Positions 1-47,144 of a stretch of 47,144 bases of DNA are shown here, piece by piece (position 1 is the first letter of the stretch; every line of letters begins with the position of its first letter). The stretch is from an uncultured Bacteroidota bacterium (lineage in GTDB: Bacteria; Bacteroidota; Bacteroidia; Flavobacteriales; Flavobacteriaceae), in assembly GCA_902631125.1 (NCBI GenBank), contig CACOXF010000006.1, positions 1 to 47,144 on the forward strand, in the 5' to 3' direction. The notes under the pieces were generated by a model that was given only the letters and a program-made list of their open reading frames with translations, did not search any database and was not told the origin of the DNA. A program made the position numbers and the translations under genes.

Positions 1-1
1 T

Positions 2-586
2 GCTGAGGTTCCAAAAATGATTTTGGATGATGTATTTGAGAAAAAGGATGATGTCGCAATTGCTGTGAAGTCAGAGTTAAATGATTCAATGCTCAACTAT
101 GGGTTTGATATTATAAAAACTCTTGTGACTGACATCGACCCTGATGCGCAGGTGAAAGACTCTATGAACCGAATTAATGCTTCCGAAAGAGAGAAGGTTG
201 CCGCACAGTTTGAAGGGGATGCACAACGTATTTTGATTGTTGAAAGGGCCAAGGCAGAGGCAGAATCCAAACGCTTGCAAGGACAAGGGATTGCTGATCA
301 AAGGCGTGAAATCGCACGTGGTTTGGAAGACTCTGTCAAGGTGCTAAATGGTGTTAATATCAACTCACAAGAAGCCTCTGCTTTGATTGTTGTTACACAG
401 CACTATGACACCCTTCAGTCTGTTGGGTCTGCGAGCAATAGTAATTTGATTTTGATGCCAAACTCACCTCAAGCTGGTTCGGAAATGCTAAACAATATGG
501 TAGCGTCCTTTACTGCCAGCAATCAAATAGGTGAGGCCATGAAGAAGCAAAGAGAAGAAAGCGAAAACACCAAAAAGAGCGAATAA
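2..586 (+). CDS. SPFH/Band-7 domain protein, stomatin/prohibitin-like (5' truncated)
   Basis: The reading frame is open from the first full codon of the window, so this is the C-terminal 194 residues of a longer protein; the ATG at 17 is internal. The segment has the end of an SPFH domain (LLTDID-type strand, here TLVTDIDPD), followed by a long charged, alanine- and glutamate-rich coiled-coil helix (ASEREKVAAQFEGDAQ, ERAKAEAESKRLQGQG), as in HflK/stomatin-like membrane scaffold proteins. The family forms oligomers on membranes and associates with proteases. The N-terminal membrane anchor lies outside the window. The gene ends 3 bp before the convergent glnS gene. The exact subfamily cannot be decided without the N-terminus. 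Confidence 0.85.
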   Translation, partial: AEVPKMILDDVFEKKDDVAIAVKSELNDSMLNYGFDIIKTLVTDIDPDAQVKDSMNRINASEREKVAAQFEGDAQRILIVERAKAEAESKRLQGQGIADQRREIARGLEDSVKVLNGVNINSQEASALIVVTQHYDTLQSVGSASNSNLILMPNSPQAGSEMLNNMVASFTASNQIGEAMKKQREESENTKKSE

Positions 587-589
587 TAA

Positions 590-2257
590 CTACTTGTTGT
601 TTATGGACCAATTGTCGCGCAACCCAACTGTTTTGTTAAAAACAATTTGGTCGGCAGTGCTGTCGGGGTCTACAACATAATAGCCTTTTCGCTGAAATTG
701 ATAACTCTTTCCTACAACAGCATCGTCGATGTTTGGTTCTATGAATGCCTGCTGCTCTTTGAGAGAATTGGTGTTTAAAAAACTCGTAAACGGCTTGTCT
801 TTATGACCATCTGGGTTGGGGTCTGAAAATAGTCTGTCATAGTTTCGTACCTGTATTTGATGTGCGTGATTTTTCGAAACCCAATGTAAGGTGCCTTTCA
901 CTTTGCGTTGACTTTCCTCTGTACCGCTACCGCTTTTACTCAAAGGGTCATAGGTGCAAAAAACAGTTGTTATCGTTCCGTTTTCGTCCTTTTCAACAGA
1001 TTCTGCCTTGATGATATAGGCGTTTTTTAAGCGTACTTCTTTCCCTAGTTTTAATCGGAAAAACTTACGATTTGCCTCTTCTCTAAAATCTTCTTGCTCA
1101 ATCAAGATTGTTTTAGAAAAAGGCACTTCTCTTGATCCAGCTTTTGGGTCTTCTGGGTTGTTTTCTGCCTTTAGTAATTCTGTTTTATCCTCAGGATAGT
1201 TGGTAATCACTACACGCAAAGGGTTGAGTACAGCCATCATTCGTGGTGCTTTTTTGTTCAAATCATCACGCACACAAAACTCCAAAAGCGAAACATCGAT
1301 AAGATTCTCACGCTTGGCAACACCTACTGCTTGAATAAAATTCTTTAATGATTCTGGTGTATAGCCCCTTCTTCTCAGACCACTGATGGTTGGCATTCTA
1401 GGGTCGTCCCAGCCAGAAACATTGTTGTTTTTAACAAGCTGCATCAGTTTGCGTTTGCTCGTAACAGTATAGTTCAAATTAAGCCTTGCAAACTCTCTTT
1501 GTTTGGGCGCTAGTCCTGATCCATACACATCGTTTAGAAATGCTTCATACAAGTCTCTGTGGGGTTTAAATTCCAACGAACACAAAGAATGTGATATCTT
1601 TTCAATATAATCAGACTGCCCATGCGTCCAATCATACATTGGATATATGCACCACTTGTCGCCTGTTCTGTGATGTGTTTGAAACAATATTCGATACATA
1701 ACAGGGTCGCGCAACAGCATATTGGATGCTGCCATGTCTCCCTTGTATCGCAAAACATGCGTTCCTTCTTTATGATTCCCTTCCCTCATTTCAGCAAAAA
1801 GCTGAAGGTTTTCGTCTATTGATCGCGATCGATAAGGGCTGTTTTCACCAGCTTGTGTTGGAGTTCCTTTTTGGCTTGCTATATCCTCAGAGGGCTGTGA
1901 GTCAACGTAAGATTTTCCAGCCTTGATTAAATCGACTGCCCATTCATAGAGTGTTTGGAAATAATCAGATGCATAACACTCATTGTCCCAAGAAAAGCCC
2001 AGCCATTGAATATCGTTTTTTATTGCATCTACATAAACTTGTTCTTCAGCTGCAGGATTGGTGTCGTCGAAACGAAGGTTTACAGGCGCATTATACTTTT
2101 GGCCAAGTCCAAAATTGACACATACCGCTTTCACGTGACCAATATGTAGAAACCCATTTGGTTCTGGTGGAAATCGAAAACGCAGGGATTCTTGTGAAAG
2201 TCCTTGCTGCAGATCTTCGTCAATAATGTTTTCAATAAAATTTTTCGAAGGGCTCAC
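590..2257 (-). CDS. glnS: Glutaminyl-tRNA synthetase
   Basis: A class I aminoacyl-tRNA synthetase of 555 residues that charges tRNA-Gln with glutamine in the cytosol. The HIGH motif is exact at residues 38-41 (PNGFLHIGH), DDTNP follows at 64-68, and the KMSKS-type loop is VTSKR at 265-269, the form seen in GlnRS. The C-terminal beta-barrel anticodon-binding half is complete and the length matches bacterial GlnRS. The first codon is GTG (2257-2255), and no ATG lies near it upstream in frame. A minus-strand -7 box (2275-2282) sits just upstream. The gene is divergent from folB and convergent with the SPFH gene. GlnRS rather than GluRS is favoured by the length and the LEFKPHRDLYEAF region. Confidence 0.96.
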   Translation of the reverse strand: MSPSKNFIENIIDEDLQQGLSQESLRFRFPPEPNGFLHIGHVKAVCVNFGLGQKYNAPVNLRFDDTNPAAEEQVYVDAIKNDIQWLGFSWDNECYASDYFQTLYEWAVDLIKAGKSYVDSQPSEDIASQKGTPTQAGENSPYRSRSIDENLQLFAEMREGNHKEGTHVLRYKGDMAASNMLLRDPVMYRILFQTHHRTGDKWCIYPMYDWTHGQSDYIEKISHSLCSLEFKPHRDLYEAFLNDVYGSGLAPKQREFARLNLNYTVTSKRKLMQLVKNNNVSGWDDPRMPTISGLRRRGYTPESLKNFIQAVGVAKRENLIDVSLLEFCVRDDLNKKAPRMMAVLNPLRVVITNYPEDKTELLKAENNPEDPKAGSREVPFSKTILIEQEDFREEANRKFFRLKLGKEVRLKNAYIIKAESVEKDENGTITTVFCTYDPLSKSGSGTEESQRKVKGTLHWVSKNHAHQIQVRNYDRLFSDPNPDGHKDKPFTSFLNTNSLKEQQAFIEPNIDDAVVGKSYQFQRKGYYVVDPDSTADQIVFNKTVGLRDNWSINNK

Positions 2258-2274
2258 TTGCCTTTATTTGATTG

Positions 2275-2282
2275 CAAAGGTA
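2275..2282 (-). promoter_or_regulatory. Promoter -7 box for glnS
   Basis: Read on the minus strand, TACCTTTG matches the Bacteroidetes -7 consensus TAnnTTTG. It lies about 18 bp upstream of the glnS GTG start, giving a very short leader. No clear -33 TTG was found at the usual spacing. Confidence 0.5.
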
Positions 2283-2314
2283 ATTAATTCACTCGCTTTG
2301 GAACCTTTGTTTAT

Positions 2315-2322
2315 TATCTTTG
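2315..2322 (+). promoter_or_regulatory. Promoter -7 box for folB
   Basis: TATCTTTG matches TAnnTTTG and lies 12 bp before the folB ATG at 2335. A TTTG at 2297-2300 could be the -33 element, although the 14-bp spacer is shorter than usual. The position of the box rules out the in-frame TTG at 2320 as the translation start. Confidence 0.55.
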
Positions 2323-2334
2323 CTAAAAATAAAT

Positions 2335-2685
2335 ATGGGGCAAATTTATTTAGAAAATATTCGGACTTACAGCCATCATGGTTGTATGAAGGAAGAGACG
2401 ATCATTGGCAGCGAATATCGTGTGGATCTGTGGGTTGACGCTGATTTGTCTGTTGCTGCACAAACAGATGATTTGAATGATACCCCTGATTATGTATTGC
2501 TACACGAGATTGTTGTTTCAGAAATGAAGACTGCTTCAAAATTGTTGGAGCATGTGGCACAAAGGATTATTGATCGGATCAATTCAAGGGTTGCGTCTTC
2601 GGAGAAAGTGAAGGTGCGAGTGACCAAAATAAACCCGCCTATTGGGGGGGATGTTCAGTCTGTATCTGTACTTTTGACTTCTTGA
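2335..2685 (+). CDS. folB: Dihydroneopterin aldolase
   Basis: A 116-residue FolB-like protein that converts 7,8-dihydroneopterin to 6-hydroxymethyl-dihydropterin in folate synthesis. The N-terminus MGQIYLENIRTYSHHG matches the family opening (strand followed by the conserved HG turn), and EYRVDLWVDADL is the next beta-strand. The C-terminal VKVRVTKINPP is the typical final strand, where KxxPP is conserved. I chose the ATG at 2335 because an in-frame TTG at 2320 lies inside the promoter -7 box. The length of about 116-120 is normal for the family. It is a single gene, with tRNA-Cys following. Confidence 0.9.
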   Translation: MGQIYLENIRTYSHHGCMKEETIIGSEYRVDLWVDADLSVAAQTDDLNDTPDYVLLHEIVVSEMKTASKLLEHVAQRIIDRINSRVASSEKVKVRVTKINPPIGGDVQSVSVLLTS

Positions 2686-2711
2686 CAGGAAATATGTTGT
2701 GTAAAATAGTT

Positions 2712-2719
2712 TACTTTTG
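2712..2719 (+). promoter_or_regulatory. Promoter -7 box for tRNA-Cys
   Basis: TACTTTTG matches the TAnnTTTG consensus and ends 11 bp before the first base of the tRNA, the spacing expected if transcription starts just before the mature 5' end. Confidence 0.5.
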
Positions 2720-2730
2720 CCATTGAATTT

Positions 2731-2801
2731 GGCACCGTGGCCGAGTGGCTAGGCAGAGCTCTGCAAAAGCTTGTACAGCGGTTCGAATCCGCTCGGTGCC
2801 T
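2731..2801 (+). tRNA. tRNA-Cys (anticodon GCA)
   Basis: The acceptor stem GGCACCG pairs perfectly with CGGTGCC. The anticodon arm is GAGCT/AGCTT around the loop CTGCAAA, giving anticodon GCA. The T-loop GGTTCGAATCC is intact. The discriminator base is T, as is usual for tRNA-Cys. CCA is not encoded. A T-rich run follows directly and may act as terminator. It sits between folB and the convergent LysE-family gene. Confidence 0.95.
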
Positions 2802-2806
2802 CTTTT

Positions 2807-3478
2807 TTAATTCCACTGTTTTATTGAAGGCAATAACACATCGGGCTCTGATGCATAAACACCTTGGTAGATGAAGTATATTCCAAAAACAATAAGCAAG
2901 AAACAAACGAACATTCTTAGGCTGTAAATCAGTGGGGGTGTAAGAGTTTTACTCAACTGTTTTGCTAATACAATTTTAAAAAATCCAAGAACCAAATAGC
3001 CAATCATCACCGTTGAAAAGAAAACAATGATGCGGGTTGTTTCTAATTCAAGTGTTGGAGCAATGGAAACAAGCAAGCCAAGCCAAAACAAAAAAGTTCC
3101 AATGTTGATGATATTTAGAAAAAACCCTTTTAAGAAATACGAAAAAAGTCGAAAACCCTTGGGTTCTATATGATCATTTTCTATAATTTCATCTTTTTTT
3201 CTTACCGTTGTAATAGCACTAATAATAGCATAAACAAGCAACAACACACCACCCAAAATAAATAAGTTTGGGTTGTCTTTGATATCTGCTAACAATGATT
3301 TCGTACCTAGAAAAGCAATTGTAACAAAAACAGCATCTGCGAAAACTGCTCCTAGATCAATTAGAAATGCTGGCTTAATCCCTTTGCTTATACTTGTTTC
3401 TATAATAAGAAAAAATAGTGGCCCTGTTGCAAATATCAACAAGACTGAAAAAGGTAGTGCTGAAAGAACATCGTTCAT
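2807..3478 (-). CDS. LysE/RhtB family amino acid exporter
   Basis: A 223-residue integral membrane protein with about six hydrophobic segments. The N-terminal ATGPLFFLIIETSIS matches the conserved GP-containing first part of LysE/RhtB exporters, which typically read GPxxxxxxxxxxxxG. The length is normal for the family. Such proteins export amino acids or derivatives across the inner membrane; the substrate cannot be read from the sequence. It starts immediately after the stop of the upstream GIN-domain gene (stop 3479-3481, start 3478) on the same strand, so the two are probably cotranscribed. It ends only 5 bp from tRNA-Cys. Confidence 0.85.
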   Translation of the reverse strand: MNDVLSALPFSVLLIFATGPLFFLIIETSISKGIKPAFLIDLGAVFADAVFVTIAFLGTKSLLADIKDNPNLFILGGVLLLVYAIISAITTVRKKDEIIENDHIEPKGFRLFSYFLKGFFLNIINIGTFLFWLGLLVSIAPTLELETTRIIVFFSTVMIGYLVLGFFKIVLAKQLSKTLTPPLIYSLRMFVCFLLIVFGIYFIYQGVYASEPDVLLPSIKQWN

Positions 3479-4153
3479 TTATTCTGTGGTTTTTGAGAAG
3501 ATAACAGACCCACCTAGTGTTTTGTTATGAACTGTTTTTAAAGGATTTCCATACACTCGTGCAACACCTCCAAAACGTGTTGTTAAATCAAAAAGGGTAG
3601 TCGCTTGTATATCACAAGAACCACCAAAAAGTATTTTTGCTGTCGTGTTTTTAGACAATGTATGATCTGCATCTACCACACCGCCTGATGATATGTGGAT
3701 ATGCTGTTGTTCTGCCTGACCTTTCACAATGATTTTACCACCAGATTTTGCAGCATAGTTTGCGCTTTTTACATCCAAAGCTAGCTCTATCTCACCACCC
3801 TTTCTGCTAATAACATCTATGTTTTGAGTTACAATTGTATCGAGCATTGAGAGGTATGCACCTCGACTGACATCTATTTTGTTAATTCTCCCTTTGTAAA
3901 ACAACTCGATATTACCATCAATACCTTTGAGTGCTTCCACAGGTTTCATGCTTATTTTTAGCTGACCATCTTTGTTGGTTAGCGTTACGCCTTGCTCGTT
4001 TTCGCTTGTGATCATAACCTCGTTTGTCTCTGATTTTATCAGCGTTACATGCAAACCATCTCTGATAATAAGTTCACTAAAATCACCAATAATCTTTTTT
4101 TGCCCATAGACATATAAGCAACTGAAAATAAGGGTGATAAGTATTTTATTCAT
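3479..4153 (-). CDS. Head GIN domain-containing protein (DUF2807), exported
   Basis: A 224-residue protein with an N-terminal signal peptide (MNKILITLIFSCLYVYGQ). The rest is a regular beta-strand pattern with the GIN/DUF2807 look: FSELIIRDGLHVTL, then repeated glycine-rich turns such as ISRKGGEIEL, AKSGGKIIVKG, ISSGGVVDAD, FGGSCDIQAT and FGGVARVYG. This predicts a right-handed beta-helix in the periplasm or outer envelope. Such proteins are widespread in Bacteroidetes and their function is not established (they are often annotated as putative auto-transporter adhesins). It lies directly upstream of the LysE-type gene. Confidence 0.8.
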   Translation of the reverse strand: MNKILITLIFSCLYVYGQKKIIGDFSELIIRDGLHVTLIKSETNEVMITSENEQGVTLTNKDGQLKISMKPVEALKGIDGNIELFYKGRINKIDVSRGAYLSMLDTIVTQNIDVISRKGGEIELALDVKSANYAAKSGGKIIVKGQAEQQHIHISSGGVVDADHTLSKNTTAKILFGGSCDIQATTLFDLTTRFGGVARVYGNPLKTVHNKTLGGSVIFSKTTE

Positions 4154-4181
4154 TTGGGTATTTTTTCAAAATTACATAAAT

Positions 4182-6341
4182 CTAATCATCTACAATCGAC
4201 AAATCAATTTGTCTTTTGATTAAGTCAGTCGCTAGTATTTTGGCATAAACCTGATCTCCCAATTGATACTCCTTTTTTGTTTGTTGACCAACCATCTTTA
4301 ATTGAGCAGGAACGTAATAAAAATAGTCGTCTTGAAGATCTTGTATACGTACAAAACCTTCGCATTTACTTTCGTTTAACTCAATAAATATTCCTCTTTC
4401 TGTAACCCCTGATATGCTTGCTTTTTGCGTTGTGTCGATAAGCTTTGAAACATATTTTACCTGCATGAGTTTAATGGAGTCACGTTCTGCTTTGGTTGCA
4501 AGTATTTCTTGATCTGTACAGTGCTTTAGTTGCTGTTCTAATTCATCTGTTTTTAGAATACTTTTTTCTGTTAGATAATGTTGCAACAAGCGATGAACGA
4601 TGATGTCTGGATACCTACGTATGGGTGAAGTAAAATGTGTATAATACTCAAAATGGAGACCATAATGACCTATGTTTTGTGTGGTATATATCGCTTTACT
4701 CATACTACGAATCGCTAAAGTGTCTAGTAAGTTTTTTTCAGGTTTTTTATCTATTTGCTTGAGTAGTTTGTTGATTGATTTTGCAATTAAATTAGGTGAA
4801 TTTAAATTCAATTTATAGCCCAATCCAAAAGCAATTCGTGTAAATTGAGCTAATTTTTCTTCGTCTGGTTCGTCGTGAACACGATACACAAAAGGCAAGG
4901 TTTGTTGTTGTTCTCCAATATGCTTTGCAACATATTCGTTTGCTAAAAGCATAAATTCTTCTATCAAGTGATTGGCTTCTTTGCTTTCTTTTATCAACAC
5001 TGCTGTAGGATTATTTTGACTGTCTAAATCAAATCGAACCTCTTGTTTATTAAAGTTAATAGCGCCATTGATCAAGCGCTTTTTTCTTCGAATTGATGCA
5101 ATGTTTTGCAAAACTTGAATGGCTTCATAAATACCATCACTCACAGTATACTCATCATTTGATAGAGATGTCTCTTTAGGTATTGTTTTTGTTTGGGAGG
5201 TTATGATGTGTTGTGCTTCTTCATAAGCAAAACGAGCATCTGATAGAATAACGGTTTTTCCAAACCACTTTGATATCATTTCCCCTGCTGATGACATTTC
5301 AAAAACAGCAGAAAAACAAAGCTTTTCTTCTTTTGGTCGAAGAGAACAAATTTGATTCGATAGTTTTTCTGGAAGCATCGGAACCACACGATCTACCAAA
5401 TAAATAGAGGTTGCACGTTTGTATGCTTCCTTGTCCATGTCACTTCCTTGTTGTACATAATGTGAAACATCTGCAATATGAATTCCGATCTCATATAGAT
5501 CGTCTTTAACTTTTCGAAATGATATTGCATCATCAAAATCCTTTGCATTTTTTGGATCGATTGTGAAGGTTAGTATCTCTCGAAAATCTCTGCGTGTTGA
5601 TATTTCTTGTGCTGTAATGGAAGCATCTAAAATAGAGGCTTGTTCTTCTATTTCTTTTGGAAAATTCCAAGGCAATCCATGACTTGCCATGATCGTATGA
5701 ATTTCTGTTTCATGTGTGCCAGGTACTCCTAAAATTTCTGTGACAACTGCTTGAGGATAATTTGATTTTCGTTTCCATTCCTGTATTGAAACCAACACAG
5801 AATCACCTAGCTTTGCTCCACCTAAATTTTCTTTTGACAACAAAAAAGGAATATTGATTTGTTTGGGTTGAACAGCAAACACATCATCAAAGCTTTCGAT
5901 TACACCAACATAATGCGTTTGTTTTCTCTTTATAATACTAACGACTACACCTTGCTTTTTTCGTTTTCCTTTAGATGTTGTGATTTTAAAGGACACTGTA
6001 TCACCATGAAAAGCTTTGTTGAAATGACATCTATCGATAAATACATCATCGTCTAACTCCTCTGAAATAAGGTAGCCATTTCCTTGACTATTGACATCTA
6101 ATATTCCTTCGTAAAAATGAGAAGGAGAAGGAATGAAATATTTACCTCTTGCTTTTTCTTTAATAATACCTTTTAATGATAATTTTTTTAGTGTTTTAGA
6201 GATATGATTTCTGCCGCTAGGATCATGAACATACATCCGACTACAAATTTGTTTATAGTTTAGAGGATTTCCATTTTGTTGAAGTAAAATGTTTAGAATA
6301 ACATCTTTTGTAGTTTTTTTTTTTTTCATGATTTTGATCAT
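4182..6341 (-). CDS. rnr: Ribonuclease R
   Basis: A 719-residue RNB-family 3'-5' exoribonuclease that degrades structured RNA. It has, in order, an N-terminal winged-helix-like region (about 10-70), cold-shock OB folds (75-220), the catalytic RNB domain with the signature DPKNAKDFDDA at 262-272, whose aspartates bind magnesium, and a C-terminal S1 domain with a basic end. FTSPIRRYPD, the other RNB signature, is present. The ATG at 6341 is the longest start; the ATG at 6329 giving MKKKKTTKDV is equally plausible. It is divergent from rpiB across a 315-bp AT-rich gap. Confidence 0.95.
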   Translation of the reverse strand: MIKIMKKKKTTKDVILNILLQQNGNPLNYKQICSRMYVHDPSGRNHISKTLKKLSLKGIIKEKARGKYFIPSPSHFYEGILDVNSQGNGYLISEELDDDVFIDRCHFNKAFHGDTVSFKITTSKGKRKKQGVVVSIIKRKQTHYVGVIESFDDVFAVQPKQINIPFLLSKENLGGAKLGDSVLVSIQEWKRKSNYPQAVVTEILGVPGTHETEIHTIMASHGLPWNFPKEIEEQASILDASITAQEISTRRDFREILTFTIDPKNAKDFDDAISFRKVKDDLYEIGIHIADVSHYVQQGSDMDKEAYKRATSIYLVDRVVPMLPEKLSNQICSLRPKEEKLCFSAVFEMSSAGEMISKWFGKTVILSDARFAYEEAQHIITSQTKTIPKETSLSNDEYTVSDGIYEAIQVLQNIASIRRKKRLINGAINFNKQEVRFDLDSQNNPTAVLIKESKEANHLIEEFMLLANEYVAKHIGEQQQTLPFVYRVHDEPDEEKLAQFTRIAFGLGYKLNLNSPNLIAKSINKLLKQIDKKPEKNLLDTLAIRSMSKAIYTTQNIGHYGLHFEYYTHFTSPIRRYPDIIVHRLLQHYLTEKSILKTDELEQQLKHCTDQEILATKAERDSIKLMQVKYVSKLIDTTQKASISGVTERGIFIELNESKCEGFVRIQDLQDDYFYYVPAQLKMVGQQTKKEYQLGDQVYAKILATDLIKRQIDLSIVDD

Positions 6342-6656
6342 GCAATTTAGAATAATTACCTAAACGATTTGATACACAAAAAATGACTTATCAACTTTAT
6401 TCATATTATTATTATAAAACATTTTTAAAATTAAACTATTTTTAGATATTATAATAGCTTGTTAATTTATACAATAACGTCTATTCTACTTCTTAAATTA
6501 GCTGTTAATAAACCTATCTTTTATTGTTTACAAAGTGTATACTAAAAAGAATAAATACAAGTAATTACTCTTTTGTTTTTTACATTGTTAACAACAGTTG
6601 TTTTATCAACATATCTATCAACAGAAAGTTAGTTAATTTTACAACAAACGACAGTC
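6342..6656. other. AT-rich divergent intergenic region with DnaA-box-like motifs
   Basis: A 315-bp gap between rnr and rpiB with no open frame of note. It is very AT-rich and holds several sequences one mismatch from the DnaA box TTATCCACA or weaker: TTATCAACT (about 6388), TTATCAACA (6603-6611), CTATCAACA (6615-6623), plus TGTTAACAA and TGTTAATAA. It must at least carry the promoters of both flanking genes. A role as replication origin is possible but not supported by gene orientation in this window. Confidence 0.35.
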
Positions 6657-7085
6657 ATGAATATATCTATTGGAAACGATCACGCAGGTACAGCTTACAA
6701 ATTAGAGCTTCTGAGCTATCTCACTAGCAAAGGTCATACTGTCATAAATCATGGGACCAATGATGATAATAGTATGGATTATCCAGACACCATTCATCCT
6801 GTTGCTGAAGATGTATCTAATTGTAAATCTGACATAGGTATCATTATTTGTGGTAGTGGAAATGGTGCAAATATGACAGCAAACAAACACGAAAATATTC
6901 GTTCTGCTTTATGCTGGAATAAAGAAACCTGCTTATTATCACGCCAACATAATGACGCAAATATCCTGAGTTTACCAGCACGATTTATTTCACTAGAGGA
7001 AGCAAAAGAAATGGTTGACTTTTTTCTATCTACCCCATTTGAAGGAGGTCGTCATCAACGAAGAATAGACAAAATAAACAAATGA
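6657..7085 (+). CDS. rpiB: Ribose-5-phosphate isomerase B (RpiB/LacAB family)
   Basis: A 142-residue sugar-phosphate isomerase that interconverts ribose-5-phosphate and ribulose-5-phosphate. The N-terminal SIGNDHAG motif (D8, H9) and the IICGSGNGANM loop with the conserved cysteine, followed by NKHENIRSALCWN and the ARFIS region, are all RpiB signatures. The length of about 140-150 is typical. It overlaps the start of the next gene by 4 bp (ATGA), so the two are translationally coupled. Confidence 0.93.
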   Translation: MNISIGNDHAGTAYKLELLSYLTSKGHTVINHGTNDDNSMDYPDTIHPVAEDVSNCKSDIGIIICGSGNGANMTANKHENIRSALCWNKETCLLSRQHNDANILSLPARFISLEEAKEMVDFFLSTPFEGGRHQRRIDKINK

Positions 7086-7531
7086 AACTCGATTGGAAAC
7101 TGTATAATTGGAATCAAATCGATACAGCAGTTTTATATGCCATACTGGCGTTGCGATCTGAGGTCTTTGTTGTTGAGCAAGATTGTGTTTATCAAGACAT
7201 CGATGGTAAAGACACTAAAGCAAATCATTTGTTAGGATTTGAAAAAGATCAACTTATCGCTTATAGTAGGCTTTTTAAACTAGGAGATTATTTTGAAGAA
7301 TATTCATTTGGTAGAGCTGTGATCAAACAAACACATCGTGGGTTAGGTTTAGGTGATGAACTTGTACAGCAATCAATTCAAGCACTAGGTTTAGATAAAG
7401 AAATCAAAATTTCTGCTCAATATCACCTTGAAAAACTATATCAAAAGCATGGTTTTGTTTCACAAGGAGACACATATTTAGAAGATGGTATCCCTCATAT
7501 TGCTATGTACCGGAATTTTTCCAATTCATAA
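7082..7531 (+). CDS. GNAT family N-acetyltransferase, ElaA-like
   Basis: A 149-residue acetyltransferase. The signature LRSEVFVVEQDCVYQDIDG near residues 25-45 and the NHLLG strand are typical of the ElaA subgroup, and RAVIKQTHRGLGLGDEL is the acetyl-CoA pyrophosphate-binding loop (motif A). The substrate of ElaA proteins is unknown. Its start overlaps the rpiB stop by 4 bp. Its last 29 bp overlap the 3' end of the opposite-strand rnpA gene, an unusually deep tail-to-tail overlap. Confidence 0.88.
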   Translation: MKLDWKLYNWNQIDTAVLYAILALRSEVFVVEQDCVYQDIDGKDTKANHLLGFEKDQLIAYSRLFKLGDYFEEYSFGRAVIKQTHRGLGLGDELVQQSIQALGLDKEIKISAQYHLEKLYQKHGFVSQGDTYLEDGIPHIAMYRNFSNS

Positions 7532-7853
7532 GTAAATGGGTAAAAGCAGCATAAATTTCTTGACTACTTTTAACTTTTTCATTATTATAAATAAAATATC
7601 CGATACCACTAAAGGAAGGCCCCAGTAATTGTTGTTGCAATCGAAACGATTCACGCATTCTGCGTTTGATTAAGTTTCTGGTAACAGCAGATCGATGCAG
7701 TCGTTTGGGAGCAGAAAAACCTATTTTAAACACCTTTTTTTTATTGATATACTTTAATATTATCCCATCAAAAGACAAGGACTTTCCAGATGCAAACAAC
7801 TCTTGAAGTTGCGTATCATTTGTGATGCGAAGTTGTTTTGGAAAGGAGTACAT
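7503..7853 (-). CDS. rnpA: Ribonuclease P protein component
   Basis: The 116-residue basic protein subunit of RNase P, which helps the catalytic RNA mature tRNA 5' ends. The signature RNLIKRRMRESFRLQ is the conserved RNxxKR helix, and FKIGFSAPKRLHRSAVTRN precedes it. Length is normal. Its ATG overlaps the stop of the upstream M1 peptidase gene by one base (TAATG), so it is probably translated by reinitiation. There is no rpmH beside it, unlike the common bacterial order. Its 3' end overlaps elaA on the opposite strand by 29 bp. Confidence 0.93.
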   Translation of the reverse strand: MYSFPKQLRITNDTQLQELFASGKSLSFDGIILKYINKKKVFKIGFSAPKRLHRSAVTRNLIKRRMRESFRLQQQLLGPSFSGIGYFIYNNEKVKSSQEIYAAFTHLLMNWKNSGT

Positions 7854-9664
7854 TACTCAGCTTTATAATAAACATCATTCTTAGGATTCACATCAGCGAC
7901 TAGGCCATTTGGATTGATAAGAATATATTTTATATCATTCAAATCATTATCTATCTCAAAGGTATATGTTGGAATCGCCCAAGCCCAGTCATCTATTGTT
8001 GTGACTGTTTGGTTTGCAAACTCTTTCTCACCTCGTAACATACGTAATGGGATATAGTAATAATCAAATGAGTCATCATTCATTTCAATATACACTTCAA
8101 CAGGCATCGGCATATTGCCAATTCGCTCTAAGACAACAGCTGTTTTTTCACCTTTTTTTTCTACTTTTTGCACACCATAATCAATCGTGTTGGTCGTGCG
8201 AACCCAATCGTTGAGATACCACTCAAGTTGCATACCCGAAACTTTTTCAGCGATTCGTTTAAAATCATTCGGAGTTGGGTGGCTAAACTTAAATTCATCA
8301 TAATATCTTTTTATCGTTTTCATAAGTTTGTCAGTACCCATAATATACTCGAGCTGAGCGAGGAAAAGAGCCCCTTTAGAATAACTTCCAACACCATATG
8401 CAAAGTTATATTGAAACCTATCGGCATGTGTTGTTAATGGTTCTTCTACTCCTGATTGGACAAGCTGAATATAACGTTCATAGAAACTTGAATATGGATT
8501 TTCTTTTCCCAAGACAGCAGCTTCACAAAGCACATCATAAAAAGAAGTAAACCCTTCATCCATCCAAGCATATTTTGCTTCATTTGTTGCCAATAAATGG
8601 TGAAACCAACTGTGCGCCAACTCGTGAGCAGTTACCCCAAACAAACTACTGTATTCTCGTTCCCCTGTTATGAGTGTACACATCGGATATTCCATACCAC
8701 CATCACCGCCCTGAATGACAGAGTATTGTTTGTAAGGGTATTCCCCTATATTTTCATTAAAAAAAGACAGCATCTTAGCAGTATCTGTCTGTAGTTTTTT
8801 CCAATTATCTTGAATATCTGGGTTGTTGAGATAGAAAAAATGAAGCTCAACATCATTTGGGCCCAATATCATATCGTGTATAAAATCTGAGTCCGCAGCC
8901 CATGCAAAATCATGCACCATAGGTGCAACAAAACGCCATGTAAGTGTTTTTGTTTTTGTTTTCTTATCTCTTTTTGCATAGCCATGTCCAATTTCTTCAG
9001 GGTTCTGAAGATAACCTGTACCACCGATTACATAGTCACGATCAATAGTGATGGAAACATCAAAATTACCCCATACACCATGAAACTCTCGTCCGATGTA
9101 AGGATTGGGATGCCAACCGTCTTTGTCGTATTCAACCATTTTAGGATACCATTGAGTCATAGAAAGATCAACTCCCTCTTTGTTGTTTCTTCCACTTCGG
9201 CGAATTTGTACAGGAACTTGGCCTTCAAATACCATGTCTAACACAGTGGAATCACCTGGTAAAAGAGGCGAGGCAAGTTCAACAACCAAAATAGTTTCCT
9301 CTTCAGTATAAGCCACAACTTTACCATCTTGCATTAGACCATTAACATGTAAAAAACCAACTTCATCGGCTAACAGTTTCGAAATTCGATCTCCAACACG
9401 ACTGTCAGGATCTTTGATTGTTCTTGAACGAACATCCATTTCGCTACCAGGCTGAAAAGCATTGAAATAGAGGTGATAAAACACCTTTGAAAGTGTATCA
9501 GGAGAGTGATTTGTATAGCGCAGCTGTTGTGTGCCATCGTATCGATATGTTTCCACATTCATACGAATGTCCATCACATAATCAACCTTTTGTTGCCAGT
9601 ATCCTTTATACGGCGACTGGGCAAAACCTACACAGGAAAAAATAAAAATGAATATTAGTCTCAT
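7853..9664 (-). CDS. M1 family metallopeptidase, secreted
   Basis: A 603-residue aminopeptidase N-like zinc peptidase. A signal peptide (MRLIFIFIFSCVGFAQ) leads to a beta-rich N-terminal domain. The GxMEN-type exopeptidase motif is GGMEYP at 322-327, the zinc site is HELAH at 347-351, and the third ligand is E370 in the AWMDEG motif. The form resembles the M1 peptidases common in Flavobacteria and is shorter than aminopeptidase N. It probably acts on peptides in the periplasm. It is the first gene of a two-gene unit, with rnpA coupled to its stop codon. Confidence 0.93.
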   Translation of the reverse strand: MRLIFIFIFSCVGFAQSPYKGYWQQKVDYVMDIRMNVETYRYDGTQQLRYTNHSPDTLSKVFYHLYFNAFQPGSEMDVRSRTIKDPDSRVGDRISKLLADEVGFLHVNGLMQDGKVVAYTEEETILVVELASPLLPGDSTVLDMVFEGQVPVQIRRSGRNNKEGVDLSMTQWYPKMVEYDKDGWHPNPYIGREFHGVWGNFDVSITIDRDYVIGGTGYLQNPEEIGHGYAKRDKKTKTKTLTWRFVAPMVHDFAWAADSDFIHDMILGPNDVELHFFYLNNPDIQDNWKKLQTDTAKMLSFFNENIGEYPYKQYSVIQGGDGGMEYPMCTLITGEREYSSLFGVTAHELAHSWFHHLLATNEAKYAWMDEGFTSFYDVLCEAAVLGKENPYSSFYERYIQLVQSGVEEPLTTHADRFQYNFAYGVGSYSKGALFLAQLEYIMGTDKLMKTIKRYYDEFKFSHPTPNDFKRIAEKVSGMQLEWYLNDWVRTTNTIDYGVQKVEKKGEKTAVVLERIGNMPMPVEVYIEMNDDSFDYYYIPLRMLRGEKEFANQTVTTIDDWAWAIPTYTFEIDNDLNDIKYILINPNGLVADVNPKNDVYYKAE

Positions 9665-9758
9665 AATAAAAACACTAACACTAACAATAACTTATTTAAG
9701 CTCTGATTTTAAAACCTATAGTCTTTAGTTTAATAAGAGATTATTTTTGTTAAATCAT

Positions 9759-10610
9759 TCAAAGCTCATTTAAATTTAACTTATCACTAAAACCAACGCC
9801 CCGATTAGTTTTTTTAAGTGCGCAAAGCTCTATGTTTGGATCATGTTCGAAATATAAAAATATATTGTTTTCATAACAAAACGAAAGAAAAACATCCTTT
9901 TCTCTCATCGAAACTAAAGGCCTTGTGTCATAGCTAGTTATGTATGGAATAGCAATGTGACTAACAGTTGGAACTAGGTCTGCAGCAAATGCAATTTTTT
10001 GATTTTTATAATTTATTATAGGGATCATTTGTTTTTCTGTATGGCCATCAACTACAAGAACATCAAACCCTAAAGTAGTTTCTGACAAATAACCATCACT
10101 TTTATCGTTAATAAAAGCAAGTTGATCTGATTTTTTAATAGGAAGAATGTTTTCGCTTAAAAAAGAAGCCGCCTCTCTAATATTTGGGCTCGTTGCCCAA
10201 TCCCAGTGTTTTTTATTGCTCCAATATGTTGCATTTTTAAATGTTGTTTCAAACGACTTTTCACCAGTTTTTTTTATTCCCCCACCACAATGATCAAAAT
10301 GAAGATGAGTTAGAAACACATCAGTAACGTCATCAGGGCTAAACCCGTGTTTTTTTAAAGACGACAATAAGGTGTCCTCACCCCACAAGTAATAATAACT
10401 AAAAAACTTTTCACTTTGCTTGTCGCCCATCCCGGTGTCAATAAGAATAAGCTTATTATCGTCTTCAACAAGCAAACATCTTGCGCAAATTGGGATTGTG
10501 TTGTTAGAATCAGCAGGAAGAAGTTTTTGCCAAATTGATTTTGGAACAACACCAAACATAGCACCGCCGTCAAGCCTAAAATTACCAGCCTGTATAGAGT
10601 AAAGGTTCAT
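9759..10610 (-). CDS. MBL-fold metallo-hydrolase
   Basis: A 283-residue metallo-beta-lactamase fold protein. The metal-binding motif THLHFDHCGG at 101-110 is an exact HxHxDH, DTGMGD at about 58-63 is the first conserved loop, VDGHTEKQMIPII supplies the later histidine, and AADLVP supplies the later aspartate. It has no signal peptide. The layout resembles lactonase/AHL-lactonase-like hydrolases, but the substrate is unknown. Its start lies one base after the stop of the permease/USP gene on the same strand, so the two form an operon. Confidence 0.88.
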   Translation of the reverse strand: MNLYSIQAGNFRLDGGAMFGVVPKSIWQKLLPADSNNTIPICARCLLVEDDNKLILIDTGMGDKQSEKFFSYYYLWGEDTLLSSLKKHGFSPDDVTDVFLTHLHFDHCGGGIKKTGEKSFETTFKNATYWSNKKHWDWATSPNIREAASFLSENILPIKKSDQLAFINDKSDGYLSETTLGFDVLVVDGHTEKQMIPIINYKNQKIAFAADLVPTVSHIAIPYITSYDTRPLVSMREKDVFLSFCYENNIFLYFEHDPNIELCALKKTNRGVGFSDKLNLNEL

Positions 10611-10611
10611 A

Positions 10612-12798
10612 TTATTTTATTGTAAGCCGCAAAACAGAACAAACTGAGTTCTTTACAAACCTATCGGATTTTAGGCCAAGTAAAACATTGTACCAAGCAC
10701 TTTTTTCCTGTGATCCTATAATTAATAAATCATAACTAGCAGAAACCTCAGAAATTACTCCAACTACATCGTTGTTTTTTATGACCAAACTATTTTCTTT
10801 ACGAGAGAGTTCTTTTAACAAGTTGTTATTGTTTTCGTGAAGCTTTGATTCTACGCTTTTTTTAATATCCTTATTAATGACGTTTAACAGCGTTAGTTCT
10901 GCGCCATAATATTTACAAATATTATCTGCAACGTTGATAAACTTGTTTCCTTCGCGGCCAGGCCTTACGGCCAGAACTACCTTTGAGATGTTCCGAACAC
11001 CATTGTCTTTAAACAATGCAAGATTGGCATTGATATTTTTGATGACCCAACCTACAGGATTCCGAACCAAAATACCAGTGTTTTCACGGCCACCCCAACC
11101 CATCACCAACCACTTACATTTTTGAACAGAAGTAATATTTTTGATGGTGTTTACAACATCGTGTGTTGGTAAACTTTCAAAAGTAACTCTGGTGTTTTTA
11201 GTTTGTTTTAAGGATAAAATACGACGCTGGACAGATTCGTCTTTAGGGCTGATTAAGTTCTCATCTTCTAAAAAGGTCTGGTCCGGCGCCTCTATGATAT
11301 TGATTGCGTTAATACTGTTTGTTGGATTTATAGAAGACGCTACTTCAACAATCATTTCAGGAGAGGTTTCGTCCCCAAGTAAAGGAACAACGATTTGAGA
11401 ACCTGAACTGTAAACACTTTCGATAACCTCTTCTTTGTTGATTTCGGCTTCTGAATCACCTGCTCGTTTTCCACGAAAAAGGAAGGAAAACACCCCGTAG
11501 TTTGAAAGCAAACCACTACGATTGGTCTTTCGGCCATATGCAAGAAATACAAAAAAACCAACGATAAAGACAGCCAATACTGACAATAAAGCTTCAAGAC
11601 CTAAAAAGGCTAAAAGAAACAAACCACTTAGAATACCGAAAATCTGCACAAAAGGGTAGAGTGGAGATTTGTATTTGGGACGATACCACTGTGCGTTGGT
11701 TTCTCTAAACACAATCACAGAAAGATTAACAGAAACAAACATCAAAACTTTAAAAGCACTTGCGAGTTTAGCGATTTTCACAACATCTAAAAAAATTATT
11801 GCCAAGGCAATTGCAGCAGCAGTGACAATGATTGAAAAAACAGGGGTCAAATATTGTTTATTGATTGACGTAAAAACTTTAGGCAACGCACGGTCTCTTG
11901 CCATTGCGAAAGGAAAACGAGAAGAGGCCAGCAAACCAGAGTTGGCCATAGAGAACAGCGTCATTACCCCAATAATCCCCGCAAAGTATCCAGCAATTGG
12001 ACCACCAATTTCAGCGGCAGCAGTATAGATTGGCCGGATGTCAGTGCTGAGCGTGTCACCATCTACAAAATTAACAAGCACCACCGACACACAAACATAT
12101 ACAGCCATGATTAGCAGCAGTGAAATAATCATGGTTAGGGGTAGGTTTTTTTCTGGCTTTGAGATTTCACCAGCAATTGCAGCAATCTTGGTTACACCAG
12201 CATAAGAGATGTATAAAAACGCTACACCACTAAAAAAACCCAGGTTTCCGTTTGAGAGAAAATCTGAATGAACAGTATTACCTCCGCTGTTAAATCCCAG
12301 AGCAATCAGCATTACTAATGAGGTGACACTTACACCAACAATGGCGAGTTGGGCATTACCTACTTTTTTTACGCCGAAAATATTTAATATTAACACAAGA
12401 AGCAGCGAGACAATTGCCACAATAGTGGTGTAAAACGAATCTAATTCGACAAACACATATAAATAAGCGCTCAGCCCCACCAGCGAGAAAGCGCTTTTAA
12501 GTAATAAGGACAACCATAGACCAATCCCTGAAACAACACCAAAAAGAGGACCAAAAGCACGATCGATATACACATAAGTACCACCTGATTTAGGCATAGC
12601 AGTTGCCAGCTCAGATTTTGATAAAACAGCAGGGATGATGCAAATTCCTGCTACCAAAAAAGCCAATGAAACAGATGGTCCTGTTATGCCAAAGGCAACA
12701 CCAGGCAAAACAAAAATACCACTCAGCATCCCACCAATGCTAATGGCAATCGCAGAAGGCAAGCTTAATGTCCTTATAAGTGATGTCTTACTTTTCAT
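10612..12798 (-). CDS. APC-superfamily amino acid permease fused to UspA-like domains
   Basis: A 728-residue protein. Residues 1 to about 430 form a 12-helix amino acid/polyamine permease: the N-terminal IAISIGGMLSGIFVLPG and GGTYVYIDRAFGP motifs are typical of APC transporters. The hydrophilic C-terminal 270 residues hold two regions that look like universal stress protein folds, with KWLVMGWGGRENTG and the later SYDLLIIGSQEK strands. Permease-USP fusions are known in several phyla and may couple uptake to nucleotide sensing. The transported amino acid cannot be told. It heads an operon with the MBL-fold gene. Confidence 0.88.
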   Translation of the reverse strand: MKSKTSLIRTLSLPSAIAISIGGMLSGIFVLPGVAFGITGPSVSLAFLVAGICIIPAVLSKSELATAMPKSGGTYVYIDRAFGPLFGVVSGIGLWLSLLLKSAFSLVGLSAYLYVFVELDSFYTTIVAIVSLLLVLILNIFGVKKVGNAQLAIVGVSVTSLVMLIALGFNSGGNTVHSDFLSNGNLGFFSGVAFLYISYAGVTKIAAIAGEISKPEKNLPLTMIISLLLIMAVYVCVSVVLVNFVDGDTLSTDIRPIYTAAAEIGGPIAGYFAGIIGVMTLFSMANSGLLASSRFPFAMARDRALPKVFTSINKQYLTPVFSIIVTAAAIALAIIFLDVVKIAKLASAFKVLMFVSVNLSVIVFRETNAQWYRPKYKSPLYPFVQIFGILSGLFLLAFLGLEALLSVLAVFIVGFFVFLAYGRKTNRSGLLSNYGVFSFLFRGKRAGDSEAEINKEEVIESVYSSGSQIVVPLLGDETSPEMIVEVASSINPTNSINAINIIEAPDQTFLEDENLISPKDESVQRRILSLKQTKNTRVTFESLPTHDVVNTIKNITSVQKCKWLVMGWGGRENTGILVRNPVGWVIKNINANLALFKDNGVRNISKVVLAVRPGREGNKFINVADNICKYYGAELTLLNVINKDIKKSVESKLHENNNNLLKELSRKENSLVIKNNDVVGVISEVSASYDLLIIGSQEKSAWYNVLLGLKSDRFVKNSVCSVLRLTIK

Positions 12799-12849
12799 TA
12801 CACTTGAAAAGTACTAAATAAATTTTGATTGTAAAGGGCGCTTATAAAC

Positions 12850-14646
12850 TTAGTCGTTTAACTGAAGCACTGCCATAAACGCTTGTTGTGGAATTTCCAC
12901 ATTGCCGACCTGGCGCATTTTCTTTTTTCCTTTTTTCTGCTTTTCAAGTAGTTTTCTTTTTCGAGTGATGTCTCCACCATAACACTTGGCAGTTACATCT
13001 TTTCGAACGGCTTTAATTGTTTCGCGTGAAATAATTTTTGTGCCGATCGCTGCTTGAATTGGAATATCAAACTGTTGTCTTGGAATCAACTCCTTGAGCT
13101 TTTCACACATTTTCTTTCCTAAAGCATAGGCATTGTCATCATGCACTAAGGCTGAAAGGGCGTCAACAACATTTCCATTGAGCAAGATATCTACTTTCAC
13201 TAGTTTGGATGTGCGTAAGCCAATAGGACTATAATCAAAAGAAGCATACCCACGCGAGACAGACTTTAGACGGTCGTAAAAATCAAAAACAATCTCTGCT
13301 AAAGGCATATCAAAAGACAACTCTACCCGCTCAGGAGTCAGATAGGTTTGGTTGGTAATTTGCCCTCGCTTTTCAATACATAAGTTCATGACATTTCCAA
13401 CATAATCTGCCTTAGTGATGACAGATGCTTTGATATAGGGTTCTTTTACATGATCGAGAACAGAAGGCGCTGGGAGATCTGTTGGGTTGTTGACCAACAC
13501 AATTTCGTGAGGATTCTTTTTGTTGAAGGCATGATAGGACACGTTTGGAACAGTAGTAATCACAGACATATCAAATTCACGCTCTAGTCGTTCTTGAATG
13601 ATTTCTAAGTGCAACATACCCAAAAACCCACAACGAAAACCAAACCCAAGTGCAGCCGAGCTTTCTGGCTGAAAGACCAACGATGCATCGTTGAGCTGTA
13701 GCTTTTCCATCGAGCTTCTCAACTCCTCATAGTCTTCAGTGTCAACAGGATATATCCCTGCAAAAACCATTGGCTTGACCTCTTCAAAACCCTCAATGGG
13801 GGCGTCAGTTGGTGTAGCTGCCAAAGTAACCGTATCACCAACCTGTACCTCTTTTGCCTCTTTGATCCCCGTGATAAGGTAGCCAACATCACCTGTTTCT
13901 ACTTGCTTTCGTGGTTCTTGCTTGAGTTTGAGTGCACCCACCTCATCAGCGCTGTACTCTTTACCAGTAGCCATAAATTTGATGCGATCACCTTTTGAAA
14001 TTCGACCACTCATAACTCTAAAATATGTTTCTACCCCACGAAAGGGATTGTAAACAGAATCAAAAATAAGCGCCTGCAAGGGCGCATGATTGTCCCCACC
14101 AGGCGCTGGGACACGATCGACGATTGCTTCAAGGATAGAATCAATACCTAGACCTGTTTTTGCAGAACAATGAATTATATCTTCTTGATTACACCCTAAT
14201 AGATCGACAATATCATCTGTGACCTCTTCAGGGTTAGCAGAAGGCAAATCAACTTTGTTTAGCACAGGTATGATCTCTAAGTCATTTTCGAGTGCTAAAT
14301 ACAAATTCGAAATTGTTTGCGCTTGAATACTTTGTGCAGCATCTATGACCAGTAGAGCACCTTCACAAGCTGCAATTGATCTAGAAACCTCATAGGAAAA
14401 ATCAACGTGTCCAGGCGTGTCGATGAGATTAAACACATACTCTTGACCATTCAAAACATAATTCATCTGAATGGCGTGAGACTTGATGGTGATGCCTCGC
14501 TCACGCTCCAAATCCATATTATCAAGTAGTTGATCTTGTTTTTCTCGCTCAGTAACAGCACCAGTAGCATCGAGTAAACGATCAGCCAAAGTACTTTTAC
14601 CATGGTCAATATGGGCAATAATGCAAAAATTACGAATGCGCTTCAT
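12850..14646 (-). CDS. lepA: Elongation factor 4 (LepA)
   Basis: A 598-residue translational GTPase that binds ribosomes during initiation or back-translocation. P-loop [10 protein letters not shown] at 11-20, DTPGH at 76-80 and NKVD at 130-133 are intact. The C-terminal LepA-specific domain carries [14 protein letters not shown] and ends [17 protein letters not shown], which are diagnostic. The length of about 598 is standard. It is divergent from the DoxX-type gene, with paired -7 boxes in the 82-bp gap. Confidence 0.97.
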
Positions 14647-14665
14647 CTACGAACCAAAAGGACAA

Positions 14666-14673
14666 CAAAGATA
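14666..14673 (-). promoter_or_regulatory. Promoter -7 box for lepA
   Basis: On the minus strand TATCTTTG matches TAnnTTTG. It lies about 20 bp upstream of the lepA ATG. A minus-strand TTG at 14691-14689 gives a 15-bp spacer, slightly short. Confidence 0.5.
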
Positions 14674-14705
14674 CTTAATTGTACCCGGCAAATGCGAATA
14701 AAGAC

Positions 14706-14713
14706 TATTTTTG
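14706..14713 (+). promoter_or_regulatory. Promoter -7 box for the DoxX/thioredoxin-like gene
   Basis: TATTTTTG matches TAnnTTTG and lies 15 bp before the ATG at 14729. The in-frame TTG at 14711 lies inside this box, so it is not the start codon. Confidence 0.5.
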
Positions 14714-14728
14714 GGGAAAATTGAGTTT

Positions 14729-15601
14729 ATGAGAAACTTGCAAAGTGCCTTTCGCATCCTTTTGGGAATTGTGTTTGTTTTTTCTGCATACACTAAGTTT
14801 GTGGGACCAGGTTTTTTTGAAATCACATTGATTGATCAAGGACTGTTGTCGAGTAGAGGCCAAGCCCAACACGCAGCACGTTTTCTGATAGGATTTGAAT
14901 TCGCTTTAGGCCTATTGATGTTTTTGCCTTATTATACCAAGCAACTGATGGCGATTGCGAGTCTGATGTTGATTGGGTTTACAATTCATTTGGGTTATTT
15001 ATGGGCGATTGGTGATAATGAAAACTGCGGTTGTTTTGGTGAGATGATATCCATGTCACCTGCCGAATCGATTGCAAAAAACATATTTATGTTGGCTGTG
15101 TCTGTTTGGCTTTGGACTAAAAACCCTTCAAAAGCAACCAATCCAACTATTCTTTTTGGGGGCGCGATGATCATTATTACAAGTATGTGGTTGTTTTTGC
15201 CGATTCCTGATCAAAGCGAGTTCCCAGTCAATCAATACACCAATTTTAGCACTGTTGGCCGAACAGATTTATCATCAGGAGAGAAGTTGGTTGCGATTCT
15301 CAATTTGGACTGTGAGCACTGTCAAGAGCTGAGTGTCGAACTTGGAAAAATGAACAAAACAAACAATCTACCAGACGTTTATGCCTTTTATTTTAAAGAA
15401 GGAGAAACAACAGTAGAACAGTTTGAGCAAATGACAAACACCTCGCTTCCTTTCGTTGAAATAGACGTCAACACTTTTTTTGATTTAATAGGCGAAAGCC
15501 CACCAAGGGTTTATGTCTTGAATGATGGCGCAGTTGACGCGATTATTGATGAAGACATTGTAAGCACTATCGGCAAACGCTATTTACAAATAAGCCAATA
15601 A
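14729..15601 (+). CDS. DoxX/MauE-like membrane protein with C-terminal thioredoxin-like domain (BT_3928-like)
   Basis: A 290-residue protein. The N-terminal 150 residues are a four-helix DoxX/MauE-like membrane domain (AFRILLGIVFVFSAYTKF and the GDNENCGCFGE cysteine loop). The C-terminal part is soluble and thioredoxin-like, with a CxxC motif in ILNLDCEHCQE. Bacteroidetes proteins with this layout (BT_3928 family) are thought to move reducing equivalents across the membrane; that is an inference from family. The ATG at 14729 was preferred over the TTG at 14711, which is in the promoter. The stop overlaps the start of the dihydrouridine synthase gene by one base. Confidence 0.82.
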   Translation: MRNLQSAFRILLGIVFVFSAYTKFVGPGFFEITLIDQGLLSSRGQAQHAARFLIGFEFALGLLMFLPYYTKQLMAIASLMLIGFTIHLGYLWAIGDNENCGCFGEMISMSPAESIAKNIFMLAVSVWLWTKNPSKATNPTILFGGAMIIITSMWLFLPIPDQSEFPVNQYTNFSTVGRTDLSSGEKLVAILNLDCEHCQELSVELGKMNKTNNLPDVYAFYFKEGETTVEQFEQMTNTSLPFVEIDVNTFFDLIGESPPRVYVLNDGAVDAIIDEDIVSTIGKRYLQISQ

Positions 15602-16596
15602 TGGTAAAAATTGGAAACATTGAATTGGGTTCTTTTCCCTTGCTGTTGGCACCCATGGAAGATGTCAGTGATCCACCATTTCGAGCGCTTTGTAAGGAGC
15701 AAGGAGCAGATGTGATGTACACAGAATTTATCTCTAGCGAGGGGCTTATCCGTGATGCAGCAAAAAGTATGATGAAACTCGATATTTATGAAAAAGAACG
15801 CCCCATAGGAATCCAGATTTTTGGCGCCAGTTTAGATTCGATGTTGCAAGCAGTAGACATTGTTGAAAAAACCGAACCAGACATTATCGACATCAATTAT
15901 GGCTGTCCTGTCAAAAAGGTTGTTTGTAAAGGTGCAGGCGCAGGAATTTTGAAAGACATCCCCAAAATGGTTTCCTTGACCAAAGCGATTGTTGAGCGGA
16001 CAAAAATCCCTGTAACAGTCAAGACAAGACTTGGTTGGGATCATAACAGCATAAAAATAGTTGATGTTGCTGAGCGATTACAAGATATAGGCGCAAAGGC
16101 TATTTCAATTCATGGCCGCACAAGGGCGCAGATGTATAAAGGGGATGCTGACTGGCACTCAATTGCAGCGGTAAAAAATAATCAAAGGATGCACATACCT
16201 GTTTTTGGAAACGGCGACGTTGACACCCCTGAAAGAGCCGTGATAATGCGAGACGAGTTCGGTTTAGATGGCGCAATGATTGGGCGCGCAAGCATTGGAA
16301 ATCCTTGGTTTTTTGGGCAAGTAAAACATTATTTCAAAAAAAAGGAACACCTCTCACCACCAACTATTAAAGACCGCGTTGAAATGGCAAGACGGCATTT
16401 ACAAATGGCAATCGATTGGAAGGGTGATAAACTGGGGGTTTTTGAAACACGTCGACATTATACAAACTATTTCAAAGGGGTTCCCCACTTCAAAGAATAT
16501 CGCTTACAGATGGTCACTTTAGACAACGCCTCTGAAGTGTTTGAAGTGTTTAATCAAGTCGCAGCCAATTTTCAAGAGGCAGAAGCGTCGATTTAG
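15601..16596 (+). CDS. dusB: tRNA-dihydrouridine synthase (DusB-like)
   Basis: A 331-residue FMN enzyme that reduces uridines in tRNA D-loops. The opening LLLAPMEDVSDPPFRALC is typical of Dus proteins. The catalytic cysteine sits in NYGCPVKKVVCKGAGAG, KTRLGW is the phosphate-side motif, SIHGRTRAQMYKG contains the HGRT motif, and GNGDV and DGAMIGRASIGNPW are the flavin-binding loops. The length fits DusB. It overlaps the upstream stop by one base and its own end overlaps the convergent permease gene by 4 bp. Confidence 0.93.
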   Translation: MVKIGNIELGSFPLLLAPMEDVSDPPFRALCKEQGADVMYTEFISSEGLIRDAAKSMMKLDIYEKERPIGIQIFGASLDSMLQAVDIVEKTEPDIIDINYGCPVKKVVCKGAGAGILKDIPKMVSLTKAIVERTKIPVTVKTRLGWDHNSIKIVDVAERLQDIGAKAISIHGRTRAQMYKGDADWHSIAAVKNNQRMHIPVFGNGDVDTPERAVIMRDEFGLDGAMIGRASIGNPWFFGQVKHYFKKKEHLSPPTIKDRVEMARRHLQMAIDWKGDKLGVFETRRHYTNYFKGVPHFKEYRLQMVTLDNASEVFEVFNQVAANFQEAEASI

Positions 16597-17792
16597 CGCA
16601 ACAGCTGAGGCCGAACGATAGCAGATGCGATCCAAGCAGCCAAAACACTAAGCACCCCCCATATCAGAAGTAAGACAGACAGGTTTTCAAATGAAAATGT
16701 AATTGGATATGGTAACCGTGTTCCCGGCACGAGTATAAATTCACTAAACGATTGTGCAACGACAATACCAACCCCAACAATCAACCCAAAAAAACCACCT
16801 ACACCGCTGAGCAGCAGACCCTGATAAAAGAAAATCTGACGTATTTCGTTAACTGATGAACCCATCCCTAGTAGTGTTTGAAGCTGATTGCGCTTGTCCA
16901 AAACCATCATCACAATGGCACCAACTACATTGAACAAGGCGATTGTAAGCACAAGCGAAAGAATTAAATAAATAGCAATGCGCTCGGTTTGCAACATTCT
17001 GTAAAGCGCAGGATTAAGGGCCTCCTTTTTAATGACTTCAAACTCAGACCCAATTATCAGTTGTATTTCTTCTTTGACGGCATCATTTTTGGCATTTTTG
17101 TCAAGTTTAACATCAACAGCAGTATAGGTATTTGCAGCAACATTTGTCAATGACCAAACAAAAGGAAGGGGCGCAAAAGCATAGCTATAATCGACCTCTT
17201 CACTTATCTGAAAGACCCCCACATTGGTTGCCCATCTTGAGACAAAAGGGCTAGGATCAAGAGGATTGATCGACCCTTGTTTTGGGAGTAAACACTCGAT
17301 AAAGCCATCGTAGTCATACAAACCAGCTCCTAGGTCAATCGTGGTGCCATAACCCAAAAGCAATTCCTCACCACGATCAGACACCATTCGCCCAACAGGG
17401 GTTCGATCGCTAATGCCAAACAGTTGATCATAACGCGAATCAACACCAACAAGAGTGACGAGTTTGTGATGTTGCTCAAATCGTAATATAGCTTCTTGCG
17501 AAAAAAGAGGAGCAGCAACAGCAACACCTTTCACTTGTTCGAGTTTGGCAACCATAGTGTTTGCCATCACAAAAGAAAACGAATCAACACTTTTTATTTT
17601 CAAATCGGGATCGATAGAACTAGAATAAGAAAGCCCAAAATCATGAAGCCCAGAAAAAACAGATTGAATCACAAAAAAAGCACAAACAGCAACCCCTACA
17701 ACAAAAGAAGCAAAGTGGCTAATGAGCCGAACAGTGTTGAATTTTGTTGAAGACAGGCGATATCGACGAGCGATAAAAAACGAAAATGACAT
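16593..17792 (-). CDS. FtsX/LolE-like ABC transporter permease
   Basis: A 399-residue membrane protein with one N-terminal transmembrane helix (about 27-48), a periplasmic domain of about 200 residues, and three C-terminal helices. This is the MacB/LolC-type permease layout. The helix ERIAIYLILSLVLTIALFNVVG followed by MLDKRNQLQTLLGMGSS is the classic FtsX coupling region. It may act in lipoprotein release or in transport of an unknown substrate; no ATPase gene lies nearby. It follows rbfA by 7 bp on the same strand. Confidence 0.85.
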   Translation of the reverse strand: MSFSFFIARRYRLSSTKFNTVRLISHFASFVVGVAVCAFFVIQSVFSGLHDFGLSYSSSIDPDLKIKSVDSFSFVMANTMVAKLEQVKGVAVAAPLFSQEAILRFEQHHKLVTLVGVDSRYDQLFGISDRTPVGRMVSDRGEELLLGYGTTIDLGAGLYDYDGFIECLLPKQGSINPLDPSPFVSRWATNVGVFQISEEVDYSYAFAPLPFVWSLTNVAANTYTAVDVKLDKNAKNDAVKEEIQLIIGSEFEVIKKEALNPALYRMLQTERIAIYLILSLVLTIALFNVVGAIVMMVLDKRNQLQTLLGMGSSVNEIRQIFFYQGLLLSGVGGFFGLIVGVGIVVAQSFSEFILVPGTRLPYPITFSFENLSVLLLIWGVLSVLAAWIASAIVRPQLLR

Positions 17793-17799
17793 AATAAGA

Positions 17800-18159
17800 T
17801 TAAGGTTTCAGGGGGTTTTTGGGATTGTGTAAAGACTGATCGATTTTTTCGGTTTTCTGAAGAGAATCATCTATATAAAAAAGGAGATCAGGGACAACAC
17901 GCAGCTGGTTGCGAATGCGTTTTGCAAGGTTGTTTTTTATTTTACCTCGTTCTTCTTTTATAATGCTTAAAATGTGTTTTGCTTTAGAAAAAGGAAAAAC
18001 GGACAAATATACTTTTGCGATTTGGAGATCAGGGGTAACACGTACAGCAGTGACTGAAACAACTTGTTTTTTCAGGTTGTGCCTGTGCAAGAACAAATGA
18101 AGAATTTCTGCAAAGTCTTGTTGAAGGAGTGCGTTGATTTTCTTTTGTCGGTTTGTCAT
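17800..18159 (-). CDS. rbfA: Ribosome-binding factor A
   Basis: A 119-residue KH-fold protein that aids 16S rRNA 5'-end maturation and 30S assembly. It has the RbfA pattern: an N-terminal NALLQQDFAEILH helix, VTAVRVTPDLQIAKVYLSVF as the central strands, then the arginine-rich RIRNQLRVVPDLLFYIDDSL end. Length matches the family. It is upstream of the FtsX-type permease on the same strand, an order I recall as common in Flavobacteria. Confidence 0.9.
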   Translation of the reverse strand: MTNRQKKINALLQQDFAEILHLFLHRHNLKKQVVSVTAVRVTPDLQIAKVYLSVFPFSKAKHILSIIKEERGKIKNNLAKRIRNQLRVVPDLLFYIDDSLQKTEKIDQSLHNPKNPLKP

Positions 18160-18192
18160 AACAGCCCAAAAATAGGAATATATTTCTGCCTA

Positions 18193-18224
18193 TTGACTTA
18201 CAAGCTAATCTATAATTACATTTG
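18193..18224 (+). promoter_or_regulatory. Promoter of dinB
   Basis: TTG at 18193-18195, a 21-bp spacer, then TACATTTG at 18217-18224. This is the best full match to the Bacteroidetes -33/-7 promoter in the window. The -7 box covers an in-frame TTG at 18222, so translation must start at the ATG at 18228. Confidence 0.65.
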
Positions 18225-18227
18225 AAA

Positions 18228-19304
18228 ATGGATCATTTGAGAAAAATCATACATATTGACATGGATGCTTTTTTTGCTTCTGTAGAGCAACTTGACAACC
18301 CTGAACTCCAAAATAAACCCGTTGCTGTTGGTGGTGGTTCGAAGAGAGGGGTGGTAGCAGCAGCAAGCTATGAGGCGCGAAAATTTGGTGTTAGGAGCGC
18401 AATGTCGAGTGAAGTGGCTCGCAGACTGTGTCCCGAATTGGTATTTGTAAAACCTAGATTCAACAGGTATAAGGAGATTTCTAAGGTTGTGCACTCCATC
18501 TTTTTCAGCTATACAGATTTGGTTGAAGCACCGTCTCTTGACGAGGCTTATTTAGACGTTACCAACAACAAAAAAGGAAACCCATCAGCAACACTGATTG
18601 CGAACGACATACGCAAAACAATTTTCGAATTTACCGGATTAACTGCATCAGCTGGGATTTCAACCAACAAGTTTTTAGCAAAAATTGCAAGTGATTATAA
18701 CAAGCCCAATGGTCAAAAAACCATACCCCCAGAAGAAGTACTGTCATTTATCGCAGACCTAGATGTTCGAAAGTTTCATGGAGTTGGCAAGGTAACTGCA
18801 GACAAAATGTATCGCCTGGGATGGTATACGGGCAATGATTTACGTAACCAAAAATTGTCGAGTTTAGAAAAACATTTTGGAAAGCAAGGTCAATTCTACT
18901 ACAAGGTCGTTAGAGGGATACACCTTAGCCCTGTGAGCACAAAAAAACAGCAAAAATCAGTAGGTGCTGAGCGAACCTTTGAGAGAAATATTTCAAGCGA
19001 AGTGTTTATGGCCAAACACCTTGAAAATATTGCAGAATTATTGAAAGACAGGTTGGAAAAATCGAAAATGAGCGGAAAAACAATTACTCTCAAAATCAAG
19101 TACAGTGACTTTGTGACCCACACAAGATCCAAAACAATACCTTATTATACGTCAGACATATCAATGATTTTGGGAGTGGCGAAAGAACTCTTGTTTCAAG
19201 ACCATCTTAAAAATTCTGTTCGATTGTTGGGAATTTCGCTTAGTAATTTTAAAAATTCAACTAAAAAGAAAAAAGTGGAGGCGCAATTAAAGTTATCGTT
19301 TTAA
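18228..19304 (+). CDS. dinB: DNA polymerase IV (Y-family)
   Basis: A 358-residue error-prone translesion polymerase. The first catalytic aspartates are in IHIDMDAFFASVEQ, the steric and nucleotide-binding region is VVAAASYEARKFGVRSAM, and the second acidic pair is SLDEAYLDVT. The little-finger domain ends with KLSF. No LexA box could be identified. The gene ends one base before the stop of the convergent pyk gene (19304/19305), with no gap between them. Confidence 0.95.
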   Translation: MDHLRKIIHIDMDAFFASVEQLDNPELQNKPVAVGGGSKRGVVAAASYEARKFGVRSAMSSEVARRLCPELVFVKPRFNRYKEISKVVHSIFFSYTDLVEAPSLDEAYLDVTNNKKGNPSATLIANDIRKTIFEFTGLTASAGISTNKFLAKIASDYNKPNGQKTIPPEEVLSFIADLDVRKFHGVGKVTADKMYRLGWYTGNDLRNQKLSSLEKHFGKQGQFYYKVVRGIHLSPVSTKKQQKSVGAERTFERNISSEVFMAKHLENIAELLKDRLEKSKMSGKTITLKIKYSDFVTHTRSKTIPYYTSDISMILGVAKELLFQDHLKNSVRLLGISLSNFKNSTKKKKVEAQLKLSF

Positions 19305-20738
19305 TCAATCTTTAACAATTGAAACGCGCAAAGTGTTGACCATCCCCTTTTTCGCAACAGGCATTGCTAATAGATTTACAAGTGTGTCACCTGCTTTGAC
19401 ATATCCTTTTTCTTTGGCGATAAGGTTGACATCCATAACAGTTTCATCAGTCGAAACAAATCGATTATAGTAGTGGCATTTTACCCCCCACAGCAAGTTG
19501 AGTTGGGTCAAAATACGACGGTTTGACGTAAAAACAAGAATAGAGGAGTCGGGGCGTAATGCAGAAATTTGGTATGCTGTGTATCCACTGTTGGTCAGAG
19601 TACAAATGGCTTTTGCTTCTATTTCTGTTGCCATAAGGGCTGCGTGATAACAAGTGGATTTTGTGATAAAGCGATCATTTTTGTTTTGAGTAGCTTGGCT
19701 GTGTTTGAGAATGAGAGGGGAGTTTTCTACATGAACAACAATTTTACGCATTGTTTGGATGACTTCAACAGGGTATTTTCCAACAGAAGTTTCGCTTGAA
19801 AGCATCACAGCATCAGCGCCATCCATCACAGAGTTGGCAACATCATTTACTTCGGCTCGGGACGGAGTAAGACCCTCGATCATCGACTCCATCATCTGAG
19901 TAGCAATTATAACAGGAATACGAGCTGCTTTGGCTTTGAGAACCAGGTTTTTTTGAATTAAAGGAACGCTTTCTGCAGGAACCTCCACCCCCAAATCACC
20001 ACGAGCCACCATTAGACCATTACTATGATCAATAATTTCATCAATGTTGTCTAGCGCTTGAGGTTTTTCAATTTTTGAAATAATAGGGATATCAAAAGCG
20101 CTGTGTTTTTTAATGAGTTTTTTAAGGGCAAGTAAGTCTTCTTTGTTACGAACAAAAGACAGCGCAAACCAATCGACTTGTTGCTCGATGGCAAACACAG
20201 CATCTTTCACATCTTTTTCTGTTAAGGCAGGCAAAGACACCTCAGTGTTTGGGAGATTAACCCCTTTATTTGACCCCAACGGACCCCCTTGAACGACTGA
20301 CGCAACAACCTCTGATTGACCGTCTGTGGACGCTACCTCAAAAATTAATTTTCCATCGTCTAACAAGATTTTTTCCCCTGCTTTAACATCTTTTGGAAAA
20401 GACTGATAATTCATATACACATGATCGGTAGTACCCTCTTCTATTTTTTTGGTTGTAAAAACAACACGATCGCCCTTTTCCACAACAACACCATCTTTCA
20501 TTTTGCCAACCCTCAGTTTAGGTCCTTGCAGGTCTGCTAGCACCCCAACATTAAACCCAAGCTCTTTGTTGAGTTCACGAATTAATTCAATGCGTTGTTT
20601 CGCTGCCTCAAAGCCAGCATGGGAGAAGTTGATCCTAAAGATATTTACTCCAGCAACTATCATGTCTTTAATGGTTTCACGATCTGAACTGGCAGGACCT
20701 AACGTTGCTACAATTTTGGTTTTTTTGATTTTTTTCAT
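19305..20738 (-). CDS. pyk: Pyruvate kinase
   Basis: A 477-residue glycolytic enzyme making pyruvate and ATP from phosphoenolpyruvate and ADP. The start KTKIVATLGPASSDRETI, the FRINFSHAG motif, the signature IISKIEKPQALDNIDEII with its catalytic lysine, and MVARGDLGVEVP are complete, as is VMDGADAVMLSSETSVG. Last gene of the acpP-fabF-rnc-IPExxxVDY-pyk unit. It follows the IPExxxVDY gene by a single base. Confidence 0.97.
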   Translation of the reverse strand: MKKIKKTKIVATLGPASSDRETIKDMIVAGVNIFRINFSHAGFEAAKQRIELIRELNKELGFNVGVLADLQGPKLRVGKMKDGVVVEKGDRVVFTTKKIEEGTTDHVYMNYQSFPKDVKAGEKILLDDGKLIFEVASTDGQSEVVASVVQGGPLGSNKGVNLPNTEVSLPALTEKDVKDAVFAIEQQVDWFALSFVRNKEDLLALKKLIKKHSAFDIPIISKIEKPQALDNIDEIIDHSNGLMVARGDLGVEVPAESVPLIQKNLVLKAKAARIPVIIATQMMESMIEGLTPSRAEVNDVANSVMDGADAVMLSSETSVGKYPVEVIQTMRKIVVHVENSPLILKHSQATQNKNDRFITKSTCYHAALMATEIEAKAICTLTNSGYTAYQISALRPDSSILVFTSNRRILTQLNLLWGVKCHYYNRFVSTDETVMDVNLIAKEKGYVKAGDTLVNLLAMPVAKKGMVNTLRVSIVKD

Positions 20739-20739
20739 C

Positions 20740-21192
20740 TCAAAAGCTAAGTTGCTGTTTTAAGTGTATTACATGTTTGGGTAGTGGGTAGCAAGACTGT
20801 ATGTCGGGGAGTTGCCCTAAATTTTTTTGAACATTTTCGGACTCTTTTACACCAACAGAAAGCAGATAATCAACTCCGCTTAATTGTTTGAATAAGTAAC
20901 GCGTTTCAGCAGCAGAGAACAATTGAGCTTCATTGTTGGGCGAATCCATTGTTTTCACTTTATTTCGAATCAAATGCCAGTGAACACCCTCTTTTCTTCT
21001 CTGATAACTAAAGATAGGGAACTTTTGTCCTGCTTGTATTGAGGCATAGTCTTCTGGACGACGACGCAAGAGAACGAAAAAGAGTTTATTGATATGATAC
21101 GCCATTTGATAGTCAGGCATTGGTGTGTGGACACATATCCAATCATCATCAGAATTATCGATAGAAAACGAAAGCGTATGCTTGATCATCAT
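20740..21192 (-). CDS. IPExxxVDY family protein
   Basis: A 150-residue cytosolic protein of unknown function. It is placed in the IPExxxVDY family by its position between rnc and pyk and by the C-terminal LFKQLSGVDYLLSV, where VDY followed by a hydrophobic strand is kept although IPE is not. The frame is open much further upstream, into rnc, but that part is a shadow of rnc; the double ATG at 21192/21189 gives the usual family length. The family is restricted to Bacteroidetes and almost always sits in this operon. Confidence 0.75.
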   Translation of the reverse strand: MMIKHTLSFSIDNSDDDWICVHTPMPDYQMAYHINKLFFVLLRRRPEDYASIQAGQKFPIFSYQRRKEGVHWHLIRNKVKTMDSPNNEAQLFSAAETRYLFKQLSGVDYLLSVGVKESENVQKNLGQLPDIQSCYPLPKHVIHLKQQLSF

Positions 21193-21253
21193 TGCCGTTT
21201 GGTCAAACAAATATACAACTGTTCGTGAGTTGAATAGTAAAAAGCAGAAGACA

Positions 21254-21997
21254 TTACACTTGGCTTGTATTTTTTTCTTGGATTTGGTCTGCAAACTTAA
21301 AATAAGCTCTTTTGGAAACTTTTTCTGCAGCCTTCTTTTTGTTTGAGGCTCTAGCCGAAGCAATAAGCATGTTGTCTACAAAGAGCTTGGCCTTAAACAT
21401 TAGTTTGTTTGCGCCAGAGTCTTCAAATACATCATATTCATAGGTCTTTTTTTGCTTTTGAAACCAATTGACCAAAGTCCCCTTGTAACTTACTACAAGA
21501 CCTTTTAAATCATCCAAATCAATATATGGTTGAATTATTTTCGTTTCGACAAAAGAACAGCACTTAAAAAACCCACCATCAACAAAAACAGCCCCAACCA
21601 AAGCTTCAAAAATATTTCCATGAATATCATCGCCATAATGATTTTTTTCAGCTCTAGACTGAAGTAAAGGATACAAATCAAGAGACTTACCTACACTATT
21701 CAAAAACTCTCTACGCACAATTTTCGACCTCATCTGCGTTAGTGTTCCTTCATCTGCGTCAGGCATCTTTTTAAACAAATAATTTCCAATGATTGTTCCC
21801 AGAACTGCATCTCCAAGAAACTCCAAACGCTCGTAGTTAATTTTTTTTCCATCATCATCGACTTTTTCCAACGATCGATGGGTAAAAACTCGCTCGAAAA
21901 GGCAAATATTCTTTGGGCTGTACCCAATGATTTTTGAAATGGTTTTCTTGAACGAACGTTGGGATTTAGACTTTCTTACAAGCGAAATTAATCCCAT
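21254..21997 (-). CDS. rnc: Ribonuclease III
   Basis: A 247-residue double-strand-specific endoribonuclease for rRNA and mRNA processing. The signature ERLEFLGDAVLG (residues about 60-71) carries the catalytic glutamate and aspartate. EALVGAVFVDGG carries the second acidic pair. The C-terminal double-stranded RNA-binding domain ends in ARASNKKKAAEKVSKRAYF. It is third in the acpP-led operon and only 6 bp from fabF. Confidence 0.95.
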   Translation of the reverse strand: MGLISLVRKSKSQRSFKKTISKIIGYSPKNICLFERVFTHRSLEKVDDDGKKINYERLEFLGDAVLGTIIGNYLFKKMPDADEGTLTQMRSKIVRREFLNSVGKSLDLYPLLQSRAEKNHYGDDIHGNIFEALVGAVFVDGGFFKCCSFVETKIIQPYIDLDDLKGLVVSYKGTLVNWFQKQKKTYEYDVFEDSGANKLMFKAKLFVDNMLIASARASNKKKAAEKVSKRAYFKFADQIQEKNTSQV

Positions 21998-22003
21998 ACC
22001 AAA

Positions 22004-23254
22004 TCATATAAATTTACGCATGACGACACACGCATTATGCCCGCCAAACCCAAAAGTGTTGCTCATTGCAACACTTACATCTCTTTCCTGTGCCCTGTTG
22101 AAGGTGAAGTTTATTTTTGGGTCGATGCTTTCATCGTCTGTGAAGTGGTTGATTGTTGGTGGAACAACGCCATGTTGAATAGACAAAATGGATGAAATTG
22201 CTTCCACAACACCAGCAGCACCCAACAAATGACCAGTCATAGACTTAGTAGAGTTAATATTCATGTTGTATAAATGGTCTCCAAAAACCTTTTTTAAAGC
22301 ACCAGATTCAGCGACATCACCAAGAGGAGTTGAGGTGCCATGCATATTTATAGTATCCACCTCATTGGTAGATACGTTAGCATCTTTGAGTGCGTTTTCC
22401 ATAACAAGTGTAGCGCCAATCCCTTCTGGGTGAGGAGCAGTCATGTGATATGCATCTGCAGAAAGGCCGCCACCAATAATTTCACAATAGATTTTAGCGC
22501 CTCTTTTTTGCGCATGCTCTAGGGACTCTATGACCAAAGCTCCAGCGCCTTCTCCCAACACAAAACCATCACGATCTTTATCAAAAGGGCGAGAAGCGGT
22601 TTGAGGATCATCGTTACGAGTGGAAAGGGCATGTAAAGCGTTGAATCCCGCAACACCAGCAATAGTGATACAAGCCTCTGAACCACCACAAACCATTACA
22701 TCAGCGTGACCCAAACGGATATAGTTTAGTGCATCAATAAGGGCGTTTGCAGAAGAGGCACATGCCGAAACAGTTGCAAAATTAGGACCTTGAAAACCAT
22801 GTTTGATAGAAATCATTCCTGGCGCAATGTCAGGAATCATTTTTGGAATAAAGAACGGATTGAAACGGGGGGTCCCGTCGCCCGCTGCGAAATTGAGAAC
22901 TTCATTTTGAAAGGTCTCCAACCCACCAATACCGGCACCCCAAATAACGCCAATGCGAGTCTTATCTAGAGATTCCATATGGAAACCAGCATCATCAATA
23001 GCTTCATCACTAGCAATCATTGCATATTGAGTGAATCGATCCATTTTACGAGCATCTTTGCGATCAAAATGGTCATTGGAATCATAATCTTTCAACTCAC
23101 ATGCGAATTGGGTTTTAAATTTTGAGGCGTCGAAATAACTAATAGGAACGCTTCCACTTTTTCCAGAGATCAAACCATCCCAATAAGCCGGAACACCATT
23201 TCCTATAGGAGTTAACGCGCCAAGACCAGTTACGACAACGCGTTTATTCTGCAT
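22004..23254 (-). CDS. fabF: Beta-ketoacyl-ACP synthase II
   Basis: A 416-residue condensing enzyme that elongates acyl-ACP in fatty acid synthesis. The active cysteine sits in TVSACASSANA, the two histidines in NMHGTSTPLGD and SMTGHLLGAAG, and the start KRVVVTGLGALTPIGN is typical. It lies 6 bp after acpP and 6 bp before rnc. The length is that of FabF. Confidence 0.97.
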   Translation of the reverse strand: MQNKRVVVTGLGALTPIGNGVPAYWDGLISGKSGSVPISYFDASKFKTQFACELKDYDSNDHFDRKDARKMDRFTQYAMIASDEAIDDAGFHMESLDKTRIGVIWGAGIGGLETFQNEVLNFAAGDGTPRFNPFFIPKMIPDIAPGMISIKHGFQGPNFATVSACASSANALIDALNYIRLGHADVMVCGGSEACITIAGVAGFNALHALSTRNDDPQTASRPFDKDRDGFVLGEGAGALVIESLEHAQKRGAKIYCEIIGGGLSADAYHMTAPHPEGIGATLVMENALKDANVSTNEVDTINMHGTSTPLGDVAESGALKKVFGDHLYNMNINSTKSMTGHLLGAAGVVEAISSILSIQHGVVPPTINHFTDDESIDPKINFTFNRAQERDVSVAMSNTFGFGGHNACVVMRKFI

Positions 23255-23260
23255 AAATAT

Positions 23261-23494
23261 CTATTTTCCGTCTTCTATGTATTGGACCGCCTGTCCAACA
23301 GTTGAGATGTTTTCAGCTTGGTCATCGGGGATTTGGATATCGAATTCCTTTTCAAATTCCATGATCAGTTCAACAGTATCCAAAGAGTCTGCACCCAAAT
23401 CATTTGTAAAGCTAGCTTCAGAAACAACTTCGTTTTCGTCAACACCTAGTTTATCTACGATTATGGCTTTTACACGTGATGCAATATCAGACAT
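23261..23494 (-). CDS. acpP: Acyl carrier protein
   Basis: A 77-residue acidic carrier protein. The phosphopantetheine site is the serine in [13 protein letters not shown]. The start [11 protein letters not shown] was chosen; ten more codons are open upstream but lead to a non-family N-terminus. It is the first gene of a five-gene unit running to pyk, with its own promoter upstream. Confidence 0.96.
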
Positions 23495-23521
23495 ATAAGA
23501 AGTTTTAATGTTAGTTGGTGG

Positions 23522-23555
23522 CAAAAATAAGAAAAGTTTGGCTCTATTAACCCAA
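23522..23555 (-). promoter_or_regulatory. Promoter of the acpP-fabF-rnc-IPExxxVDY-pyk operon
   Basis: On the minus strand, TTG (23555-23553), a 23-bp spacer and TATTTTTG (23529-23522) match the -33/-7 pattern. It ends 27 bp upstream of the acpP ATG. Confidence 0.55.
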
Positions 23556-23625
23556 TCCTAATAAAATCTTATCACTCTTTTAGAATTCTGACCCATTCAC
23601 TTCTAAAACACACTCAAGAAATGTG

Positions 23626-23633
23626 TAGCTTTG
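23626..23633 (+). promoter_or_regulatory. Promoter -7 box for purN-rnhA
   Basis: TAGCTTTG matches TAnnTTTG and ends 17 bp before the ATG at 23651. It overlaps the earlier in-frame ATG at 23621, which therefore is unlikely to be used. Confidence 0.5.
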
Positions 23634-23650
23634 TAAAGCGAAAAACAAAG

Positions 23651-24694
23651 ATGTCCAAACATCATACAATTTTGATATTTGCTTCTGGGTCAGGAACAAA
23701 TGCTGAGCAAATTATTCGTCATTTTTCTTCGATCAGAAACGTAAAGGTTGCAGGAGTTTACACCAACAACCCTTCTGCACATGTTATAGAACGAGTCAAA
23801 CAACTTGATGTGCCAACATTTCTTTTTACTCGCAAACAACTCAACGATCCATACGCATTGTTGGCACAATTAAAAGACAAAACCCCCGACCTCATTGTTT
23901 TAGCTGGGTTTTTATGGAAAATACCACCCCATATTGTTGAGGCATTTCCTAATAAAGTAATCAATATTCATCCTTCTTTGTTACCAAAATTTGGTGGAAA
24001 AGGAATGTTTGGCCGCCATGTTCATCAAGCAGTGATTGATGCTAAAGAAGTAGAAAGCGGCATAAGTATCCATTATGTAAACAACCAATATGACGGGGGG
24101 GCTATCATTTTTCAGGCCAAAACAACAGTTGACCCGCAAGAAACCCCCGAGAGTTTGGCACAAAAAATTCACAATCTTGAACACCAATATTTTTCCAAAC
24201 AGATTGAAAAGCTACTCATCCCAACAGAAAAAAGGGTGCTCCTCTACACTGATGGAGCTGCAAGTGGAAATCCAGGCCCAGGAGGATATGGGTTAATTTT
24301 GGAGTGGGAAGGAACTCCTTATAAAAAAACTTACGCCCAGGGGTTTATTCATACCACAAATAATAGAATGGAGCTGAAAGCTGTGATCAAAGGATTGCAA
24401 CTATTGAAACAATCACCACTAGACGTTGTTGTGTACACTGACTCCAAATATGTTAGCGAAGCCGTAGAAAAGAATTGGGTATTCGATTGGGAGAAAAAAA
24501 ACTTTAAAAACAAAAAAAACGCAGACCTTTGGAAAGAATTTTTAGAACAGTATCGCAAACACAAGGTTCAAATGGAGTGGATCAAAGGACACAATCAACA
24601 TCCACAAAACGAGAGTTGTGATAAAATGGCAGTTGAAGCATCAAAAAAATCAGACAGTCAAATAGAAGACGTTGGATACCAGCAAAAACAATAA
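23651..24694 (+). CDS. Fusion of phosphoribosylglycinamide formyltransferase (PurN) and ribonuclease HI
   Basis: One uninterrupted frame of 347 residues encodes two complete enzymes. Residues 1 to about 190 are PurN, which formylates GAR in purine synthesis: ASGSGTN loop at 11-17, INIHPSLLP with the catalytic N105 and H107, and D148 in NQYDGG. Residues about 195-347 are RNase HI, which cuts RNA in RNA-DNA hybrids: YTDGAASGNPGPGG with D201, NNRMELKAV with E241, YTDSKYV with D264, H314 in KGHNQHP and D324 in ESCDKMA. All catalytic residues are present. No stop or ATG lies at the junction. A GTG at 24236 is the only plausible internal start. It lies 2 bp before the PfkB gene. Confidence 0.9.
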   Translation: MSKHHTILIFASGSGTNAEQIIRHFSSIRNVKVAGVYTNNPSAHVIERVKQLDVPTFLFTRKQLNDPYALLAQLKDKTPDLIVLAGFLWKIPPHIVEAFPNKVINIHPSLLPKFGGKGMFGRHVHQAVIDAKEVESGISIHYVNNQYDGGAIIFQAKTTVDPQETPESLAQKIHNLEHQYFSKQIEKLLIPTEKRVLLYTDGAASGNPGPGGYGLILEWEGTPYKKTYAQGFIHTTNNRMELKAVIKGLQLLKQSPLDVVVYTDSKYVSEAVEKNWVFDWEKKNFKNKKNADLWKEFLEQYRKHKVQMEWIKGHNQHPQNESCDKMAVEASKKSDSQIEDVGYQQKQ

Positions 24695-24696
24695 AT

Positions 24697-25623
24697 ATGC
24701 AGAAAAACAAAGTATTAGTTCTAGGAACAATTGCTTTTGACGAAGTCGAAACTCCATCTGGATCAAGCGGAAAAGTGATTGCAGGATCAGCTACATACAT
24801 CTCCTTAGCGGCTTCTATTTTTGAAGTAGAATCTGCAGTTGTTTCTATCGTAGGCAGAGACTTTCCTAAAGATTATCTTCAAGAGTTGGCCGACAGAAAC
24901 ATCAACATTGAAGGCGTTGAGATTGACAACACCGGCGACACTTTTTATTGGAAGGGGCTATATCACAAAGACATGAATCGTCGAGACACTTTGGTTACAG
25001 ATCTTAACACCCTAGCGAACTTCAATCCAATCGTACCCGACGCTTTTAAAAATGCCAAAGTTGTATTGTTGGGAAATCTCCATCCAGACACACAAGAATC
25101 AGTCATCAGTCAAATCAACCCTCAAAACACGATAATTATTCTCGACACTATGAACTTTTGGATTGATAGAGCTTGGGACGAACTGATGCGTGTGGTGTCT
25201 AAGACAGGCATAATCTCCATCAATGATGATGAAGCTTTTCAAATGACTGGCAAAACCAACACATTTTCGGCAGCAAAGCAAATAAGCGAAATGGGACCTT
25301 CTTATGTTATTATTAAAAAAGGAGAGCATGGATCGCTGCTCTACCACAACGACCAAACCTTTTTAGCACCAGCAGCTATTTTGGATAATGTCGTTGACCC
25401 AACAGGTGCTGGCGACACTTTTGCTGGAGGGATGGCTGGGTTTTTGGCAAGTCAAGGCGAGCTGAATTTTGAAGTGTTAAAAACAGCGATGGTGTATGGG
25501 TCTTCAGTTGCCTCATTTTGTGTTACAGATTTTGGAACAAAAGCAATTGTAAACACCTCCATCTTACAAATAAAAAAACGTGTTGATATGCTAAAGAAGT
25601 CTACAGAATTCAAAACCTTTTGA
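24697..25623 (+). CDS. PfkB family carbohydrate kinase
   Basis: A 308-residue ribokinase-fold sugar or nucleoside kinase. The C-terminal signature DPTGAGDTFAGGMAG contains the catalytic aspartate and anion hole, and GSATYISLAAS near the N-terminus is the substrate-side glycine motif. It is only 2 bp from purN-rnhA and followed by a PurF-like gene, which hints at a nucleoside or ribose-type substrate. The true substrate cannot be read from the sequence; adenosine kinase or another ribokinase relative are alternatives. Confidence 0.85.
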   Translation: MQKNKVLVLGTIAFDEVETPSGSSGKVIAGSATYISLAASIFEVESAVVSIVGRDFPKDYLQELADRNINIEGVEIDNTGDTFYWKGLYHKDMNRRDTLVTDLNTLANFNPIVPDAFKNAKVVLLGNLHPDTQESVISQINPQNTIIILDTMNFWIDRAWDELMRVVSKTGIISINDDEAFQMTGKTNTFSAAKQISEMGPSYVIIKKGEHGSLLYHNDQTFLAPAAILDNVVDPTGAGDTFAGGMAGFLASQGELNFEVLKTAMVYGSSVASFCVTDFGTKAIVNTSILQIKKRVDMLKKSTEFKTF

Positions 25624-25663
25624 AATAAAAAACATGAAGGTAAGATGTAGCAAACAAATTCTT

Positions 25664-25671
25664 TATTTTTG
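25664..25671 (+). promoter_or_regulatory. Promoter -7 box for the PurF-like gene
   Basis: TATTTTTG matches TAnnTTTG and ends 5 bp before the ATG at 25677, so the leader would be extremely short or absent. No -33 element was recognised. Confidence 0.4.
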
Positions 25672-25676
25672 CTAGG

Positions 25677-27566
25677 ATGAGTGATTCGATTAAACACGAA
25701 TGCGGGATAGCGCTTGTTCGGCAACTGAAACCACTTCGCTATTATCAGGAAAAATACGGCAGCTTATTTTTTGGGATTTATAAAATGTATTTGATGCTTG
25801 AAAAACAGCACAACCGTGGCCAAGACGGAGCTGGTTTTGCGAGCATAAAATTTGACATGAATCCTGGCGACAGCTTTATTAGTCGTGTTCGATCTTCAGA
25901 AAACCAGCCCATTCAAGATATTTTTTCGAAGATCAACAGAAGCATAAACACTGTTTTTCAAGAGCTGGGAAATACAGATTTAACTGACCTTGAAATCAAA
26001 CAAGCATACCCATATTTAGGTGAAATTATGATGGGTCATTTGCGCTACGGCACCTTTGGAAACAACAGCATAACGAGTGTACATCCCTTTTTGCGTCAAA
26101 ACAATTGGATGCATCGAAATTTGGTGTTGGCTGGAAACTTTAACCTGACCAATGTAAACGAGCTTTTTGACAATTTGGTCACACTCGGACAGCACCCAAA
26201 AGTGAAGGCAGACACCGTGACAGTCATGGAAAAAATAGGACACTTTCTTGACACTGAAGTGACTAAAGAGTATAAAAAATTAAAAAAGAAAGGCTTTTCT
26301 AAACAAGAATCATCACCAATAATCGCAGAAAACATAAAGGTTTCGAAAATCCTTAAAAAGGCAACCAAAAATTTTGATGGTGGTTATGTCATTAGTGGCA
26401 TGCTGGGGCATGGAGATGCATTTTTGATGCGTGACCCCAACGGCATACGACCAGCATATTTTTTTCAAAATGACGAATTTGTTGTTGCTGCATCAGAACG
26501 ACCAGCGATTCAAACAGTATTTAATGTTCCCTTTGAAGAAATCCAAGAGGTTCTTCCAGGCCATTCTTTAATTATTAAAAAGAATGGAAGAACTTCAATG
26601 AAAGAAATTTTGCCGGCCAGGGAGCTCAAAGCATGTTCGTTTGAAAGAATTTATTTTTCGAGAGGAAATGACGCAGAAATTTACAACGAAAGAAAAGCCT
26701 TAGGAAAACACCTTTTCCCAAAAGTACAGCAAGCCATCGACAATGATTTTGAAAACACCGTTTTTTCTTTCATTCCCAACACAGCTGAAACGGCATTTTA
26801 TGGACTAATAGAATCTGTGCAATCTTTTCTGAAACAACAAGCAATAGCGACATTAAAGACAAGCCCAGCTGAGGCAGACCTTGAAAAGCTATTAAATTGT
26901 ACACCAAGAACAGAAAAGGTAATACTTAAAGATGTAAAGCTTCGAACGTTTATTACTGAAGACAGCAGCCGAGATGATCTTGTTGCCCACGTTTATGATA
27001 TTACCTATAAGACTGTAAAAAACAGCGACAACCTTATTGTTATTGACGACAGTATTGTTCGAGGCACAACACTGAAGAAAAGCATTCTAAAAATTCTCGA
27101 CAGGCTGTCTCCGAAGAAGATTGTGGTGGTGTCGAGCGCACCACAAATCCGCTACCCCGACTGTTATGGAATTGATATGGCACGCTTAGAAGACCTCATC
27201 GCTTTTCAGGCAATGCTCGGGTTGTTAAAAGACCTTAATAAAGAACCAATGCTTGAAACAGTTTATCAGGCAGCAAAAGAAGAAATGAAAAAACCAGACA
27301 CAGAAGCCAAAAATGTTGTCAATGTGCTCTATGAGCTGTTTTCAACAGAGCAGATTTCTGCAAAAATAGCTGCGCTAGTAAAGGAGGAGAGCATTCAATG
27401 TGGGGTTGACGTCATTTTTCAGGATGTTGACAAATTACACCTCGCATGTCCTAAAAATTTAGGGGACTGGTATTTTACTGGGGATTACCCAACCCCTGGA
27501 GGAAACCGAGTTGCCAATCAAGCTTTTATTAATTTTATGGAAGGAAATAAGGAACGCGCCTATTAA
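25677..27566 (+). CDS. Amidophosphoribosyltransferase, long PurF-like form
   Basis: A 629-residue protein of the PurF type, which makes phosphoribosylamine from PRPP and glutamine. The N-terminal glutaminase starts after a short leader, with the nucleophile C9 in KHECGIALVR; RGQDGAGFAS and GHLRYGTFGNN are the glutaminase motifs. The PRPP-binding loop is VIDDSIVRGTT near residues 455-465. It is over 100 residues longer than usual PurF (about 500). Long forms of this kind are known in Bacteroidetes and may coexist with a standard PurF elsewhere. Its place beside purN supports a purine role. Confidence 0.85.
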   Translation: MSDSIKHECGIALVRQLKPLRYYQEKYGSLFFGIYKMYLMLEKQHNRGQDGAGFASIKFDMNPGDSFISRVRSSENQPIQDIFSKINRSINTVFQELGNTDLTDLEIKQAYPYLGEIMMGHLRYGTFGNNSITSVHPFLRQNNWMHRNLVLAGNFNLTNVNELFDNLVTLGQHPKVKADTVTVMEKIGHFLDTEVTKEYKKLKKKGFSKQESSPIIAENIKVSKILKKATKNFDGGYVISGMLGHGDAFLMRDPNGIRPAYFFQNDEFVVAASERPAIQTVFNVPFEEIQEVLPGHSLIIKKNGRTSMKEILPARELKACSFERIYFSRGNDAEIYNERKALGKHLFPKVQQAIDNDFENTVFSFIPNTAETAFYGLIESVQSFLKQQAIATLKTSPAEADLEKLLNCTPRTEKVILKDVKLRTFITEDSSRDDLVAHVYDITYKTVKNSDNLIVIDDSIVRGTTLKKSILKILDRLSPKKIVVVSSAPQIRYPDCYGIDMARLEDLIAFQAMLGLLKDLNKEPMLETVYQAAKEEMKKPDTEAKNVVNVLYELFSTEQISAKIAALVKEESIQCGVDVIFQDVDKLHLACPKNLGDWYFTGDYPTPGGNRVANQAFINFMEGNKERAY

Positions 27567-27621
27567 AAAACAAATTTTTTACAAACTAGCTTTAGATTAA
27601 AAAAAAAGTGTACATTAGCAA

Positions 27622-27700
27622 AGCCATAACATAAGTAGGTTAAGTTCATGGTAAGATTTGGGGCGAAAAAGGAGGAGTCTTTCCTCCTTTTTTATTTTAT
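27622..27700 (+). ncRNA. Putative small RNA, copy 1
   Basis: Predicted RNA of about 80 nt. TACATTAG at 27611-27618 is a near match to the TAnnTTTG box, placing the start at about 27622. The RNA would open with a hairpin: CCATAAC (27624-27630) pairs with GTTCATGG (27644-27651) with one bulged C. A linear purine-rich linker (TAAGATTTGGGG) follows, then the terminator stem. There is no plausible open reading frame. Family unknown; known Bacteroidetes RNA motifs should be compared. Ends are inferred. Confidence 0.55.
27666..27698 (+). terminator. Intrinsic terminator of small RNA copy 1
   Basis: AAAAAGGAGGA pairs with TCCTCCTTTTT (11 bp) around the loop GTCTT, followed by a T-rich run. It is a strong rho-independent terminator and also could stop transcription of the PurF-like gene. 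Confidence 0.85.
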
Positions 27701-27719
27701 AAAAAAACTCAAAAAACTT

Positions 27720-27747
27720 TTTGTTTCCAAAAAAAAACGTACATTAG
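27720..27747 (+). promoter_or_regulatory. Candidate promoter of small RNA copy 2
   Basis: TTTG at 27720-27723, a 16-bp spacer and TACATTAG at 27740-27747. The -7 box is a TAnnTTNG variant that also precedes copy 1 (27611-27618) and the SnoaL-like gene (37490-37497), which supports its being real. Confidence 0.45.
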
Positions 27748-27750
27748 CAA

Positions 27751-27829
27751 AGCCATAACATAAGTAGGTTAAGTTCATGGTAAGATTTGGGGCAAAAAAG
27801 GAGGAGTCTTTCCTCCTTTTTTATTTCAT
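27751..27829 (+). ncRNA. Putative small RNA, copy 2
   Basis: Same predicted RNA as copy 1 (5' hairpin, linker, terminator), with ends inferred from the promoter-like box and the terminator. The G to A change extends the A side of the terminator stem by one pair. If expressed, the two RNAs would be almost indistinguishable. Confidence 0.55.
27794..27826 (+). terminator. Intrinsic terminator of small RNA copy 2
   Basis: AAAAAAGGAGGA pairs with TCCTCCTTTTTT around GTCTT, followed by ATTT. Equivalent to the copy 1 terminator, one base pair longer. Confidence 0.85.
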
Positions 27830-27854
27830 AAAAAAAGGAGCAAGTTGCTCCTTG
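27829..27854 (-). terminator. Intrinsic terminator of sodA
   Basis: On the minus strand AAGGAGC and GCTCCTT form a stem with a 5-base loop (27835-27853), followed by a T run (the A tract at 27830-27836). It lies 26 bp after the sodA stop. Confidence 0.75.
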
Positions 27855-27879
27855 ATTTATTTACACATGTAAGCGTTAT

Positions 27880-28485
27880 TTACACGTTAGTCTTAAAATT
27901 TTCAGCGACTATTTCCCAGTTGATTACACTAAAAAAGGCTTCTATATAATCAGGCCTTCGGTTTTGATAGTTTAGATAATATGCGTGTTCCCAAACATCA
28001 AGACCAAGTATTGGGGTTCCATCGCAACCAACACCAGGCATAAGAGGATTGTCTTGATTCGGCGTCGAACAAACCTCTAAATCACCTCCTTTTTTTGCAC
28101 ACAACCAAGCCCAACCTGACCCAAATTGTGTTGCCGCAGCAGCACTAAAAGCTACTTTAAACTGGTCAAAAGAACCAAATGAACGATTAATCGCTTGGGC
28201 CAAAGCACCAGAAAGGGTGTTGGCGGCAGGACTCATCACCCGCCAAAACAAACAATGATTGTAAAAACCACCCCCATTGTTTCGAACAGCAGCATTGCTC
28301 ATGTCTAAATTGGAGAGTATCTCTTCAATAGAATGTTGTGTAAGAGGGGTGTTTTCAATAGCAGCGTTAAGTTTGGCAGTATAGCCAGCGTGATGTTTGG
28401 TATGGTGAATTTCCATAGTACGCGCATCTATATGAGGCTCTAGGGAGCTATAAGAATAATGAAGTTTTGGTAATTCGAAAGACAT
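27880..28485 (-). CDS. sodA: Superoxide dismutase (Fe/Mn family, Mn-like)
   Basis: A 201-residue enzyme that dismutates superoxide in the cytosol. Metal ligands are visible: the first histidine in [12 protein letters not shown], the second in [11 protein letters not shown], and [19 protein letters not shown] with aspartate and histidine. GSGWAWL is the conserved core. NQDNPLM carries the glutamine typical of Mn-type enzymes, so manganese or cambialistic use is favoured. I chose the ATG at 28485; nine more upstream codons are open but lie over the promoter region. It is divergent from the helicase gene. Confidence 0.93.
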
Positions 28486-28509
28486 AATTTTTTTATTTGT
28501 GATGAACAG

Positions 28510-28517
28510 CAAATTTA
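28510..28517 (-). promoter_or_regulatory. Promoter -7 box for sodA
   Basis: On the minus strand TAAATTTG matches TAnnTTTG and lies 24 bp upstream of the sodA ATG. It overlaps the in-frame upstream codons, which supports the start at 28485. Confidence 0.5.
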
Positions 28518-28537
28518 TGTAATATTAAGCAATTGTC

Positions 28538-31500
28538 ATGAAGACCACACAAGCTTTAAAACAAAACTCCCACCCATCATTTGTTATCTATGATGCATCG
28601 GCAGGATCTGGAAAAACATATTCTCTAGTTCGCAGCTATTTGCAAGCCATCCTTCACACAAACCGCCCAGAAAATTACAAGTTTATTTTGGCTATTACAT
28701 TTACTAATAAGGCTGCTAATCAAATGAAAACCCGTGTGTTGACACAGTTAAAAGAGTTTTCGTCTAAGAAAATTTTACTTGAGCCAACAGAAATGTTTCA
28801 AGAAGTTGTCAAACAATGCGGGGTTGATAAAGGAGTTGTTCATCAACGCGCAGCCAAAGCACTTCACCATATTCTTCAAAACTATGGGCATTTTTCTATC
28901 ACCACAATTGACAGTTTAACCCACCAAATCGTTAGGACTTTTGCAAGAGACTTAGGGCTTAGCTCGACTTTCGAAGTGATTTTGGAAACAGATTTGCTGC
29001 TAGAACAAGCTGTGGACTTATTGATTGAACAAACAGGTGAAAACAAACAACAGACTAAAATCTTGACGGATTTTGTCATCCAAAAAGCTAGCGACAACAA
29101 ATCGTGGGACGTGAGCGTTGATTTAAACAATATAGCACCTTTGGTTTATAATGAAAATCATTACAACCAATTGCGGCAAATGAATGATAAAAGTTGGAAC
29201 GACTTTTTGACTCTTCAGAAAAAAATACAAACCCAAAAAACAGCTTGTGTTGAAGCGATGAATAAAGTATCTGGGAAGCTGTATAAAAAAGTGATCGATT
29301 CGGGAATTGAGGAGGGGTCTTTTTCTTACAAGGAGCTTATCAAACAATTGCAAAAAGGTCAATCGCGCAACCCTAAATCCATTCCAAGCAAGCGATTATT
29401 GACGCTGAATGAAAACAATCAAATCTTAAAAAAATCGGCCAGCGAGCCAGAGCAGTCTGCTTTAGCGAGCATGTTAGTTGATATTGACCAATGGATTGAA
29501 GATGTTACAATTCAACAGAGAACTTTAAACCTTCTTCAGCTGATCGATAAACAACGTGTACCTTTTTCTGCTCTTCATGCAATTTACAAAACAGCTCAAG
29601 ACATACAAAAAGATCAAGACAAAAAACTGCTTAGTAGCTTTAACCCTTTATTGTTCGAGACGATTAGCGAATTGCCAACGCCTTTTGTTTACGAACGATT
29701 GGGCATAAAATATAGGCACATACTTTTAGATGAATTCCAGGACACTTCCCTTCTGCAGTGGAAAAATCTCATTCCGCTATTAGATAATGCGATTTCAAGC
29801 AGAAACAGCTCGATTCTTCTTGTAGGAGACGCTAAGCAATCAATTTATCGCTGGCGTGGCGGTTACCCCGAACAGTTTATTGATCTCACCAAAGGAATAA
29901 CCCCATTTCCCATTGATCCAGAGGTGATTAGACTTACAAAAAACTACAGAAGCAAAGACACGATAGTCAAAACCAACAACACATTTTTCAAGGAATCGGC
30001 GGCTGTATTGTCTTCACCAGACTATCAAAACCTATTTAAAAGGGGTGCTAATCAAGAAACTAACAACAACCCTGGAGGTGCAGTTACGTTTACTTTTGTT
30101 GAGGGGGTCAAAATTGAAGAACGAGAGCCAAATTATTTGGAAGCTATAATTCAACAGCTTATAGACTGTGAAAACAGAAAGTATAAGCGAAATGAAATCT
30201 GCATTCTCGTGCGAACACGCCAACAAGGAGTTTTGATAACAGAACATCTGGCACAACAAAAGATAGATGTTATTTCTGCAGAATCGTTACTGCTTTCTCA
30301 AAGTAAAAAAGTAAATGTTTTGTTGAGCTGGCTTCAACTTCGAGTCAATCAAAATAACGAGGAAGCGAGGAAAGTGATCTTGGATTATTTCCACCCAGAT
30401 GATCAGGACTCATTTATTTGGGATAATGAGGGGTTAAAAAAACCAGCGCATCAGTTTGTCAAACAAATCAATGGCTGCCAATATGATTTTTGTTTTGAAA
30501 GATTCTTACAAAAAGGCATCTATGAAGCTGTGGAATATACCATAGACGCTTTGAATATGGCAACAGCTTTGTGCCCTTATGTGTCTGGATTTTTAGAGGA
30601 AATAATAGAGTTTACTAGAAATACAGTGACAGACGATAAAGGGTTTTTGTCGCACTGGGAAATGATAAAAGACAAGCGATCGGTTCGTTTAACCTCAAAG
30701 AACAATGCAGTTGAAGTTATGACCATTCACAAAGCAAAGGGGCTGGAGTTTCCTGTAGTTATTTTTCCTTTTGCTGAGACAAAAATAGTCAGCATCAAAC
30801 CCACCACACACTGGATAGATGTACCACAAGATGAGTTTGCAGGCTTCTCTTCTCTTTTGGTTGGGCTCAACAAAGACTTTTCAGTTACGGGCGACATCAA
30901 CCATACCGTTTATGAGGCATTTAAAGAAACCCAAGCGCTTGATGCACTCAACACCTTATATGTGGCCATGACCCGCCCTGAAAACGAATTGCACATAATT
31001 AGTCATTCTCAACTCAACAACAGCAAGAGCTATGCAGATTTGTTTTGGGAGTTTGTCAATAAAAATGATTTACCAAAACAAAAGGAGAATCAGTTTATAA
31101 GCGGAAAACTCATAACAAGTCAAAGGGTTTCGGCAGAACCAAAACCCACAAAAGCAACAAAATGGATTACAAACGCAAGTGCTGCCACTACAATTCTTAA
31201 AAGCCAGCAAGCAAAACATCAAGATAACGCAGTTGATTTTGGTTATGTATTTCATGAAATCATGTCCCGAATTTACGTAAAAACAGATGTAGAGGATGCG
31301 ATTCAACACGCATATAACCAAGGTAATATTGGTATTGACCAGGTTGATAAGCTCACAAAACTCATTTTTGAATTGGTGAATCACAATGAACTAGGGTGTT
31401 TTTTTAATTCAAAAGTCACTCAATATAACGAGAGAGCAATCTTGTCTACAGAGGGCATATCGTTGCGCCCAGATTGTTTTGTTGTGCTGCCCAACAAAGA

Positions 31501-31657
31501 GGCTGCCATTTTAGATTACAAAACAGGAAAACCCAGCCCAGCGCACAAGGATCAGCTAAATGAATATGCTTCTTTATTAGAGAAACTAGGTTACATTGTC
31601 AAGAAAAAAACAATTGTTTATATTGGTAAAAACGTCACTTTAAAACATATTTATTAA
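28538..31657 (+). CDS. UvrD/RecB-like helicase-nuclease (AddA-like)
   Basis: A 1039-residue DNA repair helicase for processing double-strand ends. Walker A is ASAGSGKTYS at 20-29, motif II is DEFQDT near 398, motif III GDAKQSIYRWRGG near 430, and motif V TIHKAKGLEFPVV near 727. The C-terminus has a RecB-type nuclease: RPDCF, then ILDYKTG, then QLNEYASL, the GD-DxK-QxxY pattern. Together with the AddB-like gene at 33115 it probably forms an AddAB-type recombination complex. An OmpA gene lies between them. Confidence 0.88.
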   Translation: MKTTQALKQNSHPSFVIYDASAGSGKTYSLVRSYLQAILHTNRPENYKFILAITFTNKAANQMKTRVLTQLKEFSSKKILLEPTEMFQEVVKQCGVDKGVVHQRAAKALHHILQNYGHFSITTIDSLTHQIVRTFARDLGLSSTFEVILETDLLLEQAVDLLIEQTGENKQQTKILTDFVIQKASDNKSWDVSVDLNNIAPLVYNENHYNQLRQMNDKSWNDFLTLQKKIQTQKTACVEAMNKVSGKLYKKVIDSGIEEGSFSYKELIKQLQKGQSRNPKSIPSKRLLTLNENNQILKKSASEPEQSALASMLVDIDQWIEDVTIQQRTLNLLQLIDKQRVPFSALHAIYKTAQDIQKDQDKKLLSSFNPLLFETISELPTPFVYERLGIKYRHILLDEFQDTSLLQWKNLIPLLDNAISSRNSSILLVGDAKQSIYRWRGGYPEQFIDLTKGITPFPIDPEVIRLTKNYRSKDTIVKTNNTFFKESAAVLSSPDYQNLFKRGANQETNNNPGGAVTFTFVEGVKIEEREPNYLEAIIQQLIDCENRKYKRNEICILVRTRQQGVLITEHLAQQKIDVISAESLLLSQSKKVNVLLSWLQLRVNQNNEEARKVILDYFHPDDQDSFIWDNEGLKKPAHQFVKQINGCQYDFCFERFLQKGIYEAVEYTIDALNMATALCPYVSGFLEEIIEFTRNTVTDDKGFLSHWEMIKDKRSVRLTSKNNAVEVMTIHKAKGLEFPVVIFPFAETKIVSIKPTTHWIDVPQDEFAGFSSLLVGLNKDFSVTGDINHTVYEAFKETQALDALNTLYVAMTRPENELHIISHSQLNNSKSYADLFWEFVNKNDLPKQKENQFISGKLITSQRVSAEPKPTKATKWITNASAATTILKSQQAKHQDNAVDFGYVFHEIMSRIYVKTDVEDAIQHAYNQGNIGIDQVDKLTKLIFELVNHNELGCFFNSKVTQYNERAILSTEGISLRPDCFVVLPNKEAAILDYKTGKPSPAHKDQLNEYASLLEKLGYIVKKKTIVYIGKNVTLKHIY

Positions 31658-31662
31658 TTTTG
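31655..31662 (+). promoter_or_regulatory. Promoter -7 box for the OmpA-family gene
   Basis: TAATTTTG matches TAnnTTTG and lies 20 bp before the ATG at 31683. It overlaps the stop codon of the helicase gene, so OmpA probably has its own transcript. Confidence 0.5.
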
Positions 31663-31682
31663 TGACATTCTAAGTTTAAAAC

Positions 31683-33044
31683 ATGAAAATTTTAACACTA
31701 CTTATAGCAGTTATATCCTGTCAGATATATAGTTTGCAAGCTCAAACATCAGTTAACCCCTGGCAGATAACCCTTGGGGCAAATGCAGTTGAATTTTATG
31801 AAAAAAACGGGACTCAATTCCAGACTGGAAACGACGGTTTACAGTTTGACGATAAGGTTAACTATTCAAAGTATTTATCTTATTTAGAGATCTCACGCTA
31901 TCTATCCAAAGGAATTACTTTTCACATAGGAGGATCTCTAAACCAAGTTGGCAGAATTACATCAAACCTCTCAGAAAACCCCGACCTTTATTACAGTATT
32001 GATGGAAGCTTTTCTTTATCTTCTACTGCTTTTTTAAACACAGGAAACCTAAACCCCACAATCATACTTGGGGTTGGACACACTAACATCAATGAACTGA
32101 GTCATATGACAGCCAACATGGGTGTTGGGCTAACGTACATGTTTGATCAAAGTTTTGGCTTGACCCTCAAGGCAAAACGAAAGGTGTTTTCACCAGATGT
32201 TACTAAATTATTTGACAAATCAGTTACGGATGGAGATTATGTTAATCAGTTCTTGTTTGGATTTAGTTATGCTTTTGGTAACGGAGATAGTGACAGAGAT
32301 GGAGTAAAAGATGATGTTGATGCCTGTGTTAACACTCCTGGTATACCAGAGCTGAATGGCTGTCCTGACGACGATGGTGACGGCGTTCGAAACAATGAAG
32401 ACAATTGCCCAGACGTTCCTGGTTTACCAGCACTTGCAGGTTGTCCAGATTTGGATGGGGATTCTGTTGCAGACAAAGATGACAGTTGTCCAGAAGTTGC
32501 TGGCCTACCAGCACTAGATGGATGTCCAGATGCAGACGCAGACGGTGTTGCCGACAAAAATGATAATTGCCCAGAAGAATTTGGTCCAGTCGAAAACAAT
32601 GGTTGCCCATGGTCAGATCGTGATGGCGATGGTGTCTTTGACAAAGATGACAATTGCCCGGACGTTGCTGGTACAGCAACAAACGCAGGATGCCCAGAGT
32701 ACCCAATAGAAGGTCTTGAAGAGTTGTCAGTTCAGTTTGAATCGGATTCATTTGAGATTGATGCTGCCTTTGAAGAACAGCTTGCAGAAGCATTTCGTAT
32801 TATTGATGCTAATAGTGATTCAACAATCATCATTGAAGGTCACGCAGATTCAACAGGAAATGATCAGATCAATATTCCGCTTTCAGAACTTAGGGCGAGT
32901 CAAGTACTAGATTACCTTATAAAAGCAGGAATTAACCCTGAGCGCTTGAGCATAGTAGGTTATGGATCATCACAACCTCTGGGTGATAACAGCACTTCAG
33001 AAGGTCGAGCGCAAAACCGACGAGTCGATTTTACAGTGGAATAA
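31683..33044 (+). CDS. OmpA family outer membrane protein with TSP3 calcium-binding repeats
   Basis: A 453-residue exported protein. The signal peptide ends in SLQAQ. Residues about 25-200 form an outer-membrane beta-barrel. Residues about 203-340 are thrombospondin type 3 repeats with DxDGDGVxDxxDxCP spacing (for example DRDGDGVFDKDDNCP), which bind calcium. The C-terminal OmpA domain (SDSTIIIEGHADSTGND and LSELRASQVLDYL, ending GRAQNRRVDFTVE) binds peptidoglycan. It probably links the outer membrane to the cell wall. A strong terminator follows it. Confidence 0.93.
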   Translation: MKILTLLIAVISCQIYSLQAQTSVNPWQITLGANAVEFYEKNGTQFQTGNDGLQFDDKVNYSKYLSYLEISRYLSKGITFHIGGSLNQVGRITSNLSENPDLYYSIDGSFSLSSTAFLNTGNLNPTIILGVGHTNINELSHMTANMGVGLTYMFDQSFGLTLKAKRKVFSPDVTKLFDKSVTDGDYVNQFLFGFSYAFGNGDSDRDGVKDDVDACVNTPGIPELNGCPDDDGDGVRNNEDNCPDVPGLPALAGCPDLDGDSVADKDDSCPEVAGLPALDGCPDADADGVADKNDNCPEEFGPVENNGCPWSDRDGDGVFDKDDNCPDVAGTATNAGCPEYPIEGLEELSVQFESDSFEIDAAFEEQLAEAFRIIDANSDSTIIIEGHADSTGNDQINIPLSELRASQVLDYLIKAGINPERLSIVGYGSSQPLGDNSTSEGRAQNRRVDFTVE

Positions 33045-33068
33045 CGAATAACGATAATTAAACCAAAT

Positions 33069-33100
33069 AAAAAAACGCAGTGAATACACTGCGTTTTTTT
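33069..33100 (+). terminator. Intrinsic terminator after the OmpA-family gene
   Basis: CGCAGTG pairs with CACTGCG around AATA, flanked by A and T tracts that extend the stem. It ends 15 bp before the AddB-like ATG, so that gene needs its own promoter or read-through. Confidence 0.85.
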
Positions 33101-33114
33101 ATTTTTATGGTTCT

Positions 33115-35829
33115 ATGAATGATAGCTTTTTATACGAAGTTGTACGTTCGCTTTCTAACCCCAATTGGGAAGAGATGTGTTTTATTGTGCCCAACAAAAG
33201 ATCAGCCCTTCACCTAACACAAACGATTGTATCACAGCTTGAAGAACCAACGATAGCACCAGAAATTTTAGATATTGACTCATTTATTCATAGCCTTTCA
33301 AACATGGAAGCCCCCCCAAAAATGGAACTACTCTTTACACTATATTATAGCTATTGTCAACACGTTGGTTCAAACGACAGAGATGACTTTGTCAGGTTTT
33401 TAGGTTGGGGAGAAACGCTGTTGGGAGATTTGGACGCAATTGACAAGAACCTTTTAGATCGCCAAGAGGTGTTTGCTTTGCTTATAGGTATGCAGGAAGT
33501 CAAAGCGTGGGGATCAAATGAAAATGCACTTGTTCAGAAATATATCGGCTTTTGGAAAAAGCTACCAAAAATTTACGCCTCTTTTTCTTCCGCTTTGTTA
33601 CAAAAAAGACATGGCACGTCGGGGATGCTTTGCCGCGAAGCGGTACATAATTTGGAGGTGTTTCTCCATGCAAACCCAAAAAAAACTTTTATTATTTGTG
33701 GGTTTAATGTACTGACTGCTAGCGAATCGACGTTGTTTCAATCTATTTTGGCACAAAACAGAGGCAAAATATATTGGGATGCAGACGAGTATTTTTTAAG
33801 CAACGCCCAAGAATTATCGGGACTGTACTTAAACAAATACAAGAAATGGCCTTACTATCAAAACCAACCTTTTCTGGGACTCCACAACTCATTTGTAAAC
33901 GAAAAAGAAGTTGAAATCATAGAAACCACTGGACTAATTGCGCAAGCAAAACAGGTGGGGAGTATTCTCAAAGACCTTTCATCATCAAACCCTCGATGGG
34001 AACGTGTTGCTGTTGTGTTGCCCGACGAATCGCTCCTCAACCCCATCTTACATGCCCTTCCACCAGAAGTATCAAAGATTAACATAACTATGGGAACCCC
34101 CCTGCAACAGCAATCCATTTCCATTTTGATTGAGGCCGTGTTTGATATGCACATGACACACACCACCAAAGGGTTTTATTACAAAACGACGGAAAAGATA
34201 TTTTCACACAAACTGATTCGAACATATTGTGAAAAAAAGGGTTTAAATGATCCGATAGAACTTGCTCGGGCGATCATCCAAAAAAACCAAAGGTTTTTAA
34301 ATGTAAAACAATTGGAAGAGGCGAAGCTTGCGAACCATTTCGGCTTTTTATTTTCATTATGGCACAAGCCAAAAGAAGCAGTAGAATCGATATGCAAACT
34401 CCTTCAGATGTTGTCGCCGACTGCTGATACTAACGAAAGCCAACAACTAGAGTCAATCCATTTGTTTTTAACGCTTTTCTATCAGCTGGATCATCAGTTG
34501 CGAACACATTCCTTTATTACAAAAATCAGTGAATTGCGAGCCATTTATAATGCACAAATAGCAACCCATAGACTATCATTTTCGGGCGAGCCATTTAAGG
34601 GATTACAAATTATGGGTATGCTTGAAACACGATTATTAGATTTTGATACTGTAATCCTCACACAAGCAAACGAAGGCATACTGCCTCCAAAACCTATTGA
34701 TGACTCCTGGATACCTTATGACATGAAAAAGCAATATGGGCTCCCAACAAGAGATGAGAAGAACGCTATTTTTTCATATCATTTTTTTCGTCTTATGTAT
34801 CGCACCAAAAAAGCTTATATACTTTATAATGGACAAGGTGAAGGACTTAGAGAAGGAGAGATTAGTCGTTTTGTCCGACAATGGACATTCCATGAGCCAG
34901 CAAAACACAACATCTCTTTTTATACCCAAAAGGCATCTCTTAAAACAACGCCCAACACCCCAATCAGCGTACCAAAAACAGAAAGTTTACGTAAGCGATT
35001 GGAGATGATGGGAGAGAAGGGTTTGTCGGCGACAACACTATCAAATTATATTTTAGATCCAATTCGGTTTTACAACAATTCTATTTTGCGTATTTCAGAG
35101 ACAGAAGAACTCGAAGAATCAATGACTTACAAATCTCTTGGCATAGCAATTCACAATACTTTAGAGGAGCTTTATGAGCCACACGTTGGGAAACAACTTT
35201 CTGTTGGTGGTCTAGAAAAAATGCGAAAGAATCACAAGGAAATTTTGACGAAGCATTTTGAAAAAAAATTAGGGAAGGACAGTTATAAAATGGGTAAAAA
35301 CCTCTTGATTTTCACAGCGGCAGCCTATAGCATTAAACGAGTAATAGAGGCAGACAAAAAAGATATTGTTGGTGGGTCAACGATAGAGTTGTTGGGCTTG
35401 GAGGAGTATCGAAAAATTACTCGCACATTTGCAGGAATCGAACACCCCATCAGTTTTCACGGAGTGATCGATCGGATTGACCGAAAGGATGGTGTTTTGC
35501 GAATTTTGGATTATAAAACAGGAAACACAGAACCAAAAGAACTGCGCCCAAAAAAGATCATAGACTGCTTGTATGATGCGGTTTTCAGCAAGGCTTTTCA
35601 GGTGATGTTTTACAGTATGTTATGGTCTGAAAACAACCAAATTACCCGATTTAAGGCAGGAGTTATTTCAGTAAAAAACATGAGCAGAGGGGTGTTGTAT
35701 CTTACCTTTGGAACAGACACAAAACGGACTGATCTTGACACTACGGATTTGGATGTTTTTGAAAAACATCTTGAACAGGTCGTGACAGAAATTTACAACC
35801 CATCGATTCCGTTTAAGGAAGCAGACTAG
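33115..35829 (+). CDS. PD-(D/E)XK nuclease family protein, AddB-like
   Basis: A 904-residue protein. The N-terminal half resembles an inactivated UvrD-type helicase (CFIVPNKRSALHLTQ in place of a true Walker A). The C-terminus is a RecB-type nuclease: FHGVIDRIDRKDG, ILDYKTGNTEP, then FQVMFYSML. The four-cysteine iron-sulfur cluster of classic AddB is not apparent. It is the likely partner of the AddA-like gene at 28538 in end resection and recombination. It follows a terminator with only 15 bp left for a promoter, and its end overlaps the next convergent gene by 4 bp. Confidence 0.85.
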   Translation: MNDSFLYEVVRSLSNPNWEEMCFIVPNKRSALHLTQTIVSQLEEPTIAPEILDIDSFIHSLSNMEAPPKMELLFTLYYSYCQHVGSNDRDDFVRFLGWGETLLGDLDAIDKNLLDRQEVFALLIGMQEVKAWGSNENALVQKYIGFWKKLPKIYASFSSALLQKRHGTSGMLCREAVHNLEVFLHANPKKTFIICGFNVLTASESTLFQSILAQNRGKIYWDADEYFLSNAQELSGLYLNKYKKWPYYQNQPFLGLHNSFVNEKEVEIIETTGLIAQAKQVGSILKDLSSSNPRWERVAVVLPDESLLNPILHALPPEVSKINITMGTPLQQQSISILIEAVFDMHMTHTTKGFYYKTTEKIFSHKLIRTYCEKKGLNDPIELARAIIQKNQRFLNVKQLEEAKLANHFGFLFSLWHKPKEAVESICKLLQMLSPTADTNESQQLESIHLFLTLFYQLDHQLRTHSFITKISELRAIYNAQIATHRLSFSGEPFKGLQIMGMLETRLLDFDTVILTQANEGILPPKPIDDSWIPYDMKKQYGLPTRDEKNAIFSYHFFRLMYRTKKAYILYNGQGEGLREGEISRFVRQWTFHEPAKHNISFYTQKASLKTTPNTPISVPKTESLRKRLEMMGEKGLSATTLSNYILDPIRFYNNSILRISETEELEESMTYKSLGIAIHNTLEELYEPHVGKQLSVGGLEKMRKNHKEILTKHFEKKLGKDSYKMGKNLLIFTAAAYSIKRVIEADKKDIVGGSTIELLGLEEYRKITRTFAGIEHPISFHGVIDRIDRKDGVLRILDYKTGNTEPKELRPKKIIDCLYDAVFSKAFQVMFYSMLWSENNQITRFKAGVISVKNMSRGVLYLTFGTDTKRTDLDTTDLDVFEKHLEQVVTEIYNPSIPFKEAD

Positions 35830-36302
35830 TCGTCGGAGGCGGCCTTTCGCACCACGCCGATTCCGTAGTAGAGATATGAAAAAGATTGTAGCCCCAGAAA
35901 AACCCACAACAAAGGAAGTAGAGATGGAAGGTTTTCCATGACTTGATCAAGAGCAAGAAGCTCATCTTCATTAAGTTCATTTATCGCTGGGTTGTCTGCC
36001 ACAGCAGCCTCAATGATTGCAGGATCGATACTAGCATACATCAACCAAAAAACAAACACTAGGAGGGCAATAAGTCCAGCAAAAGCAGCATATACCACCA
36101 CCACATAAGACATCACTTGATCAAACCCACTGATTTTCAAATCAGTTAAAACCTTTTTTCGAGTAGACCACAACCAAAAGGGGACTAACCCAGCCAGAAG
36201 AGTAGAAAAAATACTTCCACTAATAAGGTATTGAATCAGCTGAAAAACAGCAAGCGTTAGGGCAATGTAAAATATGATGTTTTGTTTTTTGTTGAATGAC
36301 AT
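35826..36302 (-). CDS. Hypothetical membrane protein
   Basis: A 158-residue protein with about four transmembrane helices: two near the N-terminus (IIFYIALTLAVFQLIQYLI and a second, shorter one), one around 65-90 and one at the end. A hydrophilic acidic loop (INELNEDELLALDQVMENL) separates the last two. I recognise no family. It is convergent with the AddB-like gene and the stops overlap by 4 bp. A 333-bp gap holding only a micro-ORF precedes it. Confidence 0.75.
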   Translation of the reverse strand: MSFNKKQNIIFYIALTLAVFQLIQYLISGSIFSTLLAGLVPFWLWSTRKKVLTDLKISGFDQVMSYVVVVYAAFAGLIALLVFVFWLMYASIDPAIIEAAVADNPAINELNEDELLALDQVMENLPSLLPLLWVFLGLQSFSYLYYGIGVVRKAASDD

Positions 36303-36377
36303 AAAATGATGTTTTGTAAGAACGTAAAAATAGAAAAAAGAGCCGGCATGTGGTAGGAAATAAAACTTGAAATGCAG

Positions 36378-36385
36378 TATATTTG
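36378..36385 (+). promoter_or_regulatory. Promoter -7 box before a 28-residue ORF
   Basis: TATATTTG is an exact TAnnTTTG match. The expected transcription start falls at about 36389-36392, at the ATG at 36390, so any transcript would be nearly leaderless. No -33 element is clear. Confidence 0.35.
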
Positions 36386-36389
36386 TCCT

Positions 36390-36476
36390 ATGGGAGTTGG
36401 AGGAGTATTTTTAGCGAGTATTGCGCTTTGTGTTGGAGTTGCCATTGTAGCAGAGATCGTTGAGCGCATCAAATAA
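36390..36476 (+). CDS. Putative 28-residue single-pass membrane peptide
   Basis: The frame starts ATG and encodes a peptide opening MGVGGVFLASIAL and ending EIVERIK. It is one hydrophobic helix with a charged C-terminal end, a normal layout for a small inner-membrane protein. An exact -7 promoter box lies four bases upstream. Nothing else supports it; it could be chance in a 333-bp gap (36303-36635). I see no other feature in that gap beyond the promoter of the next gene. Confidence 0.3.
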   Translation: MGVGGVFLASIALCVGVAIVAEIVERIK

Positions 36477-36635
36477 ATTGCTCACAACAACCTTATTTTT
36501 CTTCACTGTTTCTGGGCGATAAATGAAGCATATCTTTTCTTTCTTATTCAAAAATAATTTCTGCAGGGGGAACTAATTTTTTACAAATGTGATATGTTAT
36601 TTTGATTTTTGTAACTTTAAACAAAACAAAGAGTT

Positions 36636-36980
36636 ATGGAGTATATCTCATTATTATTTCAAGTTGTCGTTGCTGTCTCGGTTTTGATTGTCTGGGTATT
36701 AAGATATCACAACGTGATCACAGAATTTCAGCAGTTTGGTTATTCGGATGTGTTTAGAAACTTTGTGGGAGCATCCAAAATTGCCACCTCAACACTATTG
36801 CTGACAGGCATTTGCTATGAGGAGCTTACGCCTTATGCAGCAATATCTATGGCTGCTTTTATGTTTGCTGCACAGCTGTCTCACTTTCGGATTAAAAACC
36901 CATTGATACAACGCATGCCTTCTTTAGTGTTTTTACTGATGTCGCTATTTATTGCGTTGTTTCACTATGGCGTTATATAG
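36636..36980 (+). CDS. DoxX-like small membrane protein (first of a tandem pair)
   Basis: A 114-residue protein with four predicted transmembrane helices. The loop RYHNVITEFQQFGYSDVFRN followed by GASKIATSTLLLTGI fits the DoxX_2-type pattern (F-x-K/F-G-Y then a glycine-rich helix). No cysteine or quinone motif is diagnostic. Its stop abuts the ATG of the next gene (36980/36981), which has a similar layout, suggesting an ancient duplication and a joint product. Exact function unknown. Confidence 0.6.
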   Translation: MEYISLLFQVVVAVSVLIVWVLRYHNVITEFQQFGYSDVFRNFVGASKIATSTLLLTGICYEELTPYAAISMAAFMFAAQLSHFRIKNPLIQRMPSLVFLLMSLFIALFHYGVI

Positions 36981-37325
36981 ATGGTAGATTATTTTTTGAT
37001 CTTGGTTCTTTTTACAGGCCTATCTTTTGTAGCGTATGGGATCAACTCTTTTATATCCAAGCGTATGAAGTCCGAGTTTCAGCGGTGGAATTTGAAGAAT
37101 GATCGAAAGGCAATTGCAAGCTGTCAGCTTATTGGTGGAGTAGCGCTGCTTTTTGGACTTGAGTGGAACATTATGCTTGTGTTGTCATCGTCTTTTTTGG
37201 GCGTTATGATGCTGGTTGCAATAGTTGTCCGCATCAAAGTCAAAGACAATATTTCGGATATATTGCCAGCATTTGCTTATTTAGTACTGAGCGGAATTAT
37301 TCTGTTCGAAGCCACAGCACATTAA
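36981..37325 (+). CDS. DoxX-like small membrane protein (second of a tandem pair)
   Basis: A 114-residue, four-helix protein of the same length and loop layout as its upstream neighbour (MKSEFQRWNLKNDRKAIASC, then a glycine-rich helix GGVALLFG). The start ATG directly follows the neighbour's stop. The two proteins share pattern more than sequence. They may form a hetero-oligomer. Family placement rests on pattern only. Confidence 0.6.
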   Translation: MVDYFLILVLFTGLSFVAYGINSFISKRMKSEFQRWNLKNDRKAIASCQLIGGVALLFGLEWNIMLVLSSSFLGVMMLVAIVVRIKVKDNISDILPAFAYLVLSGIILFEATAH

Positions 37326-37516
37326 GCTGCAGCAATCCACAAGAAATCCAAATAGACAGTATAGAAATTTAACACAACACTTAGCAAACATAACACACCC
37401 ACAACGGCATCATTGTCTCTTACTTTTGAGATGTTTTTTTCCATTTGTTTGTTTTTCGTTTTTTAAATGTGGTGTTTAATTTAATTCTTTACATTAGTAG
37501 TAATAAAAATAAACCA

Positions 37517-38032
37517 ATGAAGAAATTATTTAGTACAATTAGTATTTTGGCAATTATAACACAGCTAACAAGCTGTACAACTTCGGATGCTACACTAACA
37601 TTTGAAGATGAACAGACCAATGCGATTAGAGCACATTTTGAAGATTATGCGAATGCAAATCTTGAGGGAATGATGGCTCGATGGTCTGACGAACTTACAG
37701 TTTTGACAAATGACGGATCTGTAGGTTTAGGTGAAGTAAAAGAGGTTGTTCCGCTCCACCATATGCTGTTTTCGGAAATCTATTTCACCTCTCCTCACTC
37801 GGACGAAGATGATTTTTATGCAGAAACAACAACATATCCTGATGGGAAAACATGGACAAAAACATGGTATAAGTGGCATGCGGCTGGAAATTTTACAGGA
37901 AATAAAGTAACCAACTTAGGGATGATTGGATTCCGTTGGGAGGATGGTAAGATTGTTGAAGAAAACCACTTTGGTGACAGTGCAGCGTTTAATGCAGAAT
38001 TAATGGCTTATCAGGCAACGCTTGAAGAGTAA
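37517..38032 (+). CDS. SnoaL/NTF2-like lipoprotein
   Basis: A 171-residue protein. The N-terminus MKKLFSTISILAIITQLTSC is a lipoprotein signal with lipobox LTSC, so the mature protein is anchored at C20. The remainder has the NTF2-like pattern: an N-terminal helix (NAIRAHFEDYANANLEGMM), a WSDELTVLTN strand, then repeated strands around TWTKTWYKWHAAG and GMIGFRWEDGKIVEEN, which resemble SnoaL-like domains. Substrate unknown. The ATG at 37517 was chosen over the longer frame from 37445 because it gives a proper signal peptide. A terminator follows. Confidence 0.75.
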   Translation: MKKLFSTISILAIITQLTSCTTSDATLTFEDEQTNAIRAHFEDYANANLEGMMARWSDELTVLTNDGSVGLGEVKEVVPLHHMLFSEIYFTSPHSDEDDFYAETTTYPDGKTWTKTWYKWHAAGNFTGNKVTNLGMIGFRWEDGKIVEENHFGDSAAFNAELMAYQATLEE

Positions 38033-38054
38033 CTCAAAACGCAATTGAGTGTTA

Positions 38055-38088
38055 ACAAAAAGGGGGTTTTTTAACCCCCTTTTTATTT
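38055..38088 (+). terminator. Intrinsic terminator after the SnoaL-like gene
   Basis: AAAAAGGGGGTT (38057-38068) pairs with AACCCCCTTTTT (38073-38084) around TTTT, followed by ATTTT. A very strong hairpin. Confidence 0.88.
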
Positions 38089-38100
38089 TCTGGACAACAA

Positions 38101-38280
38101 ATGAAGAAACATCAAAACCAATCAAATGTGTTTTTCAAAAAATTTCCTTTAGAAACCCACTTTAGGAGAAAGGTAATGACCTTAAATATAATCCATAAAA
38201 CAGCAATTACTGATGCAAATACCCCGACTTCTTTAAATCGTTTTAGCATAACACAAATTAAAAACCTTACATTAGAATAA
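38101..38280 (+). pseudogene. Short open frame of 59 residues, probably gene debris
   Basis: An ATG-started frame (opening MKKHQNQSNVFFKKFPLE) that ends at 38280. It has no signal or recognisable domain. It is followed, in another frame, by a second coding-like segment without a start (38262-38444). Together they look like a decayed gene with a frameshift, not an active one. Together with the terminator they account for nearly all of the 408-bp gap between the SnoaL-like gene and the DUF6150-like gene. Confidence 0.3.
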
Positions 38281-38444
38281 CAAAAAACATCAGAACGAAT
38301 TCCATACTACGCTTCTTTAAAAAATTAAAAGAAACCAAAAAGCGGAACGAAGATTTTCCTAAAATATACAAAGAAAGGACAGCGGATTATTTACACAATC
38401 AAAGATACGGCACGGATGTTTGTGGTGACACGACAATGGTTTAA
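38262..38444 (+). pseudogene. C-terminal coding remnant without start codon
   Basis: Sixty sense codons bounded by stops, with no ATG at the beginning. The second half (KKLKETKKRNEDFPKIYKER, then ADYLHNQRYGTDVCGDTTMV) reads like real protein: balanced charges and no low-complexity runs. The last part loosely resembles the YGTxxCG start of glutaredoxin-like folds, but the gene stops there. I treat it as a remnant of a lost gene. Its last bases overlap the 3' end of the convergent DUF6150-like gene. Confidence 0.3.
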
Positions 38445-38761
38445 TAAAGTAAATGTTTTTTGTGCCTGTTCTTCCAACCAGCCTGTGATTTGTATTTCAC
38501 AAAGTATATTTTTAAATCGCTTTGACTTTCATATTCAACGAAATGAATTTTCTTATCGGCTTGAGACACATAGTCAACAAAATACCATAAGCCCTCATTT
38601 CCATCAGCTTGGGAAGAATAGTCTACTTTATAAACTTTCAAATCACATTGAGATTCATAATCTACAACGTAAACCTTAATATCTGCTTGTGAAGAATAAT
38701 CAACAGAATAGATTTTTTGACAAAAACACATTATTGGCAAAACCAACATAAAATACTTCAC
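38441..38761 (-). CDS. Exported short-repeat protein, DUF6150-like
   Basis: A 106-residue protein. After a signal-like N-terminus (VLPIMCFCQK) it is built of repeated units of about 11-13 residues of the form VDYxSQADxKVY: for example VDYSSQADIKVYVV, VDYESQCDLKVYK and VEYESQSDLKIYF. I recall this pattern as DUF6150, whose function is unknown. The start shown is GTG (38761), which places a lysine before the hydrophobic stretch; an ATG at 38749 is the alternative. The fold is predicted to be all-beta with each repeat one strand. Confidence 0.7.
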   Translation of the reverse strand: MKYFMLVLPIMCFCQKIYSVDYSSQADIKVYVVDYESQCDLKVYKVDYSSQADGNEGLWYFVDYVSQADKKIHFVEYESQSDLKIYFVKYKSQAGWKNRHKKHLLY

Positions 38762-38779
38762 CTTATTGAATAATTAAAT

Positions 38780-39334
38780 TTAATTTAAGCACGCACCTCT
38801 TGTATATTCACTCACACCACCATAATTCGTAGCAACACAAGGATTTGAATATGTTAAACCATCACACCCACAAACAGGGTCATATTCTTTTGTGCAAGCG
38901 GAGTTTACTTTTAAATTATCGGGATTAATGCAATTTTCTTTCGCATCTCCTTTTTTGAAATAGTAGGTGATTTCATCGTCAGCAATTAAAGGGTCATCAA
39001 TAAAGGTTAGTGTAACATCATCATTATTTAAGTTGACCACATATTTTTTATTACTATCAGTCAGAGTTAAAACGCCGTCAATCAGATTATATTCCTCGGG
39101 TTCATTTGGGGATGATAAGTAAACACCATCATATCCACTCCCTTTACTAACTATAAGGTTTTTATTTGGAAAAAACCACAGTTGGTAAACGCTGAAATCA
39201 TAATCTTCAAAAGAGCAGAAACAGCTAACATTTTGAAGTATATATTGCCCATTTAATTCATCTGTGTTATTTGTAGTGTTATCTTTTTGGCACATTTGAA
39301 CAATAAATAAAAGCGAATAGAGAATAAATTTCAT
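38780..39334 (-). CDS. Exported protein with C-terminal Kazal-type domain
   Basis: A 184-residue protein. The N-terminus MKFILYSLLFIVQMC resembles a lipoprotein signal with cysteine at 15. The middle is a beta-rich lipocalin-like region (GQYILQNVSCFCSFEDYDFS, then YNLIDGVLTLTD). The last 45 residues are a Kazal-like fold: EYDPVCGCDGLTYSNPC followed by ATNYGGVSEYTRGAC, with the usual cysteine spacing and CGxDGxTY core. Kazal domains inhibit serine proteases; here it could also be a simple structural module. The gene lies between the DUF6150-like and CAP genes on the same strand. Confidence 0.75.
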   Translation of the reverse strand: MKFILYSLLFIVQMCQKDNTTNNTDELNGQYILQNVSCFCSFEDYDFSVYQLWFFPNKNLIVSKGSGYDGVYLSSPNEPEEYNLIDGVLTLTDSNKKYVVNLNNDDVTLTFIDDPLIADDEITYYFKKGDAKENCINPDNLKVNSACTKEYDPVCGCDGLTYSNPCVATNYGGVSEYTRGACLN

Positions 39335-39412
39335 ATCCCAAAACTAACAAAATCTATACCAAATATGACTCACAATTATAGCTTTATCAAATGAAAAAGA
39401 GATGCTTTTGGT

Positions 39413-39922
39413 TTAATAAGGATACTCCCCTAAATAATTTCCAGCCGGGTAATATCTTGCAACCACATAAACTTTACCATTTTTTGAAATTGCCGATGCA
39501 ACACCAACCTCTTTTGTGTCTTTCCAAACCATCTGAGTGTAATGTCCTACTTTAGGCCCAGTTCCGTAACGTTTAATTTTTGAATACTTATAATCTTTGA
39601 CCTCATTGTACCAACCCATTGAAGCATCATATAGTGGGGTGTCTGAATAAATATATGTTTTAAACTCATTAGATTCTTCATACTCATAAAACATAGCTAG
39701 ATTTTCTCCATCTTTAGTGTCGCTGTGCTCATAATTATTGGTTCTAGCAATTTGTTTGGCATATTTTAGGGCCTGATCTTCCAGCTTTTTTGACCACACT
39801 AATGGTAATATTCCAACTTCTTTTCTTGCATCATTATGGACTTGTAATGCACTTAATTTATCCTTATTAAGTTGACCAAGAATTAGAGTTGGAAATAATA
39901 AAAACAGCAAAGCTTTCATCAT
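39413..39922 (-). CDS. CAP (SCP/PR-1) superfamily protein, exported
   Basis: A 169-residue secreted protein with signal peptide MMKALLFLLFPTLILGQ. The CAP fold is shown by VHNDARKEVGILPLVW (CAP helix 1 pattern), the internal YEHSDTKDGENLAM, and the signature GHYTQMVWKDTKEVG with the conserved histidine and glutamate. ARYYPAGNYLGEYPY is the typical C-terminal strand with the ending YxPxGNY. Role unknown. ATG at 39922 was preferred over a start nine codons upstream. Confidence 0.85.
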   Translation of the reverse strand: MMKALLFLLFPTLILGQLNKDKLSALQVHNDARKEVGILPLVWSKKLEDQALKYAKQIARTNNYEHSDTKDGENLAMFYEYEESNEFKTYIYSDTPLYDASMGWYNEVKDYKYSKIKRYGTGPKVGHYTQMVWKDTKEVGVASAISKNGKVYVVARYYPAGNYLGEYPY

Positions 39923-40092
39923 GTTTTTTATAATAAGTTTTAGAACCAATTATAAAGCTTACTAGAAACTCAACAGTTTATTCTATTTCTTAAGTTTTTC
40001 AATAAATAAATATATTAAGAATCCTACCGAAACTACTAACAGAAAAATTGATCCTCTCACAACTCAAATATAATTAAAACTGTTTTTAATAA

Positions 40093-40137
40093 TTAGAAAT
40101 AGCAGAACTAAAAGAAGAAGAGATCCCTATGGTTTAA
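40093..40137 (+). repeat. Orphan C-terminal peptide segment, copy 1
   Basis: Fifteen codons in an otherwise non-coding gap encode LEIAELKEEEIPMV then a stop, with a stop just upstream and no start codon. It matches copies 2 and 3 in protein and DNA. Confidence 0.7.
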
Positions 40138-40163
40138 AAATGAAAATCTTAATAAAAGCACGA

Positions 40164-40445
40164 TTAAATCTTATTTAACTCAAATATCTCATAACTTACC
40201 ACAACCTCATCAAAAATTAGTTTTGATACAGAATTTGAACCATTCAAAAATGAGTTCAAAGCATCTTCGTCGTGAACAGCAATCTTAAACATTACTGCAT
40301 TTTTATCAGGGGATACCGTGCCTAAAGTTTTGGTTAAATCTGCAATTTTTTTTCTTTCATTTATTCCCTCTTCAGATTGCATAAAGCCCATAAATTTCTC
40401 AAACTTACCTTCTTTTAGCTTTGCAACAACAAGTATATCTTTCAT
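40164..40445 (-). CDS. Small hypothetical protein, possibly dimeric alpha-beta barrel
   Basis: A 93-residue cytosolic protein. It begins with a beta-strand (KDILVVAKLKEG), a helix (FEKFMGFMQSEEGINERKK) and a second strand (AVMFKIAVHD), followed by a helix and strand, the order seen in small dimeric alpha-beta barrel proteins. DUF3764-like proteins are one possibility. No motif assigns a function. It lies between copies 1 and 2 of the orphan C-terminal peptide segment. Confidence 0.6.
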   Translation of the reverse strand: MKDILVVAKLKEGKFEKFMGFMQSEEGINERKKIADLTKTLGTVSPDKNAVMFKIAVHDEDALNSFLNGSNSVSKLIFDEVVVSYEIFELNKI

Positions 40446-40503
40446 AATTATCTTATGGTTTCAATTAATTTGTACTAATATACGAAACGCACATCTTTAC
40501 TAA

Positions 40504-40560
40504 CTAAAAGGACTTGAAGTAGCAGAACTTGAAGAAAATGATATGCCGATGATTTTGTAA
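40504..40560 (+). repeat. Orphan C-terminal peptide segment, copy 2
   Basis: Nineteen codons encode LKGLEVAELEENDMPMIL then a stop, without a start codon. It is the most diverged copy, yet its changes relative to the others are conservative at protein level. It ends 21 bp before the large repeat protein gene at 40582. Confidence 0.7.
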
Positions 40561-40581
40561 TTTTAAGCAAAACATCACATT

Positions 40582-42510
40582 ATGAAAACTTTTATTTCTC
40601 TATCTGCTCTTTTCTTATCACTATCACTTACTGCACAAACTAATCCTGCTACTTGGTATTATAATGATACAAGCGGAAGCGGTATACAATCACCATTAAA
40701 TACAGCAAGTGGATTCGATTCTGTAGCAATGGGATATTCAACAACAGCAAGTGGAAACTATTCTACAGCTATGGGCTATGATACAACAGCAAGTGGAAAC
40801 TATTCTACAGCTATGGGGGCTGAAACAACACCAAGTGGGGACTTATCTACAGCTATGGGCCATGATACAACAGCAAGTGGAACTGTTTCTACAGCTATGG
40901 GGTATTTTACAGATGCAAGTGGTAATAATTCAACAGCTATGGGAAGAGGAACAACAGCAAGTGGATATGCTTCTACAGCATTTGGACGAAATACAACCGC
41001 AAGTGGAAGCAGTTCTACAGCTATGGGGGTTGAAACAATTGCAAGTGGAAGTAGATCTACAGCTATGGGAAATGTTACAACCGCAAGTGGGGAAAGCTCA
41101 ACAGCTATGGGGGATAACACGTTAGCAAGTGGGAACTTCTCTACAGCTATGGGATATTCAACAACAGCAAGTGGACAACTTTCTACAGCATTGGGTCATA
41201 CAACAACAGCAAGCGGAATAAATTCAACAGCAATCGGATATAGGGCAACAGCAAGTGATTATAGCTCATTAGTGCTTGGTCAATGGAATTTAGCAGGCTC
41301 GACTGTTACATCAAGTGCAGATCAATTCAGTTTAGACAATACCGCGCTTGTAATTGGCAATGGAGTAGATGGAAATAATAGAAGCGATGCACTTGTTGTT
41401 AAGTTTAATGGTGATGCTACCCTTGCAGGAAGTATGACAGCTACTTCATTTATTGGAGATGGTTCACAACTTACTAATCTACCTTTTAGTTATAACAGTA
41501 ATGAAGCAGGGGGTATTGAGGTTGCTGATAACACTACAGCAAGCGGATCAAGAGCATTTGCTGTTGGTAATGATAATTTAGCAAGTGGAAGCAGTTCTAC
41601 AGCTATGGGACGAGGAACAATAGCAAGTGGGAATGATTCAACAACATTGGGTGTTAATACTGAAGCGAGTGGAAATAATTCAACTGCTATGGGGACAGCA
41701 ACAACATCAAGTGGGCCCTTCTCTACAGCAATGGGAAATAATACAACAGCAAGTGGGCCCTTCTCTACAGCTATGGGGATTCTAACAACAGCAAGTGGGG
41801 ATAATTCAACAGCTATGGGGCTTCTAACAATAGCAAGTGGTAATGATTCAACAGCTATGGGAAGAGGAACAATAGCAAGTGGTTACTATTCAACTGCTAT
41901 GGGGGTTGAAACAAGCGCAAGCGGGAATAGTTCTACAGCTATGGGAGTTTACACAACAGCAAGCGGAAATATTTCTACAGCTATGGGCTTGCACACGATA
42001 GCAAGTGATAGATCATCATTAGTAATTGGTCAATATAACTTATTAGGCTCAACAGTTACTAACAGCGCTACAGATTTTAGTACAGATAACACAGCATTTG
42101 TTATTGGCAATGGTGCAGATTCAAATAATAGAAGTGATGCGCTGGCAGTACTATTTGATGGCACTACCACAATTGCAGGTGACTTAAACGTTAATTCAGA
42201 TGCAAGACTAAAAGCAAACATCATTTCGCTTGGTAGTACTCTTTCCAAACTTCTACAAATAGACGGCAAGAGCTACACAATGAAAAAGGATGAGAGTGAG
42301 AAACAAAAGATAGGTCTACTTGCACAAGACATAGAAAAAGTATTTCCTGAACTTGTATCAGAAAGTAATGGTATAAAGTCTGTAAACTATCAAGGGCTTG
42401 TTCCTGTTCTAATTAATGCACTTAAAGAGCAACAAGCCGAAATAGACAGACTTAAAACCCAAGAGGAAAGATTGGAAAGATTAGAAAGATTAGTTGCTGC
42501 AATGGATTGA
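40582..42510 (+). CDS. Surface protein with YadA-head-like repeats and C-terminal intramolecular chaperone (endosialidase-type) domain
   Basis: A 642-residue exported protein (signal MKTFISLSALFLSLSLTAQ). It has two blocks of 14-residue repeats of the pattern STAMGxxTTASGxx: 14 units at about 45-233 and 12 at about 321-483. Each block ends in S-S-L-V-x-G and a matching spacer of about 50 residues (containing GSTVT, DNTAxVIGNG and NNRSDAL), so the module is duplicated. Such repeats form the left-handed beta-roll of trimeric adhesin heads. The C-terminus from about 538 (SDARLKANI, LLAQDIEKVFPELV, a coiled coil) is a tail-fibre chaperone domain, probably self-cleaving and trimerising. No T9SS domain is visible. 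Confidence 0.82.
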   Translation: MKTFISLSALFLSLSLTAQTNPATWYYNDTSGSGIQSPLNTASGFDSVAMGYSTTASGNYSTAMGYDTTASGNYSTAMGAETTPSGDLSTAMGHDTTASGTVSTAMGYFTDASGNNSTAMGRGTTASGYASTAFGRNTTASGSSSTAMGVETIASGSRSTAMGNVTTASGESSTAMGDNTLASGNFSTAMGYSTTASGQLSTALGHTTTASGINSTAIGYRATASDYSSLVLGQWNLAGSTVTSSADQFSLDNTALVIGNGVDGNNRSDALVVKFNGDATLAGSMTATSFIGDGSQLTNLPFSYNSNEAGGIEVADNTTASGSRAFAVGNDNLASGSSSTAMGRGTIASGNDSTTLGVNTEASGNNSTAMGTATTSSGPFSTAMGNNTTASGPFSTAMGILTTASGDNSTAMGLLTIASGNDSTAMGRGTIASGYYSTAMGVETSASGNSSTAMGVYTTASGNISTAMGLHTIASDRSSLVIGQYNLLGSTVTNSATDFSTDNTAFVIGNGADSNNRSDALAVLFDGTTTIAGDLNVNSDARLKANIISLGSTLSKLLQIDGKSYTMKKDESEKQKIGLLAQDIEKVFPELVSESNGIKSVNYQGLVPVLINALKEQQAEIDRLKTQEERLERLERLVAAMD

Positions 42511-42551
42511 AAATAGCAGAACTAAAAGAAGAAGATATGCCTATGGTTTAG
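42504..42551 (+). repeat. Orphan C-terminal peptide segment, copy 3
   Basis: Sixteen codons encode GLKIAELKEEDMPMV then a stop, in a different frame from the upstream gene whose TGA at 42508-42510 lies inside this segment. No start codon. Confidence 0.7.
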
Positions 42552-42699
42552 AGTTTTCTTTTTTATCATAGATAGCAACAGCAGAAATAAACATAAATAT
42601 CAAACACATTACAATTATATCTTCTGCCTTATTGACTATCCCATAAATCAGGCCTGCTAATTGAACTATAATTCCAAAAATTGCAATCTTCTGTTTCAT
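42541..42699 (-). CDS. Small membrane protein (52 residues)
   Basis: A 52-residue frame (MKQKIAIFGIIVQLAGLIYG at the start) with two hydrophobic helices and a lysine-rich end (YDKKENSKP). Its ATG overlaps the stop of the upstream 57-residue gene in an ATGA junction, the usual sign of translational coupling, which makes both frames more credible. It is absent from ordinary gene calls by length only. Function unknown. Its stop overlaps the third orphan peptide segment on the other strand. Confidence 0.55.
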   Translation of the reverse strand: MKQKIAIFGIIVQLAGLIYGIVNKAEDIIVMCLIFMFISAVAIYDKKENSKP

Positions 42700-42869
42700 T
42701 TTTTCTTTTTCTTTAAATAGTATTCATATGCATTAGCAAAGCATAAAACTGAAAGGCCAAACATATTTATAGCTTCGGCATAAATCCAATTTTCTTTGTA
42801 AATCCCAAAATAGCCATTAATAAGCATAGCAATTAATAGAGTCACGTAAAAAATAAACCACTTTATCAT
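42696..42869 (-). CDS. Small membrane protein (57 residues)
   Basis: A 57-residue frame with two hydrophobic helices (WFIFYVTLLIAMLINGYFGI and FGLSVLCFANAY) and a lysine tail (LKKKKK). It starts with ATG at 42869 and its stop overlaps the start of the next small gene by 4 bp. The pair could encode a two-component membrane peptide. I recognise no family; both lie between the large repeat protein and a T9SS cargo gene on the other strand. Confidence 0.55.
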   Translation of the reverse strand: MIKWFIFYVTLLIAMLINGYFGIYKENWIYAEAINMFGLSVLCFANAYEYYLKKKKK

Positions 42870-42946
42870 TTTTCTAATTTAGTGAAAAGACAATGTTAAA
42901 AACAATAATTGAAAAAACTTAAATTAGTGTCATTAAAAACAATACG

Positions 42947-43564
42947 ATGAAGAAACTATTACTCTTATTAATAATTGCCCCAATGTTTGGATTTGGGCAA
43001 GCTTTGAATTTACCCGTTTCAAATGTTGTAGTGGTTACAGGTTATGGTCAAACATATACTGTCCCTCAAGGAAAGGTTTGGCAACTTATGTCATCAAGTC
43101 ATTACAATAATAATAGTTCCCAATTTTCTCAAGCTACATCAAGCTTTCCTGTAATGGACGATTGCATAAACTTTTACGTTCCCGGGTATAACTATGATAC
43201 GAATATCCCATTTATTTTTGGTCATTCTGTCTTTCCATCAGGAACTGCTTTTCAATTAAATGATAGCACTTGTCAGAACTCTGTATATACTTTTGTTGAA
43301 TATGATCTTGGTGCACAAAATTTAGCATCTAACGTACCTCAACAAACAACACCCACTCTATATCCTAACCCTACATCGTCTCTATTAGCACTAAACAGCG
43401 ATAAAGAGTACGACATAGAGGTATACGACATGGCAGGAAACAAGGTAATGGCACTTACAGGAAACACAATTGATATGTCGCATTTATCTTCTGCTACTTA
43501 TATAGTTAAGGCACTTGATAAAGTAGAGAACGAAGAAGTGAATTATAAGGTTGTAAAGAATTAA
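42947..43564 (+). CDS. Secreted protein with type A T9SS sorting domain
   Basis: A 205-residue protein. The signal peptide is MKKLLLLLIIAPMFGFGQ. The C-terminal 70 residues form a T9SS type A domain: LYPNPTSSLLAL (PNP motif), IEVYDMAGNKVMAL, then IDMSHLSSATYIVKA and a final VNYKVVKN strand. The passenger of about 120 residues (GYGQTYTVPQGKVWQLMS) is unknown. It would be secreted through the outer membrane and anchored or released. Its end overlaps the convergent small gene by 4 bp. Confidence 0.85.
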   Translation: MKKLLLLLIIAPMFGFGQALNLPVSNVVVVTGYGQTYTVPQGKVWQLMSSSHYNNNSSQFSQATSSFPVMDDCINFYVPGYNYDTNIPFIFGHSVFPSGTAFQLNDSTCQNSVYTFVEYDLGAQNLASNVPQQTTPTLYPNPTSSLLALNSDKEYDIEVYDMAGNKVMALTGNTIDMSHLSSATYIVKALDKVENEEVNYKVVKN

Positions 43565-43824
43565 TCCACAAACTTAATTAGGTCTTTGAAGTCTATGCTT
43601 TGATACTCTGTTTCAGGGCATTTTTCTACCTGCTTCATAGTAGGTAAAGTATATCTCAATCCTATCTCAATCAAGCGTATACGTTCAGCTATTGTACACT
43701 CACTTAGGTCTATCCTATCAATAGCACCATCTAAGAGTGATTGTACCTTTTTCTTGACCTCAGCTGTGAGCTTGTTTGGAACGCCTTTTTTTCTGCCGCC
43801 AAATTTCTTTCCTGTATTATTCAT
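43561..43824 (-). CDS. Small phage-type DNA-associated protein with GRKKGVPNK start
   Basis: An 87-residue basic protein. The N-terminal KKFGGRKKGVPNKLTAEVKK motif is widely found at the start of phage-associated proteins such as small terminase subunits and DUF5681-like proteins. The rest is helical (DGAIDRIDLSECTIAERIRLIE). It suggests a prophage or satellite remnant near the tRNA. No terminase large subunit is nearby. It starts only 11 bp from the divergent small gene at 43836. Confidence 0.6.
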   Translation of the reverse strand: MNNTGKKFGGRKKGVPNKLTAEVKKKVQSLLDGAIDRIDLSECTIAERIRLIEIGLRYTLPTMKQVEKCPETEYQSIDFKDLIKFVD

Positions 43825-43835
43825 AATTTAGGTCT

Positions 43836-44015
43836 ATGGAATTAATTATTGGAATACTTGCCATTGCGTTGATTATTGGCTTATTCCTGAGAAAAAAGGG
43901 CGACAACACAATGGATACTCTTTCACAAGGTTGTGGTTGTATAATAGTTGCTTTCATATTGCTATTACTGTTTGGAATACTAAGCTATCTGTCTTCTACA
44001 AACTACTTTAGTTAA
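43836..44015 (+). CDS. Putative small membrane protein (59 residues)
   Basis: A 59-residue frame starting MELIIGILAIALIIGLFLRK and with a second helix (CIIVAFILLLLFGILSYL) after a glycine-cysteine turn (GCGC). It ends YFS. Two membrane helices with a cytosolic loop fit a small inner membrane protein. Only length, charge pattern and ATG support it. It is head to head with the phage-type gene, leaving 11 bp for divergent promoters, which weakens one of the two calls. Confidence 0.45.
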   Translation: MELIIGILAIALIIGLFLRKKGDNTMDTLSQGCGCIIVAFILLLLFGILSYLSSTNYFS

Positions 44016-44038
44016 TGGTAAGATGTGAGCTAATATTT

Positions 44039-44332
44039 CTAATAATAAAGCTCTTTAAGCTTGATATAGTCATAGTTTCTTGAGAATTTAATTTTTCCTG
44101 AACTATTTGTAGTCATTTCAGCTGTGCTCATACGCCTTACTTCACCTGTTTTTTTATTGTACATAAACGCAATGGGTATATTATCACCTGCCATTTTAAT
44201 TTCCCAAACGTGGCTTTCAGGCATTGAATTTACTTGCTGAAATGATGTAGGGTTATTAAAACCCATTACTATAGCAGTAAATCCTATTATGGCAAATATG
44301 CCTATTACGATGTCTTTAATTTGTGATTTCAT
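44039..44332 (-). CDS. Hypothetical single-pass membrane protein
   Basis: A 97-residue protein with an N-terminal membrane helix (IVIGIFAIIGFTAIVMGF) and a soluble domain of about 70 residues that starts VWEIKMAGDNIPIAFMYNK and is strand-rich. No family recognised. It may be a membrane-anchored small protein. It is the first gene upstream of an unknown gene on the same strand and lies near the tRNA island boundary. Confidence 0.55.
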   Translation of the reverse strand: MKSQIKDIVIGIFAIIGFTAIVMGFNNPTSFQQVNSMPESHVWEIKMAGDNIPIAFMYNKKTGEVRRMSTAEMTTNSSGKIKFSRNYDYIKLKELYY

Positions 44333-44428
44333 CTTTGAATATATTTATGTTATAGTTTAAATATAAACAAGATGCGATTAAACATAAATATTATGATAAC
44401 TCAAATCCTTACCTAAATGCTTTGTAAA

Positions 44429-44773
44429 TTATTCCATACCATTCACTACAGGCTCTGTATTAAGTAGATAATACCTATTTACTCTCATATAATTAGATAA
44501 CTGTTCATTACTTAAACTTTGATTACCTACATAAGCAAAGTCTACATGGTTAGAGCTATACGTTTGTCCTGTGTACTTATCATAGTCAGGCTCTACACAT
44601 GCCCATACCATACTTACATCGGGACGCTTTAGTAAGTTGTTCATATACCAATCTACTTGTCTTTTAGATACCTTGTCTATACCACTATCTCTTCTATACC
44701 TTATTACATTGTGATAATTTAAACCATATGTTGATAGTGCTTTACCGTATTCTCTTCTATTTACTGTTGTCAT
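44429..44773 (-). CDS. Hypothetical protein near tRNA
   Basis: A 114-residue soluble protein, rich in tyrosine and asparagine, with an N-terminal basic region (VNRREYGKALSTYGLNYHNV) and no membrane segments or cysteine motifs. I do not recognise it. The look (aromatic, basic N-terminus) is like small phage or mobile-element proteins. It is the last gene before the tRNA on the left side. Confidence 0.55.
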   Translation of the reverse strand: MTTVNRREYGKALSTYGLNYHNVIRYRRDSGIDKVSKRQVDWYMNNLLKRPDVSMVWACVEPDYDKYTGQTYSSNHVDFAYVGNQSLSNEQLSNYMRVNRYYLLNTEPVVNGME

Positions 44774-44928
44774 ATTTGTGAATTAGATACAGCAACGCCC
44801 TTAGCGTTTAACTGCTTGTTCTACTATATAACGTGGTTTTAAAAAATTTTGTGGATTTATTTTTCAACGTATATTAATTGGTAAAATGAAAAAGTGCCAT
44901 ATATGTGCCACAGAATACCTCAAAAGAT

Positions 44929-44936
44929 TATTTTTG
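44929..44936 (+). promoter_or_regulatory. Promoter -7 box for tRNA (anticodon CAT)
   Basis: TATTTTTG matches TAnnTTTG and lies 19 bp before the tRNA. No clear -33 element. Confidence 0.5.
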
Positions 44937-44955
44937 TACCAATTACTTTAACTCA

Positions 44956-45029
44956 GGTCCTATAGCTCAGTTGGTTAGAGTAGCTGACTCATAATCAGTT
45001 GGTCCCTGGTTCGAGCCCAGGTGGGACCA
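44956..45029 (+). tRNA. tRNA with anticodon CAT (Met or Ile2)
   Basis: Acceptor GGTCCTA/TGGGACC with one G-T pair, D arm TAGCTCAGTTGG, anticodon stem GCTGA/TCAGT around loop CTCATAA, and T-loop GGTTCGAGCCC. The anticodon is CAT. The stem and variable loop (ATCAGTTGGTC) look like tRNA-Ile2, in which C34 becomes lysidine, but elongator Met is not excluded. Not an initiator: the first acceptor pair G-C is normal. CCA is not encoded. It may be an integration target for the RM island to its right. Confidence 0.92.
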
Positions 45030-45034
45030 CCCAC

Positions 45035-45082
45035 AGAAACCCTTAACTATCTAAAAATCAGACAGTTGAGGGTTTCTTTTTT
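45035..45082 (+). terminator. Intrinsic terminator after the CAT tRNA
   Basis: AGAAACCCTTAACT pairs with AGTTGAGGGTTTCT around a loop of about 15 bases, followed by a T run. A long, strong hairpin six bases from the tRNA 3' end. Confidence 0.8.
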
Positions 45083-45097
45083 CCCAAAAAGTGGGGG

Positions 45098-45120
45098 TGA
45101 GTTCCAAGATGAGTTCCAAG
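45098..45120. repeat. 11-bp direct repeat pair beside the RM island
   Basis: TGAGTTCCAAG occurs at 45098-45108 and 45110-45120, one base apart. It lies between the tRNA terminator and hsdM. It could be a recombinase or regulator binding site, or attachment-site debris. A similar paired motif, GTGCCA at 44894 and 44905, lies on the other side of the tRNA. Confidence 0.5.
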
Positions 45121-45201
45121 TATTTGTTTTTTCATAGATTATTGTTTTTGATTTCTTGACAATAAAAGGTAATTTGAAAACTATTAAATTACTTTTATTT
45201 T

Positions 45202-46911
45202 ATGGGTAACCACCAAGAAATATCATCCTTCATTTGGAGAGTATGTGATGATGAATTAAGAGGATTGTTTAAACCTCACGAATATGGAGATATTATACTT
45301 CCATTCGTAGTTCTTAGAAGATTGGACTGTTTGATTGAACCCCACAAAGATGAGGTGGTAAAACAATACAATGAACTCCTTCAGAGTGGAATTGACGACC
45401 CAACTCCAATTATAAAAAAGAAAACTGGGTTAAACTTTTTCAACTATTCACCCTACGACTTAACTCGATTGAAATCTGACCCGAATGGATTGAAGATTAA
45501 CTTTCCAAATTATGTCAATGGGTATTCGGAAAATGTTCATCAAATATTGGAGAATTTTCAATTAGAAAAACCTGTCGAGAAACTCATTAAAAACAAGAAA
45601 TTATACTCCCTGATTGATAAGTTTACTGAAGTTGATTTACATCCAAACAAAATTGATAACCATACTATGGGTTCAATTTTTGAAGAATTACTTCGGAAGT
45701 TCTCAGAGATGAGTAATGAAACGAGTGGTGAACATTACACTCCGAGAGATGTGGTTCAACTTCTTGTCTCAATGGTGTTTAGTGGAGATGAAGATAATCT
45801 CAAGGGGGAAGGAATTATTCGTTCTATTTTCGACCCATGTTGTGGTACAGGTGGTATGTTAACCATAGGAAAGGAATGGGTAAATGAGAATATCTCATCA
45901 GATGTGATGTTTCAACTTTACGGACAAGAACTTAACCCACAAACCTTCTCAATTTGTAAATCAGATTTCTTAATTACAGGTGAAGACCCAGAACGTATCA
46001 AATTAGGTACTTCACTTTCAAATGACCAACATGAAGGAAGGACTTTTGATTATATGATTACTAACCCACCATTTGGAGTAAGTTGGAAATCCGAGAAGGA
46101 TTTTGTTATCGAAGAATCAAAAAACCCAATGGGAAGGTTTTCTGTAGGTACACCAAGAACGTCGGATGGTTCTTTACTATTCCTACAACATATGATGTCC
46201 AAAAGGAAACCTGAAGGTTCTCGTATTGGAGTGGTTTTTAATGGTTCACCTCTCTTTTCAGGGGATACTGGTTCAGGAGAATCTGAGATTCGAAAATGGA
46301 TAATCGAAAACGATTGGTTAGAATGTATTGTATCACTTCCTGATCAACTATTCTTTAACACAAGTATATCAACTTATGTATGGATAATAACTAACAAAAA
46401 AAGACCAAATCGAAAAGGTAAGGTTCAACTCATTGATGGTTCACCATTTTACAAGTCAATGAAGAAATCATTAGGAGATAAACGAAAGTATGTAGATGAA
46501 ACTCAGAGAGAAGAAATCCTTCAAATCTATGAGAAATTTGAAGAGAATGAATTCTCTAAGATTTTCGATAATGAGTCCTTTGGTTACACAAAAATTACTA
46601 TTGATCAACCAAAAGTTGAAAACGGTATAGTATTAAGAGATAAAAAAGGATATCCAAAACCAGACTCAAAACTTAGAGATTATGAGAGAGTTCGTCTTTC
46701 TGAAGATATTGAACAGTATTTTACTCGTGAGGTAAAACCTCATTTACCAAATTCATGGATTGATTTTGACAAAAGTAAAGTGGGGTATGAAATCAACTTT
46801 ACCAAGTATTTCTATAAATACAAACCTCTTCGTTCTTCAGAGGATGTTACTCGAGATTTATTAGAGTTGGATAAAGAATCTGAGAACCTTCTAAATCAAA
46901 TAATGAATTGA
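45202..46911 (+). CDS. hsdM: Type I restriction-modification system, DNA methyltransferase subunit HsdM
   Basis: A 569-residue N6-adenine methyltransferase. The N-terminal domain (SSFIWRVCDDELRGLFKPHE) is the HsdM-specific segment. The SAM motif FDPCCGTGGML is at about 210-220 and the catalytic NPPFGVSW at about 287-294. The C-terminus ends in a coiled coil (LLELDKESENLLNQIMN), which contacts HsdS. It forms a complex with HsdS and an HsdR beyond the window and methylates the host recognition site. Its stop overlaps the next ATG (TGATG). Confidence 0.94.
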   Translation: MGNHQEISSFIWRVCDDELRGLFKPHEYGDIILPFVVLRRLDCLIEPHKDEVVKQYNELLQSGIDDPTPIIKKKTGLNFFNYSPYDLTRLKSDPNGLKINFPNYVNGYSENVHQILENFQLEKPVEKLIKNKKLYSLIDKFTEVDLHPNKIDNHTMGSIFEELLRKFSEMSNETSGEHYTPRDVVQLLVSMVFSGDEDNLKGEGIIRSIFDPCCGTGGMLTIGKEWVNENISSDVMFQLYGQELNPQTFSICKSDFLITGEDPERIKLGTSLSNDQHEGRTFDYMITNPPFGVSWKSEKDFVIEESKNPMGRFSVGTPRTSDGSLLFLQHMMSKRKPEGSRIGVVFNGSPLFSGDTGSGESEIRKWIIENDWLECIVSLPDQLFFNTSISTYVWIITNKKRPNRKGKVQLIDGSPFYKSMKKSLGDKRKYVDETQREEILQIYEKFEENEFSKIFDNESFGYTKITIDQPKVENGIVLRDKKGYPKPDSKLRDYERVRLSEDIEQYFTREVKPHLPNSWIDFDKSKVGYEINFTKYFYKYKPLRSSEDVTRDLLELDKESENLLNQIMN

Positions 46912-47144
46912 TGAATAGATACGATTCATATAAAGATTCAGGGGTTGAATGGATTGGAGAGATTCCAAATGGTTGGAGTACTAATAGGTTAAAGTGGGTT
47001 TCACAAATTGAGAATAGTGGTTTTTGGGGAGAAGACGATGAATTTCTAAACTCCGTAAATGTTCCAATACCAACAACCGGTCAACTTTCAATTGATGGTG
47101 AGTGGTACTATGATAAAATGAATTTGAGAAATCTGTCAGTCGAT
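46911..47144 (+). CDS. hsdS: Type I restriction-modification specificity subunit HsdS (3' truncated)
   Basis: The first 78 codons of a frame still open at the window end. It begins MNRYDSYKDSGVEWIGEIPN, the typical start of HsdS proteins (DSGVEWIGEIP), followed by a target recognition domain. It overlaps the hsdM stop by one base. HsdS decides the DNA sequence that the complex recognises. The remaining protein and hsdR lie outside the window. Confidence 0.9.
   Translation, partial: MNRYDSYKDSGVEWIGEIPNGWSTNRLKWVSQIENSGFWGEDDEFLNSVNVPIPTTGQLSIDGEWYYDKMNLRNLSVD

Follow-up and report, generated by a model that had tools for sequence, protein, structure and literature searches.

The window is a stretch of 47,144 nucleotides from an uncultured member of the Flavobacteriaceae (contig CACOXF010000006.1). 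Between a purF-like gene and a convergent sodA it carries two near-identical units in tandem, each with the predicted outline of a small RNA (sRNA) gene. The features are as follows.

25677-27566, + strand, purF-like gene, the constant upstream neighbour (locus comparison, protein profile search)
27600-27707, + strand, tandem unit copy 1: promoter region, sRNA gene, terminator and tail (direct-repeat search, letters)
27611-27618, + strand, -7-like box TACATTAG of copy 1 (letters against the consensus)
27623-27693, + strand, predicted sRNA of copy 1, ~71 nt (start placed from the -7 box, and fold)
27623-27652, + strand, 5' hairpin of copy 1 (predicted folds)
27634-27644, + strand, proposed seed of copy 1, the apical hairpin part AGTAGGTTAAG (from the gldK-leader and leader-word analyses)
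27652-27664, + strand, conserved linker TAAGATTTGGGGC of copy 1 (predicted to be unpaired apart from its first base, which closes the hairpin)
27666-27693, + strand, intrinsic terminator of copy 1 (predicted fold, compensatory changes across units)
27720-27723, + strand, TTTG at the expected place of the -33 box of copy 2 (letters)
27729-27836, + strand, tandem unit copy 2, a direct repeat of copy 1, 96% identical
27740-27747, + strand, -7-like box TACATTAG of copy 2 (letters)
27752-27822, + strand, predicted sRNA of copy 2, ~71 nt (start placed from the -7 box, and fold)
27752-27781, + strand, 5' hairpin of copy 2 (predicted folds)
27763-27773, + strand, proposed seed of copy 2 (from the gldK-leader and leader-word analyses)
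27781-27793, + strand, conserved linker TAAGATTTGGGGC of copy 2 (alignment, fold, letters)
27795-27822, + strand, intrinsic terminator of copy 2 (predicted fold, compensatory changes across units)
27828-27860, no strand assigned, GGAGCAA/TTGCTCC inverted repeat (GGAGCAAGTTGCTCC hairpin) between copy 2 and sodA (repeat search)
27880-28485, - strand, sodA, the constant convergent neighbour (beginning with the ATG at 28485; at 28512 in the automatic ORF list)

The repeat search gives a unit length of 108 nt, an identity of 96% and a spacing of 129 nt. Four differences separate the copies across the 108 nt, two of them within the inner 98 nt (27610-27707 against 27739-27836), at 27665 (G/A) and 27698 (T/C). 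Letter comparison thus agrees with a preliminary description of this DNA, which had reported two 98-bp units with two differences, both outside the 5' hairpin. The -7 box recognised by the primary sigma factor of Bacteroidota has the consensus TAnnTTTG (PMC9723704, PMC7366714), and the -7-like box that the description assigned to each unit is found as TACATTAG in both. From these boxes, transcription is predicted to start at ~27623 and ~27752, against 27622 and 27751 as first proposed. Letters and folds also uphold its division of each unit into box, 5' hairpin, linker and terminator, and profile searches of both proteins confirm that the array lies between a PurF-like gene and sodA. The sodA product is an Fe/Mn superoxide dismutase; the PurF-like protein matches TIGR01134 at 128.4 bits, below the cut-off of 350, with a weak glutamine-amidotransferase domain. 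The inverted repeat at 27828-27860 has A/T flanks on both sides of its hairpin and is probably the sodA terminator or a bidirectional one. The genome of the window is 65% complete, and BLASTN found no third copy in it.

Both RNAs are predicted to fold into the 5' hairpin and the terminator, at -22.1 and -21.7 kcal/mol for copies 1 and 2. Compared with dinucleotide shuffles, the whole-RNA folds have z-scores of -3.3 and -3.1; the 5' part without the terminator shows no exceptional stability (z -0.7 and -0.8). A terminator stem of at least 11 bp is fully paired, with G-U allowed, in 352 of 355 distinct units; this anchored count looked for fully paired stems, so that full pairing is partly by construction and three units failed. 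At stem positions 3 to 6 all four Watson-Crick pairs occur among the units. The anchored count was used for the terminator in place of RNAalifold, which misaligned it in the whole-unit alignment and reported two-sided change in 0 of 13 pairs. In the same alignment the 5' hairpin pairs are kept via one-sided changes and no two-sided change was found. As only one-sided changes keep its pairs, covariation neither proves nor contradicts the 5' hairpin.

The unit is widespread among relatives. A BLASTN search with one unit, a check proposed in the preliminary description, matches 120 of 149 Flavobacteriaceae genomes (one per genus, the window's included) and 9 of 13 genomes of the window's genus (again including its own), all 13 of which are 58-86% complete. 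The unit is therefore more than a chance repeat, as had been argued, and its conservation across the family refutes a recent duplication found only here. A covariance model was built from 48 units using the RNAalifold structure, and its searches rest mainly on sequence. In genome samples of the order (119) and of the class (149) it finds 11 and 3 genomes, respectively, every one in Flavobacteriaceae, under strict filters with which weak relatives may be missed. So far the sRNA family appears to be confined to Flavobacteriaceae. In named genomes an exact pattern identifies at least 118 stretches, and the titles of the 80 examined include Flavobacterium, Maribacter, Zobellia, Aquimarina, Winogradskyella and Formosa, together with unclassified Flavobacteriaceae, Flavobacteriia, Bacteroidetes or Bacteroidota.

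Across these genomes a core of ~40 nt is nearly invariant in the unit alignment, with most core positions unchanged between genera, paired and unpaired alike, and the -7 box sits at a fixed distance from the hairpin. There may also be a similarity to a 16S rRNA word. A short peptide read from the core ATG (frame MVRFGAKK...) was considered and rejected, as the frame is broken by single-base differences in length from genus to genus (GGTAAGAT or GGTAGAT, and the length of the A-run). With a promoter, a short non-coding predicted transcript and a terminator, conserved as a whole, the unit appears to match the pattern of an intrinsically terminated sRNA gene. As far as sequence tells, the earlier reading of a duplicated transcription module forming tandem sRNA genes is correct, and the units very probably represent a genuine sRNA family.

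The position of the family is also conserved. In the 80 named stretches listed, both neighbours (purF upstream on the same strand, sodA convergent downstream) are present in 57, one of the two in 19 and neither in 4, giving a purF-like gene upstream and/or a convergent sodA downstream in 76; the stretches are at most 8 kb and some end right at the unit. At approximately 41 further loci set against the proteins of the window, the neighbours are the same in every case where one was matched. Solitary copies between other genes are found at L213, L222, L264 and L274, with the core kept. Counted as a lower bound in the 80 listed stretches, one copy is present in 45, two in 17, three in 8, four in 8, five in 1 and six in 1. 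The units fall into three types by linker, and 43 of 54 arrays with at least three units begin with type 1 and finish with type 3; the arrays are distinct by sequence and one species may appear twice. This fixed position and the order of paralogue types go beyond the preliminary description, as do the upstream repeat and the gldK complementarity described below.

The family is not in Rfam 15. The covariance search that had been proposed finds no family at gathering score for the units, and a permissive scan up to E 10 returns 56 matches, of which the lowest E-value (0.006) belongs to a Brucella sRNA on the opposite strand and corresponds to the terminator hairpin. Flavo-1, the model of which we take to be included in the Rfam library, matches neither at gathering nor among these 56, in line with the suggestion that the RNA could be new once Flavo-1 had been excluded.

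The nearest known kind is FopS (RF04319) and GibS, paralogous multicopy sRNAs of Bacteroides that are described with a conserved 5' part and a terminator and that pair with translation initiation regions in Bacteroidota (PMC11697453, PMC7366714). The units are alike in outline, with a conserved 5' part, a terminator and multicopy paralogues (one to six in tandem per stretch), but are not counted as a member. The words TTCATGGTA, AGATTT and AGGTTAA are common to the core and these RNAs (shuffle p 0.001-0.01, single comparison), a likeness that came from a scan of 4227 families in which FopS was not the top row, and the shared words stand in another order in the core. Against the FopS model the units score 16.0, 15.6 and 16.5 bits, compared with a gathering score of 56, and the model has 0 matches in the window's genome, while the control Bacteroides ihuae was found. 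FopS has a single-stranded 5' seed, whereas the 5' end here lies in a predicted hairpin, and FopS and GibS copies are scattered rather than in tandem at one locus. FopS also targets susC translation starts, and SusC targeting is not supported here: 30 SusC leaders from 5 genomes outside the window's genus, taken on both strands, give z -1.6 with 7 of 150 shuffles as low, and lack UUAACCU. Separately, FopS-like sRNA genes (TTCATGGTATTAGATTTAAGG plus a terminator) were seen at L079 and L107, in two genomes of one other family in the class.

Within the Flavobacteriaceae, the Rfp RNAs of Flavobacterium psychrophilum (e.g. Rfp18, Rfp11, Rfp13, Rfp15) are sRNAs of which some are conserved beyond the species (PMC9723704). 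One of them, Rfp18, affects metalloprotease mRNA levels and is said to have three or more stem-loops (PMC9723704). The RNA list of that paper, compared by description only, may already include the RNA studied here (PMC9723704). F. psychrophilum is not among the 80 loci listed. LhrC, Qrr and OmrA/B each consist of several near-identical sRNA genes with a common seed, as seems to be the case here; they are from other phyla and are likened by description. They are cited as sibling sRNA arrays (PMC11697453). Searches of open-licence PubMed Central papers for paralogous sRNAs of flavobacteria, for sRNAs close to sodA and for sRNAs of gldK gave no paper recognisable as a description of this family.

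Upstream of the units lies a further conserved element. The direct repeat GCATTTcATC-N10-GCgTTtATC exceeds 10 bits in 251 of 288 promoters of type 1/2 units, at 74-76 nt before the hairpin in 247 of the 251. Its matrix holds ~17 bits, against 4.4 after shuffling of the upstream letters, in the first 107 promoters. LytTR sites have repeats of 9-11 nt and spacers of 11-13 nt, and YpdB, a LytTR regulator of Escherichia coli, binds a GGCATTTCAT repeat (PMC4847170). The element here is likewise a direct repeat of a GGCATTTCAT-like half-site, with both copies on the same strand. It differs in its start-to-start distance of 20 bp; the half-sites are 10 nt with a spacer of 10 nt (or 9 and 11), the spacer of 10 being just below the LytTR range. 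By analogy, the chances that the activator of the sRNA is a LytTR-type response regulator in most genera are about even. In 0.4 Mb of genome G032 the repeat has 5 hits above 14 bits, compared with 2 for the reversed matrix, and no regulon is claimed.

This promoter is not uniform across the family. The direct repeat was not detected in the window's genus, where all 12 promoters shown score below zero. There (L032-L049; 27590-27750 in the window) a TTGG/TTTG -33-like element seems to replace it, and the copies share a nearly identical terminator. In three of the four relocated copies the repeat is weak, at 6.8-10.6 bits compared with 20.3. The type 3 promoter differs from that of types 1/2 in that a hyperconserved TTTCTTTgTTATTTCtCACAATACCAGTAATTTAG takes the place of the direct repeat (19 sequences), and it is also conserved between the -33 and -7 boxes. 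Examples are the last array units in L007-L019, L023, L025, L027 and L050. This conservation suggests that another regulator may act on type 3 units.

A general affinity of the core for translation starts is not seen. Duplex energies computed at 340 gene starts from 0.4 Mb of G032 average -13.58 for the core and -13.65 (sd 0.40) for shuffles. Searching 120 genomes for CAAATCTTACCATGAAC with up to 2 mismatches gave 186 matches (100 + 86), and the reversed control gave 95 (49 + 46); sRNA genes account for many of the 186, and no clear excess is left among the matches listed. A general anti-start-codon seed is therefore not supported.

Target prediction with the linker had been proposed in the preliminary description, and the linker-complement pattern led to gldK. 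The pattern CCCCAAATCTTA-N(3-18)-ATG occurs at 23 places in 21 of 149 genomes, compared with 5 control matches; two of the 23 overlap, several appear to fall in coding sequence, and there are two groups of three similar places. The gene was found via L145, one of several leads (the others being L128, L135, L138 and L139), and the gldK leader of that lead's own genome (L332) is without UUAACCU. In G032 the encoded protein scores 599.6 bits against TIGR03525 (T9SS ring complex lipoprotein PorK/GldK). All 30 chosen sRNA-holding genomes have a gldK match, 26 of them outside the window's genus, each from another genus, and 4 from within it.

Leaders from -80 to +5 were paired with the core and compared with shuffled cores. 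For the gldK leaders of the 26 genera, which share ancestry, the duplex mean is -19.3 against -14.6 kcal/mol for shuffled cores, with 0 of 200 shuffles as low. The resulting z is -4.5. Five control gene sets range from -1.6 to 0.5, namely pfkB-like (46 leaders, 0.23), purF (51, -1.12), sodA (58, -1.10), uvrD-like (19, 0.46) and SusC (30, -1.6), and five other segments of the same gldK loci range from -0.62 to 1.40. Pairing of the core with the purF, sodA, pfkB-like and uvrD-like leaders is accordingly not supported. No more than 25 nt from the start codon, 16 of the 26 gldK leaders carry UUAACCU, which faces the sRNA loop AGGUUAA; none of the 204 control leaders does. UUAACCU differs from the word by which gldK was found. 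It is absent from the other 10 of the 26 and from all 4 gldK leaders of the window's genus. Several gldK leaders add a CUUAAAUCU-like word opposite the linker, in the right order. On this evidence gldK may be a direct target of the sRNA in most genera, a proposal that falls just short of an even chance.

The family, its fixed place, the terminator covariation, the promoter repeat and the conserved gldK complementarity are shown by computation, and they can be joined into an inferred mechanism comprising transcription, activation, pairing in the cell and repression. The two units would be paralogous genes for a trans-acting sRNA of ~71 nt, each served by a promoter and a terminator of its own. 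Outside the window's genus, in most of the genera sampled, a LytTR-type activator would bind the direct repeat some 45-75 bp before the start. Having tandem copies may raise the dose, and different promoters could divide regulation between them. The apical part of the 5' hairpin (AGUAGGUUAAG) would meet UUAACCU-type elements beside the start codons of target mRNAs, with a second contact through the linker AGAUUUGGGG, and pairing would block initiation of translation. The best target candidate would be gldK, a ring lipoprotein of type IX secretion and gliding. Base pairing is probably the mode of this sRNA. The combined model, a LytTR-activated family of trans-acting sRNAs that pairs with target starts, gldK foremost, is judged equally likely to hold or to fail; a point against it is that the proposed seed would lie partly inside the 5' hairpin.

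The strongest rival is that the invariant core may be the site of an RNA-binding protein, which tandem copies would titrate like CsrB-type sponges. A core invariant in paired and unpaired positions alike, the tandem multicopy arrangement, the missing general pairing signal at gene starts and the words shared with FopS RNAs, which RbpB binds (PMC11697453), would all suit such an RNA. Conversely, RRM_1 (RbpB-type) proteins are matched in only 2 of 8 sRNA-holding genomes, a further difference from FopS; of the six without a match, three are incomplete and three are 99-100% complete. Each RNA also carries a single motif rather than repeated sites, and the gldK leader would be left unexplained, making this reading unlikely.

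It may also be that the sRNA does pair with mRNAs, that its real targets lie elsewhere and that the gldK element is a chance-matching transcription or translation signal. TTAACCT is present in the leaders of 11 of 995 G032 genes, compared with a mean of 3.1 for the 210 arrangements of its letters, and ranks 2; together with TTTAACC it forms the two commonest of these arrangements. Other leaders, an nqrA-like one included, also hold TTAACCT, and 10 of 26 gldK leaders do not. This frequency is compatible with a regulon and equally with some other role of the leader element. Among antisense 7-mers TTAACCT is first in G032 and second in G043 (z 2.5 and 2.4), and among all leader words it ranks 406th of 7564 and 290th of 3771, respectively. 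This low rank of the antisense words slightly lowers the odds of both the combined model and its extension to T9SS control. Against the reading of other targets, the pairing of gldK leaders is far stronger than that found with shuffles or in five other gene sets, and several of these leaders match the linker and the loop in the right order; the reading is considered somewhat less likely still than a protein-binding RNA. The last rival is a cis element or by-product with no function in trans, either an attenuator or a repeated structure at the 3' end, belonging to the purF-like gene or to sodA. It draws on the fixed place between the two genes and is highly improbable, as the units have promoter signals of their own with position-specific conservation, pairing with purF or sodA starts was not found, and the core persists in the four copies that lie away from both genes, a point against a cis element that fits a trans-acting product.

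The Flavobacteriaceae are major marine polymer degraders and fish pathogens, and their regulatory RNAs are little studied. The family yields a concrete prediction, in which a LytTR regulator would act through the sRNA on gldK. If true, this would add a post-transcriptional layer to type IX secretion and gliding, with control of T9SS assembly common to most of the family; no such layer was found in the open-licence PubMed Central literature. That a LytTR-switched sRNA tunes T9SS and gliding family-wide via the gldK leader, with reduced marine lineages including the window's genus rewired, is a tentative reading and more doubtful than the direct targeting of gldK.

A few minor observations concern single loci. 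At ~137567 in G032, the leader of a gene that we take to be nqrA-like carries GCCCGAAATTTTGTTAACCT, with the word order of the gldK leaders and a duplex of -21.0 kcal/mol. At ~381288 on the minus strand of the same genome, a weaker direct repeat (16.4 bits) lies 169 nt before the gene of a large secreted-looking protein (MENYTYPFIKQ...). Three similar stretches, CCCCAAATCTTACC...TTGCGCATGG, are found at L132, L147 and L149 in two genomes and are possibly a repeated element.
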